NCBI GenBank assembly: GCA_947626285.1
Contig: CANQRR010000017.1
Location: forward strand, 1 to 59,349
Origin: an uncultured Lachnospiraceae bacterium
GTDB taxonomy: Bacteria > Bacillota > Clostridia > Lachnospirales > Lachnospiraceae
Length of the DNA stretch: 59,349 nt
Direction of reading: 5' to 3'
The notes under the pieces are model-generated. The model was not told where the DNA came from. It saw only the letters and a program-made list of their open reading frames with translations, and ran no database searches. Shown here piece by piece: positions 1 to 59,349 of the stretch (position 1 is the first letter of the stretch; each line of letters opens with the position of its first letter). The position numbers and the translations under genes are program-made.

Positions 1-125
1 ACAGAGAAGCTGAGCCCCCGAAGCACCTCCTGTTTGGTATCTCCGCTGCCGAAGGATTTTGTGAGGTCAACGATTTCCAAAAAATTTTTTAACTGCTCCC
101 GCGCCTGTTCCGCGTTTGTTTCCAT
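1..125 (-). CDS. ABC transporter ATP-binding protein, N-terminal fragment (cut by window edge)
   Basis: Reading the minus strand from the ATG at 125 gives 41 codons starting METNAEQAREQL and continuing LEIVDLTKSFGSGD and EVLRGLSFS. The pattern L-x-[IV]-x-[DN]-L-x-K-x-[FY]-G followed by V-L-x-G-[LIV]-[SD] is the opening of an ABC-type nucleotide-binding domain, before Walker A. It most resembles the MacB/LolD-like importer-or-exporter ATPases that pair with an FtsX-type permease. The start is supported by a purine-rich AAGGGATGGG stretch just upstream. Walker A and everything after it lie outside the window, so substrate and partner cannot be judged. The family call is firm; the subfamily is not. 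Confidence 0.8.
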   Translation of the reverse strand, partial: METNAEQAREQLKNFLEIVDLTKSFGSGDTKQEVLRGLSFS

Positions 126-220
126 TTCCGATTACCCATCCCTTCATTTGAAATTGCTCATAAGTTAGCAGCACCTAACTGTTATCCTTAAAGAAAGCCG
201 CTCCGCAAAGCGGCTATACC

Positions 221-2305
221 TTACTTGCTTTCATTCGTTTCCAGCAGATTCGTCATGCTCCGCAGGCTGACGCCCAGCGTAGAAAGGTTGTGCAGCATGG
301 CGGACGTCGCCGGAGCCAGCATACCCAGTGCTCCCAACGCGATCAGGGAGCCATTGAATCCGATGACAAAACGGTAATTGGAGCGGATGCGGCCGGTCAG
401 GCGATCAGCAATCCGCCGCAGACTGACCAGCTCAAACAGGCTGTCCGCGGCAATGGTGATGTCCGCGATCTCCCTGGCAATCGCCGCGCCGTCGCTGATG
501 GCAATGCCCACATCGGCCCTGGACAGCGCCGGGGAATCATTGATGCCGTCTCCGATCATGATGACCGTATGTCCTTTTGCCCGCTCTGCCTCCACAAAAT
601 CAGCCTTATCCGCGGGCAGGATCTCCGCCTGATATTCGTCTGCACCGATCTCAGCAGCAATCGCGGCAGCGGTACGCTCACTGTCTCCGGTGAGCATGAC
701 CACCCGACGGATACCCAGATCGCGCAGGCTGCGGATCACCGAACCGGCCTCCTGCCGCAGGGGATCCGAGATGCAGACCACAGCGGACAGTACGCCGCTG
801 ATCGCCAGATACAGGTGGGAATACCGATCCGGCAGAGCGTCAAAACGCGCCTTGTCGCCATCCGGGATCATGCAGTGCTCATCCTCAAAGACAAAATGCG
901 CGCTGCCGATGACGACCCGCCTGCCATTTACCTCGCTGGCAATGCCGTGAGCGACGATGTACTCTACCTCCGAGTGCATTTCCTCATGGGACAGTCCCTG
1001 TTCCCGCGCGGCCTGAACAACGGCGTTCGCCATGGAATGCGGAAAATGTTCTTCCAGACAGGCCGCCAGCCGGAGCATATCCGTCCGGTCATGCCCGCCG
1101 AACGGTACGACTTCCGCGACCACCGGGCAGGCGTGCGTCAGCGTGCCGGTCTTGTCAAAGACAATCGTGTCCGCCAGGGCAACCTTCTCCAGATACCTGC
1201 CGCCCTTCACCGTCACATGGAAACCGCCCGCCTCCCGCATCGCGGAAAGAACCGCCAGAGGCATGGAAAGCTTCAGGGCGCAGGAGAAATCCACCATGAG
1301 TACGGACAGAGCCCTGGAAACATTTCTGGTCAATAAGTATGTGAGCAGGCTGCCCGCCAGAGTGTAAGGCACCAGCCGGTCCGCCAGATTTGCCGCACGG
1401 CTCTCCGCCGTGGATTTTAAGGACTCCGACTGTTCGATCATGGCTACGATCTTATCGTAACGGCTGCTTCCCGACTGACCCGCGGCCTGAAGGACACACT
1501 CGCCCTCCTCCACCACCGTCCCCGCGTAGACTGTCATGCCCGCGCGCTTGGGAACCGGTATGGACTCCCCGGTGAGAGACGACTGATTGACCATGACCTC
1601 CCCCTCGGTGATCACACCGTCAAGCGGGATCAGACCTCCCAACCGGACGCGCAGCTGATCGCCCTCCCGGATCTGTGACAACGGCACGAGAACATCACCC
1701 TGCGGCGTCTTAAGCCAGACCCGGTCAACATTCAGAGCCATGCACTGCGCCAGATCGCTGACAGACTTTTTGCGGGTCCACTCCTCCAGAAGCTCACCCA
1801 GTCCGAGAAGGAAGCGCACCGAAGACGCGGTGGCAAAATCGCCCCGGATCAGCGAAATCCCGATTGAAAGGCCGTCCAGCACCTCCACATACATCTGTCC
1901 CCGCAAAATGCATCGTATACCGCGGTATAAGTGCGGGATGGATTTCCAGACAGTGTAGGCAGCCCGCAGAGGCATTGGAAAGAAAAGCGTGGCCGCGGCT
2001 TTTGCGGCAACCATGCCCACCAGCTTCTCTTCATAGGTTCGGTTCAGCGTCCGGCTGCTGTTGAGAGGCGGGCACAGCTCCTCCATTTCATAAGAAAAAC
2101 GTCTGAACGCCTTTAAAACGTCCGCCTCACAACCCTGATATTCCACAATGGCACAGCGGGTCCGCTCATGAACGACAGCCCTTGTGACATCCGGAAGCCT
2201 TTTAAGATAGCACTCCAGCAGATTCGCCTGCTCCAGTGACATCCGGGGCTGCGCCATCTGAACTCGGATGCGGCCCCGGCTGCGATGCTTCACGGTTACG
2301 TTCAT
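221..2305 (-). CDS. P1B-like metal-translocating P-type ATPase with altered CPx motif
   Basis: This 694-residue protein is a membrane pump driven by ATP. Visible motifs, in order, are an N-terminal HMA-like fold (about residues 1-75) without its CxxC metal site, TGES (245-248, actuator), SCALKLSMP (341-349) where P1B pumps carry CPC/CPx, DKTGT with the phosphorylated Asp at 384, an HP-like FPHS (421-424) and GDGINDSPAL in the hinge. The core is intact, so it should be active. The metal ligand triad is reduced to Ser-Cys-Ala, so specificity is unclear. It follows DUF6110 after 5 bases and appears to end an operon that also contains a 26-residue peptide. A DtxR-type regulator gene lies just upstream, which suggests Mn or Fe handling, but that is inference. 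Heavy-metal export is the alternative. Confidence 0.9.
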   Translation of the reverse strand: MNVTVKHRSRGRIRVQMAQPRMSLEQANLLECYLKRLPDVTRAVVHERTRCAIVEYQGCEADVLKAFRRFSYEMEELCPPLNSSRTLNRTYEEKLVGMVAAKAAATLFFPMPLRAAYTVWKSIPHLYRGIRCILRGQMYVEVLDGLSIGISLIRGDFATASSVRFLLGLGELLEEWTRKKSVSDLAQCMALNVDRVWLKTPQGDVLVPLSQIREGDQLRVRLGGLIPLDGVITEGEVMVNQSSLTGESIPVPKRAGMTVYAGTVVEEGECVLQAAGQSGSSRYDKIVAMIEQSESLKSTAESRAANLADRLVPYTLAGSLLTYLLTRNVSRALSVLMVDFSCALKLSMPLAVLSAMREAGGFHVTVKGGRYLEKVALADTIVFDKTGTLTHACPVVAEVVPFGGHDRTDMLRLAACLEEHFPHSMANAVVQAAREQGLSHEEMHSEVEYIVAHGIASEVNGRRVVIGSAHFVFEDEHCMIPDGDKARFDALPDRYSHLYLAISGVLSAVVCISDPLRQEAGSVIRSLRDLGIRRVVMLTGDSERTAAAIAAEIGADEYQAEILPADKADFVEAERAKGHTVIMIGDGINDSPALSRADVGIAISDGAAIAREIADITIAADSLFELVSLRRIADRLTGRIRSNYRFVIGFNGSLIALGALGMLAPATSAMLHNLSTLGVSLRSMTNLLETNESK

Positions 2306-2310
2306 ACCGA

Positions 2311-2613
2311 TCAGTTCTCCTCCTGTTCAGGAACATCTGTGTTTTCCTCTTCCGCATACCCGGCGGCGTCCGCAGCTTCCTGTTCCGCCCGCCGGTTGTT
2401 CAGATCTTTCGCCGATGCCAGTATATCTGCGGCGTTCTCTTCCACAGTGGTCACTGTCTCCATGACCGACTCCTTCACCCGCAGAGCCGCGGCAGTGGCG
2501 TGGGTATAGACCTTTTTTGCGTCCCGGCTGGACAACAGCTTCAATCCGGCGGAGCCGAACAAAGTCCCTCCCGCAAATACAGCAAGACTCTTCAAGCACT
2601 TTTCATAATTCAT
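2311..2613 (-). CDS. DUF6110 family protein
   Basis: A 100-residue protein starting MNYEKCLKSLAVFAGG. The first 30 residues are weakly hydrophobic with GGTLFGSAGLKLL, a short glycine-rich membrane-type segment. The rest is a charged helix rich in Ala, Glu and Asp that ends in an acidic tail (EEENTDVPEQEEN). I recognise this as the DUF6110 pattern, a family of unknown function commonly found beside P-type ATPases in Clostridia. A GGGAGG ribosome site lies 7 bases upstream of the ATG. It is 5 bases from the ATPase start, so the two are probably co-transcribed and co-translated. It may be a small membrane partner of the pump. I infer no enzymatic role. Confidence 0.8.
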   Translation of the reverse strand: MNYEKCLKSLAVFAGGTLFGSAGLKLLSSRDAKKVYTHATAAALRVKESVMETVTTVEENAADILASAKDLNNRRAEQEAADAAGYAEEENTDVPEQEEN

Positions 2614-2699
2614 AGCATGTCCTCCCTGTTCTCTTTTACTGGTTTCTTTTATTGGTTTCTTTTATTGATTTCTTTTACTGTTCTCCTTCACTGTCATCT

Positions 2700-2780
2700 T
2701 TACTGATGCTTGTACCCTGTGAACATCACCATAGCCATGCAAAAGACGGCACACCATGCCCAAAACCGATGCTGTTTCAC
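2700..2780 (-). CDS. 26-residue membrane peptide, GTG start
   Basis: A GTG at 2780 follows a near-perfect GGAGGTGATTCCA ribosome site (2781-2793) and opens a 26-codon frame. It encodes a basic start (KQHRFWAW), a hydrophobic centre (AVFCMAMVMF) and the end TGYKHQ. The frame is open further upstream, but that part is the structured leader and has no ribosome site. Short peptides ending in TGYK-like sequences sit in metal-transport operons of Clostridia (DUF6219-like by memory, not checked). Its place ahead of DUF6110 and the ATPase suggests a small accessory subunit or a leader peptide. The strong ribosome site is the best evidence that it is translated. Confidence 0.7.
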   Translation of the reverse strand: MKQHRFWAWCAVFCMAMVMFTGYKHQ

Positions 2781-2793
2781 TGGAATCACCTCC

Positions 2794-2962
2794 ATTCGGC
2801 ACAGCGCCATTTTGCTTATAGGAAACGACAAAACGATTTTCGTTTTGCTCGTTTCCTGCGCCGAATTTGCGCTGCGTAAGCAGCATATTTCCGGTGCAAA
2901 TTCGTGCGCATCCCCCGGAGGGGCTGTAGCAAACGGAAAATGTATTTGACGTTTGCTATAGC
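2794..2962 (-). promoter_or_regulatory. Multi-hairpin leader of the metal ATPase operon
   Basis: This stretch lies between a promoter and the small peptide gene and is almost wholly made of inverted repeats. Arms seen are 2923-2935 with 2950-2962 (13 bp, one G-T), a CCCC/GGGG hairpin at 2912-2923, CGAATTTGC 2862-2870 with 2896-2904 enclosing GCTGC 2871-2875 with 2880-2884, and a 16-bp hairpin with one bulge at 2820-2857. ATTCGGC at 2794-2800 can also pair with 2860-2866, which competes with the third stem. Such mutually exclusive pairing fits a cis-acting RNA switch. A palindromic mobile element is the main alternative. It matches no riboswitch class that I recognise. Confidence 0.55.
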
Positions 2963-3013
2963 ATCGCAAGCGCACTGCACTTAATCGCCTCTGATTCTGA
3001 CATTGTTGACTAA

Positions 3014-3043
3014 ATTTTATCTGACAAAAAACCGGGGAGTCAA
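3014..3043 (-). promoter_or_regulatory. Promoter for the peptide-DUF6110-ATPase operon
   Basis: On the minus strand, TTGACT (3038-3043) and TAAAAT (3014-3019) are separated by 18 bases, a good sigma-A promoter. It lies just after the DtxR-type gene and would transcribe the structured leader. The nearby TTAGTC/GACTAA-like bases are too weak to call a DtxR operator. Confidence 0.6.
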
Positions 3044-3066
3044 GACAAACCGTCTGTAGAAGTTTC

Positions 3067-3450
3067 CTACGGGTGCTCCAGCTCCAGCGCCTGCATCAGG
3101 CTCTGAAAGCTCTCCTCGCTGATCGCATGCTCCATGCGGCAGGCATCCTTCTCGGCAATGTCCGGCGCAACGCCCGCCCTGATCAGCCACCCGGCAAAAA
3201 AGCGGTGTTTTGCGTAGATCCTCTCCGCCATATCCCTGCCGGTCTCAGTCAAATACAGATAGCCGTCCGCGTCCCTGCTTAGAAAACCGCCCTGGCGCAA
3301 AAGACGCAGCCCGTGGCTGACGCTGGTCTTAGCATAACCCAGATATTGCGCAACATCTATGGCACGCACCTGACTTTTCCTCTGTCCCAGAATCAAGACT
3401 GCCTCCAGATAGTCCTCCCCGGATGCCCGTAGTTCCATATCCATTTTCAT
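3067..3450 (-). CDS. DtxR/MntR-family metal-dependent repressor
   Basis: This 127-residue protein starts MKMDMELRASGEDYLEAVL, the usual opening of DtxR/MntR/IdeR regulators. Residues 1-75 form the winged helix-turn-helix, with the recognition region around AKTSVSHGLRLLRQGGFL and a wing at GYLYLTETG. The second half (ERIYAKHRFFAGWL to the end) is the dimerisation and metal-binding domain, with Glu, His and Cys residues such as KDACRMEHAIS. There is no C-terminal SH3-like domain, so it is the short MntR-like form. I chose the ATG at 3450 because it has an AGGAG-like site inside the end of the DUF2325 gene and gives the family's normal length. The frame extends 88 codons further, but that part is antisense-free overlap with DUF2325 and has no family resemblance. 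It probably binds the two palindromes at 3761-3832. Confidence 0.9.
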   Translation of the reverse strand: MKMDMELRASGEDYLEAVLILGQRKSQVRAIDVAQYLGYAKTSVSHGLRLLRQGGFLSRDADGYLYLTETGRDMAERIYAKHRFFAGWLIRAGVAPDIAEKDACRMEHAISEESFQSLMQALELEHP

Positions 3451-3452
3451 GC

Positions 3453-3743
3453 TCACCTTTGCTCCTCCCTGACATCCCGCAGAACACTTTCGAGCGCGGC
3501 GCAGCTGCTCGAATGGATCCGCTCCACCCGAACTCCATTCCGCCTGGCTTCCGTAACGGCGCTGATCGCCATCTTGTGAGATACCGTGTTCACAAATATG
3601 ATCATCAGATCCGGGTAGCCCATTTTCTTCTTTATGCGGCCGCTCTCCTTCACAAATATCTTTGCCTTGTATCCATGTTCCCTGCAGATCTTTTCGTACT
3701 GACAGACCATGCACTCGTTTCCGCCTATGATCGTAACGCTCAC
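3453..3743 (-). CDS. DUF2325 domain protein
   Basis: A 96-residue protein opening MSVTIIGGNECMVCQYEKICREHG, with GGN near the start and a C-x-x-C-like pair (Cys11, Cys14). The centre, YPDLMIIFVNTVSHKMA, and the later RIHSSSCAAL fit DUF2325, a small Rossmann-like domain of unknown function. It is the first gene of a two-gene unit with the DtxR-type regulator: its stop codon is 2 bases before that gene's ATG. The pairing suggests a role in metal sensing or metal stress. The cysteines might bind metal, but that is inference. An AAGGAGG site precedes the ATG. Confidence 0.85.
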   Translation of the reverse strand: MSVTIIGGNECMVCQYEKICREHGYKAKIFVKESGRIKKKMGYPDLMIIFVNTVSHKMAISAVTEARRNGVRVERIHSSSCAALESVLRDVREEQR

Positions 3744-3760
3744 TCTGAACCTCCTTTTTC

Positions 3761-3778
3761 AGTTAGTTTTCACTAACC
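3761..3778. promoter_or_regulatory. DtxR-like operator, gene-proximal
   Basis: The sequence is AGTTAGTTTTCACTAACC, a palindrome with half-sites GTTAG and CTAAC around a short spacer. This resembles the TTAGGTTAG/CTAACCTAA family of DtxR/IdeR boxes. It lies 17 bases before the DUF2325 start codon and matches a second copy at 3815-3832, so autoregulation of the operon is likely. Confidence 0.7.
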
Positions 3779-3789
3779 ATCTGCTCAAA

Positions 3790-3808
3790 AAAGAAGCCTT
3801 TCGGCTTT
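3790..3808 (-). terminator. Terminator-like hairpin inside the DUF2325-dtxR leader
   Basis: On the minus strand the RNA reads AAGCC, GAAA loop, GGCTT, then C and six T. This is a short stem with a tetraloop and a U-run. It falls between the promoter-side operator and the gene-side operator, where it could attenuate transcription. With a 5-bp stem it may be only partly effective. Confidence 0.45.
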
Positions 3809-3814
3809 TCTTTC

Positions 3815-3832
3815 GGTTAGTCTTATCTAACT
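3815..3832. promoter_or_regulatory. DtxR-like operator overlapping the transcription start
   Basis: GGTTAGTCTTATCTAACT is a palindrome with GTTAG and CTAAC half-sites. It begins a few bases after the -10 box, so a bound repressor would block initiation. It matches the second copy at 3761-3778 in both half-sites and spacing. Confidence 0.75.
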
Positions 3833-3837
3833 TCTGT

Positions 3838-3866
3838 ATTGTAGCAGAAACTGAAAGCATTGTCAA
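3838..3866 (-). promoter_or_regulatory. Promoter of the DUF2325-dtxR unit
   Basis: TTGACA (3861-3866) and TACAAT (3838-3843) are 17 bases apart on the minus strand. This is close to the sigma-A consensus, with the operator at 3815-3832 sitting at the expected start site. Confidence 0.8.
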
Positions 3867-3888
3867 TGTTTGAAGAATCAATTTTCCC

Positions 3889-4626
3889 TCATTTTTTAAT
3901 TGGCTGTAACTCTATCCAGAATGTGCTCCCGACGCCTTCCTCTGTGTCCACGCCGCAGCGTCCGCCGTGGAGCTCGACGATCTGCCGGACGATCGCAAGA
4001 CCCAGACCCGACACGCCTTGCTGTCCGCGCTGCCGGTAGGTGTAATACTTTTCCCAGATATGCGGCAGCTGTTCAGCCGGGATACCGCCGCCGTGATCAC
4101 TGACTTCAAATCTCACACAATCATCCTTCTGGCAGAGCGAGACTTGTATTCCCTCGCTCTCCTTCGTGTGCCGTATCGCGTTGTCGAGCAGGTTGTAAAC
4201 GGCGCGCTGCAGTCCGTCGGCGTTTCCTTTTACCGTCAGATCAGGGGCGATCTCTTTGCGCACAGTCCCGCCTTTCGCCCGGAAAAGCGGTTCGAACTGC
4301 GCGACGACCTTCGTCACAAGCTCCGACATATCCACGGTTTCCGTTTCCATCTCGCCGCCGTTTGCCTGCAGCTCCGAGTATTCCAGTATCTCGTTTACGA
4401 GCGCGCTCAGTCGGTCGGATTCCTGAATGATAATGTCGGCGTCCTCCGTCCGCTGCTCCTCCTCGCCGCCGAAATCCCGGATGCTCTCCGCGTAGCCCCG
4501 AATTATCGTCAGCGGCGTCCGCAAATCGTGCGAGATATTCGCGAGCAGATCGCGCTGATAGCTCTTTGCCTCGCGAAGCTTCTGATCCGTGCGGTCAAGG
4601 GTCTCGCCGAGCCGGTCTGTCTCCGC
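3889..4626 (-). pseudogene. Sensor histidine kinase, C-terminal fragment
   Basis: The minus strand encodes the end of a HAMP region (AETDRLGETL), the DHp helix with NISHDLRTPLT carrying the phosphoacceptor His, then the ATPase domain with NLLDNAIRHT (N box), DHGGGIP (G1), GLGLAIV (G2) and GSTFWIEL. A normal kinase of this class would have two membrane segments and a sensor domain before HAMP. Here the frame runs straight into the response-regulator gene, in a different frame, near 4621-4630. Only weak internal starts (for example TTG at 4524) remain, and these would lose the His. The catalytic core is intact, so the loss looks recent. A base-calling or assembly error alone would not restore the missing roughly 200 residues. 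Confidence 0.85.
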
Positions 4627-5144
4627 GCAAGATAGGTCAGAAGATCGTACTCCTTCAAAGTCAGCTCCGCCTTCTCCCCGTCGAGCGAAACGCTGCGGCC
4701 GGCCATATCGATCTCAAGGCCGTCAAAGACCAGTTTCTCCGTTTTGTTTATACCCGCATCGGCAGCATTCACGGCGGCATTCTTTGCCTGTCTCTTCAGG
4801 ATCACATTTACTCTCGCCATCAATTCCTTCGGCGAAAACGGTTTGGTGACATAATCGTCCACGCCCACCTCAAAGCCAAACAGCTTGTCGTACTCCGTTC
4901 CCCGCGCAGACAGCATCAAAACAGGAATGTCCTTTTCCGAGCGTATCTTTTTTACCGCCGTGTAACCGTCCATGTCCTGCATCATCACATCCATGATGAT
5001 CATATCGAAATCATATTTTCTGCACAGCTCGACAGCCTCGCTGCCGTCGCAGGCCTCCGCCGTCTCATAGCCCTCGCGCCGCGCATAGCGCCCGATCAGA
5101 CGGACAATCTCTTCTTCATCGTCCACGATAAGTATTTTTGGCAT
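4509..5144 (-). pseudogene. OmpR-family response regulator truncated by fusion to kinase sequence
   Basis: The receiver domain is complete: MPKILIVDDEEE with acidic Asp8 and Asp9, phosphoacceptor Asp52 in MIIMDVMMQDMDG, and the Lys of VTKPFSPKEL. The DNA-binding winged helix starts near residue 134 and stops after LTLKEYDLLTYLAR, about residue 174, before the recognition helix. The remaining 37 or so residues (RQTGSARPLTARIRS onward) are the kinase gene read out of frame. The protein can therefore be phosphorylated but should not bind DNA normally. A promoter and RBS precede it. The natural form of this family is about 225-230 residues with VanR/YycF-like architecture. Confidence 0.85.
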
Positions 5145-5162
5145 CCTTTATCACCCCGGAAA

Positions 5163-5191
5163 ATTATAATAAAGCATCCGCTCAAATGCAA
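5163..5191 (-). promoter_or_regulatory. Promoter of the response-regulator gene
   Basis: TTGCAT (5186-5191) and TATAAT (5163-5168) are 17 bases apart on the minus strand. Just upstream, a GGGCGG/CCGCCC hairpin followed by a T-rich stretch could end the preceding small gene's transcript. Confidence 0.6.
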
Positions 5192-5224
5192 GCAAGGGCG
5201 GATAATTGCTTACCCGCCCGAATG

Positions 5225-5491
5225 TCATGTTTTATTTATTTTGAGTAATTCGGATAATTTTCCATATTTTTCCATATAATTCTGCCGGCCCACGCTGTAG
5301 CTGTAACCCGCTTTATACTCCTCGTCGTCATCGCCGTCCTGTGCATACTGGGCCGCTCTCTGCTGCCCGACGTGGTAACTGTAATCCGCATCCGAAACTG
5401 CTGTCTCCGCCGCAAATATCGCCAGCGAACTCCCTGTCAGCACAGTTACCGCCAGTGCCGCCGTGATTCCCAAAAACTTTTTGTTTTTCAT
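5225..5491 (-). CDS. Small exported protein with YSY-VG-Q repeats
   Basis: An 88-residue protein. The chosen ATG at 5491 follows an AAGGAAGGA ribosome site and opens a clear signal peptide: MKNKK, then a hydrophobic run (FLGITAALAVTVLTGSSLAIF) ending at A-A-E. The mature part is acidic and has two imperfect repeats, DYSYHVGQQ and GYSYSVGRQ, linked by QDGDDDEEYK. I recognise no family. It lies directly before the response-regulator gene on the same strand, and three 11-bp-spaced repeats upstream look like sites for an OmpR-type regulator, so it is probably the system's target or signal. Codons upstream of 5491 lack a signal peptide and were discarded. Confidence 0.75.
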   Translation of the reverse strand: MKNKKFLGITAALAVTVLTGSSLAIFAAETAVSDADYSYHVGQQRAAQYAQDGDDDEEYKAGYSYSVGRQNYMEKYGKLSELLKINKT

Positions 5492-5562
5492 AAGATCCTT
5501 CCTTTCCCGGAGTATTCCTCCGCCTGTGATGATCCTATGATAAACCGCCATTGGGGAAACTT

Positions 5563-5593
5563 TTAGGAATCTATGTGGAATTTCTGTGGAATT
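5563..5593 (-). promoter_or_regulatory. OmpR-type direct repeats upstream of the small exported gene
   Basis: TGTGGAATT occurs at 5574-5582 and again at 5585-5593, exactly 11 bases apart. A poorer copy is at 5563-5571. Direct repeats with an 11-base pitch are the usual footprint of OmpR/PhoB-family regulators. A TATCAT box (5537-5542, minus strand) lies downstream with no good -35, as expected for an activated promoter. Confidence 0.6.
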
Positions 5594-5643
5594 TTCCCGT
5601 TTCCAGATAAAATTTCCTTCTGTTACCCGTGATATTACTTTTA

Positions 5644-6771
5644 CTAAAAAACACTGTTTTTCTGCCAGCCGGCATCTATTTTTGCCTCCAGCTCCTCAAA
5701 GGATTTCAGACCGCTCAGCGCATCATAGGCTGCCACACAGGATGCACCGGTGGCTGCTGAAAGCTGAAGCGCGCGTTCCGGAGGATAGCCCTTAAGCATT
5801 GCAGTGAGGAACGCGGCAATGCTAGTATCACCGGCACCTGTTCCGGACAGGATCCTCTCCGGAACATAGCTTTTTTCAAAACCCTCCTTACCTGCCCACT
5901 GGTCCGGATTCAATTCGACACGGCTGCTGATCTTGCCAATCGTCCGCCTGTCCGCTGTCCGATAATACATCCCGGGAGCTCCGCATTTGATCAAAAGCAC
6001 CTTTGCTCCAAAATCCATACATTGTTCCGCCAAAGGCTTTACATCTTTTTCAATATCCAAAATCCCGGTAATGTCTCTTCCTGCCGCGCGCTCCTGCCAT
6101 TCATAAAAACGCTCTCTGTCAAGCATATAGCATAATTCTTCTACGCTTGGAACAAAAAAATCTACATAGGGAAGTACCCTCTCCAGAATCTTTCTCCAGT
6201 CAGCCGCTCCCGCAGCGGAAGTCTCATCCACAGACGCCATATCCAGGGACGTAGCCGCTCCCGCATCTTTTGCCTTTTTCATGATCTTCAAAAGCTCTTC
6301 CCCGTCATTTTCGTACATACTTTGCATCAGCGGAGGATACCCGAAATGAAACAGGGCTGTCTCATGCAAATCCTGCTCCGGAATATCTGAAGCCAGGAAT
6401 GTATGGTTAGCCCCGGAATGATGGAGGAAGATTCTGTCTACACCGGGAACTGCCAGGACAACGGAATAAGAAGTCGTTTCCTCCTGCGATTCGATCATAC
6501 TGCCTTCCGCATTATATCCTTTCAGGATATTCTTTATCATTGCCCCAAAAGCATCTTTTCCGATTTTCCCCATCAGGGTCACATCTGCCCCCAATATCTT
6601 CATTGCCAGTCCGGTATTTGCCACAGACCCGCCTGTGTGGACATCTGCCTCCCCCATCTGTATCAGCTTTCCGGGAGACAGGATCTCACTAAGATGATTG
6701 ACTTTTTTCTGCGGAAACACAGGTGTAATATCCAGACAGATATGACCGGCCGCAATCACTTTTTTATCCAT
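5644..6771 (-). CDS. PfkB-family carbohydrate kinase
   Basis: This 375-residue protein phosphorylates a sugar or nucleoside with ATP. It opens KKVIAAGHICLDITPVF and has TGGSVANTGLAMKILGADV (first PfkB signature region, with the G-G-x-x-x-N core), GKIGKDAFG, and near the end LSGTGAGDTSIAAFL, the second PfkB signature with the anion hole GAGD and catalytic Asp. It is longer than fructokinases (about 320), with an insert around residues 190-290. The substrate is unknown; neither neighbour narrows it. It has its own promoter at 6815-6843 and an AAGG ribosome site, so it need not be co-transcribed with degV. Confidence 0.88.
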   Translation of the reverse strand: MDKKVIAAGHICLDITPVFPQKKVNHLSEILSPGKLIQMGEADVHTGGSVANTGLAMKILGADVTLMGKIGKDAFGAMIKNILKGYNAEGSMIESQEETTSYSVVLAVPGVDRIFLHHSGANHTFLASDIPEQDLHETALFHFGYPPLMQSMYENDGEELLKIMKKAKDAGAATSLDMASVDETSAAGAADWRKILERVLPYVDFFVPSVEELCYMLDRERFYEWQERAAGRDITGILDIEKDVKPLAEQCMDFGAKVLLIKCGAPGMYYRTADRRTIGKISSRVELNPDQWAGKEGFEKSYVPERILSGTGAGDTSIAAFLTAMLKGYPPERALQLSAATGASCVAAYDALSGLKSFEELEAKIDAGWQKNSVF

Positions 6772-6814
6772 ACGGTCACCTTATTTCCTCTGTTGATATT
6801 CATTTTTTCATTTA

Positions 6815-6843
6815 ATTATAATTTATCGGTAATAGTACGTCAA
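6815..6843 (-). promoter_or_regulatory. Promoter of the PfkB kinase gene
   Basis: TTGACG (6838-6843), a 17-base spacer and TATAAT (6815-6820) on the minus strand, in the 109-base gap between degV and the kinase gene. Confidence 0.75.
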
Positions 6844-6880
6844 TGATTGGTGATGTGTCCCTTTTCGGTGTACTTGTTCA

Positions 6881-7777
6881 TCATGCCTTTTTGAGAAATC
6901 CCACCCCGAGCGGATACGGCCCGGTGTGCACGGCGATCCCGGCGCCGATCTGATACAGGCGGATCTGGTCCACATCCAGAACGCCGCGGAATCTCTCCTT
7001 GAGCTTTTCGAGAAAGTCCTCCGCCTCCGGGATGTCATAGCCGTATCCCACGTCCACCACATAGTCCGCCATGTTCTCTCCGGCGGCGATCAGGGATTTC
7101 ATGTGGCTGTCCAGCAGATTCATCACCGCCTCCAGGGATCTCTTGCGGCTTCTCGACAGCCCGGACGGGAAGATCTCCCCCTCTTTCAGTGTGATCAGCG
7201 GCCGGATCCCCAGTATGGAGGCCGCGACGCCGGCGAGCTTTCCGATCCTTCCCCCGTGCTTTAAGTATTCCACATTCCCCACCGTGAAGAAGATCCTGCC
7301 CGTCTCCCGGATGTCCAGAAGGCGTTTTATCGCCTCCTCATAGGGCACGCCCTGATCCCGCAGCTTTACCGCCTCCAACACGTACATGCCCTGCAGCACC
7401 GTGTTGATCGTGGAATTGATGACCTCGATCTTTGCGTCCGGGTAGGTCTCCAGCAGAATATTCTTCGCGTTCATCGCCGACTGATAGGACCCGCTGAATT
7501 TCTCGGTGATGCAGATGCAGATGATCGGAATCCCCTGCTTCGCATACTTTTCAAAGGAATTAATGTAGTCTTCAATCGACGGAAGCGATGATTTCGGGAA
7601 GACGACGTTTTCCTGCTCCACCATCAAATCGTAAAACTTCCGGATAGGCATCTCCGAAATCTCTTTGTAATAAGTCTTCTCGTCAAAGGAGACGTAGAAC
7701 GGAACCACCTCTACATTCTTGTCCTTCGCCAGCTGCTCCGGCAGGTCGCAGGAACCGTCGCTGATAATCTGATACAT
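6881..7777 (-). CDS. DegV family protein (FakB-like fatty-acid-binding protein)
   Basis: A 298-residue protein with the DegV layout: MYQIISDGSCDLPEQL at the start, PFYVSFDEKTYY, FPKSSLPSIEDY (the TSQPS-like segment) and ITEKFSGSYQSAMNA, the fatty-acid-contact region. The second half has TVGNVEYLKHGGRIGK and GIRPLITLKEGEI, both family hallmarks. Proteins of this family bind an acyl chain and present its carboxylate to FakA for phosphorylation. No FakA is visible here, so it would act with a kinase encoded elsewhere. A GAGGG site precedes the ATG. The fold is certain; the ligand is not shown by the sequence. Confidence 0.92.
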   Translation of the reverse strand: MYQIISDGSCDLPEQLAKDKNVEVVPFYVSFDEKTYYKEISEMPIRKFYDLMVEQENVVFPKSSLPSIEDYINSFEKYAKQGIPIICICITEKFSGSYQSAMNAKNILLETYPDAKIEVINSTINTVLQGMYVLEAVKLRDQGVPYEEAIKRLLDIRETGRIFFTVGNVEYLKHGGRIGKLAGVAASILGIRPLITLKEGEIFPSGLSRSRKRSLEAVMNLLDSHMKSLIAAGENMADYVVDVGYGYDIPEAEDFLEKLKERFRGVLDVDQIRLYQIGAGIAVHTGPYPLGVGFLKKA

Positions 7778-7915
7778 AAATTTCCCTCACATTTTATCGT
7801 GTATCGAACCATATAATTTAGTTTTTATTTTTCTATTATGTAGTTTATTTTACTATATATGAGAGAATTTGCAAGTCCTTTCTGAACAAATCTGTATCTT
7901 CTCATTTTCGGACGC

Positions 7916-7990
7916 AAAAAGAGCCGAGCCGCCATGATGCAGCCTGTTCTGAAATCTCAGATATCTGCTGTTTTATGGCAGTTCAGCTCT
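7916..7990 (-). terminator. Terminator after the GH32 gene
   Basis: On the minus strand, 7975-7990 and 7920-7935 form a 16-bp stem with two G-U pairs and one mismatch, around a long loop. Five U follow (7916-7920). It ends the GH32 transcript. Confidence 0.65.
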
Positions 7991-8012
7991 CTGTACTTTC
8001 AATGGCAAACGC

Positions 8013-9509
8013 TCAAACCAGATCGTACTTCACCACATTCATCCGCACGCGCCCGTCCGCAAAGAACGCGATGCCGTCCGCGCACTGTTCCGTGTAGATC
8101 GTCGCCGACATGACCTGCTCGCCGTCGTTCACGAAGATCTCGACGCTGAAGCGATCCAGGATCAGTCTCAACCTGATCCTTCCGTCCGGCGCGGGAATTT
8201 TGCTCCGACGCTGGTGGATGATCGCCTTGCGAGACCCGGAAAATTTGCGGTCCAGCTTGAGCACACACTCGTAAGGACGGAAGCTGACCGAAGTCTGGTA
8301 CATCTCATTGCGTGCGAAACGCACGGCAAATTTCTGGTATACTCTCTGCGCATCCTCAGGCTCCACTTCCACTTCCAGATCAACCCGGCGGCCGGTTATA
8401 CCGTCCAACTGCACCGTTCCATCGACGATCACGTCGTCATAGCGCATTTCGTTCCTGCGCAGCCCCTCCAACTCACGGATCGGCTTCTGATAAAGCCGTC
8501 CGTTCCGGATGGAAAGCTCGCGCGGAATGCTCATCTGGCCGAACCACCGCTGCTCCTCCATCGGACGATACTGGTCGCAGGTATTCCAGTTCTGCATCCA
8601 GCCAATCATGACCCGGCGCCCATCTGGCGCCAGAAGGGTCTGCGGCGCGTAAAAATCGATGCCGTAGTCGACGGACTGGTTTGCTTCCTCGTTGAAGCTG
8701 TCCGTCTCCTCATCGTAGCTCCCAATCAGGCAGAGCGTGCCGTCTCCATTGGGGTACTCAAACCCCTGCGCCAGCATATCCTTCGGGCTCGTCAGAATCA
8801 CCTGCTTGCCATCCAGCGGGAAACAATCCGGACACTCCCACAGCCTGCCGAAACGGCCATCGTTCGCAAGGAGTACTTTCTTAAAGCGCCAGTGAAACGC
8901 GTCCTCACTCTCAAACAGGAGGATCTGTCCGCTGCCGTCCGTCCGACAATTACCGACCACGCAGCGGTATGTCCCGTCCTTTGCCTGCCAGAGCTTCGGA
9001 TCCCGGAAGTCAAAGCGGCTCGCGCCCTCGGGAAGATCACGTTCGTCCAGCACAGGATTCCCCTCGTACTTCTCATAGTCCACTCCGTCGCCGACAGCCA
9101 GACACTGAGTTTGCAGCTCACAAGTCCCTCCGCTTCCCTGCGGCTTCCGTACTACGCCCGTGTACATGAGGAGCTGCCGTCCGTCTGGGAGCGTAAGCGC
9201 GCTCCCGGAAAAACAGCCATCCTTGTCGCACGGCGTGTCCGGCGCCAATGCCTCGGGAAGATACGTCCAGTGAAGCAGATCTTTGCTCACCGCGTGCCCC
9301 CAGTGCATCGGTCCCCAGTGACAATCATACGGGTGATACTGGTAAAACAGATGATATTCGCCATTGTAGAAAGATAATCCGTTTGGATCGTTCATCCAGC
9401 CGACGCGGGGCGACAGATGAAACTCCGGCCGCATTTCCGGCTCGATCAGTTTTTCCGAAACTTCTTCGTATTTGCGCGCCTCGCGCAGCGTCTGACTGAT
9501 CATAGGCAT
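8013..9509 (-). CDS. GH32 sucrose-6-phosphate hydrolase / fructan hydrolase
   Basis: A 498-residue enzyme that cleaves beta-fructofuranosides. The first GH32 block is at residues about 38-44, WMNDPNG, with the nucleophile Asp. FRDPKLW supplies the transition-state Asp, and LWECPDCF carries the acid/base Glu. The catalytic five-blade propeller covers about residues 30-330. The C-terminal beta-sandwich includes FVNDGEQVMSA. There is no signal peptide, so it acts in the cytoplasm, probably on sucrose-6-phosphate or short fructans. No PTS or transporter gene is adjacent, but a fructokinase-like gene lies at 43951-44919. It begins 27 bases after the PIN-like gene, so read-through from that cassette is possible. 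An alternative ATG at 9503 has a better-spaced AAGAAG site. Confidence 0.93.
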   Translation of the reverse strand: MPMISQTLREARKYEEVSEKLIEPEMRPEFHLSPRVGWMNDPNGLSFYNGEYHLFYQYHPYDCHWGPMHWGHAVSKDLLHWTYLPEALAPDTPCDKDGCFSGSALTLPDGRQLLMYTGVVRKPQGSGGTCELQTQCLAVGDGVDYEKYEGNPVLDERDLPEGASRFDFRDPKLWQAKDGTYRCVVGNCRTDGSGQILLFESEDAFHWRFKKVLLANDGRFGRLWECPDCFPLDGKQVILTSPKDMLAQGFEYPNGDGTLCLIGSYDEETDSFNEEANQSVDYGIDFYAPQTLLAPDGRRVMIGWMQNWNTCDQYRPMEEQRWFGQMSIPRELSIRNGRLYQKPIRELEGLRRNEMRYDDVIVDGTVQLDGITGRRVDLEVEVEPEDAQRVYQKFAVRFARNEMYQTSVSFRPYECVLKLDRKFSGSRKAIIHQRRSKIPAPDGRIRLRLILDRFSVEIFVNDGEQVMSATIYTEQCADGIAFFADGRVRMNVVKYDLV

Positions 9510-9536
9510 CTTCTTTCACAAAAATTTCCCCGACAA

Positions 9537-10202
9537 TTATACCTCAATTTCATTTTTCAATGCATTAATATGTATTTCCAGTTCCGGAACCGTTCTTCCG
9601 GTAATCAACTGTATCCATTCGGTATCTTCGGATTTATACGATTCTTTCCAAAAACGCTTTCTGAATTTTGTCAGTTGACTTTTAAGACTCCAGTTCAACT
9701 CCGACTTTCTGTTAATCTCATTAAAATCATCCACAGTCTGCTTCGCACTTTCCGTTCCGCTCAAATATCTAATAATAAGGACATCCGCAAACGTAAACGG
9801 CATGATATCATTGTCTACGAACTGCAGCAAAGACATGTACGGTCCGCCTTGTTTTGTATCGTCCGAAACAAAGGAATACGCGCCCAGAGTCTGCGCTAAT
9901 GAAATAGCATATACTTCGCCAAGGTCACCTGAACCATATAATTGTCGGTTGTCCCTGACATTGTAGTCAAAGATTTTATACACGGCCAAATTTTTAAGCT
10001 TTTGGTCTGTATAGACCTCTATCTTTCCGGAATCAATATCCTCTTCAACTTTATCAAGAATCTCCTGGCCATGATTCTTCAGTTCCACATTCCGAATCTG
10101 CTCATATATGAAAACACCCTCATCAAAAAAATCAAACAGAATATTTTGAAGTCCGGCCCTATAAAAATGAATAATGGCATTCGTATCCAGTGAAGCTCTC
10201 AA
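9537..10202 (-). CDS. PIN-like nuclease domain protein (putative toxin), TTG start
   Basis: A 221-residue protein that starts with TTG at 10202, nine bases after an AGGAGA site, and just 2 bases after the ImmA/IrrE gene's stop. The N-terminus reads RASLDTNAIIHFY, the PIN-domain beta-1 with Asp6. Further acidic positions fit a metal-dependent RNase: Glu40, GSGDLGEVYAISLA (Asp93, Glu96) and YSFVSDD (Asp114/115). The C-terminal half (about 125-221) is helical and charged, and I do not recognise it. Position and tight coupling suggest it is the effector of the XRE/ImmA cassette. The PIN assignment rests on motif pattern, not alignment. DUF4411-like PIN proteins, which keep similar company, are the nearest comparison I can name. 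Confidence 0.72.
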   Translation of the reverse strand: MRASLDTNAIIHFYRAGLQNILFDFFDEGVFIYEQIRNVELKNHGQEILDKVEEDIDSGKIEVYTDQKLKNLAVYKIFDYNVRDNRQLYGSGDLGEVYAISLAQTLGAYSFVSDDTKQGGPYMSLLQFVDNDIMPFTFADVLIIRYLSGTESAKQTVDDFNEINRKSELNWSLKSQLTKFRKRFWKESYKSEDTEWIQLITGRTVPELEIHINALKNEIEV

Positions 10203-10204
10203 AC

Positions 10205-11017
10205 TTATGAATCTCCTATTGCGCTTTCAGAATCCTTATCCTCATCAGCATGTTCCACCAACCTGTCGCTCACATCCTCCCAAACCAGTTGACAATATGC
10301 CAGCGCTCTTCCCAACGTTTCCCTCGGTATTGCGTTATGATTGTAATTATAAATCACACAGTCTACATACTCATGGGGAATTTCGATATCCATGCTGGGT
10401 AAATTAAGCCGCGAATTCCCAACCACACTTTTCAAAAGATTTCCGACCCGTCTCTCATTCCGCTCATCATCAAGCCGCAACCTTTCTTTTGAATCAATTT
10501 TCCCCAGATTTTCCAAACGGTTCAGCGCCATGTCAAAACTGACATTAAATTCAGACATGAGCCTCGCAATATCCATTGCGGACAGACCTTTTTCATTGAA
10601 ACCAGGCAGCTGTAAATCCAGAAATTTCTCCACTTCATCGTCCGGCATAAGCAGACAAGCCGCAAAATAGTTGGCTTCCTGCTCCTTTTCATCCGAATGA
10701 CCACCGGATAATGTCATGTTATCATCAACGAATTGCTTATCCTTATCCATATGGAGAACAATATGTCCAATCTCATGCGCCAAAGTAAAGAGCTCTCTGG
10801 AAAGCCGGCTACAGCTGTTCGTAAAGATAACCGTATCGTTATCTCTTTTCAGGACAAATCCAAGATCAGCCGACTCTCCGAGCGGATAACGCAACAACTT
10901 ATAACCCAAGCTTTCACAATCCCTGAACAGATTACTAATGCCATAATGTCCCACCCCGCATCTTTTCCTGAACGAATCGGCCTCTCTCCGAATATCTCTC
11001 TTTCTGCACTCCTGCAT
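10205..11017 (-). CDS. ImmA/IrrE family metallo-endopeptidase
   Basis: A 270-residue protein with a zinc site FTLAHEIGHIVLHM (His81, Glu82, His85). A downstream QEANYFAACLLMPD segment supplies the third ligand, in the usual ImmA/IrrE (COG2856) arrangement. ImmA cleaves the repressor of ICEBs1, and IrrE/PprI cleaves DdrO, so this protease most likely acts on the XRE repressor encoded 12 bases upstream. It has no HTH of its own. About 60 residues after the protease core form a helical tail with many charges. A GAGGAGG site sits just before the ATG. Protease family sure; target inferred. Confidence 0.9.
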   Translation of the reverse strand: MQECRKRDIRREADSFRKRCGVGHYGISNLFRDCESLGYKLLRYPLGESADLGFVLKRDNDTVIFTNSCSRLSRELFTLAHEIGHIVLHMDKDKQFVDDNMTLSGGHSDEKEQEANYFAACLLMPDDEVEKFLDLQLPGFNEKGLSAMDIARLMSEFNVSFDMALNRLENLGKIDSKERLRLDDERNERRVGNLLKSVVGNSRLNLPSMDIEIPHEYVDCVIYNYNHNAIPRETLGRALAYCQLVWEDVSDRLVEHADEDKDSESAIGDS

Positions 11018-11029
11018 GCATGACCTCCT

Positions 11030-11362
11030 CTATGCGAAATCCTCACGATGAATTTTATCGTACAAATGCTTGTTTGCATAAAAAAAATCGAGCATATCAA
11101 AAATCTGTTCTGATGAGACTCTCTCGGCCCCTGCTCTGTACGCGACCGCCGGAGTGTCATCAAGCACTCTCGTAATATCGCCTACCGTCACATCAAGCAC
11201 CCTTGCAGCTTTGGAGAGAATATCTAATGTAGCGCTGTTTGCCCCACTCTCAATGCGAGCATACTTCTGTCTGCTCACACCGATCTTGTCGGCAATCTGC
11301 TCTTGGGTAAAATTTTTTGCAACTCTTAATTCCTTCATGCGGTTTCCCAATAATTCATTCAT
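11030..11362 (-). CDS. XRE-family helix-turn-helix regulator
   Basis: A 110-residue protein with an HTH at residues 5-60: MKELRVAKNFTQEQIADK, then IGVSRQKYARIESG as recognition region and DILSKAARVLDV. The C-terminal part (residues 65-110) is probably the dimerisation and protease-recognition tail. I chose the ATG at 11362 because of the GGAGG site eight bases before it; the longer frame upstream covers the promoter and its operators. It heads a three-gene unit with ImmA/IrrE and the PIN-like protein and should repress it through the palindromes at 11408-11422 and 11450-11473. Confidence 0.92.
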   Translation of the reverse strand: MNELLGNRMKELRVAKNFTQEQIADKIGVSRQKYARIESGANSATLDILSKAARVLDVTVGDITRVLDDTPAVAYRAGAERVSSEQIFDMLDFFYANKHLYDKIHREDFA

Positions 11363-11407
11363 GAGTATTCCTCCACATCTTTGTATCTCATACCTATTCC
11401 ATGAACT

Positions 11408-11422
11408 ATACAAGGATTGTAT
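11408..11422. promoter_or_regulatory. Palindrome over the -10 box of the XRE cassette
   Basis: ATACAAGGATTGTAT has perfect 6-base arms (ATACAA/TTGTAT) around a 3-base centre and contains the whole -10 box (11416-11421). Binding here would block RNA polymerase, as expected for autorepression. Confidence 0.65.
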
Positions 11423-11445
11423 CATAATCACAAAAGAAATGTCAA
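11416..11445 (-). promoter_or_regulatory. Promoter of the XRE-ImmA-PIN cassette
   Basis: TTGACA (11440-11445), an 18-base spacer and TACAAT (11416-11421) on the minus strand. It sits between two palindromes and 54 bases before the XRE start codon. Confidence 0.8.
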
Positions 11446-11449
11446 TATG

Positions 11450-11473
11450 AAATGTTATGATATTATAACATTT
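11450..11473. promoter_or_regulatory. Perfect palindrome upstream of the XRE cassette promoter
   Basis: Arms AAATGTTAT and ATAACATTT flank a 6-base centre, a 24-bp perfect inverted repeat. It starts 4 bases upstream of the -35 box. It differs in sequence from the -10 palindrome, so either the regulator tolerates both or a second protein binds here. Confidence 0.65.
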
Positions 11474-11553
11474 ATTATTTTCATGTTGCAAATTCATTCC
11501 ATTTCAAGCAACCCATTCTATTTTAATAGACACCCTGTCCCGCACCACTCCGC

Positions 11554-13134
11554 TCAGCGCATCAGCTTCTCCTTATCCAGCATCCCCAGAGAATCCGCGA
11601 CAAGCGTCACCTCCGTCTGCAGACAGGTCAGATCGGAGGACGTCATGAGGAAATCCAGAATGGAATTTAAGGCGACCGCGATAGCCACCGCTTCGCCCGG
11701 TATCCCGAGCTGCAAAAACAAAATCGTGTAAATGGAGACCGCCCCTCCCGGAATCGGCGGCGCCGCCATCGCCAGAAGCCCTGCGGTCAGGACCGCCGTT
11801 ACCAGCCATATGACCGTGATCGGCGTATCATAGTATTCCGCCATGCACAGGGCCATCGCGAGAAAGCCGATGACCGCGCCCGGCATATAGATCACCTGCC
11901 CGAGCGGAATCGCGAAATTCGCCACCTTGGCCGGGATTCCGAGCTTCTCCGTACAGGTCTCCAGATTGGTGGCAAAGGCCGCCGCGGAGGAGCCTGTAGA
12001 CACGGCGATGAGATAGGTGGGCAGCAGTTTCCTGACAAGCAGGACCGGGCTCACGCGAAACCTCAGCGCCACCGCGATGATATAAAACAGCATAAGGAGC
12101 AGGCAGCCCGGCACTGCGAGCGCGAACACCTTTATGATCCCCAGAAGATTCACGCCCGCGTCAAACAGCATCAGATTGAGAATGCTCAGAAACACGAAAA
12201 CAGGGACGAGCCTCCCTATGGCTCCCATCAGACAGGCTATCACTTCATTTGTCTGCACGACAAAATCCTGAATCGAGGATACCCGCTGCCCCAGGACCAG
12301 CAACGCAATGCCGACGCATATTCCAAGGAAAACGACCTGCAGCGCGTTCCCCTCCAGAAACGGCGATACGATATCCGACGGCACAATGTCCAGTATCATA
12401 TGGAAGACATCTGCGAAACCGCCGAAAGCCGCGCCGTCGCTCTCCCTTGCAATCCGGAAGAACGGGCATGTCAGCAGTACAAACACCACGCCGACGACAA
12501 ACGAGCCGATCACCATCCTTGTGATCAGCTTCTTGCCGATCTTCCCCACAGTCGCCAGATCTCCGATGCTGACAATGCCCCAGCACACCGCCAGAAAGAT
12601 CATCGGTGAGGAGATCGCCCGCAGCACGTTCAGAATGGTATTGAATATCGGTTCCGAGACGCCAAGGACAACATTTCCCGCGCTTTCGGGAAGCACACGC
12701 ACCAAGCCCCCAAGCAGGAACGCCGCCAAAATCGCGATCACCAGCTTCGTCATCTGCCCGATCCGCATTTTTTTCTGGACGCTGCAGCTCAGATAGTTTT
12801 TTCCGTTTTTGTAGGAGTAATCGAGCGCAAGGCCCGCCTGCGCCAACAGCCTGCTGCTGAACAGAAAACTCCCGTCGTCGTCCTCCGGACTGAGCGGCAT
12901 CCCCTGCACGCTCACTTCGACCTGCAGCCTTCCGAATCTCTGCACCGTCCTGTATACGACAGCGCTGCCCTCCGCCTTTTCCAGCCATACGCCCAAAATG
13001 TCTTCCAGAGACAGTCGAAGACGAAGAAGATCCCTCCTGTCCGTACCCGCCCCGGCAAGCGTCTCGGAGAATAACTGCGACACCCGGTCGATCGTCTCCA
13101 GCGATAATGTGAATTCTTCTCTGCTCTCTTTCAT
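11554..13134 (-). CDS. SDF (dicarboxylate/amino acid:cation) symporter with an extra N-terminal domain
   Basis: A 526-residue protein. Residues about 128-526 are a complete GltP/SDF transporter: the TM helix MTKLVIAILAAFLLGG, a serine-rich reentrant loop STGSSAAAFATNLE, and the second hairpin AAPPIPGGAVSIYTI. These bind a dicarboxylate or amino acid and Na+ or H+. Residues 1-125 are soluble and unlike ordinary symporters. LLRLRLSLEDILGVWLE, RLQVEVSVQG and the rest look like an RsbW/HATPase-type alpha/beta fold, with a Glu at the N-box place. A cytoplasmic regulatory role is plausible. It is not a fusion artefact: one frame and smooth linkage. Substrate unknown. Confidence 0.88.
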   Translation of the reverse strand: MKESREEFTLSLETIDRVSQLFSETLAGAGTDRRDLLRLRLSLEDILGVWLEKAEGSAVVYRTVQRFGRLQVEVSVQGMPLSPEDDDGSFLFSSRLLAQAGLALDYSYKNGKNYLSCSVQKKMRIGQMTKLVIAILAAFLLGGLVRVLPESAGNVVLGVSEPIFNTILNVLRAISSPMIFLAVCWGIVSIGDLATVGKIGKKLITRMVIGSFVVGVVFVLLTCPFFRIARESDGAAFGGFADVFHMILDIVPSDIVSPFLEGNALQVVFLGICVGIALLVLGQRVSSIQDFVVQTNEVIACLMGAIGRLVPVFVFLSILNLMLFDAGVNLLGIIKVFALAVPGCLLLMLFYIIAVALRFRVSPVLLVRKLLPTYLIAVSTGSSAAAFATNLETCTEKLGIPAKVANFAIPLGQVIYMPGAVIGFLAMALCMAEYYDTPITVIWLVTAVLTAGLLAMAAPPIPGGAVSIYTILFLQLGIPGEAVAIAVALNSILDFLMTSSDLTCLQTEVTLVADSLGMLDKEKLMR

Positions 13135-13270
13135 TCTTCAAACAACTCCCGATTCTTTTTTGATCTCTTTCATACTCTGATTTGATCTGTTCTGATCAAA
13201 TCCCTGTTTTGATCTGCTATGTAAGTGCCTGTTACCATAAATGCATCGGATCATATCCCGTTTTCATTTA

Positions 13271-13744
13271 TTACAAATGCAGCTTGCACGACAACTTGTC
13301 CGTCACCAGCTTGAAGACACAGACCGTCTCAAACATCTTCTCCGGGAAAGTCCAGTCGTCTTTCCCTGTGTAGTGCCGCATGATGCGCAGCAGTCCCGCA
13401 CGCTTTTCCTCCGGTTCCGTGACAAAGCTGACCGTCCCTGTTCCGATGACGCTCTGGAACGCGGCCGTACACTCCGACGCGACGTCCGATGGGTGAAGCT
13501 CGTAGTTCGTGTCCAGCTCAAAGCCGATGCGCGGGTTCTTCCGGATCAGATCGATCTTGCGGCCCTTAGCCGCTCCATGAAAATAGAACGTATAGCTATC
13601 GTCCGCGCCGCGCGCGTAGCCGAAACTCAGCGGAACGATGTACACCTCGCCGTCGTCGTCAAAGCCGATCCGGCAGCAGTGGCTGTCCGCGATGATCTGC
13701 TCGATCCGCGCCGGATCCGTGACCTCCCTGTCTTTTCTGCGCAT
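13271..13744 (-). CDS. Pyridoxamine 5'-phosphate oxidase-like flavoprotein (NimA type)
   Basis: A 157-residue split-barrel protein. MRRKDREVTDPARIEQII and ADSHCCRIGFDDDGEVYIVPLSFGY match the start of the NimA/PNPOx-like family. FHGAAKGRKIDLIRKNPRIGFELD is the central FMN-facing segment, and AFQSVIGTGTVSFV the later strand. Members bind FMN or haem. Some reduce 5-nitroimidazoles, but most have no known substrate, so I do not call resistance. A GGAGGG site lies before the ATG. It is a single gene, with the AEC carrier gene diverging from it. Confidence 0.9.
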   Translation of the reverse strand: MRRKDREVTDPARIEQIIADSHCCRIGFDDDGEVYIVPLSFGYARGADDSYTFYFHGAAKGRKIDLIRKNPRIGFELDTNYELHPSDVASECTAAFQSVIGTGTVSFVTEPEEKRAGLLRIMRHYTGKDDWTFPEKMFETVCVFKLVTDKLSCKLHL

Positions 13745-13847
13745 AGTTTCCGCCCTCCGTCTTCCGTTTAGACCAAAATTCCACTATACAGGATAACCCT
13801 TTTCGCGCAAAAATGCAACAGACATAGTGATGTTTGCGGAGTGGTAT

Positions 13848-13876
13848 TTGACTTGCGGGGTGCCCTGGGGTATACT
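13848..13876 (+). promoter_or_regulatory. Promoter of the AEC carrier gene
   Basis: TTGACT (13848-13853), a 17-base spacer and TATACT (13871-13876) on the plus strand, about 73 bases before the ATG. Confidence 0.8.
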
Positions 13877-13948
13877 TACTGAGATAACGCGGCGGGCTGT
13901 CATACGCCCTGTCCACCCGAGACAGATCAAAGAAAAGAGGAATCTGCA

Positions 13949-14863
13949 ATGAGCTTTTTTATCGTATTTTTTCAGATGCTCTCCCTGCTCATCATGATCG
14001 GCGTCGGCTTTCTCGCGACAAAGGCCGGCATGGTCGACGACAACACGAACGGACATATTTCCAAGCTGATCATCAACATCTTCAATCCGCTGCTGGTCTT
14101 CTCCAGCGCCGCGAATTCCATTGGAATGGTCCCGCTGCATACCCTGCTCCTCGTCGGCCTGATCGCAGCCGGGATGTTCGCGTTCTTTATCGTCATCGGG
14201 ATGATCCTCGCGCCGTTTTTTGACCGGGATCAGATGCAGCGGAAAGTCTATCAGCTCATGTTCATTTTTTCCAATCTGGGCTTCATCGGTATCCCTGTCG
14301 TGTCGAGCATCCTCGGCGCGCAGTATGTCGTCTACGTCACGGAGTTTATCCTGATCTACACCGTGATCTTCTATACATACGGCGTCGCTTTGATGGACGG
14401 CAAGTTTTCCGCCTCATCCCTGAGATCCATGCTGAATTCCGGCACAGTGTTCGGCGTGGCGGCGCTCGTCGTCATCCTGTTCGAGATCCCATTGCCCGAT
14501 TTTATCAAATCGGCCGCCACCTATCTCGGCAATGCGACCACCCCGCTCTCTCTGCTCTGCGTCGGCTACTCGCTCGCCAACGCAAATCTGCGAAAGATCT
14601 TTTGCAACGGGAAGCTGTACCTCTTCTCTGCGATCAAGCTGCTCATCCTGCCGCTTCTGCTGCTGCCGCTCGTACGGCTCGCGACGCACGACGCCGGGGT
14701 GATCGCCACCTGCATGATCATGTTCGGCATGCCGGTCGGCAATATGCCTCTAATGATCGGCACAGAAAAGGGAATCGACTGCACAAACTGCAGCGCCGCT
14801 ATCATTCTGACGACCGTGCTGTGTGTGCTGACGATTCCCATGCTACTGACTGTAGCCGGCTAA
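13949..14863 (+). CDS. AEC family transporter (auxin-efflux-carrier type)
   Basis: A 304-residue membrane protein with about ten hydrophobic segments and the AEC layout: two five-helix repeats, the first starting FFQMLSLLIMIGVGFLATKAG, with NIFNPLLVFSSAAN as the broken-helix motif and a second repeat from about residue 165. Members export or import organic acids such as malate in bacteria. Here the substrate is unknown. An AGAGG site lies before the ATG. Its stop codon overlaps the convergent nadE stop by 4 bases, and no terminator separates them. Confidence 0.9.
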   Translation: MSFFIVFFQMLSLLIMIGVGFLATKAGMVDDNTNGHISKLIINIFNPLLVFSSAANSIGMVPLHTLLLVGLIAAGMFAFFIVIGMILAPFFDRDQMQRKVYQLMFIFSNLGFIGIPVVSSILGAQYVVYVTEFILIYTVIFYTYGVALMDGKFSASSLRSMLNSGTVFGVAALVVILFEIPLPDFIKSAATYLGNATTPLSLLCVGYSLANANLRKIFCNGKLYLFSAIKLLILPLLLLPLVRLATHDAGVIATCMIMFGMPVGNMPLMIGTEKGIDCTNCSAAIILTTVLCVLTIPMLLTVAG

Positions 14864-16773
14864 GCTTCCGTGTCCTCCATCCAGATCCGCACGCACGCGT
14901 CGCTGGGCATGCGCCAGTCGCCGCGCGGCGAGAGCGCGACGCTGCCGACCTTCGGACCGTCCGGCACGCAGGAGCGCTTGAACTGCTGACTGAAGAAGCG
15001 CCGGTAAAAGGTTTTCAGCCACTTCAAAATCGTCTCTTCGTCGTAACTCCCGGCGAACGCCAGCTTCGCCACGCGGTAGATCTTCGCGGGCGGATAGCCG
15101 AAACGCAGCAGATAGTAGAGGAAAAAGTCGTGCAGTTCATAGGGACCGACGAGATCCTCCGTCTTCTGCGAAATTTGCCCATTCTCCGGCGGAAGAAGCT
15201 CCGGGCTTACCGGAGTGTCCAGCACATCCCGCAGGATCTGACTGATCGATTCGTCGCCGCAGGTATCCGCGTAGTAGCGCACCAGGTGGCGCACCAACGT
15301 CTTCGGCACGGAGCAGTTGACCCCGTACATCGACATGTGGTCGCCGTTGTAGGTGGCCCAGCCGAGCGCGAGCTCCGACATGTCGCCGGTGCCGATCACG
15401 AGCCCGCCCTTTTTGTTCGCGAGGTCCATGAGCACCTGTGTGCGCTCCCGCGCCTGAGCGTTCTCATACGTCACATCATGTACGGACGGATCCTGTCCGA
15501 TATCTTTAAAATGCTGCTCCACCGACGCACGAATGTCTACTTCCAGAAGCTCCGCGCCCAGTCTGCGCGTCAGCTCGCAGGCGTTGCGGTAGGTGCGGTC
15601 CGTCGTCCCGAAGCCCGGCATCGTCACCGCCGTCATCTGATTGTGCGGCAACCCCAGCAGATCGAACGCCTTCGTCATGACGAGCAGCGCCAGCGTGGAA
15701 TCCAGTCCGCCTGAGATCCCGACCACCGCACACTGCGATCCCGTGTGCTGCAGCCGTTTCTTCAGCCCAAGCGCCTGGATCGTCAGGATCTCCTCGCAGC
15801 GCTTGTCCCGATCCGCTTTTCCCGACGGCACGAACGGTGCCGGATCGAAAGCGCGCGTAAGCTCAGTCTCTTCCTCTTCCAGAGAAAACCAGCATTTCTC
15901 GTACGCCGCGTCCTCATCCGGCGCAAAGGTCGTCATCCTGCGCCGCTCCTCCCGAAGCCGTGCGATATCAAATTCCGTGCAGGTCACGCCGCAGGCAAAG
16001 CGGGACGACTGAGCAAGGATATGCCCGTTCTCCGCCAGCAGATTGTGGCCGCCGAAGACGAGATCCTGCGTCGACTCCCCCTCCCCCGCACTCGCGTAGA
16101 TATAGCCGCACAGAAGACGCGCCGACTGTCCGGCGATCAGCGCCTCGCGGTAGGAATCCTTCCCAACCACCTCGTCGCTCGCCGACAGGTTCACGATCAC
16201 ATTCGCCCCGGCCAGAGCGTGCGCCGTGCTCGGCGGATTCGGCGCCCAGAGGTCCTCGCAGATCTCCGCCGCCACACAAAGCTCCTTCGGAGCATTCGCG
16301 CAGAAAAGAAGCTCCGTCCCGAACGGCACTTCCTCCTCTTCCCCCTCGAAAGGAATCCAATCCACATCCGGGCTGCCCGGCGTGAAATAACGCACCTCGT
16401 AGAATTCGTTGTAATTCGGCAGATACCGCTTCGGCACAAGCCCGAGCAGATGCCCGCCGCTGATAGCCGCGGCCACGTTGTAGAGCTTCCCGTCCTTCTC
16501 CCACGGAAGCCCGACAAAGACCAGACCTTCCTGCCCAGCCGTATGCTCGATCACACGGGACAGTCCTTCCCGCGCCGCGTCGAGCAGCTTCTCCTGCCAG
16601 AACAGATCCCCGCAGGTGTAGCCGGTCAGGCACAGCTCCGGGAACACGATGATCTTCGCCTTCTGCGCATACGCCTCATCGAGCGAACGACAAATGCTCT
16701 CCGCGTTGTAGATACAGTCCGCCACTCTGATCTCCGGCGTCACCGCCGCAACTTTGATAAATCCGTCTTTCAT
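14860..16773 (-). CDS. nadE: Glutamine-dependent NAD(+) synthetase
   Basis: A 637-residue two-domain enzyme that turns deamido-NAD into NAD using ATP and glutamine. Residues 1-280 are the nitrilase-type glutaminase: IIVFPELCLTGYTC (Glu45 with the loop), PKRYLPNYNEFYE (Lys) and CVAAEICEDLWAP (Cys nucleophile). Residues from about 330 are the synthetase, with the PP-loop VVGISGGLDSTLAL, followed by GFGTTDRTYRNA and GTGDMSELALGWATYNGDHM. Length is normal for the bacterial fused form. It is the second gene after hslO, 15 bases downstream. Confidence 0.96.
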   Translation of the reverse strand: MKDGFIKVAAVTPEIRVADCIYNAESICRSLDEAYAQKAKIIVFPELCLTGYTCGDLFWQEKLLDAAREGLSRVIEHTAGQEGLVFVGLPWEKDGKLYNVAAAISGGHLLGLVPKRYLPNYNEFYEVRYFTPGSPDVDWIPFEGEEEEVPFGTELLFCANAPKELCVAAEICEDLWAPNPPSTAHALAGANVIVNLSASDEVVGKDSYREALIAGQSARLLCGYIYASAGEGESTQDLVFGGHNLLAENGHILAQSSRFACGVTCTEFDIARLREERRRMTTFAPDEDAAYEKCWFSLEEEETELTRAFDPAPFVPSGKADRDKRCEEILTIQALGLKKRLQHTGSQCAVVGISGGLDSTLALLVMTKAFDLLGLPHNQMTAVTMPGFGTTDRTYRNACELTRRLGAELLEVDIRASVEQHFKDIGQDPSVHDVTYENAQARERTQVLMDLANKKGGLVIGTGDMSELALGWATYNGDHMSMYGVNCSVPKTLVRHLVRYYADTCGDESISQILRDVLDTPVSPELLPPENGQISQKTEDLVGPYELHDFFLYYLLRFGYPPAKIYRVAKLAFAGSYDEETILKWLKTFYRRFFSQQFKRSCVPDGPKVGSVALSPRGDWRMPSDACVRIWMEDTEA

Positions 16774-16788
16774 AATTATATCCTTTCC

Positions 16789-17667
16789 TCAACGGCTGCT
16801 CCGCCGCAGCAGCTCCCGCAGCTCGTTCGGCGTCAGCTGGTATTTCTTATTGCAGAAATGACAGTCCACCTCAATCGGCTCCCCATCGTCGATCATCTCC
16901 TGCAGATCCTTGCGTCCAATGCTGATCAGCGCGCGCTCGATGCGCTCGCGCGAGCAGTCGCAACGGTACTGCGCCGGGATCGTGTCGTTGATCTCCAGTC
17001 CGAATTCCCCCAACAGTTCCTCCAGAATCTGCTCCGGCGTCAATCCCCGGTCCAGCAGAGCCGTCACAGAAGTCACCTCGGAGAGCTTCTGCTCCAGCCG
17101 CGCGACGATCTCCTCCGGCGCGAACGGCATGAGCTGGATGATAAATCCTCCCGCCTGGCGCACCGTGTTGCCCTTGTCCAACAGCACGCCGAGCCCCACC
17201 GAAGACGGCACCTGCTCCGACACCGCAAAATAGTAGGTCAGATCATCTCCGATCTCCCCGGTCTGCAGCTCGCACTGACCGTTATACGGCTCCCTCATGC
17301 CAAGATCCTTGATCACGTTCAGAATGCCGTTTCCGACCGCGCCGCCGACGTCAAGCTTCCCCTTGTCGTTCGCGTGCAGGAGCACCGCCGGATTCTGCAC
17401 ATAGCCCTTCACATTCGCTGACGAGTCCGCCGTGACCGTGATCCCGCCGATCGGCCCGTCCCCCTTGATCTGGAGCGTGAGCAGGTTCTTCTCACCCTTC
17501 ATCATCGCGCCCATCATCGCGCCCGCCGTCAGCAGCCGCCCCAGCGCCGCCGTCGCCACCGGGCTTGTGTTGTGAAATCCCCGCGCCGTCTCCACAGTCT
17601 CCCTCGTCGTCGCCGCGAACGCGCGGATCTGGCTGTCCGCCGCCGTCGCCCTCACAATGTAATCCAT
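16789..17667 (-). CDS. hslO: Hsp33 redox-regulated chaperone
   Basis: A 292-residue protein. N-terminal MDYIVRATAADSQIRAFAATT and TSPVATAALGRLLTAGAMMG are Hsp33 signatures. The zinc/redox switch is complete: CDCSRERIERAL and DCHFCNKKYQL, giving the C-x-C and C-x-x-C pairs. In the cell it becomes a holdase when oxidised. It lies upstream of nadE in the same unit. The start has an AAAGGA-like site. Nothing odd. Confidence 0.96.
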   Translation of the reverse strand: MDYIVRATAADSQIRAFAATTRETVETARGFHNTSPVATAALGRLLTAGAMMGAMMKGEKNLLTLQIKGDGPIGGITVTADSSANVKGYVQNPAVLLHANDKGKLDVGGAVGNGILNVIKDLGMREPYNGQCELQTGEIGDDLTYYFAVSEQVPSSVGLGVLLDKGNTVRQAGGFIIQLMPFAPEEIVARLEQKLSEVTSVTALLDRGLTPEQILEELLGEFGLEINDTIPAQYRCDCSRERIERALISIGRKDLQEMIDDGEPIEVDCHFCNKKYQLTPNELRELLRRSSR

Positions 17668-17765
17668 GCTCTGTCTGTTCCTTTCTCCGTTTATCTTGTC
17701 TAAAACAGGGCATCCATGCGAATGCCCCTACTTACTTTCATTTGTACAACATTATTCAGGCAGAT

Positions 17766-18107
17766 TTATTGAATATTCTCTGTCAGAGCTACAAGCTGCT
17801 CCCGTAACTTTGTAAAATCTTCTGTCACCGTCTGATATACATCTCCTATCTTCAAGGTCTGATATTTATGTGCTGCTATATCTCTGAGACCTGCGGCCGC
17901 TTTCCACGGAATCTCTTTATGCTCCTGCCTCGTTTCATCAGTGATGTTCTTAACCAACTCACCTATATTGATCACAGTCATGCAAACTGCCCTTTTTAAC
18001 ATCTCATCGGAATTGAATTCTTCCAGATTTTTATCCTGTATCATGTCGGCTGCTATATCTATTTCCTGAATGATCTTTTTTATAATCTGTTCATCCCTGT
18101 GATTCAT
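17766..18107 (-). CDS. HepT-like HEPN ribonuclease toxin
   Basis: A 113-residue all-alpha protein (DUF86/HepT). The start at 18107, MNHRDEQIIKKIIQEID, has a GGTGG site. CMTVINIGELVKNITDE is the family's helix 3, and the nuclease motif R-x4-H is present as RDIAAHKYQ. Toxins of this class cleave RNA and are silenced when the MntA partner adds AMP to a tyrosine near the motif; Tyr after HK fits that site. It overlaps the mntA-like gene by 17 bases, the normal arrangement for type VII systems. Confidence 0.88.
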   Translation of the reverse strand: MNHRDEQIIKKIIQEIDIAADMIQDKNLEEFNSDEMLKRAVCMTVINIGELVKNITDETRQEHKEIPWKAAAGLRDIAAHKYQTLKIGDVYQTVTEDFTKLREQLVALTENIQ

Positions 18108-18384
18108 ATAGAGGCACCACCTTTCCCAGCTCAATCAGAGAACCGTCCTCAATTGGCCCATGTACAACGTCGACTTCTGCATTCAGTATCTCTTCCAGAC
18201 GATACTTAAGCGCATTGAGAGTCAGAAGGGATACCGAAGCCGTAATGAACTCTACCAGCAAGTCAACATCACTCTGCTCGTGATTCGTTCCGTTTGCATA
18301 AGAACCAAACAGCTCAACCCTTTTTATCGGAAACTCCGTAACTGCTACACGAACTCCCTGTTTTATCTTTCTGATGTCAAGCAT
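18091..18384 (-). CDS. MntA-like nucleotidyltransferase antitoxin
   Basis: A 97-residue minimal nucleotidyltransferase. RVELFGSYANGTNHEQSDVDLLVEF has the GS-x10-DxD catalytic pattern (Ser28, Asp39, Asp41), so it looks enzymatically active. It would AMPylate and neutralise the HEPN protein next door. I chose the ATG at 18384 because of the very strong AAAGGAGGG site upstream of it; six more codons in frame precede it without a site. The C-terminal part (ILNAEVDVVHGP) supplies the third acidic residue. Confidence 0.9.
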   Translation of the reverse strand: MLDIRKIKQGVRVAVTEFPIKRVELFGSYANGTNHEQSDVDLLVEFITASVSLLTLNALKYRLEEILNAEVDVVHGPIEDGSLIELGKVVPLYESQG

Positions 18385-18618
18385 AGGTATCCCTCCTTTC
18401 ATACTTGTTATCTGAACCGTGACGACTTCACCTGTAGCTTTTGATCATTCCAGCTTCGCTTATGCTCCCGCTCTGGTCCAATACTTTCGCGAACATTATA
18501 TCACTCTCGCTTTTCTCATACAACAGCTTTTTCGATCGTGTGTCAATGTATAGACAAATCTTTTCAGATATGTTATTGTTTAAAAACTGATTAAACCAAG
18601 ATATGAAAAGGTGATCTC

Positions 18619-19476
18619 ATGTTGGAGATTTTACTGGACAGTCTGATCGACTGTCTGAAACTGCTGCCGTTTCTGTATCTGTCTTACCTCGCGGTGGAGT
18701 ACACAGAGCACAGGATGAGTGCTAAGACAAAGGAAATGATATACCGCGCCGGGAAGGCGGGGCCGCTTTTGGGCAGTCTGATCGGGACGGTCCCGCAGTG
18801 TGGGTTTGCCGCAGCGGCCGCGGGACTTTTTGCGGGCGGAGTGGTATCGCCGGGTACGCTTCTCTCCGTGTTTCTTGCGACCTCGGACGAAATGCTGCCT
18901 GTCATGCTCGCGCAGGGGACGAACGGGACGACGATCGCAAAAATTCTTGCGGCGAAAGCGGTCGTGGCGACTGTCGCGGGTATGTTAGTTGATTTTACTC
19001 TGGAAACGATTCTGGGACGGCGGGGTCCGATCCCGGAGCATATGGATATGTGCGAGCACGGGCACTGCGGATGTGAACACCACGGGATTTGGTATTCGGC
19101 GCTGAACCATACGCTGAAGACGGCGCTGTTTCTCTTTGTGATCACACTCGTGCTGGGCTTTGGGATGAACCGTTTCGCGGCGTCCGGACTTGCAGGAAAT
19201 ATCGTGAAGAATTCGGGACTTGAGGCGATCACGGCGGCAATCATAGGCGTGATCCCGAACTGCGCGGCCTCCGTGCTGGTGACGGAGCTGTTTCTCGAAG
19301 GTGTGTTGAGCGGAGTCGGACTGTTCGCAGGACTGTTGTGCGGCACGGGGACGGGACTTCTGGTGCTCTACCGGGAAAACCGGAACCTGAAAGAGAATCT
19401 TGCGCTGACGGCTGTGCTGGCAGTGATCAGTATCATCGCCGGTATCGTGCTGGGGCGGCTGATCAGAATCTTATGA
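18619..19476 (+). CDS. ArsP_2-family putative heavy-metal (manganese/arsenic) efflux permease
   Basis: A 285-residue membrane protein of the PF11449-like 10-TM family. It holds two related halves: GSLIGTVPQCGFAAAAAGLFAGG (residues 54-76) and AAIIGVIPNCAASVLVTELFLEGVLSG (213-239), each with the G-x2-P-x-C core. Between them is a cytoplasmic loop MDMCEHGHCGCEHHG, rich in Cys and His, able to hold a metal. Close relatives are annotated as manganese or arsenic exporters; I cannot choose. It may belong with the P-type ATPase region functionally, though 15 kb away. A GAAAAGG site precedes the ATG. Confidence 0.85.
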   Translation: MLEILLDSLIDCLKLLPFLYLSYLAVEYTEHRMSAKTKEMIYRAGKAGPLLGSLIGTVPQCGFAAAAAGLFAGGVVSPGTLLSVFLATSDEMLPVMLAQGTNGTTIAKILAAKAVVATVAGMLVDFTLETILGRRGPIPEHMDMCEHGHCGCEHHGIWYSALNHTLKTALFLFVITLVLGFGMNRFAASGLAGNIVKNSGLEAITAAIIGVIPNCAASVLVTELFLEGVLSGVGLFAGLLCGTGTGLLVLYRENRNLKENLALTAVLAVISIIAGIVLGRLIRIL

Positions 19477-19558
19477 CAAACATGCTGTGAAAGATTTTAG
19501 TATAGAACGTTGCGTGTAAAACTGGGAATTTGAAAATTCGGGAGGAAGGCGTATATTT

Positions 19559-20914
19559 TTGAAAACAGAAATCAGCTCTGGGAAGAAGCTGTTGTTCAGC
19601 GGCAGAGACCTGCGGGGATTGATCGTTCCCCTGATCATTGAGCAGTTTCTCGCGATCTTTGTCGGGCTTGCGGATTCGGTCATGGTGGCGTCTGTGGGAG
19701 AGGCGGCGGTCTCCGCGGTTTCCCTGATCGATACGATCATGATCCTGCTGATCAACATCTTCACGGCTCTCGCGACAGGAGGCGCGATCGTGGCGGGGCA
19801 GGCGCTCGGCCGGAGGCACGAGGAGGCCGGCTGCGAGGCGCTGGAGCAGACGCTTCTGTTTTCGACGGCGTTCTCCCTGCTTATCATGGCGCTGGTGTAT
19901 GCGGGAAAATGGTTTATCCTGCATGTCGTGTTCGGAAAGATCGAACCGGACGTCATGGCGAACTGCAACACCTACCTGATGATCGTGACAGCCTCGATCC
20001 CGTTTCTGGCTGTCTACAACTGCGGCGCGGCCGCGTTCCGGGCGACCGGTGACTCGCGCACGCCAATGTTCCTGTCCCTTGTCATGAACGGGATGAATAT
20101 CATCGGAAACGGAATCCTCCTGTACGGACTCGGATTCGGCGTGGAGGGCGCGGCGATCCCGACGCTTGTATCCCGCGCTTTCGCTGGCGTCTGGATGCTG
20201 TGTCTGATCTGCGATAAAAAGAGGACGCTGCATGTGCGGACGCTGTCCGGGTTGCGGCTGAATACGCATGTGCTTCGGAAGATCCTCCATATAGGGATTC
20301 CCTACGGACTGGAAAACAGCATGTTCCAGCTCGGCAAGATTCTCGTGCTGAGCGTTGTCTCCGGCTTCGGCACGGTTTCGATCGCAGCGAACGCGGTCAG
20401 CAACAGTGTCTGCAATTTCGCGGTGCTCGGCGGCATGTCGATGGGATACGCGCTGTCCTCGGTGGCAGCGCAGTGCGTCGGAGCGGGGGATTATGAGCAG
20501 GCTAGGTACTACACACGCAAGCTGCTTTTGTATTCCTATGTCTCGATGGTCGTGATGAATCTTCTGATCCTTGTGATGATGCCGACAGCGATACGCGTCT
20601 ACAATCTGTCGCCGGAGACCGGGGCGATGGCAAGGCGGATCATCCTGTATCACGTGGTGATGTCCACACTGATCTGGCCTGCCTCATTTACCCTGCCGAA
20701 TGTGCTCCGCGCGGCAAACGACGTCGGTTTCTGCATGTGGGTATCAATCCTTTCCATGTGGACCTTCCGCGTCGGCTTCAGCTATGTGCTTGGGCAGTTC
20801 GCGGGGATGGGCGTGCTCGGCGTCTGGGTGGCGATGACGATCGACTGGGCGGTGCGCGTCGTGTTTTTCGTCTGGCGATACCGGGGGACGAAATGGCAGC
20901 TGAAGGAAGTCTAA
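19559..20914 (+). CDS. MATE family efflux transporter, TTG start
   Basis: A 451-residue, twelve-helix exporter. GRDLRGLIVPLIIEQFLAIF and GLADSVMVASVGEAAVSAVSL match the MATE N-lobe; the second lobe starts near residue 245 (KILHIGIPYGLENSMFQ), with GTVSIAANAVSN as its family signature. It should extrude a cationic drug or metabolite against Na+ or H+. The start codon is TTG at 19559, nine bases after GGGAGGAAGG. No other ATG near has a ribosome site. Gene order places it right after the metal permease, with an 82-base gap. Confidence 0.93.
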   Translation: MKTEISSGKKLLFSGRDLRGLIVPLIIEQFLAIFVGLADSVMVASVGEAAVSAVSLIDTIMILLINIFTALATGGAIVAGQALGRRHEEAGCEALEQTLLFSTAFSLLIMALVYAGKWFILHVVFGKIEPDVMANCNTYLMIVTASIPFLAVYNCGAAAFRATGDSRTPMFLSLVMNGMNIIGNGILLYGLGFGVEGAAIPTLVSRAFAGVWMLCLICDKKRTLHVRTLSGLRLNTHVLRKILHIGIPYGLENSMFQLGKILVLSVVSGFGTVSIAANAVSNSVCNFAVLGGMSMGYALSSVAAQCVGAGDYEQARYYTRKLLLYSYVSMVVMNLLILVMMPTAIRVYNLSPETGAMARRIILYHVVMSTLIWPASFTLPNVLRAANDVGFCMWVSILSMWTFRVGFSYVLGQFAGMGVLGVWVAMTIDWAVRVVFFVWRYRGTKWQLKEV

Positions 20915-21054
20915 GAAATTCATTTGTTTTTTACCCAATATCTTAGAAAATTACCATGGAAAAGTCCGGCTGAATGGTGTAAACTGTACTTAACATGCAA
21001 GTCCCGCGATCCGGCGGGTAGAAACGGAAATCTTTTATTCAGGAGGACGTATCT

Positions 21055-22476
21055 ATGTTAGTAAACACAAAGGCACGAGTTGGCGTTTTCTCGATCGCGC
21101 TCGGAGCGTATCTGCCGCAGTTCCCGTCTCTGGTACCGGAATTTGAGAGCCAGTATGAGGCGTTCAAGAAGACGCTTCCGGACACGGTTGAGATCATCGA
21201 CGGCGGCATGGTGACGACAAAAGAGCTGTCTCAGGCAGCCGGGGACAAGTTCCGCGCGGCGGACGTCGACCTCGTGATCATGCAGCTTCTGACCTATGCG
21301 ACATCCTACAATATGCTCCCGGCAGTGCGCGACCTCGATGTTCCGGTCGTTCTGGTGAACGTGCAGAAGCTCAAAGCGCCGGACTACGCGAACACGGACA
21401 CGCCGAAGTGGCTCGGCGAGCTCTACGCCTGCGGCGCCGTCGGCGAGATGGTCGCGGACCTTGAGCGCGCGGGCAAGCGCCACGCGGTCATCACCGGCGT
21501 CGTCGAGGGCGGCGATCCGTACGTGCAGCATGAGATCGAGGACTGGTGCAAGGCGGCGCAGGTGCGCAGAAGATTCCGCGACACGAACCTCGCGCAGATT
21601 GGCAGACCGTATCCGGGCATGATGGATCTCTACATCGACGAGACGAACCTGTACCACAGAATGTGGCTCTACACGAAGCAGTTCGACTGGGAGAAGATGT
21701 GGGCGATCGCCGACGACATCACCGACGAGGACGCGATCCGCGCGAAAGCGCAGGACATCCTCGACACCTTTGATATCGAGGGCGGCGGCACCATCGAGAA
21801 GGTCTGGGATATGGCGAAATACGTGGTGGCGTTTGAGCAGTGGGTGAAGGACGAGCAGATCGGCTTCGTCGCCTCCCACTATGACGGCTTCGCGCAGGGC
21901 GTCGCGGGCAAACTCGACAGCATGCTGATCCCGGCGTTCTCCATGCTGATCAAGCAGGGCACTGCATGCGCTGTTGAGGGCGACATCAAGGTCGCGATGG
22001 CGATGAGCATCCTGAAGACGATCTCCGGGACCGGCCAGCTCTCCGAGATGTACTCCATCGACTTCAACGAAGACATCTGCATCATCGGACACTCAGGCTC
22101 GGGCGACGCGGACATTTCCCAGGCGAAAAAGCCGACCATGAAGATCGTTCCGGTCTTCCACGGCAAGACGGGCGGCGGCTACCTGACCCAGTTCTATCCG
22201 CCGACCGGTCCGGTCACCTATCTCGGCATCACACAGGACAAGGACGGCCACTTCAAGTTCGTCGTCGCCGAGGGCGTCAACGAGGAAGGTCCGATCTTCA
22301 TGTTCGGCGATACCAACATGCGGACACGCTTCACCTGCGGCGCGAGAGAGTTCTGCAACAAGTGGAGCGAAGCCGGCCCGACGCATCACATGGCGGCCGC
22401 GGTCGGCAGACACATCGACACGATCCTGAAAGTCGCGAAGATCTTCAACGTGCCGGTGGATATTGTGACGAGATAA
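21055..22476 (+). CDS. L-fucose/L-arabinose isomerase family protein
   Basis: A 473-residue protein of the FucI/AraA superfamily. It opens ARVGVFSIALGAYLPQFPSL and has DLVIMQLLTYATSYNMLP, where ketol isomerases show the NTFSPA-like region, and NEDICIIGHSGSGDADI, the metal-ligand loop. Expected metal ligands would be two Glu and two His; His-rich points exist (VFHGKTGGG, GPTHHMAAAVGRH), but the first Glu is not obvious. Substrate unknown; genes for arabinose or fucose use are not adjacent. An AGGAGG site is present. A clear terminator follows at 22487-22521. Confidence 0.85.
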   Translation: MLVNTKARVGVFSIALGAYLPQFPSLVPEFESQYEAFKKTLPDTVEIIDGGMVTTKELSQAAGDKFRAADVDLVIMQLLTYATSYNMLPAVRDLDVPVVLVNVQKLKAPDYANTDTPKWLGELYACGAVGEMVADLERAGKRHAVITGVVEGGDPYVQHEIEDWCKAAQVRRRFRDTNLAQIGRPYPGMMDLYIDETNLYHRMWLYTKQFDWEKMWAIADDITDEDAIRAKAQDILDTFDIEGGGTIEKVWDMAKYVVAFEQWVKDEQIGFVASHYDGFAQGVAGKLDSMLIPAFSMLIKQGTACAVEGDIKVAMAMSILKTISGTGQLSEMYSIDFNEDICIIGHSGSGDADISQAKKPTMKIVPVFHGKTGGGYLTQFYPPTGPVTYLGITQDKDGHFKFVVAEGVNEEGPIFMFGDTNMRTRFTCGAREFCNKWSEAGPTHHMAAAVGRHIDTILKVAKIFNVPVDIVTR

Positions 22477-22486
22477 ACGGCTGTGT

Positions 22487-22521
22487 CTCTGCCGCGACCT
22501 GACCGTCGCGGCAGAGTTTTT
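22487..22521 (+). terminator. Terminator after the isomerase-like gene
   Basis: CTCTGCCGCGA (22487-22497) and TCGCGGCAGAG (22506-22516) form a perfect 11-bp stem with an 8-base loop. Five T follow. It separates the isomerase gene from the ABC exporter genes, so the latter need a separate promoter. Confidence 0.9.
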
Positions 22522-22542
22522 AATAAGGATCAGGAGGGAGCT

Positions 22543-24669
22543 ATGAACGTACCGGTCATCATCCAGATGCATACTGGAGAAAATGGAGCGGCCGCTCTGT
22601 CTATGATACTGGCGTACTACCGAAAATATCTGCCGCTGTCGGCTGTTCGTGAGAAGTGCCTGACTTCCCGGAACGGTTCCACGCCCGCGCAGCTGCTTCA
22701 GGCCGCCGAAGGGTTCGGGCTGAAGGGATCTGTCCAGAAGGCAAAACTGTCCGAGCTGAAAAAGATACCGCTTCCCGCCATTGTGAGCTGGAACAAAAAG
22801 TATTATGTGGTGGTCTGCGCATTCCGGGGCGGCAATGTCTATGTCAACGACCCTGCCGGCGGCTCCTACGCCGTGACGGAGGAGCGGTTCGAGCGCTCTT
22901 ATTCCGGCTCCGTGATCGCTCTGACGCCCGGTCCTGACTTTCAGCCGGAAGGACGCCGAGAGCCGATATGGGCCCTGCTGTGGCGTCGGCTGCACGCAGG
23001 CAGCCGCTCCCTTCTCGTGATCTTTCTGCTGCACGCGCTCGGCACGGCGGCGCATCTGGTCCTGCTGGAGCTGAGTCGGCGCATGTTGGATCAGGTCATG
23101 GGTGGGGAGCATCAGGAACTCTATCTTCCCCTGCTGATCGGCATGGGCGCGGCGCTGCTTGTCGGCACTGGCCTGTCCCTTCTTGAAACCATACATACCT
23201 ACCGGATCGGCCGCAGGATGGCGGCGGAATCCGGCGGCAGGCTTTTCCGGCAGATGCTGGACCTTCCCATGAGCTTTTATGAGCAGCACTTCGCGGGCGA
23301 CATCCTGGACCGCATGGAAAAGAATTCCCGCCTGGACTATTCCCTGCTGCGCACGATCCTTCCCACGATCATCGACACGGCAAGCCTCGTCTTCTATCTC
23401 GCCATGCTGCTGTTCTACGACCCGCTGATGGCGTTTCTCTGCCTTGCGGTAGAAGTGGTCTACATCCTCATGAGCATGTGGCTCCAGAGGCGGATCGCCA
23501 TCCAGTCGCGCAGTCTGAGCACCAGCACAAGCGCCGTAAACACCTCCCTGCTCAACGGTTTCAACACCATCGAGACGATCAAGTCCATCGGTTCGGAAAA
23601 AGCGTTTTTCTCCCTCTGGAGTTCTTCGCAGACCAACATGCAGGAAAAGAGCGCGCGGATGGACCGCATAAAAGCGCTGTCCGGATTTCTGGGAAGCAGC
23701 CACAATGTGATCTCCTCCGCCTGCCTTCTGTTCGTAGGCGCCATTCTGATCATCCGGGGCCAGTTTACCATGGGTATGCTGGCTACGTTCCAGTCGGTCC
23801 TCGGCAACGTGCGGAGAAATCTCAGCTCCCTGGTATCCACCTCCAACGATCTGACGAGCCGCCGCACCGATATCGAGCGCGTGGAGGACATGCTGGGACA
23901 AGAGCCGGAACCGGCAGTTCCCCTGCAGGATGAGGCCCGGGCACAGAAGCTCTCCGGCGACATAGAGATCGATCATGTCACTTTCCGCTACAATCCGGGA
24001 GACCGGCCGGCAGTGGACGATCTGTCCCTGCACATAAAACCTGGGCAGATGGTAGCGCTGGTCGGCTCGACGGGCTGCGGCAAGAGCACGCTGATGAAGC
24101 TCATCGCCGGCCTCTGCCGTGCGAATGACGGATGCATTCATTACGACGGCATGCTCCGGGAGGAAATTCCGGACGTGACCTTCCACTCTTCGCTCGCATG
24201 CGTAGATCAGGAGATCACGGTGTTCAACGACACGCTCTCCAACAATCTGAAAATGTGGGACGGGACGATCGAGAATTTCGAGATGATCCTCGCGGCGCGC
24301 GACGCACAGATCCACGACCGCATCATCTCGGCCCCGGGCGGCTATGACGCGACAGTCTATGAGAACGGACGCAACTTTTCCGGCGGAGAACTGCAGCGTC
24401 TGGAGCTTGCCCGCGCCCTAAGCCAGGATCCCACGGTCCTGCTGCTGGACGAGTTCACTTCCGCCCTGGACGCCTTGACGGAAGAGAAGGTCTTCCGGGC
24501 GATCCGCGACAAAGGAACGACCTGTATCCTGGCGGCGCACCGCTTTTCCACCGTGGTGGAATGCGACTGGATCGTCGTTATGGAAAAAGGCCGCATCGCG
24601 GAGCAGGGCACACACGAGGAACTGTATCACGCCAACGGCTTGTACCGCCGTCTGGTGGATCTGCAATAG
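22543..24669 (+). CDS. NHLP/NHLM-type ABC exporter with inactive C39 domain
   Basis: A 708-residue ABC half-transporter. Residues 1-125 have the C39 peptidase fold, but the catalytic Cys of the usual ECGAA is Asn14 (GENGAA) and the catalytic His is Tyr87 (WNKKYYVV). Only the Asp of NDPAGG (103) is kept. It can bind, but not cut, a leader. Residues about 150-430 are the TM domain, beginning LLVIFLLHALGTAAHLVLL. The nucleotide-binding domain has GSTGCGKSTL (about 506), FSGGELQRLELA and VLLLDEFTSALD, so ATPase function is intact. The start at 22543 has AGGAGGGAG; 20 codons upstream in frame lie in the terminator. It is followed after 13 bases by a second ABC gene. No precursor or maturase is seen. 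Confidence 0.88.
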   Translation: MNVPVIIQMHTGENGAAALSMILAYYRKYLPLSAVREKCLTSRNGSTPAQLLQAAEGFGLKGSVQKAKLSELKKIPLPAIVSWNKKYYVVVCAFRGGNVYVNDPAGGSYAVTEERFERSYSGSVIALTPGPDFQPEGRREPIWALLWRRLHAGSRSLLVIFLLHALGTAAHLVLLELSRRMLDQVMGGEHQELYLPLLIGMGAALLVGTGLSLLETIHTYRIGRRMAAESGGRLFRQMLDLPMSFYEQHFAGDILDRMEKNSRLDYSLLRTILPTIIDTASLVFYLAMLLFYDPLMAFLCLAVEVVYILMSMWLQRRIAIQSRSLSTSTSAVNTSLLNGFNTIETIKSIGSEKAFFSLWSSSQTNMQEKSARMDRIKALSGFLGSSHNVISSACLLFVGAILIIRGQFTMGMLATFQSVLGNVRRNLSSLVSTSNDLTSRRTDIERVEDMLGQEPEPAVPLQDEARAQKLSGDIEIDHVTFRYNPGDRPAVDDLSLHIKPGQMVALVGSTGCGKSTLMKLIAGLCRANDGCIHYDGMLREEIPDVTFHSSLACVDQEITVFNDTLSNNLKMWDGTIENFEMILAARDAQIHDRIISAPGGYDATVYENGRNFSGGELQRLELARALSQDPTVLLLDEFTSALDALTEEKVFRAIRDKGTTCILAAHRFSTVVECDWIVVMEKGRIAEQGTHEELYHANGLYRRLVDLQ

Positions 24670-24682
24670 AGGTGGTGATCCC

Positions 24683-26854
24683 ATGAGTAGTATATTTACT
24701 GATCTTATCCTGGAACGTGACCGTATCGATACGCGCCTGATGGAGGAGGCAAACACCTCCCTGCGCGACAACATTCCTTCCTCCGCCGGCGCGGACCGGA
24801 TCGTGCAGACGGAAGCGGCGCTGCGCTGCATCCTGGATCGCTTCGACGTTACGCCCGAGCCCGTCCGCCACTGCGACAGCATCGGCGAGCTGATGGACTG
24901 TGTGCTGGACCCCCTGTGCATCATGTACGAGCCCTGCGATCTGCGGGAAGCGGACTGGAAGCGGCGGACCGTCCACATGCTCGGATTTCTGGAGGACGGG
25001 ACCGCGGTAGCCCTTTTCCCGACGGTGGGTGGCTATCGCTACGTATGCCCGTCGACCGGAAGAAAAGGCCGCGTCACAAAAAGCACGGTTCTCGATCCCA
25101 CCGCCTATGTGATCTACCGTCCTCTGCCGGAGGGCAGACTTTCCCTGCCACGCTTTTTTCGGCTTCTGTTTGCCCTGCTCTCTCCCGCAGACTACGTGCC
25201 CGTCGCCGCTGCGATCGGCGTCATCACGCTGCTCGGACTCGTGGCTCCCTCGCTCAACCGCCAGGTGCTTGACCAGCTGGTTCCTCTGGGATCTGCAGCT
25301 TTTCCGAAGCTGATCTCGGCGGCTGTCCTGTTTGTCTCCGTGGGCGTGCTGCGCGCGGCGCTCACCGTCGCCAAAACGCTCATGCTCAACACCGTCCGGC
25401 GGAATGTCAGCATCCAGGTGCAGGCCGCCGTCGTGTCGCGCATCCTGTTCCTACCGGACGCCTATTTCAAGAATCTGTCCGCCGGGAAACTGTCCAAGCG
25501 CATCCAGAACAGCCGCACGCTCGCGGAAAGGCTCACAAGCATGGTCATGGATACCTCAGTCACAGCCGTCTTTTCCCTGGTCTATATCCCCCAGATGGCG
25601 CGCTTCGCCCCGTCTCTATATATCCCGGCGCTGCTGATCCTGATCGCGCAGCTTGCCCTGAGCATCTTCGCGTCAGCCATATATGCGAAAAACACGCTGG
25701 CGAGCAACGAACTGTTAATGGAGGAGAACGGCTTCGTCTACGCGGCGGTACGCGGCATCCAGAAACTGAAGACTTCCGGCGCCGTCAAACGCGTCTACGC
25801 GAAGTGGGCGGAGCTCTACCGACGGAGGCTGGTTTACACTCTTGACCCGCCAGGTATCGTGAAGCTGCGAAGCCAGCTCATCGCTTTCATCTCATCCTTC
25901 GGCACGATCCTGATCCTGTCCGTGGCGATCCCGTCAGGCGTCACCCGGCCGGACTACATCGCCTTCACCGCCTCCTACGGGCTGATCGTCACAGCCGCCA
26001 CGGAGCTGATGACTGTGATCGACAACCTCTTCTCCCTGCAGTCGCTGCTGAACAATCTGAAGCCGCTCTTCGAGGCGGAGCCGGAACAGACGCGCAGCCA
26101 GGAATATGTAAAGGAACTGTCCGGGCGTGTGCAGCTGGAGAACATTCATTTCGCCTACGAGGGCGCCAGGACAGAATGTCTGAAGGGAGTCTCTCTTTCC
26201 ATCCGGAAGGGAGAAAAGGTCGCCATCGTAGGGGAGAGCGGCTGCGGCAAGAGCACTTTGCTTCGCATCCTCATGGGGATGGAAGCACCGTCCGCAGGCT
26301 GCGTCTACTATGACGGGCGTCCGCTCCCCTCGCTCAACAAGCGCTCCCTGCGCCGCCACATCGGCTCCGTGTTCCAGTTCAGTCAGGTCATGCCCGGATC
26401 CATCCAGGCAAACATCGCATTCGGCGCGCCGGACATCACGGAAGAGGAAATATGGGATGCGGCCGGGAAGGCGCAGATTGAGGAGCTGATCCGCTCCCTG
26501 CCGCTCGGGATGGATACTGAGATTTCCGAGTCCCGCGGCGGCGGCTTCTCCGGAGGACAAAAGCAGTGCATCCTTCTGGCGCGGGCCTTCGCCGGAAAAC
26601 CCTCCCTGCTCGTCCTGGATGAGGCCACCTCAGCCCTGGACAATGTGACGCAGAAGAAGGTCCTGGACGCGATCACAGCGCTTCGGGCCACGGTCATCAT
26701 GGTGGCGCACCGGCTCTCCACCGTCAAGGACTGCGACCGCATCATCATGCTCTCTGACGGAGTGATCGCGGAACAGGGGACTTACAAAGAATTGATAGAG
26801 AAGGACGGGCTTTTCGCCGAGCTCGTGCGCAAGCAGCTCCAGGCGGAGGCATAA
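24683..26854 (+). CDS. NHLP/NHLM-type ABC exporter, second subunit
   Basis: A 723-residue ABC half-transporter. Residues 1-160 are a soluble domain (FTDLILERDRIDTRLMEEA, later VGGYRYVCPSTGRKGRV), like the regulatory N-terminal region in NHLM ATP-binding subunits. The membrane part starts near LSPADYVPVAAAIGVITLLG. Walker A GESGCGKSTL (about 518), the signature FSGGQKQCILLA and Walker B LLVLDEATSALD are intact. It should dimerise with the preceding gene product. An AGAGGTGG site precedes the ATG. Typical family members are longer (about 900 residues), so this is a short version. Confidence 0.87.
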   Translation: MSSIFTDLILERDRIDTRLMEEANTSLRDNIPSSAGADRIVQTEAALRCILDRFDVTPEPVRHCDSIGELMDCVLDPLCIMYEPCDLREADWKRRTVHMLGFLEDGTAVALFPTVGGYRYVCPSTGRKGRVTKSTVLDPTAYVIYRPLPEGRLSLPRFFRLLFALLSPADYVPVAAAIGVITLLGLVAPSLNRQVLDQLVPLGSAAFPKLISAAVLFVSVGVLRAALTVAKTLMLNTVRRNVSIQVQAAVVSRILFLPDAYFKNLSAGKLSKRIQNSRTLAERLTSMVMDTSVTAVFSLVYIPQMARFAPSLYIPALLILIAQLALSIFASAIYAKNTLASNELLMEENGFVYAAVRGIQKLKTSGAVKRVYAKWAELYRRRLVYTLDPPGIVKLRSQLIAFISSFGTILILSVAIPSGVTRPDYIAFTASYGLIVTAATELMTVIDNLFSLQSLLNNLKPLFEAEPEQTRSQEYVKELSGRVQLENIHFAYEGARTECLKGVSLSIRKGEKVAIVGESGCGKSTLLRILMGMEAPSAGCVYYDGRPLPSLNKRSLRRHIGSVFQFSQVMPGSIQANIAFGAPDITEEEIWDAAGKAQIEELIRSLPLGMDTEISESRGGGFSGGQKQCILLARAFAGKPSLLVLDEATSALDNVTQKKVLDAITALRATVIMVAHRLSTVKDCDRIIMLSDGVIAEQGTYKELIEKDGLFAELVRKQLQAEA

Positions 26855-26885
26855 GTGCATCGGTACGCAAAGCGCTTACTACCTT

Positions 26886-26963
26886 ACGCGGGTCTGTAAT
26901 CGAGTAGGGCGGATTTTCCCTACTCGCTGCGCGACCCGCGTGCTGCGACAGCAGCAAATTTTT
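26886..26963 (+). terminator. Compound hairpin region ending the ABC operon
   Basis: ACGCGGGTC (26886-26894) pairs with GACCCGCGT (26933-26941), and inside it CGAGTAGGG (26901-26909) pairs with CCCTACTCG (26918-26926). A third hairpin TGCTGC/GCAGCA (26941-26956) is followed by A's and five T (26959-26963), the actual terminator. The two stems ahead of it are stronger than a terminator needs. Confidence 0.65.
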
Positions 26964-26983
26964 CCTCTTGCGGGTCTGCGCAT

Positions 26984-27015
26984 AAAAACACTCCGGATGC
27001 CCGGCACCCGGAGTG
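26984..27015 (-). terminator. Terminator of the reverse transcriptase transcript
   Basis: On the minus strand CACTCCGG (27008-27015) and CCGGAGTG (26989-26996) flank an 11-base loop, and TTTTT follows (26984-26988). It lies 147 bases after the reverse transcriptase stop codon, leaving a long 3' tail. Confidence 0.8.
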
Positions 27016-27022
27016 CTATAAA

Positions 27023-27161
27023 AAGGAGGGAAGACATTCATTCATTGAGACTTTTTCATGGCGTCACAGACCGGCAGTCGCCTGCAAGACCTTTTTACGC
27101 CGGACCATTCCGCCCTCTGCAGGCGCGCTGTGCGCACCCTCCTTCTTACCTGATGAATGAT
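27023..27161 (-). ncRNA. Structured 3' tail of the reverse transcriptase transcript (candidate ncRNA)
   Basis: No coding frame with a ribosome site fits here on either strand. Inverted repeats are dense: AAGGAGGG (27023-27030) with CCCTCCTT (27137-27144), nested CGCCTGCA (27079-27086) with TGCAGGCG (27118-27125), and ATTCATT-type repeats near 27036 that can pair with ATGAATGA near 27152, crossing the first stem. A terminator follows. This could be a template or guide RNA for the reverse transcriptase, in the way retron and DGR RNAs sit beside theirs, or only a stabilising 3' UTR. RNA status is inference. Confidence 0.4.
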
Positions 27162-28388
27162 TCAGAACAACGTGCTCCAGTCCGTCTCAAACCGGCGGTA
27201 GTACACGTTGACGAGGCTTCGATAACCCAATTCATGCATTTTCTCGAAACGGACGCGATAACGGGCGTCCGATTTTTTTCCGCTGCCCACATAGCGGATG
27301 TTGAACTGAACCGCGGCGTCGATCTTTTTCAGCCCATCCGTCTTCGACAGCAGCGGCAGGATCCAGCGGCACCAGTTCAGCTCGTGCCGGTTGGCGACGC
27401 CCCCGAAAAACAACCGCCTGGCGTAAAAGATCATCCGGCGCATCGCCTCTTCATCGTCGAGTTCACCCCGCTTCTTGCGGCGCATGATCTGACTGGCGCG
27501 AAGGCGCAGCTTCCACCTGATCTTATCCACCGAGCTGTCTGCGATGTCCACGGCGCGCCCGGTCAGCTTCATGCCCAGCACTTCCACGGTAGATCCGGGA
27601 GGCAGGATCATACTCTTTTCCTCATGGAGCGAAAGCTTCTTGCGGGCCATCACCTCCATGATGTAACACTTGTATTCCTCTATCTGCTCCTCTGTATTCG
27701 CGTAGAGTACGATGTCGTCCGCGTAACGGCCGTACAGGACGTGCTTCTTCTGAAAATGCCAGTCCATCTCTGAGAGATAGAGGTTTTCAAAAAAGCTGGT
27801 GAGCGGCATGCCGGACATGACCGCAGGGCCATCATGAAAAATTCCTCCCGACGGATGTCGGTAGGTACGCCAGGTAAGGAGCCAACGGAAAAACGCCAGA
27901 ATCTCCGGATCGCCCACGAACAGCGCTTCCAGCTGCTCCAGAAGCAGCGCTCCGTCTATGCTGTCGCCATAGCTTTTCACGTCGGTCTTCAGGATATATT
28001 TGTTCTTCAGTCCCGGCGTAGACTTGAGCCGCATGATCAGATCCGCCACGCGGCGGCCGCTCCGGAACGAGTAAAGATTTTTGGCAAAGGCAGAATCATA
28101 TTTCCGGAGGGCAAAGGTCATCAGCTGCGTCAGCATCAGATCTTCTTTCTTCAGGCTGTACACCAGCCGTTTTTTGCCGCTGTGGCTCTTGCGCCGGGCG
28201 AACTGCATGGGAGGAGCGAAATAGTAATCTCCCGCTTTCAGACGCAGGATACCGACTGTGCACTGATCGCTCAGAAGGTAGCTTCTCAGGGCGTCCACCT
28301 CTTCCGGCTTGCAGGAAATGGATTCGTCCTTATATGCAAGAAATCTCTCCCGGACCTCCATGTCCAGCATCTCATCAAAAACGCCCAT
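27162..28388 (-). CDS. Stand-alone reverse transcriptase
   Basis: A 408-residue protein with a complete RT palm. Residues about 80-110 (SGKKRLVYSLKKEDLMLTQL) are motif 1; LYSFRSGR fits motif 2; ILKTDVKSYGDSID carries the first catalytic Asp; MSGMPLTSFFENLYLSEMD is motif 4; YGRYADDIVLY holds the YADD box; ILPPGSTVEVLGMKL follows. About 130 further residues form a basic helical thumb. There is no maturase X, no HNH or integrase, so it is not a group II intron protein, and no Avd or variable repeat is nearby to suggest a DGR. I chose the ATG at 28388, preceded by GGGGAG; two upstream in-frame ATGs lack sites. It converges on two ABC exporter genes. Its RNA partner is unknown. Confidence 0.9.
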   Translation of the reverse strand: MGVFDEMLDMEVRERFLAYKDESISCKPEEVDALRSYLLSDQCTVGILRLKAGDYYFAPPMQFARRKSHSGKKRLVYSLKKEDLMLTQLMTFALRKYDSAFAKNLYSFRSGRRVADLIMRLKSTPGLKNKYILKTDVKSYGDSIDGALLLEQLEALFVGDPEILAFFRWLLTWRTYRHPSGGIFHDGPAVMSGMPLTSFFENLYLSEMDWHFQKKHVLYGRYADDIVLYANTEEQIEEYKCYIMEVMARKKLSLHEEKSMILPPGSTVEVLGMKLTGRAVDIADSSVDKIRWKLRLRASQIMRRKKRGELDDEEAMRRMIFYARRLFFGGVANRHELNWCRWILPLLSKTDGLKKIDAAVQFNIRYVGSGKKSDARYRVRFEKMHELGYRSLVNVYYRRFETDWSTLF

Positions 28389-28483
28389 GTCCGATCTCCC
28401 CATCTCTGCGCCACGCCCCGGCAATACCGGACAGCAAAGCGATTCTGTATTCTATATAGTCTGCCCTTTTATTCAGGTCTTAT

Positions 28484-29605
28484 TCAAATCTTCTTCAGCT
28501 CGTACTGCCTCGTGCCGAGCCCGACCTTCTCCGCCTGCTCCAGCGTGGCCTTCCACTCGATGTTCGGATTCGAGTCCTTGAAGTGGTCGTGATGGCACTC
28601 CCATCCCTCAGAGGCCAGATTGTCCCCGAGCTGGCTGTTCGGCAGCGGCTGCGCGTTCAGGCATGCGTCCGCGCACGCCTGGTCGAGCGCCACCGGGTCG
28701 AAGCTCGCGAACATTCCGATGTCCGGAAGGATCGGGGCGTCGTTCTCCTCGTGGCAGTCGCAGTTCGGGCTGATGTCCTGCACCAGGGAAATGTGGAAGC
28801 AGGGGCGCCCATGACAGACCGCCTGCGCATACTCCGCCATCTTCCGGTCGAGCATCTCATACGCACAGTCGTTCGGATTTCCGATCGCGTCAAACGTGCA
28901 GGCGCCGATGCAGCGGCCGCAGCCCTTGCACTTGTCATAATCGATCACAGCCTTCTTCTCCGGATAGGAGATCGCGTCGCTTCCGCACTCACGCGCACAG
29001 CGGCGGCAGCCGCGGCAGAGCTCCTCGTCGATCGCCGGCTTTCCGTCCTTGTGCTGCTCCATCTTCCCGGCGCGGCTCCCGCAGCCCATGCCGATGTTCT
29101 TGAGCGCGCCGCCGAAACCGGTCGCCTCATGACCCTTGAAATGAGACAGGCTGATGAACACGTCCGCGTCCATGATCGCGCGGCCGATCTTCGCCGTCTT
29201 GATGTATTCGCCATTCACTACCGGCACTTCCACGTCGTCGGTGCCGCGCAGCCCGTCCGCGATGATGATCTGGCAGCCCGTCGTCACCGTGTTGAAGCCG
29301 TTCAGATTCGCGCAGTCCAGATGCTCCAGCGCATTCTTGCGGCTGCCCGGATACAGCGTGTTGCAGTCCGTCAGAAACGGCTTGCCGCCCTGCTCCTTAC
29401 ACAGATCCGCGACCACCTTCGCGTAATTCGGACGCAGGAACGCCAGGTTCCCAAGCTCCCCAAAGTGCATCTTGATCGCGACAAACTTGCCTTCCATATC
29501 GATATCTTTGATCCCCGCCGCAATGCAGAGCTTCTTCAGCTTATCCAGCTGCCCGTTTCCGATGGAGCAGCGAAAATCCGTGAAATAGACCGTAGATTTA
29601 TCCAT
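28484..29605 (-). CDS. DUF362 domain protein with 2x[4Fe-4S] ferredoxin
   Basis: A 373-residue protein. The DUF362 part has FAIKMHFGELGNLAFLRPNY-type sequence (residues about 43-62), then SLSHFKGHEATGFGGALKNIG, the family core. Residues about 190-245 hold two ferredoxin clusters: CRGCRRCARECG and CKGCGRCIGACTFDA. It is cytoplasmic. Such proteins are common in anaerobes; electron transfer is likely and the substrate unknown. Its promoter at 29641-29668 overlaps the region just after valS. An AGGTAGGAG site is present. Confidence 0.92.
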   Translation of the reverse strand: MDKSTVYFTDFRCSIGNGQLDKLKKLCIAAGIKDIDMEGKFVAIKMHFGELGNLAFLRPNYAKVVADLCKEQGGKPFLTDCNTLYPGSRKNALEHLDCANLNGFNTVTTGCQIIIADGLRGTDDVEVPVVNGEYIKTAKIGRAIMDADVFISLSHFKGHEATGFGGALKNIGMGCGSRAGKMEQHKDGKPAIDEELCRGCRRCARECGSDAISYPEKKAVIDYDKCKGCGRCIGACTFDAIGNPNDCAYEMLDRKMAEYAQAVCHGRPCFHISLVQDISPNCDCHEENDAPILPDIGMFASFDPVALDQACADACLNAQPLPNSQLGDNLASEGWECHHDHFKDSNPNIEWKATLEQAEKVGLGTRQYELKKI

Positions 29606-29640
29606 TCTCCTACCTCCCGCTGATTAATTTATATAAACCA

Positions 29641-29668
29641 ATCATACCCAAAATACCTGTAAAGTCAA
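29641..29668 (-). promoter_or_regulatory. Promoter of the DUF362 gene
   Basis: TTGACT (29663-29668), 16 bases, TATGAT (29641-29646) on the minus strand, in the 71-base gap after valS. The spacer is one base short of ideal. Confidence 0.65.
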
Positions 29669-29676
29669 GAAAATCT

Positions 29677-32325
29677 TCAATGTCCAAGCTGCGCCAGCCT
29701 CTGCTTCACCTGCTTCATCATCTGCGTGTATTTCTCCAGCTTCGCCTTCTCCTCATCTATCTTCGCCTGAGGCGCCTTGCTGATGAAACGCTCATTGTTC
29801 AGCATGCCGTTGACGCGGGCAAGCTCCTTCGTCAGGCGTTCCTCTTCCTTCTGCAGGCGCTCCAGCTCCTTGTCGAGGTCAACCAGCTCCGCGAGCGGCA
29901 GATAGATCACCGCTTCCGGGATCACCGCGGATACCGCGTCTTCGCCGATACCGGCCTTATCCGCCTGTACATGCACCTCGCTCGCGTAGCCGAGCGTTGC
30001 GAAGAAGACCTTGCCGTTCTCAAAGATGTTCCGAAGCTCCGGATTCTCAGACACCACGAATACCTGCGCCTTTTTGCTCGGCGGCACATTCATGCCGGTG
30101 CGGACGTTGCGGATGCCGCGCACAGCCTCCTTGATCGTCTCGACCGCCTTCTCGTCCGCGTCGAACTCCCACTCTTTCTTATACTCCGGCCACGCGGAGA
30201 TCATGATCGACTCCTCCTGCGGCAGCAGCGTGCAGTAGATCTCTTCGGTCACAAACGGCATGTACGGGTGCAGCAGCTTCAGCGCGTTCGCGAGCACCGT
30301 GCGCAGCGTCCAGAGCGCGGCCGCCTTCGTCGTGTCCTCATCGCTGTAGAGACGCGGCTTCACCATCTCAATGTACCAGTCACAGAACTCCTCCCAGATG
30401 AAGTCGTACACCTTCTGGACCGCGATGCCGAGCTCATATTTTTCCATGTTCTCGGTCACGACCTTCGCCAGCGTGTTGACCTTCGAGAGGATCCACTTGT
30501 CCGCCCCGGTCAGGCTGTTCAGATCGATCGTCTCCGGCACCTCAGCCTTTTCCAGGTTCATCAGAATAAATCTGGACGCGTTCCAGACCTTGTTCGCAAA
30601 GTTGCGGGACGACTCCACGCGCTCCATGTAGAAACGCATGTCGTTGCCCGGCGCGTTGCCCGTGATCAGCGTCAGACGCAGCGCGTCCGCGCCGTACTGC
30701 TCGATGATCTCCAGCGGGTCGATGCCGTTGCCCAGCGACTTGCTCATCTTGCGCCCCTGCGAGTCGCGCACGAGGCCATGGATCAGCACATGGTGGAACG
30801 GCACCTCGCCGGTCTGCTCCAGCGCGGAGAATACCATGCGGATAACCCAGAAGAAAATGATATCGTAGCCCGTCACGAGCACGTCGGTCGGGTAGAAATA
30901 CTCAAGCTCCGGCGTCTTCTCCGGCCAGCCGAGCGTCGAGAACGGCCACAGCGCCGAGGAGAACCAGGTGTCCAGCGTGTCCTCGTCCTGCGTCAGATGC
31001 GTGCAGCCGCACTTCGGGCAGACCTTCGGCATCTCCTTCGCCACGACCACCTCGCCGCACTCGTCGCAGTAGTACGCCGGGATCCGGTGCCCCCACCAGA
31101 GCTGTCTGGAAATGCACCAGTCGCGGATGTTCTCAAGCCAGTGCAGATAGATCTTGTCGAAGCGGTCCGGCACGAACTGCAGAGAACCATTCTTCAGCGC
31201 CTCGATGGCCGGCTTCGCCAGCTCGTCCATCTTCACGAACCACTGCGGCTTGATCATCGGCTCTACCGTCGTCTTGCAGCGGTCATGCGTGCCGACGCTG
31301 TGGCTGTGCGGAACGACCTTCACGAGAAGTCCGAGATCCTCCAGGTCCTTGACGATCGCCTTTCTCGCCTCGTAGCGGTCCATACCCGCGTACTTGCCGC
31401 CCAGCTCGTTGATCGTCGCGTCGTCGTTCAGGATGTTGATCTCTGCCAGGTTATGGCGTTTGCCGACTTCAAAGTCGTTCGGGTCATGCGCCGGCGTGAT
31501 CTTCACACAGCCGGTCCCGAACTCCATGTCCACGTACTCGTCCGCGATCACCGGGATCGTACGCCCCGTGAGCGGCAGCTCGAGCATCTTGCCGACCAGG
31601 TGCTGATAGCGCTCATCCTCCGGGTTCACGGCCACCGCCGTATCGCCGAGCAGCGTCTCCGGGCGCGTCGTCGCAATCTCGACGAACTTCCCCTCCTCGC
31701 CGACCACCGGATAGTTGATGTGCCAGAAAAATCCGTCCTGATCCTGATGCTCCACCTCCGCGTCGGAGATCGACGTCTGACAGACCGGACACCAGTTGAT
31801 GATGCGGGATCCCTTGTAGATATAACCTTTCTCATACAGACGGATGAAAACCTCCTCAACCGCCTTTGAACAACCCTCGTCCATCGTGAAGCGCTCTCTG
31901 TCCCAGTCCGCGGACGCGCCGAGCTTCTTGAGCTGGTTGATGATCTTCCCGCCGTACTCCTCCTTCCACGCCCAGGCGTGCTTCAGGAATTCTTCGCGGC
32001 CGATCTCATCCTTTTCGATGCCCTGCTCCTTCAACTTCTCGATGACCTTGACCTCCGTCGCGATCGCGGCGTGGTCTGTGCCCGGCTGCCAGAGCGTCTC
32101 ATAGCCTTGCATCCGCTTGAAACGAATCAGGATATCCTGCATTGTCTCGTCGAGCGCGTGTCCCATGTGGAGCTGTCCCGTCACGTTAGGCGGCGGGATC
32201 ACGATCGTAAACGGTTTTTTATCCGGGTTCGGCTCCGCGTGAAAATATTTGCGGTCGAGCCATTTCTGATACAGTCTGTCCTCGAGCCCCTTCGGGTCAT
32301 AGGTTTTGGCAAGTTCCTTGCTCAT
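29677..32325 (-). CDS. valS: Valyl-tRNA synthetase
   Basis: An 882-residue class I synthetase that charges tRNA-Val. The HIGH box is [24 protein letters not shown] is [14 protein letters not shown], and the C-terminal coiled coil ([18 protein letters not shown]) is the ValS-specific tRNA arm. Two Cys pairs (CDECGE, CPKCGC) mark a zinc insert. Length is standard. The 50 bases before its start contain only a ribosome site and no T-box. A tRNA-Val gene with a TAC anticodon lies in the window at 46624. Confidence 0.97.
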
Positions 32326-32375
32326 AATGTGCCTCCTCTATATGAATTCTTGATCCTGTCAAACTTTGGAATCAG

Positions 32376-35300
32376 TCAGGAAACGTTTCGCTTAAACAGC
32401 TTCCTGTAATCCGCCTTCTTTTTCTTCGGGACGCGGATCACCGCATTCGCCGGAATCCCCTTGACTGCCCCGCCCTTTACTTTCTTTAAGACATTGCTCT
32501 TTACGACGATCTGTTTCAGATTCTTGCAGCCGTTAAACGCCTTCGCACCGATCGTCCGCACCGACTTTCCGATCACCACTTTCTTGAGCGATGTACAGCC
32601 CGAAAACGCCTGATTTCCGATGGAAAGAATGTTGCCGCCTATCGTCACCTGTTTCAGGGAGCGATTGTTCCTGAACGCTTTCGCCGCGATTGACGTCACT
32701 TTATAGCTACGCCCACCGATCTGAACCGTCTCCGGCACCTTGATCGACGACAGATTCTCCATTCCTGCTCCGCACAGCTCGACCGTACCTGTTTCGGCCT
32801 CGCACGATGTGATCCGATAGGACGAACCGCCCTGCTCGACCTGAGTGCCGACTGTCACACTGCTGACGACCGCCGCAGCCCCACCTCCGGATACCGATCC
32901 GGGAACCACGCTGGATACCGGAACGTTCCCCGCGCCGGCATTGTTCTGCGTTCCGGTATTTCCACTCGGTACAGAACTGCCGCCGGATACCGATGCGCCG
33001 GACGCACCCGTTCCGCTGTTGTTGCCGACAGCTGTACTGCTGTTCCCCGGCTTTACAGGTGACGGAGCCGCCGGACTCTGTCCTCCACCGGAATTCCCGC
33101 CCGTACCGCCGCTTCCGAGACTGCTGTTTCCCGGCTTCACAGGCGCTGGATTTGCAGGTGCCGGATTTACCGGTTTCTGCCCGCCAAAGCTGCTTCCACC
33201 TGATCCTGCCGTACTGCCGCCGTATCCTCCGCCCGAAGGATTCGCCGGATCATAGAATTCCACGGTGACTGTATAGGATTTTTTCGAGATGCCATCCGGA
33301 GCAGTCACTGTAAAAATCACCGGGGATCGAAAATCATGTATCGAACCGCTCCAGAAATTGCTGTTCGGCATCATCGAGCCCATCGATGCGCCAAAATCAA
33401 TTTCAATCTGCATCGCCGAAACGTCCGTACCATAAGGAACGCGAAGGATCACCGTGTTCTCCCCTATAATTCCCTCTACGTCCCGGGCAAGTCCCGGATT
33501 TACCTTCTCTGACACCGGGAACCTGAAACTATATATGCTGGCTTCACTGGATCGATGCACATGGACTGTAATCTCCACGCGAACGGTTTCACCCGTCCCG
33601 ATATCGCTGAGGTCATACCAGAGAACATAAGAGCCCACGGCTGTCGGCGTTCCACGATAACTAAAGCAGTTATTCCAGCTGCCAGGAAGCGCATCGTTTG
33701 TAACACCGTCCGGAAGTCTTCCGTTCACATATTTGGCAGAATAGCTCCCACTGCCCCCGCTTACCGGAATCGTCTCCCATTGATTCTTTCCCTGTACCAT
33801 ATGCACTTCTGTCTGCTGCAGCTGAATCCTTGACTGAATCGTCAATCTGCAGAGCTTTGCCGATATCGCTGCGGCATTATTCGGCATCGCATTTGTCGCA
33901 CAGACGTATAGATCCGCTCCATTATCTGCAGAAGTCAACACCTGATCCGGCTTTATCTCTATGTAAGTATTTCCCGTCCTTTTTACCACACGGATACCAT
34001 ACTCACTCAACTGATCCGCACCAAATACAGGCGTCGCCTCGCCGTTGTTGTAGACCAGGCTCATCCGCAGCCCGGACAGATCGAGCTTCTGCCCCTCGGC
34101 ATATACAGTCTTCGCCGGATCGCTCGCCACGGTCAGCGAGTCGGGCTCTTTGCCCGTCACCGTGATCGGGATCACAACACTCTGCCCGTAATACGTGACC
34201 GTCACACTTTTGTCCGCCGCGGTCAGCGGTCTCTTCTCATACATGAAACCGCTGTATATCATGCGATTCGGAATTCCGTCGATCGTTGCAAGGAAATACA
34301 GTCCGGACGGATTAAAATACTGTCCGACACTGTAGGTCTTTTTCACTGCTTTCTGCGCAGACTCTGCGAGCACAAAACGTGTGATGCTGGCAGGCGCTTT
34401 TACTGTAACACTAAACGTCGCCACCTTCCCCAGATAACTTACCTTTATATTTTTCGTGCCGGGCGTGGAACTGTCGAAACCGCTGACCATGTCGTCCGTG
34501 ATGGCAGCGCCTCTCTTTCCGTTTATCGTCAGATAACCCCAAGTATAGATTTGTTCCCCGACATAGCAGGACAGCGGCGTACCCTCTGTCCCCAAAGAAA
34601 TAATATCATTCGCCGTGAAATGTTCCGGTCCCTGGGTTCCCATCTTCCAGTCGCTGCCGAATTCCCAGCCGCTGTAGGAATCCTGCCGCTTAAGCTGATC
34701 CTCCGTCAGCAGGACATTCGCATCGATATCTTCAGGGATCTTCGTATTCACTGCATTCGTGGATCCGACCGCCGGAATCGTCCCCGTTTTCGCGCGGCAA
34801 TTGACGAGATGCGTGCTGAGACCGGAATTCACGACCGACCTGTCCGCCAGCCCGCAGAGCTGTCCGGCAGACGAAATTCCACCGTTCACCGTTATACTTC
34901 CGGTATGGATGCAGCAGCTCAGCAGACCGCCCATGCCCATACTCTCCAGCTTTCCGGCAAATCCACCCACATACACCGTACAGCCGTCGTTTGACTGGTT
35001 CACCGTGATGCTGCCGCCGCTGAGAGAATTCTTCACCGTACCGGTCTGTATGCCGGCGATGCCGCCGATCCAGCAATCCGACGCCGGAACGTCCAGCGTA
35101 ATCGCCGCTCTGGTCTCACATCTGTATATCCTGCCCGCCACCTCGTTCTCTCCGGCAAACATGCCGAACGCAGCATAGCTGAAACTGCCCTGTCCGCGCA
35201 GTATCTTCGCATCGACAGTACCGGTCGCCGCACAATCCTTGATGAGTCCGGTATTGACCTGCGCAAACATACCCTGCGTCCCGGTAAACTCACCGCCAAA

Positions 35301-36857
35301 CGCCGCCTCGATCGCCAGGTTCTGGATCGTTCCGGCGTTTCGCCCGATCAGAGGTTTTTTCAGTCCGTAGATCTTATGCCCGTCTCCATCCAATACTCCG
35401 GAAAAATAGGTAACTGTCAGATTGCTCTGCGTGCCCGCTTGAATGTCATTCGCCAGTTTATAATGCGCGCCCGGCTTGTTCCCGATCAGCGCAAGATCAT
35501 TGAAATCGTCGATCACATACGGATTCCCGCTGCTGCCGTCGCCGCCTGCCGGCACAGAAACGCTCCTGCCTCCGCTCACGATCATATATCGAATTTTATC
35601 GCCGCCATTGGCCGGAACCGTAAATGAACCATTCTTCAGCCGGATCATGATTCCGGACGTCGGCTCCAGAGAATGCGCCTGTCCGCTCGCCCCCATATAC
35701 AGGGGATAGTTACTGACCTTCTGCGCCACAATAGCGTCGCCCGCAAAACCGTATTTTCCATTCGACTCCTGCGCAAGGATCGCCGTGTAAAAGTTTGTCA
35801 GCAAATCCTCAAACTGTATACTGTTCCCAAACACCCGCTCCAGATACACATCCGGGGCGCAATCCGCGGTAACCGTGTAAAACTTCGGAAACAGCTTCAT
35901 CGGCTCATAGCGCCCCGCCGCCTGCGCGATCAGATAGCGCACAAACAGATACGGCATCCCATAGTCCTGCGCCGTGCTGTTCCGATAATTTTTGTAGATG
36001 AGCGGAGAACCGTTGCGGATATCCGTGTTCCCTGCAATGCTGTCCATCCAGCCGTTGTTGTCCGTGCCGCCCCAGAGATAGTCCATCGCCGCCACGGAGA
36101 TTCCTTCGTTCAGCCAGGTATAGGGCTGATATGCGTCGCCCTTCGCCAGCAGGCGGAACAGCGCGTGCTGTCCCTCGTGCACCAGAAGACCGTTGCGTGA
36201 CCCCATCGAGCCGAATTCGTAGGCGGACGCCGCCGGCGTATTGATATGGATCGCCGTAATCTCAGAATTGTACTTGTAGACGCCGCTCGCGCTTGAGATC
36301 GTCTCCAGCATGATCGACAGCTTACCCCAGGGGATGTTTCCCCCTGCCATCTCATTTAACATCTCATATGGCTGTCCGTCGTAAGTCTTCTGCATGTCCT
36401 GCGCGATGGAGTTTGTTTTCCCTGCCGCGTCATAGCCTGATTTCAGGTTTTCTTCCATCCAGACATAGCAATGCTCCCCCTCGCCGATACAGACATACGT
36501 CCGCATCCCGTTGTAGGGCGACGCAATGCTCTTTTTTGTACCAACCGTATATGTCCCGCCAGCCGCGATCGGAGCCGCCGCATATGCCATGCCGGGCTGC
36601 ACAACGTCCTGCCCCACCGGATCGGATGCGGATGAAATGCGCACCGTATTCGCGCCGTTCCCTGACGCGTCAAAGACCAGCGTGCCCGTGCTCTGCGTGG
36701 CAGTCGTGCTCGTGTTGACGATGACCGCATAATCGCCGGATAACGTCTGTCCCGGTTTCCCCTCCGTCACATTTGCGGACACAGAAAGTGCGCCCGTCCC
36801 CAGCAGAAACAGGCTCAGAATAAAAAATTTCGCGATATGTCTCATCCATCTTTTCAT
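32376..36857 (-). CDS. Secreted gluzincin-like metalloprotease with GLUG/Ig-like regions and BspA-type LRRs
   Basis: A 1493-residue surface or secreted protein. The chosen ATG (36857) follows GAGGAG and opens a signal peptide (KRWMRHIAKFFILSLFLLG, ending SVSA-N). Near residue 220 lies LVHEGQHALFRLL, followed by WLNEGISVAAMDYL, a HExxH-type zinc site and the Glu ligand, as in gluzincin peptidases. GLUG-like repeats follow (GGFAGKLES, GMFAGENEVAG), then Ig-like bacterial domains (about 770-1100), a cadherin-like segment, a Gly/Ser/Pro linker of about 110 residues and about four BspA LRRs (FSGCTSLKKVVIG, FNGCKNLKQIVV). No LPXTG is seen and the end is basic, so wall binding is likely through other contacts. 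Confidence 0.88.
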   Translation of the reverse strand: MKRWMRHIAKFFILSLFLLGTGALSVSANVTEGKPGQTLSGDYAVIVNTSTTATQSTGTLVFDASGNGANTVRISSASDPVGQDVVQPGMAYAAAPIAAGGTYTVGTKKSIASPYNGMRTYVCIGEGEHCYVWMEENLKSGYDAAGKTNSIAQDMQKTYDGQPYEMLNEMAGGNIPWGKLSIMLETISSASGVYKYNSEITAIHINTPAASAYEFGSMGSRNGLLVHEGQHALFRLLAKGDAYQPYTWLNEGISVAAMDYLWGGTDNNGWMDSIAGNTDIRNGSPLIYKNYRNSTAQDYGMPYLFVRYLIAQAAGRYEPMKLFPKFYTVTADCAPDVYLERVFGNSIQFEDLLTNFYTAILAQESNGKYGFAGDAIVAQKVSNYPLYMGASGQAHSLEPTSGIMIRLKNGSFTVPANGGDKIRYMIVSGGRSVSVPAGGDGSSGNPYVIDDFNDLALIGNKPGAHYKLANDIQAGTQSNLTVTYFSGVLDGDGHKIYGLKKPLIGRNAGTIQNLAIEAAFGGEFTGTQGMFAQVNTGLIKDCAATGTVDAKILRGQGSFSYAAFGMFAGENEVAGRIYRCETRAAITLDVPASDCWIGGIAGIQTGTVKNSLSGGSITVNQSNDGCTVYVGGFAGKLESMGMGGLLSCCIHTGSITVNGGISSAGQLCGLADRSVVNSGLSTHLVNCRAKTGTIPAVGSTNAVNTKIPEDIDANVLLTEDQLKRQDSYSGWEFGSDWKMGTQGPEHFTANDIISLGTEGTPLSCYVGEQIYTWGYLTINGKRGAAITDDMVSGFDSSTPGTKNIKVSYLGKVATFSVTVKAPASITRFVLAESAQKAVKKTYSVGQYFNPSGLYFLATIDGIPNRMIYSGFMYEKRPLTAADKSVTVTYYGQSVVIPITVTGKEPDSLTVASDPAKTVYAEGQKLDLSGLRMSLVYNNGEATPVFGADQLSEYGIRVVKRTGNTYIEIKPDQVLTSADNGADLYVCATNAMPNNAAAISAKLCRLTIQSRIQLQQTEVHMVQGKNQWETIPVSGGSGSYSAKYVNGRLPDGVTNDALPGSWNNCFSYRGTPTAVGSYVLWYDLSDIGTGETVRVEITVHVHRSSEASIYSFRFPVSEKVNPGLARDVEGIIGENTVILRVPYGTDVSAMQIEIDFGASMGSMMPNSNFWSGSIHDFRSPVIFTVTAPDGISKKSYTVTVEFYDPANPSGGGYGGSTAGSGGSSFGGQKPVNPAPANPAPVKPGNSSLGSGGTGGNSGGGQSPAAPSPVKPGNSSTAVGNNSGTGASGASVSGGSSVPSGNTGTQNNAGAGNVPVSSVVPGSVSGGGAAAVVSSVTVGTQVEQGGSSYRITSCEAETGTVELCGAGMENLSSIKVPETVQIGGRSYKVTSIAAKAFRNNRSLKQVTIGGNILSIGNQAFSGCTSLKKVVIGKSVRTIGAKAFNGCKNLKQIVVKSNVLKKVKGGAVKGIPANAVIRVPKKKKADYRKLFKRNVS

Positions 36858-36911
36858 ATTGTGCAAACTCCTCAGCAAGCCATCTATCGCAAACCACAAT
36901 AAACCAATTTT

Positions 36912-36940
36912 ATTTTACCGTAATCCGGAAACCCTGTCAA
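36912..36940 (-). promoter_or_regulatory. Promoter of the secreted LRR protein gene
   Basis: TTGACA (36935-36940), a 17-base spacer and TAAAAT (36912-36917) on the minus strand, 55 bases before the ATG. Confidence 0.8.
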
Positions 36941-36985
36941 TTGAGATTCTGAATAAATCAGCCCGCAAAATACGGCCGTTTTTAG

Positions 36986-37014
36986 TTGCATTTCCCGCAG
37001 CTGTCGTGTATACC
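36986..37014 (+). promoter_or_regulatory. Possible promoter of pepT
   Basis: TTGCAT (36986-36991), 17 bases and TATACC (37009-37014) on the plus strand, back-to-back with the LRR gene's promoter. The -10 is weak. Confidence 0.5.
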
Positions 37015-37055
37015 ATAGATAAGGAATTCCAAGTCAGAGAAAGGAGCCACAGGCC

Positions 37056-38273
37056 ATGAAATCATATGAGAGATTTTTGAACTATGTAAAGATCCACACC
37101 ACGAGCGACGAGGAGAGCGCCTCCTCTCCTACGACTTACAGACAGTTCGATCTTGCGGAACTTCTGGTAAGCGAGATGAAAGAACTCGGCATCGCGGACG
37201 CCCGTGTCGCCGAGAACTGCTATGTCTACGGGACGCTCCCCGCGACGCCGGGCTGCGAGGACAAGCCCGCGATCGGCTTCCTCGCGCACATGGACACCGC
37301 GCCGGACTTCTGCGGTGAGAACGTCCGTCCGCAGATCCATGAGAACTACGACGGGAAAGCGCTTGTCCTCGGCGAGAGCGGCCGTATCCTGTCTCCGGAG
37401 ACTTTCCCGCATCTTGATCTGCTGAAGGGACGCACCCTGATCACCACGGACGGCACGACGCTGCTCGGGGCGGACGACAAGGCAGGCGTCGCGGAGATCA
37501 TGACGCTCGCGCAGCGTCTGATCGAAGAGGAGATTCCGCACGGAAAGATCTGCATCGGTTTCACCCCGGACGAAGAGGTCGGCAGCGGCGCTGAAGGGCT
37601 CGATCTTTCCGCCTTCGGAGCCAAGTACGCCTACACCGTGGACGGAGGCCCGGAAAACGAGATCGTCTATGAGAACTTCAACGCGGCCGCCGCGGATTTC
37701 GAAGTGAACGGCTTCAACATCCACCCGGGCGACGCGAAGGACAAGATGATAAACGCGTCCCTGGTCGCTATGGAAATAAACGGCATGCTCCCCGCCGCCG
37801 AGCGCCCGGAGCACACGGAACGATACGAGGGCTTCTATCATCTGACGTCCATGACGGGCTCGGTCGAGCGCGCACACCTGTCCTACATCGTCCGCGACCA
37901 CAGCAGCGCCCGCTTCGACAGCCGTCTGGAGACCCTGCGCCTGATCGAGAAGACAATCAACGAGAAATATGGCCCCGGCACGGTCACACTGACCTTGAAA
38001 GAACAATACCGAAACATGGAAGAAAAGATCCGCCCCTGCATGCACTTGATTGACAACGCAAAAGACTCCATCCGGTCGCTCGGAATGGAGCCTGACGTCT
38101 CGCCGATCCGCGGTGGCACGGACGGCGCGCGGCTTTCCTTCCGCGGGCTGCCCTGCCCGAATCTCGGCACCGGCGGCTACGCGTTCCACGGCCCGTACGA
38201 ACACATCACCGCCGAAAGCATGGACACCGTCGTGGAAGTGCTGCTTGGGATCGTCGCGCGCTACGCTAAATAA
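37056..38273 (+). CDS. pepT: Peptidase T (tripeptide aminopeptidase)
   Basis: A 405-residue M20B metallopeptidase releasing N-terminal residues from tripeptides. Zinc ligand blocks are GFLAHMDTAPD (His and Asp), LLGADDKAGVAEIM (bridging Asp), FTPDEEVGSG (catalytic Glu), and the C-terminal HGPYEHITAESMD. The dimerisation lid lies in the middle. An AAAGGAG site precedes the ATG. Cytoplasmic, a single gene with a terminator after it. Confidence 0.96.
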   Translation: MKSYERFLNYVKIHTTSDEESASSPTTYRQFDLAELLVSEMKELGIADARVAENCYVYGTLPATPGCEDKPAIGFLAHMDTAPDFCGENVRPQIHENYDGKALVLGESGRILSPETFPHLDLLKGRTLITTDGTTLLGADDKAGVAEIMTLAQRLIEEEIPHGKICIGFTPDEEVGSGAEGLDLSAFGAKYAYTVDGGPENEIVYENFNAAAADFEVNGFNIHPGDAKDKMINASLVAMEINGMLPAAERPEHTERYEGFYHLTSMTGSVERAHLSYIVRDHSSARFDSRLETLRLIEKTINEKYGPGTVTLTLKEQYRNMEEKIRPCMHLIDNAKDSIRSLGMEPDVSPIRGGTDGARLSFRGLPCPNLGTGGYAFHGPYEHITAESMDTVVEVLLGIVARYAK

Positions 38274-38276
38274 GTA

Positions 38277-38309
38277 CAGGGGCGTCCCAAAAAAGGCGCC
38301 CCTGCTTTT
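38277..38309. terminator. Bidirectional terminator between pepT and the ABC permease gene
   Basis: CAGGGGCG (38277-38284) and CGCCCCTG (38297-38304) form an 8-bp stem. CTTTTG follows on the plus strand. It lies between convergent genes and may serve both, though the minus side has no clear U-run. Confidence 0.7.
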
Positions 38310-38320
38310 GTGCAGGCTCG

Positions 38321-39487
38321 TTATTCGTACCGCAGCGCATTGATCGGCTTGAGCTTCGCGGCCTTGTTCGCCGGATAGATGCCGAACACGAGGCCGACCA
38401 TGATCGAGAAACCGAGCGCCATCGCCGCGACGCCGCCTGTGATCCCGAAATGGTAGTCCGGAAACAGTGTGTTGAGCGTCGTCAGGACGCCCTGGCTGAT
38501 CAGCATACCAATCAGTCCGCCGATCAGAGAGATGATCACGGATTCGATCATAAACTGCACCACGATGTCGGACTTCAGCGCGCCGATCGCCTTGCGGATG
38601 CCGATCTCTCTCGTGCGCTCCGTCACCGACACGAGCATGATGTTCATGATTCCGATGCCGCCGACGAGCAGGGAGATCCCCGCGATCGCGCCGAGCAGCA
38701 GCTCGAGCGCCGCCATGACGTCGTTCACCGCGTCCATCACATCGGTCAGATTGACGATGCTGTAGCTGTCGTCGTCCCCGTACTTTTCCATCAGCGCACG
38801 GTCGAGCACGTCCTCCGCCTCCTGCGTCGTCGCGCCTTCCTCCGTCGCCACATAAAAATTGTTGACGCTGACGTTCGAGAGCAGGCGCTGCGCGTTCGTA
38901 AACGGCAGATATACCGCCGAGTTCGCGCTGCCGAACATGGTCTCCTGCGCTTCGTTCAGCACGCCCACGATCCGGTAATCCCGGCCGGAGAGCCGGATCG
39001 TCTGATCCAGGATATCGGTATTTCCGAACAGATCCCTCGCCACGGAATGTCCGACGATACACACGCCCAGCCGCTCTTCATTGTCGAGCTGCGTGATGGC
39101 GCGTCCGGACTCCAGATCCAGCCCCTGCACCGCGTCATAAGACTCCGTGATCCCGTTGATCGTCACATCGGTCGATTTCCCGGCCGCCTTTGCCGTTCCA
39201 CTGCCGGAGAGCGTCGGGGATACATAGGCGATCCCCTCCTCCCCCGCAAGCGCTTCCACTTCTCCGAGCGTCAGCCTCTTGGAACGGTCCGTGATCGACA
39301 CGACGAGCTGGTCGCCTCCGAGCTCATCTAACGACTCCGTCACCGTGTTCGTCGCGCCCTGCACCAGGGAGATCAGAAGCGTCACGGCCATTACGCCGAT
39401 GATGATGCCGAGCATCGTCAGAAAGGAGCGCAGCTTGTTCGAGAGCACCGCGGAAAAGGCCATCTTCCCGGCCTGTGAGAGCTTCAT
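38321..39487 (-). CDS. MacB-like ABC transporter permease
   Basis: A 388-residue FtsX/MacB permease. An N-terminal helix (MLGIIIGVMAVTLLISLVQ) is followed by the MacB periplasmic core (SGSGTAKAAGKSTDVTINGI, later DNEERLGVCIVGHSVARDLFG) and a C-terminal three-helix FtsX domain, ending EAKLKPINALRYE-like (AAKLKPINALRYE). Its start overlaps the ATPase gene stop in an ATGA, so translation is coupled. It forms a tripartite exporter with the next two genes. In a Gram-positive cell such systems export peptides, lantibiotics or drugs; the substrate is not shown. Confidence 0.93.
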   Translation of the reverse strand: MKLSQAGKMAFSAVLSNKLRSFLTMLGIIIGVMAVTLLISLVQGATNTVTESLDELGGDQLVVSITDRSKRLTLGEVEALAGEEGIAYVSPTLSGSGTAKAAGKSTDVTINGITESYDAVQGLDLESGRAITQLDNEERLGVCIVGHSVARDLFGNTDILDQTIRLSGRDYRIVGVLNEAQETMFGSANSAVYLPFTNAQRLLSNVSVNNFYVATEEGATTQEAEDVLDRALMEKYGDDDSYSIVNLTDVMDAVNDVMAALELLLGAIAGISLLVGGIGIMNIMLVSVTERTREIGIRKAIGALKSDIVVQFMIESVIISLIGGLIGMLISQGVLTTLNTLFPDYHFGITGGVAAMALGFSIMVGLVFGIYPANKAAKLKPINALRYE

Positions 39488-40299
39488 GCCTGACCGCCTC
39501 CTTTCCCGCTGTCCGGCACACCGGTCTTTCCATTGCCCGGCGCAGAAGTCCTGCTGTTACTCTGCGCGGCAGTCCCTCCGTTGCTCGACGCGGTCTTCCC
39601 GTCATATACCAGAACGTTCCCGCTGTCAGAGACGATCTTCCCGTCCAGCAGACGCACACGCCGCGGCGCGGCAGCCGCGATCTCGTTGTCATGCGTGATC
39701 AGCACCAGCGTATTTCCCTGCGCATGCAGCTCTTTCAGAAGCTGCATAATGTCGTTCGTCGAATGGGAGTCCAGGTTCCCGGTCGGCTCGTCGGCAAGGA
39801 TCAGCGACGGCTTTGTCACAAGGGCGCGGGCCACCGCGACACGCTGCTGCTGCCCGCCCGAGAGCTGGTTCGGCCTGTGGTGCACGCGGTTTCCGAGCGA
39901 CACCCTCTCCAGCGCTTCGAGCACGCGCGTCTTTCGCTCCGATCCCGGCACGCCCTGGTAGATCAGCGGCAGCTCCACGTTCTCATAAGCCGTCAGTTTC
40001 GGCAGCAGGTTGAACTGCTGAAAGATGAAACCGATCTTGCGGTTGCGCAGGATGCTCTGCTGTTTCTCACTCAGATCGGAAACCTCCTGTCCGTCGATCC
40101 GGTACGTCCCCTCGTCCGCCGTGTCCAGACAGCCAATGATGTTCATCAGCGTGGACTTTCCGCTCCCGGACGCTCCGATGATCGCGACAAACTCCCTGTC
40201 CTGTATCGTGAGGCTGACGCCGTCCAGCGCGTGTACCTCCTCCTCACCGAGCTGATAGATCTTCCGGATGTCGCGCAGCTCAATCATTCTGTTCGTCAC
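39484..40299 (-). CDS. MacB/LolD-like ABC transporter ATPase with low-complexity tail
   Basis: A 271-residue ATPase. Walker [16 protein letters not shown] (about residue 42), Q-loop [10 protein letters not shown], signature [15 protein letters not shown], Walker [14 protein letters not shown], and H-loop LITHDNE are all intact. The last 45 or so residues ([20 protein letters not shown] onward) are a Gly/Ser/Asn/Lys-rich tail not typical of the family; it may be dispensable. Its start overlaps the adaptor gene by 20 bases. Confidence 0.94.
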
Positions 40300-41803
40300 C
40301 TCCCGCGAACTGGGAACGGCTCTGCTGCATCATATCCATCATGATCTCGAAGTCAGACTTGCCTAAGACTGCCACCTGATCGCCCTCAGAAAGTCCTTCC
40401 GTGACCTCAGCCTGCGTGTTGTTGACAAGGCCGAGCGTCACTGGCACGCTCTCCTGCCCGTCCTCCCGAACCACCGTCACACACCTCTGTCCGTCGACTG
40501 TCTGCACCGCGTCCACCGGCACCAGAAGCACATCGTCCTTCTCGTCGATTACGATCGTGGCCGTCGCGCTCATCGCCGTGCGCAGCTTCTCGATCCCCGG
40601 CACTGAGATCGTGACCGTATATTTCGTCACGCCGCCCACGTTCTCGCCGAGCGCCGAGATCTTCTCCACTTTTCCCTCATACTCCTCGTCGTCGAACGCG
40701 TCGAACACGATCTTCGCGGTCTGCCCCTCGCGGACGCCCGGAATGTCCAGTTCATCGATCTGCGTCTTCAGCCAGAAGCGGTCGGTGGAGATCAGCCGGT
40801 ACATCGGCGCGTCCGCCGCGATCACGGCTCCGTCCTGCAGCATGAGCTCTGAGACGATCCCGCCTCGCTCTGCGCAGAGCTTGCAGGAATCCTCGAGCGC
40901 GCGCAGCTCCTGAAGTTTCTGCATCAGCTCGTCCCGGTCATCCAGAAGAGACAGGTAATCCCCGTTGTAGCTGTAGTTTCGCCGCGTCAGAAGCGTCGAG
41001 CCTGAATCTGCCCACTCGCCGATCTCCACGTTGATCTCATCGACGATCCCGTAAGCGCTCTCGACGAGATACGGGTGATTGGACTGGAGATATCCGGTCC
41101 CGAGCACGCTGTCGTCCTCATCCGTCACGGTGACTTCCGTGTCCACCATGTAATCAGAGTCGTCCGGGATCGTCACCGTGTAGACCCCGTCCTCCTCCGA
41201 CAGGACCGTCCCCTCCACCTCGTAGCCCGGGAAGGAGACCGTCACAATATCTCCCAGTTTTATGGACTTCGTCGGGGTAAACTCCACTTTCAGCCTCTCG
41301 TCCGCAGATAACTCCATGACGCCGCCGTACTCCGCGACCACATCGGTCAGCACATCGTCCTCCTTTGCAAAGATCCGCTTCACCCGACCCGATACCGGGG
41401 AAGTCAGGGACGAAGAGCCCGAACGGTCCGCCACGCCGATCGCCGCATTCAGCTCGGACAGGCTGTTCTCCAGCAGGCTGATCTGCTCCTTCACCGAATC
41501 CTCATCCACCGTCGCCAGGACGTCTCCCTCCTGCACCACATCGCCGTTCTCCGCGAGGACGGTGTCGATCTTCAACGTATAATCCGCCGACACCGGAAAT
41601 TCCTCCGCGGCCTCGATCGAACCGTTCCCTTCCGTCGTGATGCGGATCGTGCCCCGCGTCACCTCTTCCGTGCGCATATTTTCGGAAAGCGGGCTTTCCT
41701 GCTCCTCCTTATGCGTATACAGATAAAAGCCGGCTCCCACTGCCGCCGCCAGCAGCACGAGAACCAGCCCTTTCCCCAGCCATTTCTTCTTTCTCTTTTT
41801 CAT
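40280..41803 (-). CDS. HlyD/MacA-like efflux adaptor subunit
   Basis: A 507-residue membrane-anchored adaptor. KKRKKKWLGKGLVLVLLAAAVG is a basic start and one TM helix. EEFPVSADYTLKIDTVLAENGDVVQEGDVLATV is the lipoyl/barrel-sandwich half, with the second half near residue 325. Later comes a beta-barrel (VREGQTAKIVFDAF) and the membrane-proximal domain (VLLVPVDAVQTVDGQRCV). The coiled-coil hairpin is short. I chose the ATG at 41803 for its GGAGG site; six earlier codons have none. The gene leads the three-gene exporter unit. Confidence 0.93.
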   Translation of the reverse strand: MKKRKKKWLGKGLVLVLLAAAVGAGFYLYTHKEEQESPLSENMRTEEVTRGTIRITTEGNGSIEAAEEFPVSADYTLKIDTVLAENGDVVQEGDVLATVDEDSVKEQISLLENSLSELNAAIGVADRSGSSSLTSPVSGRVKRIFAKEDDVLTDVVAEYGGVMELSADERLKVEFTPTKSIKLGDIVTVSFPGYEVEGTVLSEEDGVYTVTIPDDSDYMVDTEVTVTDEDDSVLGTGYLQSNHPYLVESAYGIVDEINVEIGEWADSGSTLLTRRNYSYNGDYLSLLDDRDELMQKLQELRALEDSCKLCAERGGIVSELMLQDGAVIAADAPMYRLISTDRFWLKTQIDELDIPGVREGQTAKIVFDAFDDEEYEGKVEKISALGENVGGVTKYTVTISVPGIEKLRTAMSATATIVIDEKDDVLLVPVDAVQTVDGQRCVTVVREDGQESVPVTLGLVNNTQAEVTEGLSEGDQVAVLGKSDFEIMMDMMQQSRSQFAGGDEQND

Positions 41804-41891
41804 AATATACCTCCGCAGCATTCCAGACGGCCCTTCGCCGTTTTACTCTGCCACATAGTATACTACACTATTTCTAAAAAGAGTATAAAAT

Positions 41892-42425
41892 TTATTCGTC
41901 TATCTCCAATTCCTCCACCGGCCGCCACGCCTGACCGAAATTGATGTCCTTGAACAGAGCGGCAAGCCCGGTGATCTGCTTCAGGCGCAGGATCTCGTCG
42001 CGGTCCATCCCGAGGTGCTTAGAGATCCAGGCGTCTGAACGCCCGAACTCGTGCAGCTCCTTGACGATGTTGCTCATCAGGTCCACGTCATGGCTGCCGC
42101 GGGCGCGGTTGTGCCGGATCGTGCTCGCCATCCTCTGGTCGAGCGGCTTGTCGATCACGGAGACCGGCAGCATGCCTCCCTCCCGGTCGTAGATGTCCTG
42201 ATGCTCCAGCATGACGCGGTAGCGGTGGAACCCGTCCACAATGACGTATTCGTCCTCCGGTTTATTGTAATAGCAGACGATCGGCATCGTGTAGCCGTCC
42301 GCGCGTATGCTGTCGTACAGCAGCCTCATCTCCGGCGGCGCGACCGCGTTCGGATTATATGTATTCGGTTTGATCTTCTCGATCGGCACTGCAATGACCC
42401 CGTATGCCGGACTCTTATGCTCCAT
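41892..42425 (-). CDS. IbrB-like ParB/sulfiredoxin-fold protein
   Basis: A 177-residue protein with a ParB-N fold. IPIEKIKPNTYNPN-like sequence (VPIEKIKPNTYNPNAVAPPE) opens it, and YVIVDGFHRYRVML carries the (D/E)G-x-H-R motif of ParB/Srx proteins. Residues 115-160 read DLMSNIVKELHEFGRSDAWIS, a helix-turn-helix-like segment. ParB-type proteins of this class can be CTP- or ATP-binding or nuclease. It follows the IbrA-like gene with an 11-base overlap. IbrA/IbrB were named as regulators of immunoglobulin-binding proteins in E. coli, but their biochemistry is not established. Confidence 0.85.
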   Translation of the reverse strand: MEHKSPAYGVIAVPIEKIKPNTYNPNAVAPPEMRLLYDSIRADGYTMPIVCYYNKPEDEYVIVDGFHRYRVMLEHQDIYDREGGMLPVSVIDKPLDQRMASTIRHNRARGSHDVDLMSNIVKELHEFGRSDAWISKHLGMDRDEILRLKQITGLAALFKDINFGQAWRPVEELEIDE

Positions 42426-43761
42426 AATCCAACTCCTCCAGACTTCTGTATTTATCCCGAATCAGGTTGACGCGCTTCTGCTGCTCCCTCGTCATTCCAA
42501 AGCCCATGAAACGGCAGATGTGGTCGTTCTTCAGGATGCAGTAGCACATCCGCTTCCAGCTCGGGATATCTTTTGTAGATTTGATATCATCGGTGTCGTC
42601 CGGAATCTTCTCCAGGAAGATCACCCGGGACTTTTTGTTCAATGTATAATTCGACACGCCGTTCCTCTGGATTTTATAGCCGTGTTCCTCCAGCTCCCGG
42701 ATCGCCTCCTCGTCAAGTCCGCCGCCAGTCTTGTGCCAGAACTCGATCGAGGTGTTGAATTTCTTGACGTAGTTGTTGCGCAGCCGCGCCGGGAGCGTGT
42801 CGAGCAGAAACTGCGTGTAGGATTTCCAGGTATGCCCCTCGGGCAGCGTGATGCTGCGGTAGCCCATCGCCTTTGTCTTCGCGTAGATGCACGCAAAATT
42901 CGCGCCCTGCACGCGCCCCACCAGCTTCACCCAGATCTGCGGGTCGATTACGCGGTACAGGTTCAGCGCGTCCTTGGAGTAATCGTTGAACGGCGACGCG
43001 ACGCGCATCTGCGACACCTTCAGCCCGGCCATGTAGTAGAGATCGTACAGGCGATTGTAATCGTAGTTAAACAGATAGTTCGCGTGCCACACGTCCTCCG
43101 AAGTCCAGTCGTAGATCGGTGAGGCGCACCAGACGTCCTTGAACTGCTTGCTGATCCAGCACTCTCCGTTGTATCCGTATTTTTTGTTTAGAAAGCCGCT
43201 GTACCTCTGCAGGGACTCGTCCGCGCGCATCCCCAACAGACAGACCGTCTTTCGGTTGCCGTGGGTCATCCGGTACCACCGCCCGAACTGCTTCGCCAGA
43301 TCCTCCTGGTGCATTCGGTAGCGGTAAGTCGTCATCGGATTGTTCTCCAGATTGATCACGTAGTCGTGCTTCGGCATCTCGCGCACCCAGATCTCCTGTT
43401 TTTTGTCGTCCCACGGGTACCAGTACATCTCATAGCTGCCGAGCGCCGTGCGCGTGGCCATCGGCAGGCACACCCAGTAGAGTTCCGCCTCCTTGCGGAT
43501 GCGCTCAAACGTCCGCTCCACATACTGCGTCGTCACCGTGTACTGCGCCTCAAAATCCTGGTGGAACACCCCGATCACTTTTTCCGGATAATATTTCCTC
43601 CGGAAGTCAAGTACCATATTCAGAAGAAGCCCGCTGTCCTTCCCGCCGGAAAAAGACAGATAAATATTGTCAAACTCTTCGAAGATCAGCTTCATGCGCT
43701 TCTGAAACGCTTCCAGCACATTTTCCTCAAGATACTCTCTTTTCACAGGCACCACCTTCAT
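42415..43761 (-). CDS. IbrA-like PAPS-reductase-family protein (DUF3440)
   Basis: A 448-residue protein. The PP-loop of the adenylyl-transfer ATPases is at residues about 31-45, YLSFSGGKDSGLLLNMVL. FHQDFEAQYTVTTQYVERTF follows in the PAPS reductase core, and QEIWVREMPKHDYV and SPIYDWTSEDVWHANYLF match the DUF3440 layout. The reductase active Cys is missing, so it is likely an ATP pyrophosphatase acting on another nucleic acid or nucleotide. The ATG at 43761 was chosen over upstream codons because of the family's start. It is coupled to the IbrB-like gene. Confidence 0.85.
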   Translation of the reverse strand: MKVVPVKREYLEENVLEAFQKRMKLIFEEFDNIYLSFSGGKDSGLLLNMVLDFRRKYYPEKVIGVFHQDFEAQYTVTTQYVERTFERIRKEAELYWVCLPMATRTALGSYEMYWYPWDDKKQEIWVREMPKHDYVINLENNPMTTYRYRMHQEDLAKQFGRWYRMTHGNRKTVCLLGMRADESLQRYSGFLNKKYGYNGECWISKQFKDVWCASPIYDWTSEDVWHANYLFNYDYNRLYDLYYMAGLKVSQMRVASPFNDYSKDALNLYRVIDPQIWVKLVGRVQGANFACIYAKTKAMGYRSITLPEGHTWKSYTQFLLDTLPARLRNNYVKKFNTSIEFWHKTGGGLDEEAIRELEEHGYKIQRNGVSNYTLNKKSRVIFLEKIPDDTDDIKSTKDIPSWKRMCYCILKNDHICRFMGFGMTREQQKRVNLIRDKYRSLEELDYGA

Positions 43762-43878
43762 AATTTCCAAAATTTGGTAATTCCTGTAAAATAATTTAAC
43801 ACATAACAAAAGTAAATTCAACAAAATGTATCCTGCCGTGGAATCATAGCAGCTGTTCTCCTTCGCGGCAAGCTGCGC

Positions 43879-43922
43879 AAAAAAAGAAAAACGCCATGCA
43901 GATAAAGCTCTGCACAGCGTTT
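43879..43922 (-). terminator. Terminator of the fructokinase gene
   Basis: Minus strand: AAACGC (43917-43922) pairs with GCGTTT (43889-43894), and TGCAGA pairs with TCTGCA inside. A run of TTTTTCTTTTTTT follows (43879-43891). A strong intrinsic terminator. Confidence 0.85.
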
Positions 43923-43950
43923 CTCATTATTTCGTCCATAGGAATCTCTT

Positions 43951-44919
43951 CTATTGATCTGCGGCAAGAATATCCTGTATCTCTTCCCTTGTCGGCATCA
44001 CGCGCAGCGCGCCTTTCCTCGTCGTGATGATCGACGCCGCCGCGTTCGCGAACGTAAGCATCTCCTGCAGATCCGCATCGCTCAGTCCGTTAAGCCCGTG
44101 TTCGCAGACATAGTGCAGCACACAGCCGCAGAATGTATCGCCGGCTCCCGTGGTCTCGATCGTGTCCGGGCAAAGACGCGCCGGAACCTCGACGATCGAA
44201 TCGCCATAGTACGCGCGGCTCCCGTCCTTCCCCATAGAGACGAGGATCAGCCGAATCTGCGGATAGCGCTCCCGGATCCAGCGGACGCCCTGTGTGAACT
44301 CCTCCTCGCCGGTCAGCCACTGAATCTCATTGTCCGAGATCTTCAGAATATCGCAGAATCCCAGTCCGTAAAGTACCTGCTCTTTCGCGTCGTCGAGCGA
44401 CTTCCAGAGCGGCGGGCGCAGGTTCGGATCGAACGAGATCGTCGTCCCGGCGGCCTTCGCGACCGCAAGTGCCTTCTTCGTGGCTTTTCGGACGCCCTCG
44501 TGCGTCATCGACAGCGTGCCGAAATGGAAGATCTTAGAATCGCGGATCAACTCCTCCGGCACTTCGTCCTCCGTCAGCATCATATCGGCTCCCGGATCGC
44601 GGTAGAACGAAAAATCCCTGTCCCCGTCCGGAAATGTATGTACCAGCGCGAGTGTCGTGTGCACCTTCTCATCCATATACAAATGCGAGGCATCGATCCC
44701 GACCTCCTCGACCGCTTCCTTCAGCTGCGTCCCGAAAAAGTCCTTTCCGACCTTTCCGATAAAGGCCGTCCGGTGTCCAAACTTTCCCAGCATGGCGAGG
44801 ACATTGCACGGAGCCCCGCCCGGGTTCGCCTCAAAGAGGGGATTCCCCTGGCCGCTCACGCTGTTCTCCGTAAAATCGATCAACAATTCTCCCAGCGCCG
44901 TCACATCGTACTTCTTCAT
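43951..44919 (-). CDS. scrK: PfkB-family fructokinase
   Basis: A 322-residue sugar kinase. KYDVTALGELLIDFTEN and PGGAPCNVLAMLGKFG (first signature) are followed by ETTGAGDTFCGCVLHYV (second signature, with GAGD and catalytic Asp). The motif set matches bacterial fructokinase/aminoimidazole riboside kinase. A role after sucrose cleavage by the GH32 enzyme (8013-9509) is reasonable. The ATG at 44919 has an AAAGGG site; upstream codons have none. Symbol is by similarity only. Confidence 0.83.
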   Translation of the reverse strand: MKKYDVTALGELLIDFTENSVSGQGNPLFEANPGGAPCNVLAMLGKFGHRTAFIGKVGKDFFGTQLKEAVEEVGIDASHLYMDEKVHTTLALVHTFPDGDRDFSFYRDPGADMMLTEDEVPEELIRDSKIFHFGTLSMTHEGVRKATKKALAVAKAAGTTISFDPNLRPPLWKSLDDAKEQVLYGLGFCDILKISDNEIQWLTGEEEFTQGVRWIRERYPQIRLILVSMGKDGSRAYYGDSIVEVPARLCPDTIETTGAGDTFCGCVLHYVCEHGLNGLSDADLQEMLTFANAAASIITTRKGALRVMPTREEIQDILAADQ

Positions 44920-44986
44920 GGTATCATACCCTTTCCTGTGCAACAGAACCTGTCCGGCACGTCTTTCGTCCGGCAATGGCCACGCG

Positions 44987-46033
44987 CTAATCCGCCAGCC
45001 ACTCTCTTCGCCTGATCTTGTCCTCGACCGCCGCGAACGCGCTCAGAAGCTTCTCATTGAAAGTGCCGCACTCGCCGTTGCGGATCATCTTCACCGCGGT
45101 ATCGTGGTCGAACGCCTTCTTATAGACACGCTCCGACGTCAGGGCGTCGTACACGTCCGCGACCGCCACGACCTGCGCTCCGATCGAGGTCTCGTCGCCC
45201 TTCAGTCCGTCCGGATATCCTCTTCCGTCCCAGCGCTCATGGTGATGCCGCGCAATGTCAAAGCTGTATTCGTAGATCTCCGCATCCATGATCTCCGGGA
45301 TCGTCTGCAGGATTTCCCCGCCCTTGACCGTGTGCTGCTTCATGATCTCAAATTCCTCCGGCGTCAGACGGCCAGGCTTGTTCAGGATCCCGTCCGGAAT
45401 GGCGATCTTTCCGACGTCATGCAGAACCGACGCCAGCGCGATCTTCTCGATCTCCGCCTTCGGTAGATAATACTCCGGGTATGTATTGCTCACCTGTGTG
45501 AGCAGCAGATTCGTGAGACCGGAAATGCGCTTAACATGCTCGCCCGACTCGCAGTCGCGGAACTCGATGACCGTCGCCAGCGTCTCGATGACCGACTGAT
45601 TCATGCGGTTCAGCTTCTCCACCTGCTCAGCGACAATGCTCTCCAGCTCATTCCTGTGGCGGTACAGCTCGATGACACGGTTGATACGGCTGCGCAGGAA
45701 ATGCGGCGCGAACGGCTTGGAAATGATGTCGACCGCGCCGAGATTGTACCCTTCCATCAGCATCTCATTGCTGTTTGCCGCCGTGATCAGAAAGACCGGG
45801 ATCGACTTGATCTGTCCGCTCCTGTTCATCTCCCTGAGCACGCCCAGTCCGTCCATCTCCGGCATCAGCAGGTCGAGCAGCATCGCTGAAATCTTCGTGT
45901 CGCCGTTCAGCACTTCGACCGCTTCCACGCCGTTGGACGCCTCGATGATGTTGTACTCATCCTTAAAGATCTCTGTGAGGATCGCGCGATTGATCTCGAT
46001 ATCATCCACGATCAGTATTGTCATGTCTGTCAT
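44987..46033 (-). CDS. Response regulator with HD-GYP domain
   Basis: A 348-residue protein. Residues 1-125 are a receiver domain (ILIVDDIEINRAIL; phosphoacceptor Asp in AMLLDLLMPEMDG; SKPFAPHFL). A helical linker leads to an HD-GYP phosphodiesterase: LHDVGKIAIPDGILNKPG and HHERWDGRGYPDGLKG, with metal-binding His/Asp. It should cleave cyclic di-GMP or related dinucleotides when phosphorylated. The start at 46033 has AGAGGGG. It follows the Hpt gene by 16 bases. Confidence 0.93.
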   Translation of the reverse strand: MTDMTILIVDDIEINRAILTEIFKDEYNIIEASNGVEAVEVLNGDTKISAMLLDLLMPEMDGLGVLREMNRSGQIKSIPVFLITAANSNEMLMEGYNLGAVDIISKPFAPHFLRSRINRVIELYRHRNELESIVAEQVEKLNRMNQSVIETLATVIEFRDCESGEHVKRISGLTNLLLTQVSNTYPEYYLPKAEIEKIALASVLHDVGKIAIPDGILNKPGRLTPEEFEIMKQHTVKGGEILQTIPEIMDAEIYEYSFDIARHHHERWDGRGYPDGLKGDETSIGAQVVAVADVYDALTSERVYKKAFDHDTAVKMIRNGECGTFNEKLLSAFAAVEDKIRRREWLAD

Positions 46034-46049
46034 CTCCCGCACCCCTCTC

Positions 46050-46400
46050 TTATTCGCTGCGCTCAATGCAGGCAATCACCTGCTCCTGAACAGGGATCAG
46101 TCCGTCGTAAACGGCCTTCGCCTGATCCGCCTGTCCCGCGCGCAGAAGGTCCACGACCTTTGTGTAGCCCTCGAAGAGCGGTGTGACGGAAAGATTTCCG
46201 GTAGCGCCCTTGAGCGCGTGCGCCTGCTCCTCCGCCTCCTTCAGCTCCCCGTTCGCAAACGCTCCGCCGACATCGGTCTTCTTCACCGTGTCCGGAAGCT
46301 TGCGCAGCATTCTCTCATAGAGCGCCGCGTTTCCCATAAAGCGCTCCAGACCTTCATCCACGTTTGAGCCCAGTTCTCTTAACTCGTCTAATAATGCCAT
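46050..46400 (-). CDS. Hpt phosphotransfer protein
   Basis: A 116-residue four-helix protein with AHALKGATGNLSV, the histidine phosphotransfer motif with His at the H-x-L-K-G. It would take phosphate from a hybrid kinase and pass it to the receiver of the HD-GYP protein encoded next. No kinase is adjacent. The ATG at 46400 with a GGAG site six bases before it was chosen over the ATG 12 bases upstream, which lacks one. Confidence 0.85.
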   Translation of the reverse strand: MALLDELRELGSNVDEGLERFMGNAALYERMLRKLPDTVKKTDVGGAFANGELKEAEEQAHALKGATGNLSVTPLFEGYTKVVDLLRAGQADQAKAVYDGLIPVQEQVIACIERSE

Positions 46401-46470
46401 TTCTGTCTCCATTCTGCCGTCGTGCGGCGGCCGTATGATTAATAAAATATCTCAGCACATACTCAATAAT

Positions 46471-46499
46471 AAGATAGCATTATCACAGTTTTGTGTCAA
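46471..46499 (-). promoter_or_regulatory. Promoter of the Hpt/HD-GYP unit
   Basis: TTGACA (46494-46499), 17 bases, TATCTT (46471-46476) on the minus strand. Confidence 0.7.
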
Positions 46500-46560
46500 C
46501 GCTTTTTGTCACGCAATGTGTTGCGCAATGCACTGTGAAACGTTTCCAGAAAATTAGGGC

Positions 46561-46590
46561 TTGACTTTTCATAAGCCATAGGATTATAAT
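46561..46590 (+). promoter_or_regulatory. Promoter of the tRNA pair
   Basis: TTGACT (46561-46566), an 18-base spacer and a perfect TATAAT (46585-46590) on the plus strand, 33 bases before tRNA-Val. Confidence 0.85.
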
Positions 46591-46623
46591 AGCAAAGCGG
46601 GTTGCGCGACAGCCCGTTTTCAC

Positions 46624-46696
46624 GGGGTCTTAGCTCAGCTGGGAGAGCATCTGCCTTACAAGCAGAGGGTCACAGGTTCGAGCCCTGTAGGCCCCA
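46624..46696 (+). tRNA. tRNA-Val (TAC)
   Basis: A cloverleaf of 73 bases with acceptor GGGGTCT/AGGCCCC plus discriminator A, a D-arm TAGCTCAGCTGGGAGAGC, anticodon loop CTTACAA with anticodon TAC, and TTCGAGCC in the T loop. No CCA is encoded. Confidence 0.97.
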
Positions 46697-46709
46697 TATA
46701 ACAGAACAT

Positions 46710-46783
46710 GGCGGAATAGCTCAGCTGGCTAGAGCACACGGTTCATACCCGTGGTGTCGAGAGTTCAAGTCTCCCTTCCGCTA
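46710..46783 (+). tRNA. tRNA-Met (CAT), elongator
   Basis: A 74-base cloverleaf. Acceptor GGCGGAA with TTCCGCT (last pair G-U), D-arm TAGCTCAGCTGGCTAGAGC, anticodon CAT in TTCATAC, and T loop TTCAAGT. The anticodon stem CACGG/CCGTG lacks the three G-C pairs of an initiator, so it is an elongator. No CCA is encoded. Confidence 0.95.
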
Positions 46784-46785
46784 CT

Positions 46786-46816
46786 AAAAAGTACCGCGGC
46801 GAACGCGGTACTTTTT
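46786..46816. terminator. Terminator of the tRNA pair
   Basis: AAAAAGTACCGCG and CGCGGTACTTTTT form a symmetrical hairpin with a 5-base loop, ending in T5 on either strand. It can serve the tRNAs (plus) and the PAP2 gene (minus). Confidence 0.85.
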
Positions 46817-46851
46817 ATATATCATTCGATCGTCTTTTCAGCCCCTGGCGC

Positions 46852-47535
46852 TCAGGAGATCCTGCGCACCTCTGTCTTGGCCTTTCTTCTCGCCAATTCC
46901 TCTCTCCACTCGACCTTGTAGATCAATCCGTGGAGCACCACGCTCATCATCACGCCGCAGACCACATCGATCACCGAATGCTGGTCCAGCATGACCGTGG
47001 ACGCGCAGATCAGCACCATGATCACAAAGTGAACCGCGATCGTAAGCTTCCTGTGCTTAAGATTCTCCAGACTGCAAATCGCCTGGAATACCATGACCGT
47101 GTTCATCACATGGATCGACGGGCAGACGTTCGTCGGCGTGTCGATCGCGCGCAGCATCACGACCATGTTGTAGAGAAAACCCGTCTCATGCGGATTGCTC
47201 GCGAGCCGCAGGTTCAGCCCGGTCGGGAAAACGTAATAGATCAGCAGGCAGATCGTCAGACCGGAAAATACAAGCCTGCAGAGCTTCGAATAATCTTCCC
47301 AGCCGCGGTGCTTGAACCAGATGAACGCGCCCGCGATATACGGGAACCAGAAGATATACGGTATGATAAACGCCTCGCAGAACGGGATCATCTCGTCCAG
47401 CCTGCAGTGTATGATGTACTTCGGAACCACCGTGTTCTCCAGATAGTGGAACGCCGTCAGGTAAAACGCCAAGTACACCAGCGCAACCATGTACGGATAT
47501 TTTTTGAACCAATTCTTAACAGCTTCCAGTTTCAT
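46852..47535 (-). CDS. PAP2-superfamily membrane phosphatase-like protein
   Basis: A 227-residue, six-helix membrane protein. The later part has NVCPSIHV (motif with His) and STVMLDQHSVIDVVCG (Ser...His...Asp), the core of the PAP2 acid phosphatases, closest to the PAP2-like inositol phosphorylceramide synthase group. It may dephosphorylate or exchange lipid head groups. The ATG at 47535 has a GGGGAG site. It follows the lipoprotein gene on the same strand. Confidence 0.85.
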   Translation of the reverse strand: MKLEAVKNWFKKYPYMVALVYLAFYLTAFHYLENTVVPKYIIHCRLDEMIPFCEAFIIPYIFWFPYIAGAFIWFKHRGWEDYSKLCRLVFSGLTICLLIYYVFPTGLNLRLASNPHETGFLYNMVVMLRAIDTPTNVCPSIHVMNTVMVFQAICSLENLKHRKLTIAVHFVIMVLICASTVMLDQHSVIDVVCGVMMSVVLHGLIYKVEWREELARRKAKTEVRRIS

Positions 47536-47627
47536 CGCTCTCTCCCCACTCAATGTCCGATATGTCTCCGCCCGGCGCAGGCCGAAGCGCTTTGCCGCGA
47601 TGGCCTTAAAATAAAATCACGAAACGG

Positions 47628-48185
47628 TCAGTTCTGTCTCACATACGTACCGTTCAGCGGCGAAGCCGACGCGTCAAAATCCTCTTCGCTCGTCACCGCG
47701 ACATTCAACACTCCCTCATTCATCTCAAACACGATCACATGATGATCATCACCCTGATACACGGCCTGAGTCCCGCTGATCTCCGCTGTCGAAGCAATCC
47801 CCGAATTCGCGAAGGCAAACGAAAGACTCTTCTCATCTGCAAGCGTGAGCGTGACCGTCTCCTGCTCGCTGGCGTATGTGCCGGTCCAGATATCCTCCGC
47901 TGCCGGAGCGGCCTGCGTGCTTTCTGTCTGCGGCGGCTCCGTCTGTTCCGGGCTCTGCGTCTGTGCTTCGGACTGGGGCTGCGCGTTCTCATCCGCGCTC
48001 TGGCCTTCGCCTGCCTGTTCCTGCGTCCCGGCGTCATTCACATTCCCGGAACCCGATGCCCCGGTATCACCGGCGGCCTCGTTCCTGACGTCCTGCGCGA
48101 TCTGTCCTTCCGAATCTGTACACGCCGTCAGCAGAAGCGCTCCCAGCGCTGCAAACACAGCCAGAAACCATGCTTTCCGTTTCAT
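47628..48185 (-). CDS. Lipoprotein of unknown function
   Basis: A 185-residue protein with a lipobox at LLLTACTDS (Cys22) after a short signal. Residues 25-95 are low-complexity, rich in Gln, Glu, Ala and Thr (a spacer). Residues 95-185 form a small beta-rich domain (DIWTGTYASEQETVTLTL and VIVFEMNEGVLNVAVT) that I do not recognise. It is surface-anchored. No partner is visible. Confidence 0.8.
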   Translation of the reverse strand: MKRKAWFLAVFAALGALLLTACTDSEGQIAQDVRNEAAGDTGASGSGNVNDAGTQEQAGEGQSADENAQPQSEAQTQSPEQTEPPQTESTQAAPAAEDIWTGTYASEQETVTLTLADEKSLSFAFANSGIASTAEISGTQAVYQGDDHHVIVFEMNEGVLNVAVTSEEDFDASASPLNGTYVRQN

Positions 48186-48331
48186 TCATACTCTCCTTGT
48201 GCGTGCAAAACCTCTTATTCGGTTTTACATTCTAGCACCATTCTCTTCGTTTGTCATGAATTTTTGATTTTTTTAAGAAATTTATTGCAAATTCGTCACA
48301 ATTTACCCACAGAACTGTTTTTATTAACAAA

Positions 48332-48862
48332 TCACTGGTGAAACTTCACGAGTTTCCTGCGCGCGGTCTCCGGGTCCGCCGAAAAGCAGAGCGAAAAGAT
48401 TCTACAGTCTACAAGCTCCCACCTGTACTCCCCCGCGTATGTGATATAACTGCTCCACCAGTAATCGTCCAGCCGGCTGACATACCCCTGCTCCAGCGGA
48501 AGTCTGTGGATTTTCCGGCAGACAGCTGCGATCTCATGCAGAGAATCCAGCTCTTTGACGGTATCACCGCTCAGCGCGGCTTCCCTTCCCTTTGGGTGCG
48601 AAGGATCCCGCCGATATCGGTCGAGAAATCTGCTCACGACACAGTGCACTCCCCGGTGCAGCGAACAGATGCCATCGGCTTCAATTACAAAATATGCACA
48701 GCTGTCAGTAACGCAGAACGCGTAAACAAGCCATTCCTCTTCTTTTTCTACCGCGAAGAGAAGATCGAGAAGTTTTTTCTTATCCCGCTCATCGGCAAAC
48801 AGATAACGGCTGCCCTCCAGCTCCTGGTAGAAAATCCTTCTCGCTTTTTTGCCGTATGCCAT
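48332..48862 (-). CDS. Degenerate Y1/REP-associated transposase-like protein
   Basis: A 176-residue protein that follows the RAYT/Y1_Tnp outline: RRIFYQELEGSRYLFADERD, VYAFCVTDSCAYFVIE, then a helical part, and DDYWWSSYITYAGEY, a typical C-terminal WSSY motif. In active members the second segment carries the HUH pair (NHVHLL-like); here it is DSCAYF, so both His are gone. The usual N/Y catalytic block before a G-rich loop is also unclear. It is therefore a dead copy or a re-purposed DNA-binding protein. No REP-like hairpins flank it that I can see. Confidence 0.72.
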   Translation of the reverse strand: MAYGKKARRIFYQELEGSRYLFADERDKKKLLDLLFAVEKEEEWLVYAFCVTDSCAYFVIEADGICSLHRGVHCVVSRFLDRYRRDPSHPKGREAALSGDTVKELDSLHEIAAVCRKIHRLPLEQGYVSRLDDYWWSSYITYAGEYRWELVDCRIFSLCFSADPETARRKLVKFHQ

Positions 48863-49036
48863 AGCTGAATCCCCCTTTTCTGCTGAATTCCTGATTCCGG
48901 AGTCTGACTGCTCCTCACAGCAGAAATGGTAGCACTGGGTTTTAAAATTTTCAATATACAGCTCCGATTAGTGTCATTTTGTCAGAAATAAATATGGCAT
49001 ACTTTATGTTTGCTGAAATTTTTTCAGTTTTTGTCG

Positions 49037-49073
49037 AAAAAAAGAGAGGGAGCAACAAGTCGTTGCGCCCTCT
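49037..49073 (-). terminator. Terminator of the CapA-like gene
   Basis: Minus strand: AGAGGG, C, GCAAC with GTTGC, T, CCCTCT, one mismatch, then CTTTTTTT. It lies 35 bases after the stop. Confidence 0.8.
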
Positions 49074-49107
49074 GATTCTTCTATCAACCTGCCTCATCCG
49101 GGACCGG

Positions 49108-51612
49108 TTACCCAGCCGTATTTCCGCCTGCACCCATCGTATCCGCAGGGACGTCGCCCATTTCTGCAGTATCCGTGAGCACATCGCCCGCGCCTGTCGC
49201 ATCTACAGGGACACTGTCTGAATCCGTGACGCCCGTACCGGAAGCGTCTCCCGTTTCAGCCGCGTCGGAAGCTTCAGCGCCCGACAGCGTATAGCTCATG
49301 CCAAACGCGGAGCTGTACTCGTTGATGCGCCCGAGGATGCGCTCCGCCTCCGAATCCGCGGCCGGAGTCGGCTGGTAATTGTTGTAGTAGGCCTCCGAAG
49401 AGATGCTGCACGGAATGATCTCGATCCGGTCGTCGTCGAGCACGCCGTCCTTCGTCACGGTGAACGTCTGCCGGAAAATCATGCTGTCCATATCCGACGG
49501 CGTATTGTTGCCGCCGAAACAGAAATTGCCCAGGCTGTACACAATGTACGCGCCGTCGTATTTCTCGATCCCCTGCAGCACATGCGGATGATGTCCGACT
49601 ACAAGGTTCGCCCCGCAGTCCACGGCAATGTGCGCCAGCTCCTGCTGCGTAGCATCCGGCGTCGTCTGCTTCTCGCTGCCCCAGTGGAACGCAACGATGA
49701 TCAGCCGCGCGTCCTTCTCCTTCGCCGCCTCGATCGCCTCGCGCAGATCCTGCTCGCTGTCCATACCGTCGTCCAGCACATAGATGCCGATGAACGCCGT
49801 CCGGATCCCGTTGACATCCTTTACCGCGATCTCCGTGTCCTGGCAGTAATCGATGCCCGCCTCTGTCAGATACTGTTTCGTATCAGTCAGGCTCTGCGGC
49901 CCATAGTCGCTGCTGTGATTGTTTGCAAGCGTCACCACATCGATCGAACCGTTTTTCAGGATCTGCGTGTAGGACGGATCGCCCTTGAACGCGTATTCTT
50001 TGTTCTCACGCTGCGTCTCCGTAGTGAGCGTGCCCTCCAGGTTGGCGAAGGTCGCGTCATCCTCGCTCAGGATATCCTTCACATTCTGGAAGAACCAGGA
50101 ATGTCCGTGGACAATGTCAAACGCGTCAAAGCTGGTCTGCGAGTTGAAATTCACATCGGTCCCGAGCGTGCAGTCCCCGATCGCGCTGATCGTCACCGAA
50201 CGGCTCTCGCCGACCGTCACCTTGCAGGACGCCTCCTGGACCTCATCCGCGCTGACCGTGACCACCGTCGTCCCCGTCCCGACAGCCGTCACCTTTCCAG
50301 AGCTGTCCACCGTAAGGATCTCCGGGTTGGCGCTCGTGTACTTCAGGTTGTTCAGGAACGCGCCCTCCGGCTCCACCTGCGCGGTCAGATAGGTGACTTC
50401 ATCCGGATACAGGTCGATCTCTTCCGTGGAAAGACTCAGCCCTTCAGCGACCTCCATCGTCGTCGTGAGCGGACTGCTGCGGTTGCCCGCCGCGTCCTGC
50501 GCATAGAAATAGTAGGTATTGTCCTCCTCAAAGGTAAGCGGATCGCTGTAATCCTGATAATACGGAACATTGGAGACCGCATCGTCCGACACGATGGCGT
50601 AGCGGATCTTCACGATCTCCGAGCGCGCGTCCCCGGCGCTCACCAAAATCTGATCCTGCTCCCTCTTCACATTGACGACCGGCGGCTGCGCGTCGATCAT
50701 CGGAACTTCCACCTGTGCCTCCAGAGTACCCTGTTCCGTGTCGACCGAGACCAGAAGCGTCGGCTCGCTCACCTTCGCGGTAAGCCGCCCCGCCTCGTCG
50801 AGCATGTAGCTCGTGCCGTTCACCGTCGCCTTCTGAACATCCGTCCCTTTTGCGCGGACCGTCAGTTCCACCGGATAAGACTGGCACCACTGCTCCGGCT
50901 TTTTCTCTACCAGAACCGTCAGGCCTTCGTCGGCTGTGACGCCCTCCATCCTTCGCTTCTCACTCTGCGAGAGCAATACCGAATGGACGATCAGCGCAGT
51001 CACACACGCCGCGAGCAGAAGTCCTGCGACCACCAGGATCAGCTCCCTGCGCTGAAATCCGCGCCGCGCAAGAGCCTCCCGCACGGGAGCCGTGCGTTCC
51101 CGAAACCCGGCGCCGACACCGGATAACTTTTCGCGCAGCGGCTGCAGCTTCTGCCCGATGCCCTGACGCGCTTTCCCGAATGGCCTCTTTGCAGACGACG
51201 CTTTTTCTTTCGCCGGAATCTCTGTCTCCGGCGCTTCCGCGTTTGTCTGCAGAGATTCCTCGAGTATCTCCAGCGGTTTATCCTCTGTCGGAGGCTCTTC
51301 TTCGGCTTTCTGCGCTTCTTCATCCGCCGACGCTCCGTCCGGCTCGGATTCCGGTTCAGCCTTTTCTCTCCGCCCTTCCGGGTGCCATCTGCGAAGCAGA
51401 CGACCGATCGCTCGCTCGTCAGCCTGCTGCTCCTCCGGCGTCCGCTCCTCCTCGGGAAGCCCAGCCTCGCCCTCCTCCTGCGCGAGCAGCTCCTTCAGCT
51501 CCTGCTCCTCTTTCTCGCGCAGGGATTCCTCCGGATCCTTGCCATGCTGAACCGCCTTGACGATCTCGATCAACTGCTCAAAATTATCCGCTCGTACTCT
51601 CTGTTTACTCAT
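49108..51612 (-). CDS. CapA family (poly-gamma-glutamate synthesis-type) membrane protein
   Basis: An 834-residue protein. The N-terminal 180 residues are very charged (EEQELKELLAQEEGEAGLPE and more), cytoplasmic. One TM helix follows (LILVVAGLLLAACVTALIV, about 192-210). Outside are an Ig-like segment, a Big2-type domain (KYTSANPEILTVDSSGKV) and then the metallophosphoesterase-like CapA domain (TISAIGDCTLGTDVNF, FANLEGTLT, TLANNHSSDYG, VAFHWGSE, VVGHHPHVLQG). The tail has acidic repeats (VPVDATGAGDVLTDTAEMG). CapA proteins act in capsule or polyglutamate attachment; here no cap genes adjoin. Start has AGGAG. Confidence 0.88.
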   Translation of the reverse strand: MSKQRVRADNFEQLIEIVKAVQHGKDPEESLREKEEQELKELLAQEEGEAGLPEEERTPEEQQADERAIGRLLRRWHPEGRREKAEPESEPDGASADEEAQKAEEEPPTEDKPLEILEESLQTNAEAPETEIPAKEKASSAKRPFGKARQGIGQKLQPLREKLSGVGAGFRERTAPVREALARRGFQRRELILVVAGLLLAACVTALIVHSVLLSQSEKRRMEGVTADEGLTVLVEKKPEQWCQSYPVELTVRAKGTDVQKATVNGTSYMLDEAGRLTAKVSEPTLLVSVDTEQGTLEAQVEVPMIDAQPPVVNVKREQDQILVSAGDARSEIVKIRYAIVSDDAVSNVPYYQDYSDPLTFEEDNTYYFYAQDAAGNRSSPLTTTMEVAEGLSLSTEEIDLYPDEVTYLTAQVEPEGAFLNNLKYTSANPEILTVDSSGKVTAVGTGTTVVTVSADEVQEASCKVTVGESRSVTISAIGDCTLGTDVNFNSQTSFDAFDIVHGHSWFFQNVKDILSEDDATFANLEGTLTTETQRENKEYAFKGDPSYTQILKNGSIDVVTLANNHSSDYGPQSLTDTKQYLTEAGIDYCQDTEIAVKDVNGIRTAFIGIYVLDDGMDSEQDLREAIEAAKEKDARLIIVAFHWGSEKQTTPDATQQELAHIAVDCGANLVVGHHPHVLQGIEKYDGAYIVYSLGNFCFGGNNTPSDMDSMIFRQTFTVTKDGVLDDDRIEIIPCSISSEAYYNNYQPTPAADSEAERILGRINEYSSAFGMSYTLSGAEASDAAETGDASGTGVTDSDSVPVDATGAGDVLTDTAEMGDVPADTMGAGGNTAG

Positions 51613-51684
51613 CGAACTTTCGACTCCTGTTTCCGCTTTGCCTTCTCATCCGAAGTGTGAGACCGCTGTCTCCGTCTTATCCGC

Positions 51685-54600
51685 CTATCTGAAATAAGCG
51701 ACGCCCGATTCAAAGATCTTCAGATCCTGTTCTCCGTAAATATTGACTGCCACCGAATCCCCGCGGCGCTCCGAATGCGCCATCTTGCCGAGCACTCTGC
51801 CGTCCGGACTCGTGATGCCCTCGATCGCGAAATAAGAACCGTTGACATTCCACATTTCCTCTCCGATCCGGATCTCTCCGTCCGGGTCGCAGTACTGCGT
51901 CGCCACCTGACCGTGCGCAAACAAGCGCATCAGCCATTCCTTGCTCGCCACAAAGCGGCCTTCGCCGTGCGAGGCAGGGTTCGTGTAGACGCCGCCCGGC
52001 TGCGCGAGAGCAAGCCACGGCGACTTGTTGCTGACGACCTTCGTATAGACCATCTTTGAAATGTGCCTGCCGATCGTATTGAACGTCAGCGTCGGCGAAC
52101 CCTCCGTCTGCCCGACGATCTCGCCGTGCGGCACCAGCCCGAGCTTGATCAGCGCCTGAAAACCGTTGCAGATACCGAGCACCAGCCCGTCCCGCTCGTT
52201 CAAAAGCTTCATGACCGCTTCCTTCAGCTTCGCGTTCTGGAACGCGGTCGCAAAGAACTTCGCTGACCCGTCCGGCTCGTCGCCCGCCGAGAAACCGCCC
52301 GGGAACATAATGATCTGTGCCTGGTCGATCGCCTTCCCGAAGACCTCCACGGAATCGCGAATGTCCTGCGCGCTTAAGTTGCGGAAGACCTTGACCTCCA
52401 CCTCAGCACCCGCGCGCTCAAACGCCTTCGTGCTGTCGTACTCGCAGTTCGTGCCCGGGAACACCGGGATAAACACGCGCGGTTTCGCGACTTTATACTT
52501 GCAGACATGAACATTCGGCGTCACATAGCAGCCGTTCTCCTTGTGGACGATCGTCCCGTCCTCCTCCCGGCCGGCGAAGAAATACGCCCGCGGTCCATTC
52601 GTCGGATTGCCATCGATGTCGAGACCTCCGCCGATCGTCGGGATGCCGGAATCCGTCTTGAACACACGCTCCAGCGTGCCCGTCCAGGCCTGCAGCGCCT
52701 CGTCGATTGGGATCTGCACGTCTCTGTATTCAAATATTCCGTTGTCCGTCACCTCGCCGATTACCGTGTATGTAATCGCGAGGGAGCCGACCGACCCATC
52801 CGGCACCTCGGCCACGATATCGCCGAAGCCCGCTGTGAACAGATCTCTCTCATCTATGTTGTGCTCGATCTTAAAGCCGAGCCCGTTGCCGAAGGCCATC
52901 TTGGAGAGCGCCGCCGCGAGGCCCTTGCCGTCGAGCGCGTAAGCCGAGATGATACGTCCCGCCTTGACGTCCTCATGGAACTTCGCGTACTGCTCCATGA
53001 TCCCCCCATAGACCGGGAGATCATAGTTATCTTTTTCAAAGTGCAGAAGCACGAGTTTGCTGCCCACCCTCTTGAGCTCCGGCGTGATGATCGTCTTGTC
53101 GCTCGCAATGTCCACCGCGAACGACACGAGCGTCGGCGGCACGTCGATCTCGTTGAACGAGCCGGACATGCTGTCCTTGCCGCCGATCGACGGCAGGCCG
53201 AATCCGAGCTGCGCCGAATACGCGCCTAAGAGCGCCGCAAACGGCTGGCTCCAACGCCTGGGGTCCTCGGTCATTCTACGGAAATACTCCTGGAAGGTAA
53301 AGCGAATCTTGCTGTAGTCTCCGCCGTTCGCCACGATGCGCGCGACGGATTCCAACACGGCGTAGACCGCGCCGTGGTACGGGCTCCAGCTCGACAGATA
53401 CGGGTCGAAACCATAGGCCATCATCGTCACTGTGTCGGTCTTGCCCTCGAGCACCGGAAGCTTTGCGACCATCGCCTGCGTCTCGGTAAACTGGTATTTC
53501 CCGCCGTACGGCATGAACACCGAGCCTGCCCCGATCGAGCCGTCGAACATCTCCACAAGACCCTTCTGTGAGCAGCAGTTCAGGTCCGCGAGCGTCTCCA
53601 GCCATTTCGCCCGGACATCCGGCACCTCATTTCGAACAAAATATTTCTCTGTCTCGGACGGCATCTCCACCGCAACGCTCGTCTCCTGGTGCGCGCCGTT
53701 CGTGTCGAGGAACGCGCGGGAGATGTTGACGACCTCCCTGCCACGCCACTTGAGAACGAGCCGCGGACTCTCCGTCACGACGGCCACCTCGACCGCCTCC
53801 AGATTTTCCTCGGAGGCATACGCCATGAATTCCTTTACATCCTTCGGGTCGACCACGACCGCCATGCGCTCCTGTGATTCGGAGATCGCGAGCTCCGTGC
53901 CGTCCAGGCCGGCGTATTTCTTCGGAACCTTGTCCAGATTGATCTCAAGTCCCGGCGCGAGCTCCCCGATCGCCACGGAGACGCCGCCCGCGCCGAAATC
54001 GTTGCACTTCTTGATCAGCCTGCTGACCTCCGGGCGTCGGAACAGCCTCTGCAGCTTGCGCTCCGTCGGAGCGTTGCCCTTCTGCACCTCCGCGCCGCAG
54101 ACCTCGATGGAGACCTCCGTGTGCACCTTCGAGGAGCCGGTCGCCCCGCCGATGCCGTCGCGGCCCGTCCGGCCGCCGAGCAGGATGATGACGTCGCCCG
54201 GATCGGAATTCTCACGGATCACGGCGCTGCGCGGGGCCGCGCCCATGACCGCGCCGATCTCCATGCGCTTCGCCACATAGTTCGGATGATAGATTTCCTT
54301 GACATAGCCGGTCGCCAGGCCGATCTGGTTGCCGTAGGAGCTGTAGCCGTGCGCCGCCTCGCGCACCAGCTTTTTCTGCGGCAGCTTACCCTTGAGGGTA
54401 TCTTTCACGGAAGAGCGCGGGTCCGCCGCGCCCGTCACGCGCATTGCCTGGTAGACATAAGTGCGTCCGGAGAGCGGATCTCGGATCGCGCCGCCCAAGC
54501 AGGTCGCTGCGCCGCCGAACGGCTCGATCTCCGTCGGGTGGTTGTGCGTCTCATTTTTGAAGTTGACGAGCCACTCTTCGGTCTTCCCATCAATCTCGAC

Positions 54601-55527
54601 CGGCACCACAATGCTGCAGGCGTTGATCTCGTCCGACTCCTCCTGGTCCTGCAGCTTGCCCTCTTTTTTCAGCTTGCGCATCGCCATCAGCGCCAGATCC
54701 ATCAGGCAGACGAACTTGTCGTCCCGCCCTTTGAACATCTCCTCATGGTCGGCCAGATACTGCTTATAAGTGCCCTCAATCGGCGCGCGATAATAACCGT
54801 CGTCGAATGCGACATCCGTAAGCTCCGTCGAGAACGTCGTATGTCGGCAGTGATCTGACCAGTAGGTGTCGAGCACGCGCACCTCCGTCATCGACGGGTC
54901 TCGCTTCTCTTCATTTTTGAAATAGTTCTGAATGTGCTGGAAATCGCGGAAGGTCATCGCCAGATTCAGGGAATCGTAGAGCGCCTTCAGCTCTGTCTCC
55001 CCCATCGCGATGAAGCCGTCGAAAATACTCACATCCGCTGGCTCCTCAAACTCCGCCACCAGAGTCTCCGGCTTCGTGAAGCCCGCCTCACGTGAATCTA
55101 CAGGGTTGATACAGTAAGACTTGACCGCCTCGAACTCCTCGTCCGACACCTCGCCCGCGACCACATAGACCGTCGCGGAGCGGATCACCGGCTCCTCGTC
55201 CTCTTTCAGGAACTTCACACACTGCACCGCGGAATCCGCCCTCTGGTCGAACTGCCCCGGCAGATATTCCACCGCGAACGCCCGCTCGTCGGACGCCATC
55301 GGGAATTCCTCTTCATAGAGGAGATCCACGGGCGGCTCCGCAAACACCGTTCGGCACGCGTCCGCGAATACCGCGTCAGAGACGTTCTCCACATCGTAGC
55401 GAATCAGGATACGAATGCCCTTAAGACCTGCCGCGCCGAGGTAGCTCCGCATCTCGTGCGCAAGCCCCTTCGCCGCCACAGCGAACTGATCTTTCTTCTC
55501 CACATACACTCTTCTGACTTTGCTCAT
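51685..55527 (-). CDS. purL: Phosphoribosylformylglycinamidine synthase, single-chain (PurL/PurQ)
   Basis: A 1280-residue enzyme for the fourth step of purine synthesis (FGAR to FGAM with ATP and glutamine). The first part holds the N-terminal and linker domains, with HCRRHTTFSTE and NETHNHPTEIEPFGGAAT (ATP site); a second FGAM half follows (GKDSMSGSFNEID). The C-terminal glutaminase has FPGTNCEYDSTKAFERAG, GICNGFQALIKLGL (nucleophile Cys) and MAHSERRGD (His/Glu). It is the clostridial-type fused form. A single gene; no other pur gene is adjacent. An AGGAGG site precedes the ATG. Confidence 0.96.
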   Translation of the reverse strand: MSKVRRVYVEKKDQFAVAAKGLAHEMRSYLGAAGLKGIRILIRYDVENVSDAVFADACRTVFAEPPVDLLYEEEFPMASDERAFAVEYLPGQFDQRADSAVQCVKFLKEDEEPVIRSATVYVVAGEVSDEEFEAVKSYCINPVDSREAGFTKPETLVAEFEEPADVSIFDGFIAMGETELKALYDSLNLAMTFRDFQHIQNYFKNEEKRDPSMTEVRVLDTYWSDHCRHTTFSTELTDVAFDDGYYRAPIEGTYKQYLADHEEMFKGRDDKFVCLMDLALMAMRKLKKEGKLQDQEESDEINACSIVVPVEIDGKTEEWLVNFKNETHNHPTEIEPFGGAATCLGGAIRDPLSGRTYVYQAMRVTGAADPRSSVKDTLKGKLPQKKLVREAAHGYSSYGNQIGLATGYVKEIYHPNYVAKRMEIGAVMGAAPRSAVIRENSDPGDVIILLGGRTGRDGIGGATGSSKVHTEVSIEVCGAEVQKGNAPTERKLQRLFRRPEVSRLIKKCNDFGAGGVSVAIGELAPGLEINLDKVPKKYAGLDGTELAISESQERMAVVVDPKDVKEFMAYASEENLEAVEVAVVTESPRLVLKWRGREVVNISRAFLDTNGAHQETSVAVEMPSETEKYFVRNEVPDVRAKWLETLADLNCCSQKGLVEMFDGSIGAGSVFMPYGGKYQFTETQAMVAKLPVLEGKTDTVTMMAYGFDPYLSSWSPYHGAVYAVLESVARIVANGGDYSKIRFTFQEYFRRMTEDPRRWSQPFAALLGAYSAQLGFGLPSIGGKDSMSGSFNEIDVPPTLVSFAVDIASDKTIITPELKRVGSKLVLLHFEKDNYDLPVYGGIMEQYAKFHEDVKAGRIISAYALDGKGLAAALSKMAFGNGLGFKIEHNIDERDLFTAGFGDIVAEVPDGSVGSLAITYTVIGEVTDNGIFEYRDVQIPIDEALQAWTGTLERVFKTDSGIPTIGGGLDIDGNPTNGPRAYFFAGREEDGTIVHKENGCYVTPNVHVCKYKVAKPRVFIPVFPGTNCEYDSTKAFERAGAEVEVKVFRNLSAQDIRDSVEVFGKAIDQAQIIMFPGGFSAGDEPDGSAKFFATAFQNAKLKEAVMKLLNERDGLVLGICNGFQALIKLGLVPHGEIVGQTEGSPTLTFNTIGRHISKMVYTKVVSNKSPWLALAQPGGVYTNPASHGEGRFVASKEWLMRLFAHGQVATQYCDPDGEIRIGEEMWNVNGSYFAIEGITSPDGRVLGKMAHSERRGDSVAVNIYGEQDLKIFESGVAYFR

Positions 55528-55717
55528 TTAAGTCCTCCTTCTCCGTATTTAACGAACTTCGGACGGAACCGCACGGTACCCTTCCTTGGAACTTTCCCGG
55601 CAAAACTGTAGATACATGTTGGGAAACGGAAAATTTTCTTTTTTCAGTTTGTGCCGGAAAAGCCCCGGAAATCCCTGCGGTTCCTGTCTAAGACTGCGCT
55701 ACACATTAAGCACGAAT

Positions 55718-56404
55718 CTATTCCTCGTCAATAGTGATGCTCTCAATGATCGGCTGATCCTCCGGCGGAACCGCGCCGTTCTCGCCTTCTTCGATGTCCT
55801 CGCAGATCTTGTCGACGACCTCCATGCCGTCGGTCACATAGCCGAAGGCCGCATAGTCGCCGTCGAGGAACGTGCTGTCCGCCTGCACGATGAAGAACTG
55901 GCTGCTCGCGCTGTCCGGATCGTTCGAACGAGCCATCGAGACCACGCCCCGCTTATGAGAGATCGGGTTGTCCACGCCGTTGCTGGAAAACTCTCCCTTG
56001 ATCGTCTCATCCGAACCGCCGGTGCCGTCCCCATTCGGATCGCCGCCCTGGATCATGAAGCCATCCATGATCCGATGGAAGGTCAGTCCGTCATAGAAGC
56101 CGTCCTGCACCAAGCCAACGAAATTCTCCACTGTGATCGGGGCTGCTTCCTCGTCCAGCTTCAGCTTGATATCGCCGTAGTCTTTCACGGAGATCGTCAC
56201 GGAAGGTCCGGAAATTTTTGAAAAGTCGACCTCTGTCTCCGTCCCTGCGTCCGCCGCGCCTTCGTCCTCCGGCGGCTGATTCAGGACCACGAAGGCCAGA
56301 ATCCCCAAAATGACGATGATCCCAATCAGCGTAAGCCATACAAGACCCATGCCGGATTTCTTCTTCGGCTGTTTTTTCTTATTTTTGGATAATTTATTGC
56401 TCAT
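55718..56404 (-). CDS. Membrane-anchored cyclophilin-type peptidylprolyl isomerase
   Basis: A 228-residue protein. A basic start (NKLSKNKKKQPKKKSG) leads to one TM helix (LVWLTLIGIIVILGILAFVVL), so it is anchored facing outside. From about residue 70 is the cyclophilin fold: GLTFHRIMDGFMIQGGDPNGDGTGG has the active-site Arg and Gln, and FFIVQAD continues it. It would assist folding of secreted proteins. I chose the ATG at 56404 (AGGAG nine bases ahead). A second candidate at 56446 has GGGAGGG four bases ahead and adds 14 residues. Confidence 0.92.
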   Translation of the reverse strand: MSNKLSKNKKKQPKKKSGMGLVWLTLIGIIVILGILAFVVLNQPPEDEGAADAGTETEVDFSKISGPSVTISVKDYGDIKLKLDEEAAPITVENFVGLVQDGFYDGLTFHRIMDGFMIQGGDPNGDGTGGSDETIKGEFSSNGVDNPISHKRGVVSMARSNDPDSASSQFFIVQADSTFLDGDYAAFGYVTDGMEVVDKICEDIEEGENGAVPPEDQPIIESITIDEE

Positions 56405-56497
56405 TCTTTCCCACTCCTGATGATTGATCGTGACATAAGTCTTCATGCGGCCCTCCCTCTGCCGCGGAAAATCCGCCGGAGATTCCGTATTGCCCTC

Positions 56498-56526
56498 ATT
56501 ATAACGGAAAACCTTGAATATTACAA
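56498..56526 (-). promoter_or_regulatory. Promoter of the cyclophilin gene
   Basis: TTGTAA (56521-56526), 17 bases, TATAAT (56498-56503) on the minus strand. Confidence 0.65.
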
Positions 56527-56620
56527 TATCTCTTGCCCTAATTCGTCCCTTTTCGACATAAGGCGGATCCTTTCCCGTTCAGCTTCCTCCACCGGTCACT
56601 TTTCCGGCAAAGTTGGAAAA

Positions 56621-59245
56621 TCACTTTTCCGTGCCGCCGGATGATGCGCGGCAGCTCCAGAATTCTTCCGCTTTTCCGCGCACGGTAGACCGCGTGCACA
56701 GCGCCGGACTTCCCCACTCTTCAGGGAACATAGACCGGTAGCGCGCCGTGGCGAAGCGCTCGTCAAGCAGGAGGATGATTCCTTCGTCCTCCTCCGTGCG
56801 GATCACGCGCCCGGCCGACTGCAGCACCTTGTTCATGCCGGGGCAGAGGTAGGCGTAGAAGAAACCGTCCTCCCCGCGTTTGTCATAGAACTGTTTCAAT
56901 ATCTCACGCTCGGTGCAGACCTGCGGAATGCCTGTTCCGACGATCACCGCGCCGATCAGCTGCTCGCCGCCTAAGTCGATCCCTTCGCCGAAAATTCCGC
57001 CCATCACACAGAAGCCCGCGAGCCCCTGCTCGTGCGGCCGCTCAAACTGGCGCAGGAACTCCTCGCGCTGCGCCTCCTTCATTCCGTTTTCCTGACACAG
57101 CAGCCGGATCTCCTCCCCCTGCTCTTTACACAGGTCGACAAACTGCTGCGCGACCTCGTCCATCATGCGGTACGACGGGAAAAAGATCATGTAATTGCCG
57201 CGCTTCGCCAAGATCAGCTGCAACACGTACTCCGCCATCTTGCGGTACTCCTGCTCCCCGCGGTTCGTATAGCGGCTGGTCGTGTCCGTTCCGATCATCA
57301 CGCAGCGCTTCTCCCGCGGAAAGATCGAGTGCGCGTAGATCGCGTAATTCTCCTGTTCCGTGCTCAGCAGGCTCTTGTAATACCGGATCGGCAGAAGCGT
57401 CGCGGAAAAAAAGATCGTGCTCTTTCCCTTGTCCAGACACTCCTGCAGGTTCTTCGAGACGTCCACGCAGAAGAGCCGTATCCGGAACTTCCCATCCTCC
57501 GAAAGCTCCGTGTAGACCACATAATCCTCCCCCAGCAGGTCGGAAGTATCGAGAAAACGCCGCGCCTGAAAGTACAGCTCCAGCACCTTCTCGTTCACCT
57601 CCGCGTCTCTGGAATCCTCCAGAAACTCCTCCATGATCCCGCACAGGTTCATCAGATAGATTGGGAAAGTCCCGACGTCCGGCAGGATCTGCACCGGCCC
57701 GGAATCCGATTCCCGCTTGCGCTCCAGCAGCCAGTTGTTGCAGCGCCCCAGCGCGCGGGCCATCTTCTGGCTGTGCGGCCGCACCGCCTTTCTAAGCTCC
57801 AGAAAGTCCTCCTTGCCAAGCGTCGCCGAAAACATTTCCCGCCCTCGCTCCACGAGGTTGTGCGCCTCGTCGATCAGAAACAGATAATCGCCCTTCACGC
57901 CCTCGCCGAAAAAACGTTTCAGCTTCGCCCGCGGGTCGAAAATGTAGTTGTAGTCGCAGATGACCGCGTCCGCCCACAGCGACACGTCCAGCCCGAACTC
58001 AAACGGGCAGACCTGCCATTTCTCCGCCTGCGCCTCGATCGCGGGGCGGTCAAAGACCTCGCCGGACGAAATGAACTCATACACCGCGTCATTCACCCGG
58101 TCGAAATGTCCTTTTGCATAGGGACAGGCGTCCGGATTGCACTCCGCCTCCCCGGTAAAGCAGATCTTCTCCTTTGCCGTCAGCGTCACCGTCTTCATGC
58201 GCAAGCCTTTTCCGCGCAGGATCGCATACGCATCCTCCGCCACGGTCCGTGTCACCGTCTTAGCGGTCGCGTAGAAGATGCGGTCCGCGAGCCCTTCGCC
58301 TACCGCCTTGACTGCCGGAAACACCGTGGAGAGCGTCTTTCCCGTCCCGGTCGGCGCCTGAATAAACAGCTTCTTCTTTCTCAGCATCGTCCGGTACACC
58401 GACGACGCGACTTCCTCCTGTCCCTCGCGCCACGGGAAGGGAAATTGAAGGTTCTTGATCGACGCCTGCCGTATCTCCCTCCAGTCGATCTCCAGCTTCG
58501 CCCACTTCTGGTACTCCGTGACCACCGCGTCAAACCACGCGCTGAGCGCTTCCACGGAATATTCCTCCCGGAAGCGCCGGATCTCCTCCGTTTCCATGTT
58601 GCAGTAGGTCATCTGCACGCCGATGCGGTCCAATCCTCTCTGACTGCCGTAAATGCATGCGTAACACTTCGCCTGCGCGAGATGCACCGGCACAGGTTCC
58701 CGGATCATGGCGACGTCGCGGTAGACACCTTTTATCTCGTCGATATATATATCCGCCCTGGGCTGTCCCTGCCCGACATTGTCTGCGTGTTCTGCCTTTT
58801 CCGATTCTGCGTTTTCCTGCTTAACATGCTCTGTATTTTCCGAACCTCTATTTTCCTGCTCTGCCTTTTTCAGCGCCTCCTGCTCTTCCCCTGCTGCAGA
58901 AGCAATCTGTGTCTCCGGAAAGCCATCGTCCTTCTTTTCGCAGCCCCAGACCACGCCACGCTCTCCGCGCCGCGCGTCGTCCATCTGAAAAATTCCGTCC
59001 GCGCGCCCTTCGACCGTCAGCACGAAACCGTCCGCGGGTACGTCAACAGAAAGAGGCACCTCCGCCTGATAGCCGCTGCCCATCCGTCCCTGTATCTTTC
59101 GGTGGATGCGGCTGCCCTCCTGCATGGCCTCCTTCTCCGCGAACGCGCCCCGACGGTTGTCGATATCGCCTGAGCGCAATATAAATTCCACGAGGCTGCG
59201 GACCGAGATCCGTATCCTCTGCTCCTGGATCTGTTCCTGTTCCAT
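56621..59245 (-). CDS. XPD/DinG-type DNA helicase with N-terminal Cas4/PD-(D/E)XK-like region
   Basis: An 874-residue protein. Residues about 1-235 carry a nuclease-like fold: VEGRADGIF, then YIDEIKGVYRD (the D/E-x-K pair) and LAQAKCYACIYG, as in Cas4/RecB-type domains. A charged insert (about 113-165, EQENRGSENTEHVKQEN) splits it. The helicase core has APTGTGKTLS (Walker A, about 300), four Cys for an Fe-S cluster (CFTGEAEC, NPDAC, WQVCPF), LIDEAHNLVERG (DEAH), and QSAGRVIRTEEDEG (motif VI). Such proteins unwind DNA 5'-to-3' in repair. A single gene. Confidence 0.92.
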   Translation of the reverse strand: MEQEQIQEQRIRISVRSLVEFILRSGDIDNRRGAFAEKEAMQEGSRIHRKIQGRMGSGYQAEVPLSVDVPADGFVLTVEGRADGIFQMDDARRGERGVVWGCEKKDDGFPETQIASAAGEEQEALKKAEQENRGSENTEHVKQENAESEKAEHADNVGQGQPRADIYIDEIKGVYRDVAMIREPVPVHLAQAKCYACIYGSQRGLDRIGVQMTYCNMETEEIRRFREEYSVEALSAWFDAVVTEYQKWAKLEIDWREIRQASIKNLQFPFPWREGQEEVASSVYRTMLRKKKLFIQAPTGTGKTLSTVFPAVKAVGEGLADRIFYATAKTVTRTVAEDAYAILRGKGLRMKTVTLTAKEKICFTGEAECNPDACPYAKGHFDRVNDAVYEFISSGEVFDRPAIEAQAEKWQVCPFEFGLDVSLWADAVICDYNYIFDPRAKLKRFFGEGVKGDYLFLIDEAHNLVERGREMFSATLGKEDFLELRKAVRPHSQKMARALGRCNNWLLERKRESDSGPVQILPDVGTFPIYLMNLCGIMEEFLEDSRDAEVNEKVLELYFQARRFLDTSDLLGEDYVVYTELSEDGKFRIRLFCVDVSKNLQECLDKGKSTIFFSATLLPIRYYKSLLSTEQENYAIYAHSIFPREKRCVMIGTDTTSRYTNRGEQEYRKMAEYVLQLILAKRGNYMIFFPSYRMMDEVAQQFVDLCKEQGEEIRLLCQENGMKEAQREEFLRQFERPHEQGLAGFCVMGGIFGEGIDLGGEQLIGAVIVGTGIPQVCTEREILKQFYDKRGEDGFFYAYLCPGMNKVLQSAGRVIRTEEDEGIILLLDERFATARYRSMFPEEWGSPALCTRSTVRGKAEEFWSCRASSGGTEK

Positions 59246-59281
59246 AGTTTACATACACTCTCTTGCCAATGTAATCCGTGT

Positions 59282-59349
59282 TTAGTGAATTTCACCGAAC
59301 GCCCTTGCAGGGATTGTCAATGCCACGGTAAACGCACTTCCGTTCGTTA
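59282..59349 (-). CDS. C-terminal fragment of a probable histidine kinase (cut by window edge)
   Basis: The minus strand has 21 sense codons ending at TAA (59282-59284). They read TNGSAFTVALTIPARAFGEIH. NGSAFTVALTIP fits the GNGSTFTVTLPL-type last strand of the HATPase domain. The frame is 36 bases upstream of the helicase start. The remainder lies beyond the window, so it could be another ATPase or protein. Confidence 0.45.
   Translation of the reverse strand, partial: TNGSAFTVALTIPARAFGEIH

Follow-up and report, generated by a model that had tools for sequence, protein, structure and literature searches.

What does a stand-alone reverse transcriptase (RT) do when its transcript ends in a tail full of inverted repeats and its gene converges on two peptide-type exporter genes? 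The question is raised by a locus in the window analysed here, the whole of a 59,349-nucleotide stretch (contig CANQRR010000017.1, assembly GCA_947626285.1) from an uncultured Lachnospiraceae bacterium. A sequence-only reading had taken the tail for the RT's dedicated RNA and had proposed, flagged as inference, a link between RT and exporters. Comparison with related genomes shows, at the level of sequence, what appears to be a three-part system: a UG26 RT, a putatively dedicated, pseudoknotted RNA akin to RT-5, and an ABC pair that seems to replace a COG2852-like gene, which was not found here. The features of the locus are collected in Table 1.

Table 1. Coordinates of the RT, its predicted partner RNA and the exporter genes in the window.
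Feature	Position	Strand	Basis or remark
ABC1, NHLP-like exporter (C39-like domain, permease, ATPase)	22543..24669	+	TIGR03796; Pfam C39, ABC_membrane, ABC_tran
Asn codon where the C39 catalytic Cys is expected (GEN instead of ECG)	22582..22584	+	Alignment place of the catalytic Cys
ABC2, second NHLP-like subunit, permease and ATPase	24683..26854	+	Best NCBIfam match TIGR03797
End of the RT-RNA transcript: terminator hairpin (26989-27015) with T run	26984..27015	-	Sequence; hairpin conserved in 7 sequences
Predicted structured partner RNA, RT-5-like, directly 3' of the RT, same strand	27015..27154	-	Model R1, Rfam RT-5
Outer stem P1, 3' arm	27018..27030	-	Pairs with 27137-27149
Pseudoknot helix B, 3' side (GCCGG, CUGU, CGCC)	27060..27076	-	Pairs with 27098-27114
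Pseudoknot helix A, 3' arm UUGCAGGCG	27079..27087	-	Pairs with 27117-27125
Pseudoknot helix B, 5' side (GGCG, AUGG, CCGGC)	27098..27114	-	Pairs with 27060-27076
Pseudoknot helix A, 5' arm CGCCUGCAG	27117..27125	-	Pairs with 27079-27087
Outer stem P1, 5' arm	27137..27149	-	13 pairs with 27018-27030; kept in 6 relatives
UG26-group RT, 408 aa, YADD catalytic motif	27162..28388	-	PADLOC RT_UG26, Pfam RVT_1

The RT open reading frame had been recognised correctly from sequence, including its YADD motif. PADLOC assigns it to UG26: the RT_UG26 model gives 355 bits (E 1.2e-106) over residues 1-399 of 408, the second-best model, a generic RT, gives 97 bits (E 3e-28), and Pfam RVT_1 matches with an E of 3.3e-17. 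Three exporter-linked kin of this RT are likewise assigned to UG26. The YxDD motif is intact, reading YADD in the window RT and also in L013 and L128, and YSDD in most relatives. UG26 would fall in class 2, a placement made by profile neighbours only (UG4, UG17, UG27 and Drt9), and a cis-encoded structured RNA, one feature of class 2 defence-associated RTs, is found with the window RT. The retron cut-off is missed, with 49 bits for the St85 retron model against the 235 needed. A search for the TR/VR pair of a DGR between positions 20000 and 36000 found no direct repeat of at least 40 bases (exact seed of 14); such a search may overlook a pair that is short or has diverged strongly. An AlphaFold model of the RT, made with 7 sequences, had a mean pLDDT of 41.6 and was set aside.

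Several observations concern the surroundings of the RT gene and its kin. A promoter-like block (TTGACT, TATAAT) precedes the RT in six relatives and is absent from the window at 28388-28484, so that expression of the RT may be weak in this bacterium; a DUF362 gene ends some 95 bases away from where the RT begins. For the region of window 28484-29605, the relatives L033, L035, L037 and L038 have another gene directly 5' of the RT, presumably encoding a secreted nuclease, and L036 holds an apparent remnant of it. The window's genome carries two further RT genes (G000:C16:4347-4976 and G000:C88:2905-3648) with 26-27% identity to the window RT. In genome G193, a single open frame of 1271 aa (L045:5156-8971, plus strand) comprises both a B12 radical SAM protein resembling TIGR03960 (225 bits, under the cut-off of 462) and, in frame with it, the UG26 RT, either as a natural fusion or as an assembly effect. 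Elsewhere in the window, two small overlapping genes on the minus strand (17766-18402) read to us like a nucleotidyltransferase/HEPN toxin-antitoxin pair, and the plus-strand gene at 21055-22476 encodes an isomerase-like protein with weak sulfoquinovose/arabinose isomerase matches, far under their cut-offs.

Concerning the tail, the 147 bases counted between the RT stop codon and the terminator hairpin proved exact; the hairpin itself (26989-27015) is absent from the terminator pattern scan and visible in the sequence and the consensus fold, with TTTTT after it on the minus strand. The inverted repeats listed from sequence fared unequally. The pair AAGGAGGG/CCCTCCTT, 106 bases apart, is present; CGCCTGCA/TGCAGGCG is present too and is the one that truly crosses another, CCGGC/GCCGG; and the supposed crossing pair ATTCATT/ATGAATGA can be located in the window, but the relatives do not preserve its 5' arm and the pairing is therefore probably due to chance. 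By folding energy alone the tail is only mildly special (z -1.83, with 9 of 200 shuffles folding equally well or better). The tail lies in the same place in six relatives with RT identities of 90-92% (loci L033-L038, the same records as genomes G330, G334-G337 and G339). Mean pairwise identity is 94.0% in the first 98 RNA columns, which run from P1 through helix B and were delimited after the alignment had been inspected, as compared with 88.7% for the whole RNA; the RT gene shows 90.1%, and its third codon positions 79.7%. A covariance model trained on other loci, R1, matches the tail with 29.9 bits (E 2.9e-4) as its sole match in the window, and the tail is also the sole match when the bacterium's own 3.7 Mb genome is searched (E 0.018). 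Being kept in six relatives and matched by a model trained elsewhere, the tail is more than chance and is, on this comparative evidence, a structured RNA. Its predicted fold comprises an outer stem, a hairpin P2 and an H-type pseudoknot A/B, like the RNAs at other UG26 loci, whose stem P3 is unpaired in the window copy. Inspection by eye for a template region or a telomerase-like repeat in the RNA settled on none.

At distant UG26 loci (RT identity about 28-37%) a similar RNA precedes the RT and shares its strand; in L010 it stands 5' of the companion gene described below. Alignment A3 comprises 25 of these distant RNAs, excised by eye, with the window clade excluded and with one exporter-type row (L005); 86.6% of its cells pair versus 72.6% when shuffled, and double-change cells number 149 versus 54.4. 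Pairing reaches 97.3% in helix A and 94.0% and 96.4% in the two parts of helix B, P1 (75.5%) and P3 (59.7%) being the weaker stems; since helices A and B cross, the predicted fold is a pseudoknot. R1 was built from A3 with helix B included and helix A left out. It matches 27 of the 29 distant loci, namely the 25 training rows plus L008 and L023, with no match at L004 and L012 (contig end), and 13 of 16 further UG26 loci outside the training; among the three misses, L119 and L129 have no match in wider loci either, and the RNA of L069 lies outside the stretch that was scanned. It also finds the RNA in 7 of 7 window-clade members, none of them used in training, while 11 genomes with no UG26 match yielded one weak hit (E 0.67). 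The 15 held-out RNAs show pairing in 92.2% of cells versus 73.4% when shuffled, and pairs changed on both sides number 29 versus 18.1. Helix B is 93.3-98.3% paired in this set, and helix A, which is not in R1 and whose columns were located on the held-out alignment itself, is 98.9% paired, with 4 of 6 pairs double-changed in at least one row. The check that had been suggested for the tail, whether its downstream repeats co-vary and are retained with the RT, was thus run without refuting the idea: covariation is seen in the structure, and the RNA accompanies this group of RTs, which supports the tail as the RT's dedicated RNA. A promoter scan 5' of 39 RNAs, 20 of which reach 9 of 12 matches (mean 8.5 versus 7.7 when shuffled), gives a signal that is only suggestive.

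The idea that the RNA forms a new family was dropped, as ordinary UG26 loci match Rfam RT-5. The RT-5 cut-off is passed at 30 of the 32 ordinary UG26 loci scanned (the misses being L032 and L128), so in its ordinary form the partner RNA is RT-5 and no new family. None of the exporter-type loci scanned (L033-L038, L045, L046, whose short form is L005, and L170) passes that cut-off. The window RNA aligns along the full model and scores 31.2 bits (E 3e-4 when 401 bases were searched), below the gathering score of 45.7 bits, which is why a gathering-threshold scan of the window gave nothing.

The small gene that stands before the RNA at ordinary loci corresponds to PADLOC's RTasCOG2852, to which 5 of 10 members have a direct match, the best at E 4.5e-62, other members being tied to the direct matches by a self-built profile. 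COG2852 is, we assume, an endonuclease family; the family profile searched against the PDB gave one match, at E 0.66, which is not credible. Such a gene is present in 14 of 18 ordinary wide UG26 loci (weakly in L055 and L062), 11 of these 14 having themselves supplied the profile, and was not found in L047, L053, L056 and L063. It was found in none of the exporter loci scanned (the window, L130-L132, L134, L045, L046 and L170), and the exporter, in turn, in 0 of the 18 ordinary wide loci. In this sample the two companions exclude each other, and the conserved RT-RNA pair has one of two companions, or neither in four wide loci. With one companion missing where another is present, the exchange points, in our judgement, to the companion as the acting part, which makes the exporter a concrete and testable effector candidate.

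The exporter genes had been described as NHLP-type. Their best NCBIfam matches are indeed NHLP models, but both stay under the curated cut-offs, ABC1 with 707 bits against 853 for TIGR03796 and ABC2 with 513 bits against 709 for TIGR03797. In all 6 RT-linked ABC1 copies, three of which come from the window clade, the catalytic Cys of the C39 domain is replaced by Asn and the His by Tyr; both residues are kept in 19 of 19 unlinked ABC1, some of them near-copies. The small open reading frames common to the four exporter loci sit inside large genes where checked, an approach that a lone precursor would escape.

Sampling at family level turned up kin of the window's UG26 RT in 36 of 397 genomes (E 1e-60); at class level they were found in 16 of 391 (E 1e-50) and at phylum level in 2 of 299. 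The samples overlap, and each count includes the window's own genome. No kin were found among phages, plasmids and viral contigs. The distant RTs nearest to it, in G193 (L045) and G293 (L046), have NHLP-like ABC genes that run divergently from the RT. A tree of 51 RTs (L036, L038 and L129 excluded, with four of the 36 UG26 genomes, G109, G182, G346 and G377, also outside it, as are the second copies of G039 and G175) shows an exporter-linked subclade of 8 rows with support of 100/99. The tree put G352 in this subclade before its neighbour genes were read, and there RT, ABC1 and ABC2 stand in one row, with 22 bases between RT and ABC1. The subclade thus adjoins an NHLP-like ABC1/ABC2 pair in all four lineages found, in three gene orders, one of which is common to G193 and G293, which cluster together; four lineages are few. 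The seven window-clade genomes amount to one syntenic inheritance, the ABC2 orthologue and the RT occurring in the same 7 of 47 genomes of the genus. In four next relatives (G338, G323, G322 and G327) blastn matched the stretch retrieved next to DUF362 neither to these genes nor to valS, so that it does not represent a clean empty site.

The exporters themselves also set the linked copies apart. With the window ABC1 as sole query against 20 UG26 genomes, the three copies linked to an RT, in G352, G193 and G293, match best (632-668 bits, 43-44% identity), and other matches reach at most 540 bits. A profile of the four linked ABC1s, built from the very four that it finds and with two candidates scored per genome, detected no fifth genome with a linked-type ABC1 among the 397 at E 1e-210 or better. 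In midpoint-rooted trees the linked copies fall on one side of a 100/100 branch, both for ABC1 (6 rows versus 17) and for ABC2 (6 rows versus 9, in a tree that carries a long-branch warning). The trees conflict on G352, which the RT tree pairs with the window clade on a long branch and the ABC trees with G193 and G293. The exporter link, which had been offered as an inference, is supported by the linked clade, the dead C39 domain and the three gene orders, and the ABC pair recurs within a subclade of the RT, as the corresponding check had asked.

Regarding the RNA at the exporter loci, its position varies. The window copy is flanked by ABC2 and the RT and shares the strand of the latter. That of G293 is placed between ABC1 and the RT (L046:7444-7577, 24.7 bits, itself an R1 training row). 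In G193, too, an RNA between ABC1 and the RT was spotted by eye in L045, with arms ending at 4912 and 5030, and gave no R1 match either by default or with filters off; the whole-genome R1 search returned one weak match on another contig for G193 and none for G293. In G352 one RNA follows closely after ABC2, on the opposite strand, and a near-identical second one lies farther along, the two scoring 15.7 and 18.3 bits (E 0.16 and 0.046) with filters off. These copies (L170:642-783 and 2073-2213, plus strand) have a 390-codon open frame between them, and G352 also has a 55-aa open frame just 5' of the RT (about 5980-6150 of L170, RT forward) with no counterpart at the other exporter loci. The window and G352 copies both allow helices A and B to be drawn, though the letters differ between them, and no counterpart of helix A was recognised in the G293 or G193 RNA; the exporter-type RNAs are divergent.

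We lean towards reading the locus as an exporter-linked UG26 variant, in which an RT-RNA complex has a non-proteolytic exporter as membrane partner, probably for phage defence. The RT would bind the partner RNA and copy a short part of it into DNA in the manner of the class 2 UG enzymes (DRT2, DRT3a, DRT9, DRT10); this step is proposed because those studied so far use cis-encoded RNA templates, as described in the available text of two papers (PMC13174585, PMC12632851). The RT-RNA-DNA complex would restrain or switch the paired exporter, which, presumably incapable of cutting leader peptides, would serve as membrane effector by analogy with the SLATT proteins of DRT10. Phage defence would be the most likely role of the system, as a family-level expectation. 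A variation in which the complex yields a DNA, or a DNA-encoded product, that the exporter transports or is gated by seems to us distinctly improbable; in that case a non-proteolytic ABC exporter would be the business end and cDNA would control secretion or membrane breach, a coupling that to our knowledge is known in no RT system.

The same genes could be read as an ordinary UG26/RT-5 unit with the exporter pair as a frequent neighbour travelling in the same variable region. NHLP-like exporters are common, occurring unlinked in G079, G041, G193, G293, G352 and members of the genus, and the window clade counts as a single inheritance event. We nevertheless regard mere neighbourhood as rather unlikely, given linked exporters that cluster apart from unlinked ones with their peptidase dead and adjoin UG26 in three different gene orders, the lack of a fifth genome with a linked-type exporter among 397, and the usual companion gene not being found at exporter loci. 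A retron would have the RNA as its msr-msd and multicopy DNA controlling an exporter effector, and toxic effectors held by an RT-RNA-DNA complex are typical of retrons according to the available text of PMC12548924. The outer stem resembles a1/a2 and the RT is weakly retron-like (49 bits with St85), but with that score far under 235, UG26 at 355 bits, and a pseudoknotted RNA akin to RT-5, a retron is very improbable. That the tail is a mere 3' untranslated element for stability or regulation of the RT messenger would fit its place on the RT transcript right before the terminator, with no separate promoter found by scan. At ordinary loci, however, the same kind of RNA stands 5' of either the RT or the companion gene, and in G352 two copies lie past ABC2 on the opposite strand; the RNA thus follows the system rather than the messenger, and we find the untranslated element scarcely credible.

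Concerning previous work, Mestre et al. (2022) reportedly treated the UG groups and Weinberg et al. (2017) the RT RNAs. Among the papers that could be searched we found none that links UG26 to RT-5 RNA or studies either, and no mention of RF03026, the RT-5 RNA or motif, RTasCOG2852 or COG2852 with a reverse transcriptase. No account of the exporter-linked form was found, in a search that most subscription papers and supplements lay beyond, so it may be described elsewhere. The UG26 RT group, the RT-5 kin of the RNA and the COG2852 companion are already catalogued. The one paper found to name UG26 RTs, PMC10504277, lists them among cold-seep viruses in its available part. What the comparison adds is that UG26 and RT-5, both catalogue entries, are now joined, that the RNA gains a pseudoknot supported by covariation, and that a subtype is found which is missing one companion gene and carries another, an ABC exporter whose peptidase is dead.

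Among known systems, the NHLP bacteriocin export system (TIGR03796/TIGR03797) shares the ABC1/ABC2 architecture and is the best profile match, whereas the window pair is below its cut-offs, has lost the C39 Cys and His, and comes with no shared precursor peptide that could be found. The window RNA resembles the RT-5 RNA (RF03026) in aligning along the full model and differs in its sub-gathering score and unpaired P3; the RNA of DRT2 is likewise pseudoknotted, as given in the available text of PMC12039810. DRT3 (UG3 and UG8) has its RNA encoded 3' of the RT genes, as in the window, but employs two RTs, and the portion of PMC13174585 available mentions no exporter. DRT10, as presented in the available text of PMC12632851, also has three parts, a class 2 UG RT (UG17), a short RNA of 137 nt and a SLATT partner protein; there the partner is a SLATT membrane protein, whereas here it would be an ABC exporter pair, with an RT of another group, in a system known from sequence. 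Closest in RT group is the UG26 RT with RTasCOG2852, a PADLOC 'DRT' candidate, which also has the same kind of RNA beside the RT; it differs in carrying a COG2852-like gene where the window has the ABC pair, and in having its RNA upstream of the RT, where that of the window lies downstream.
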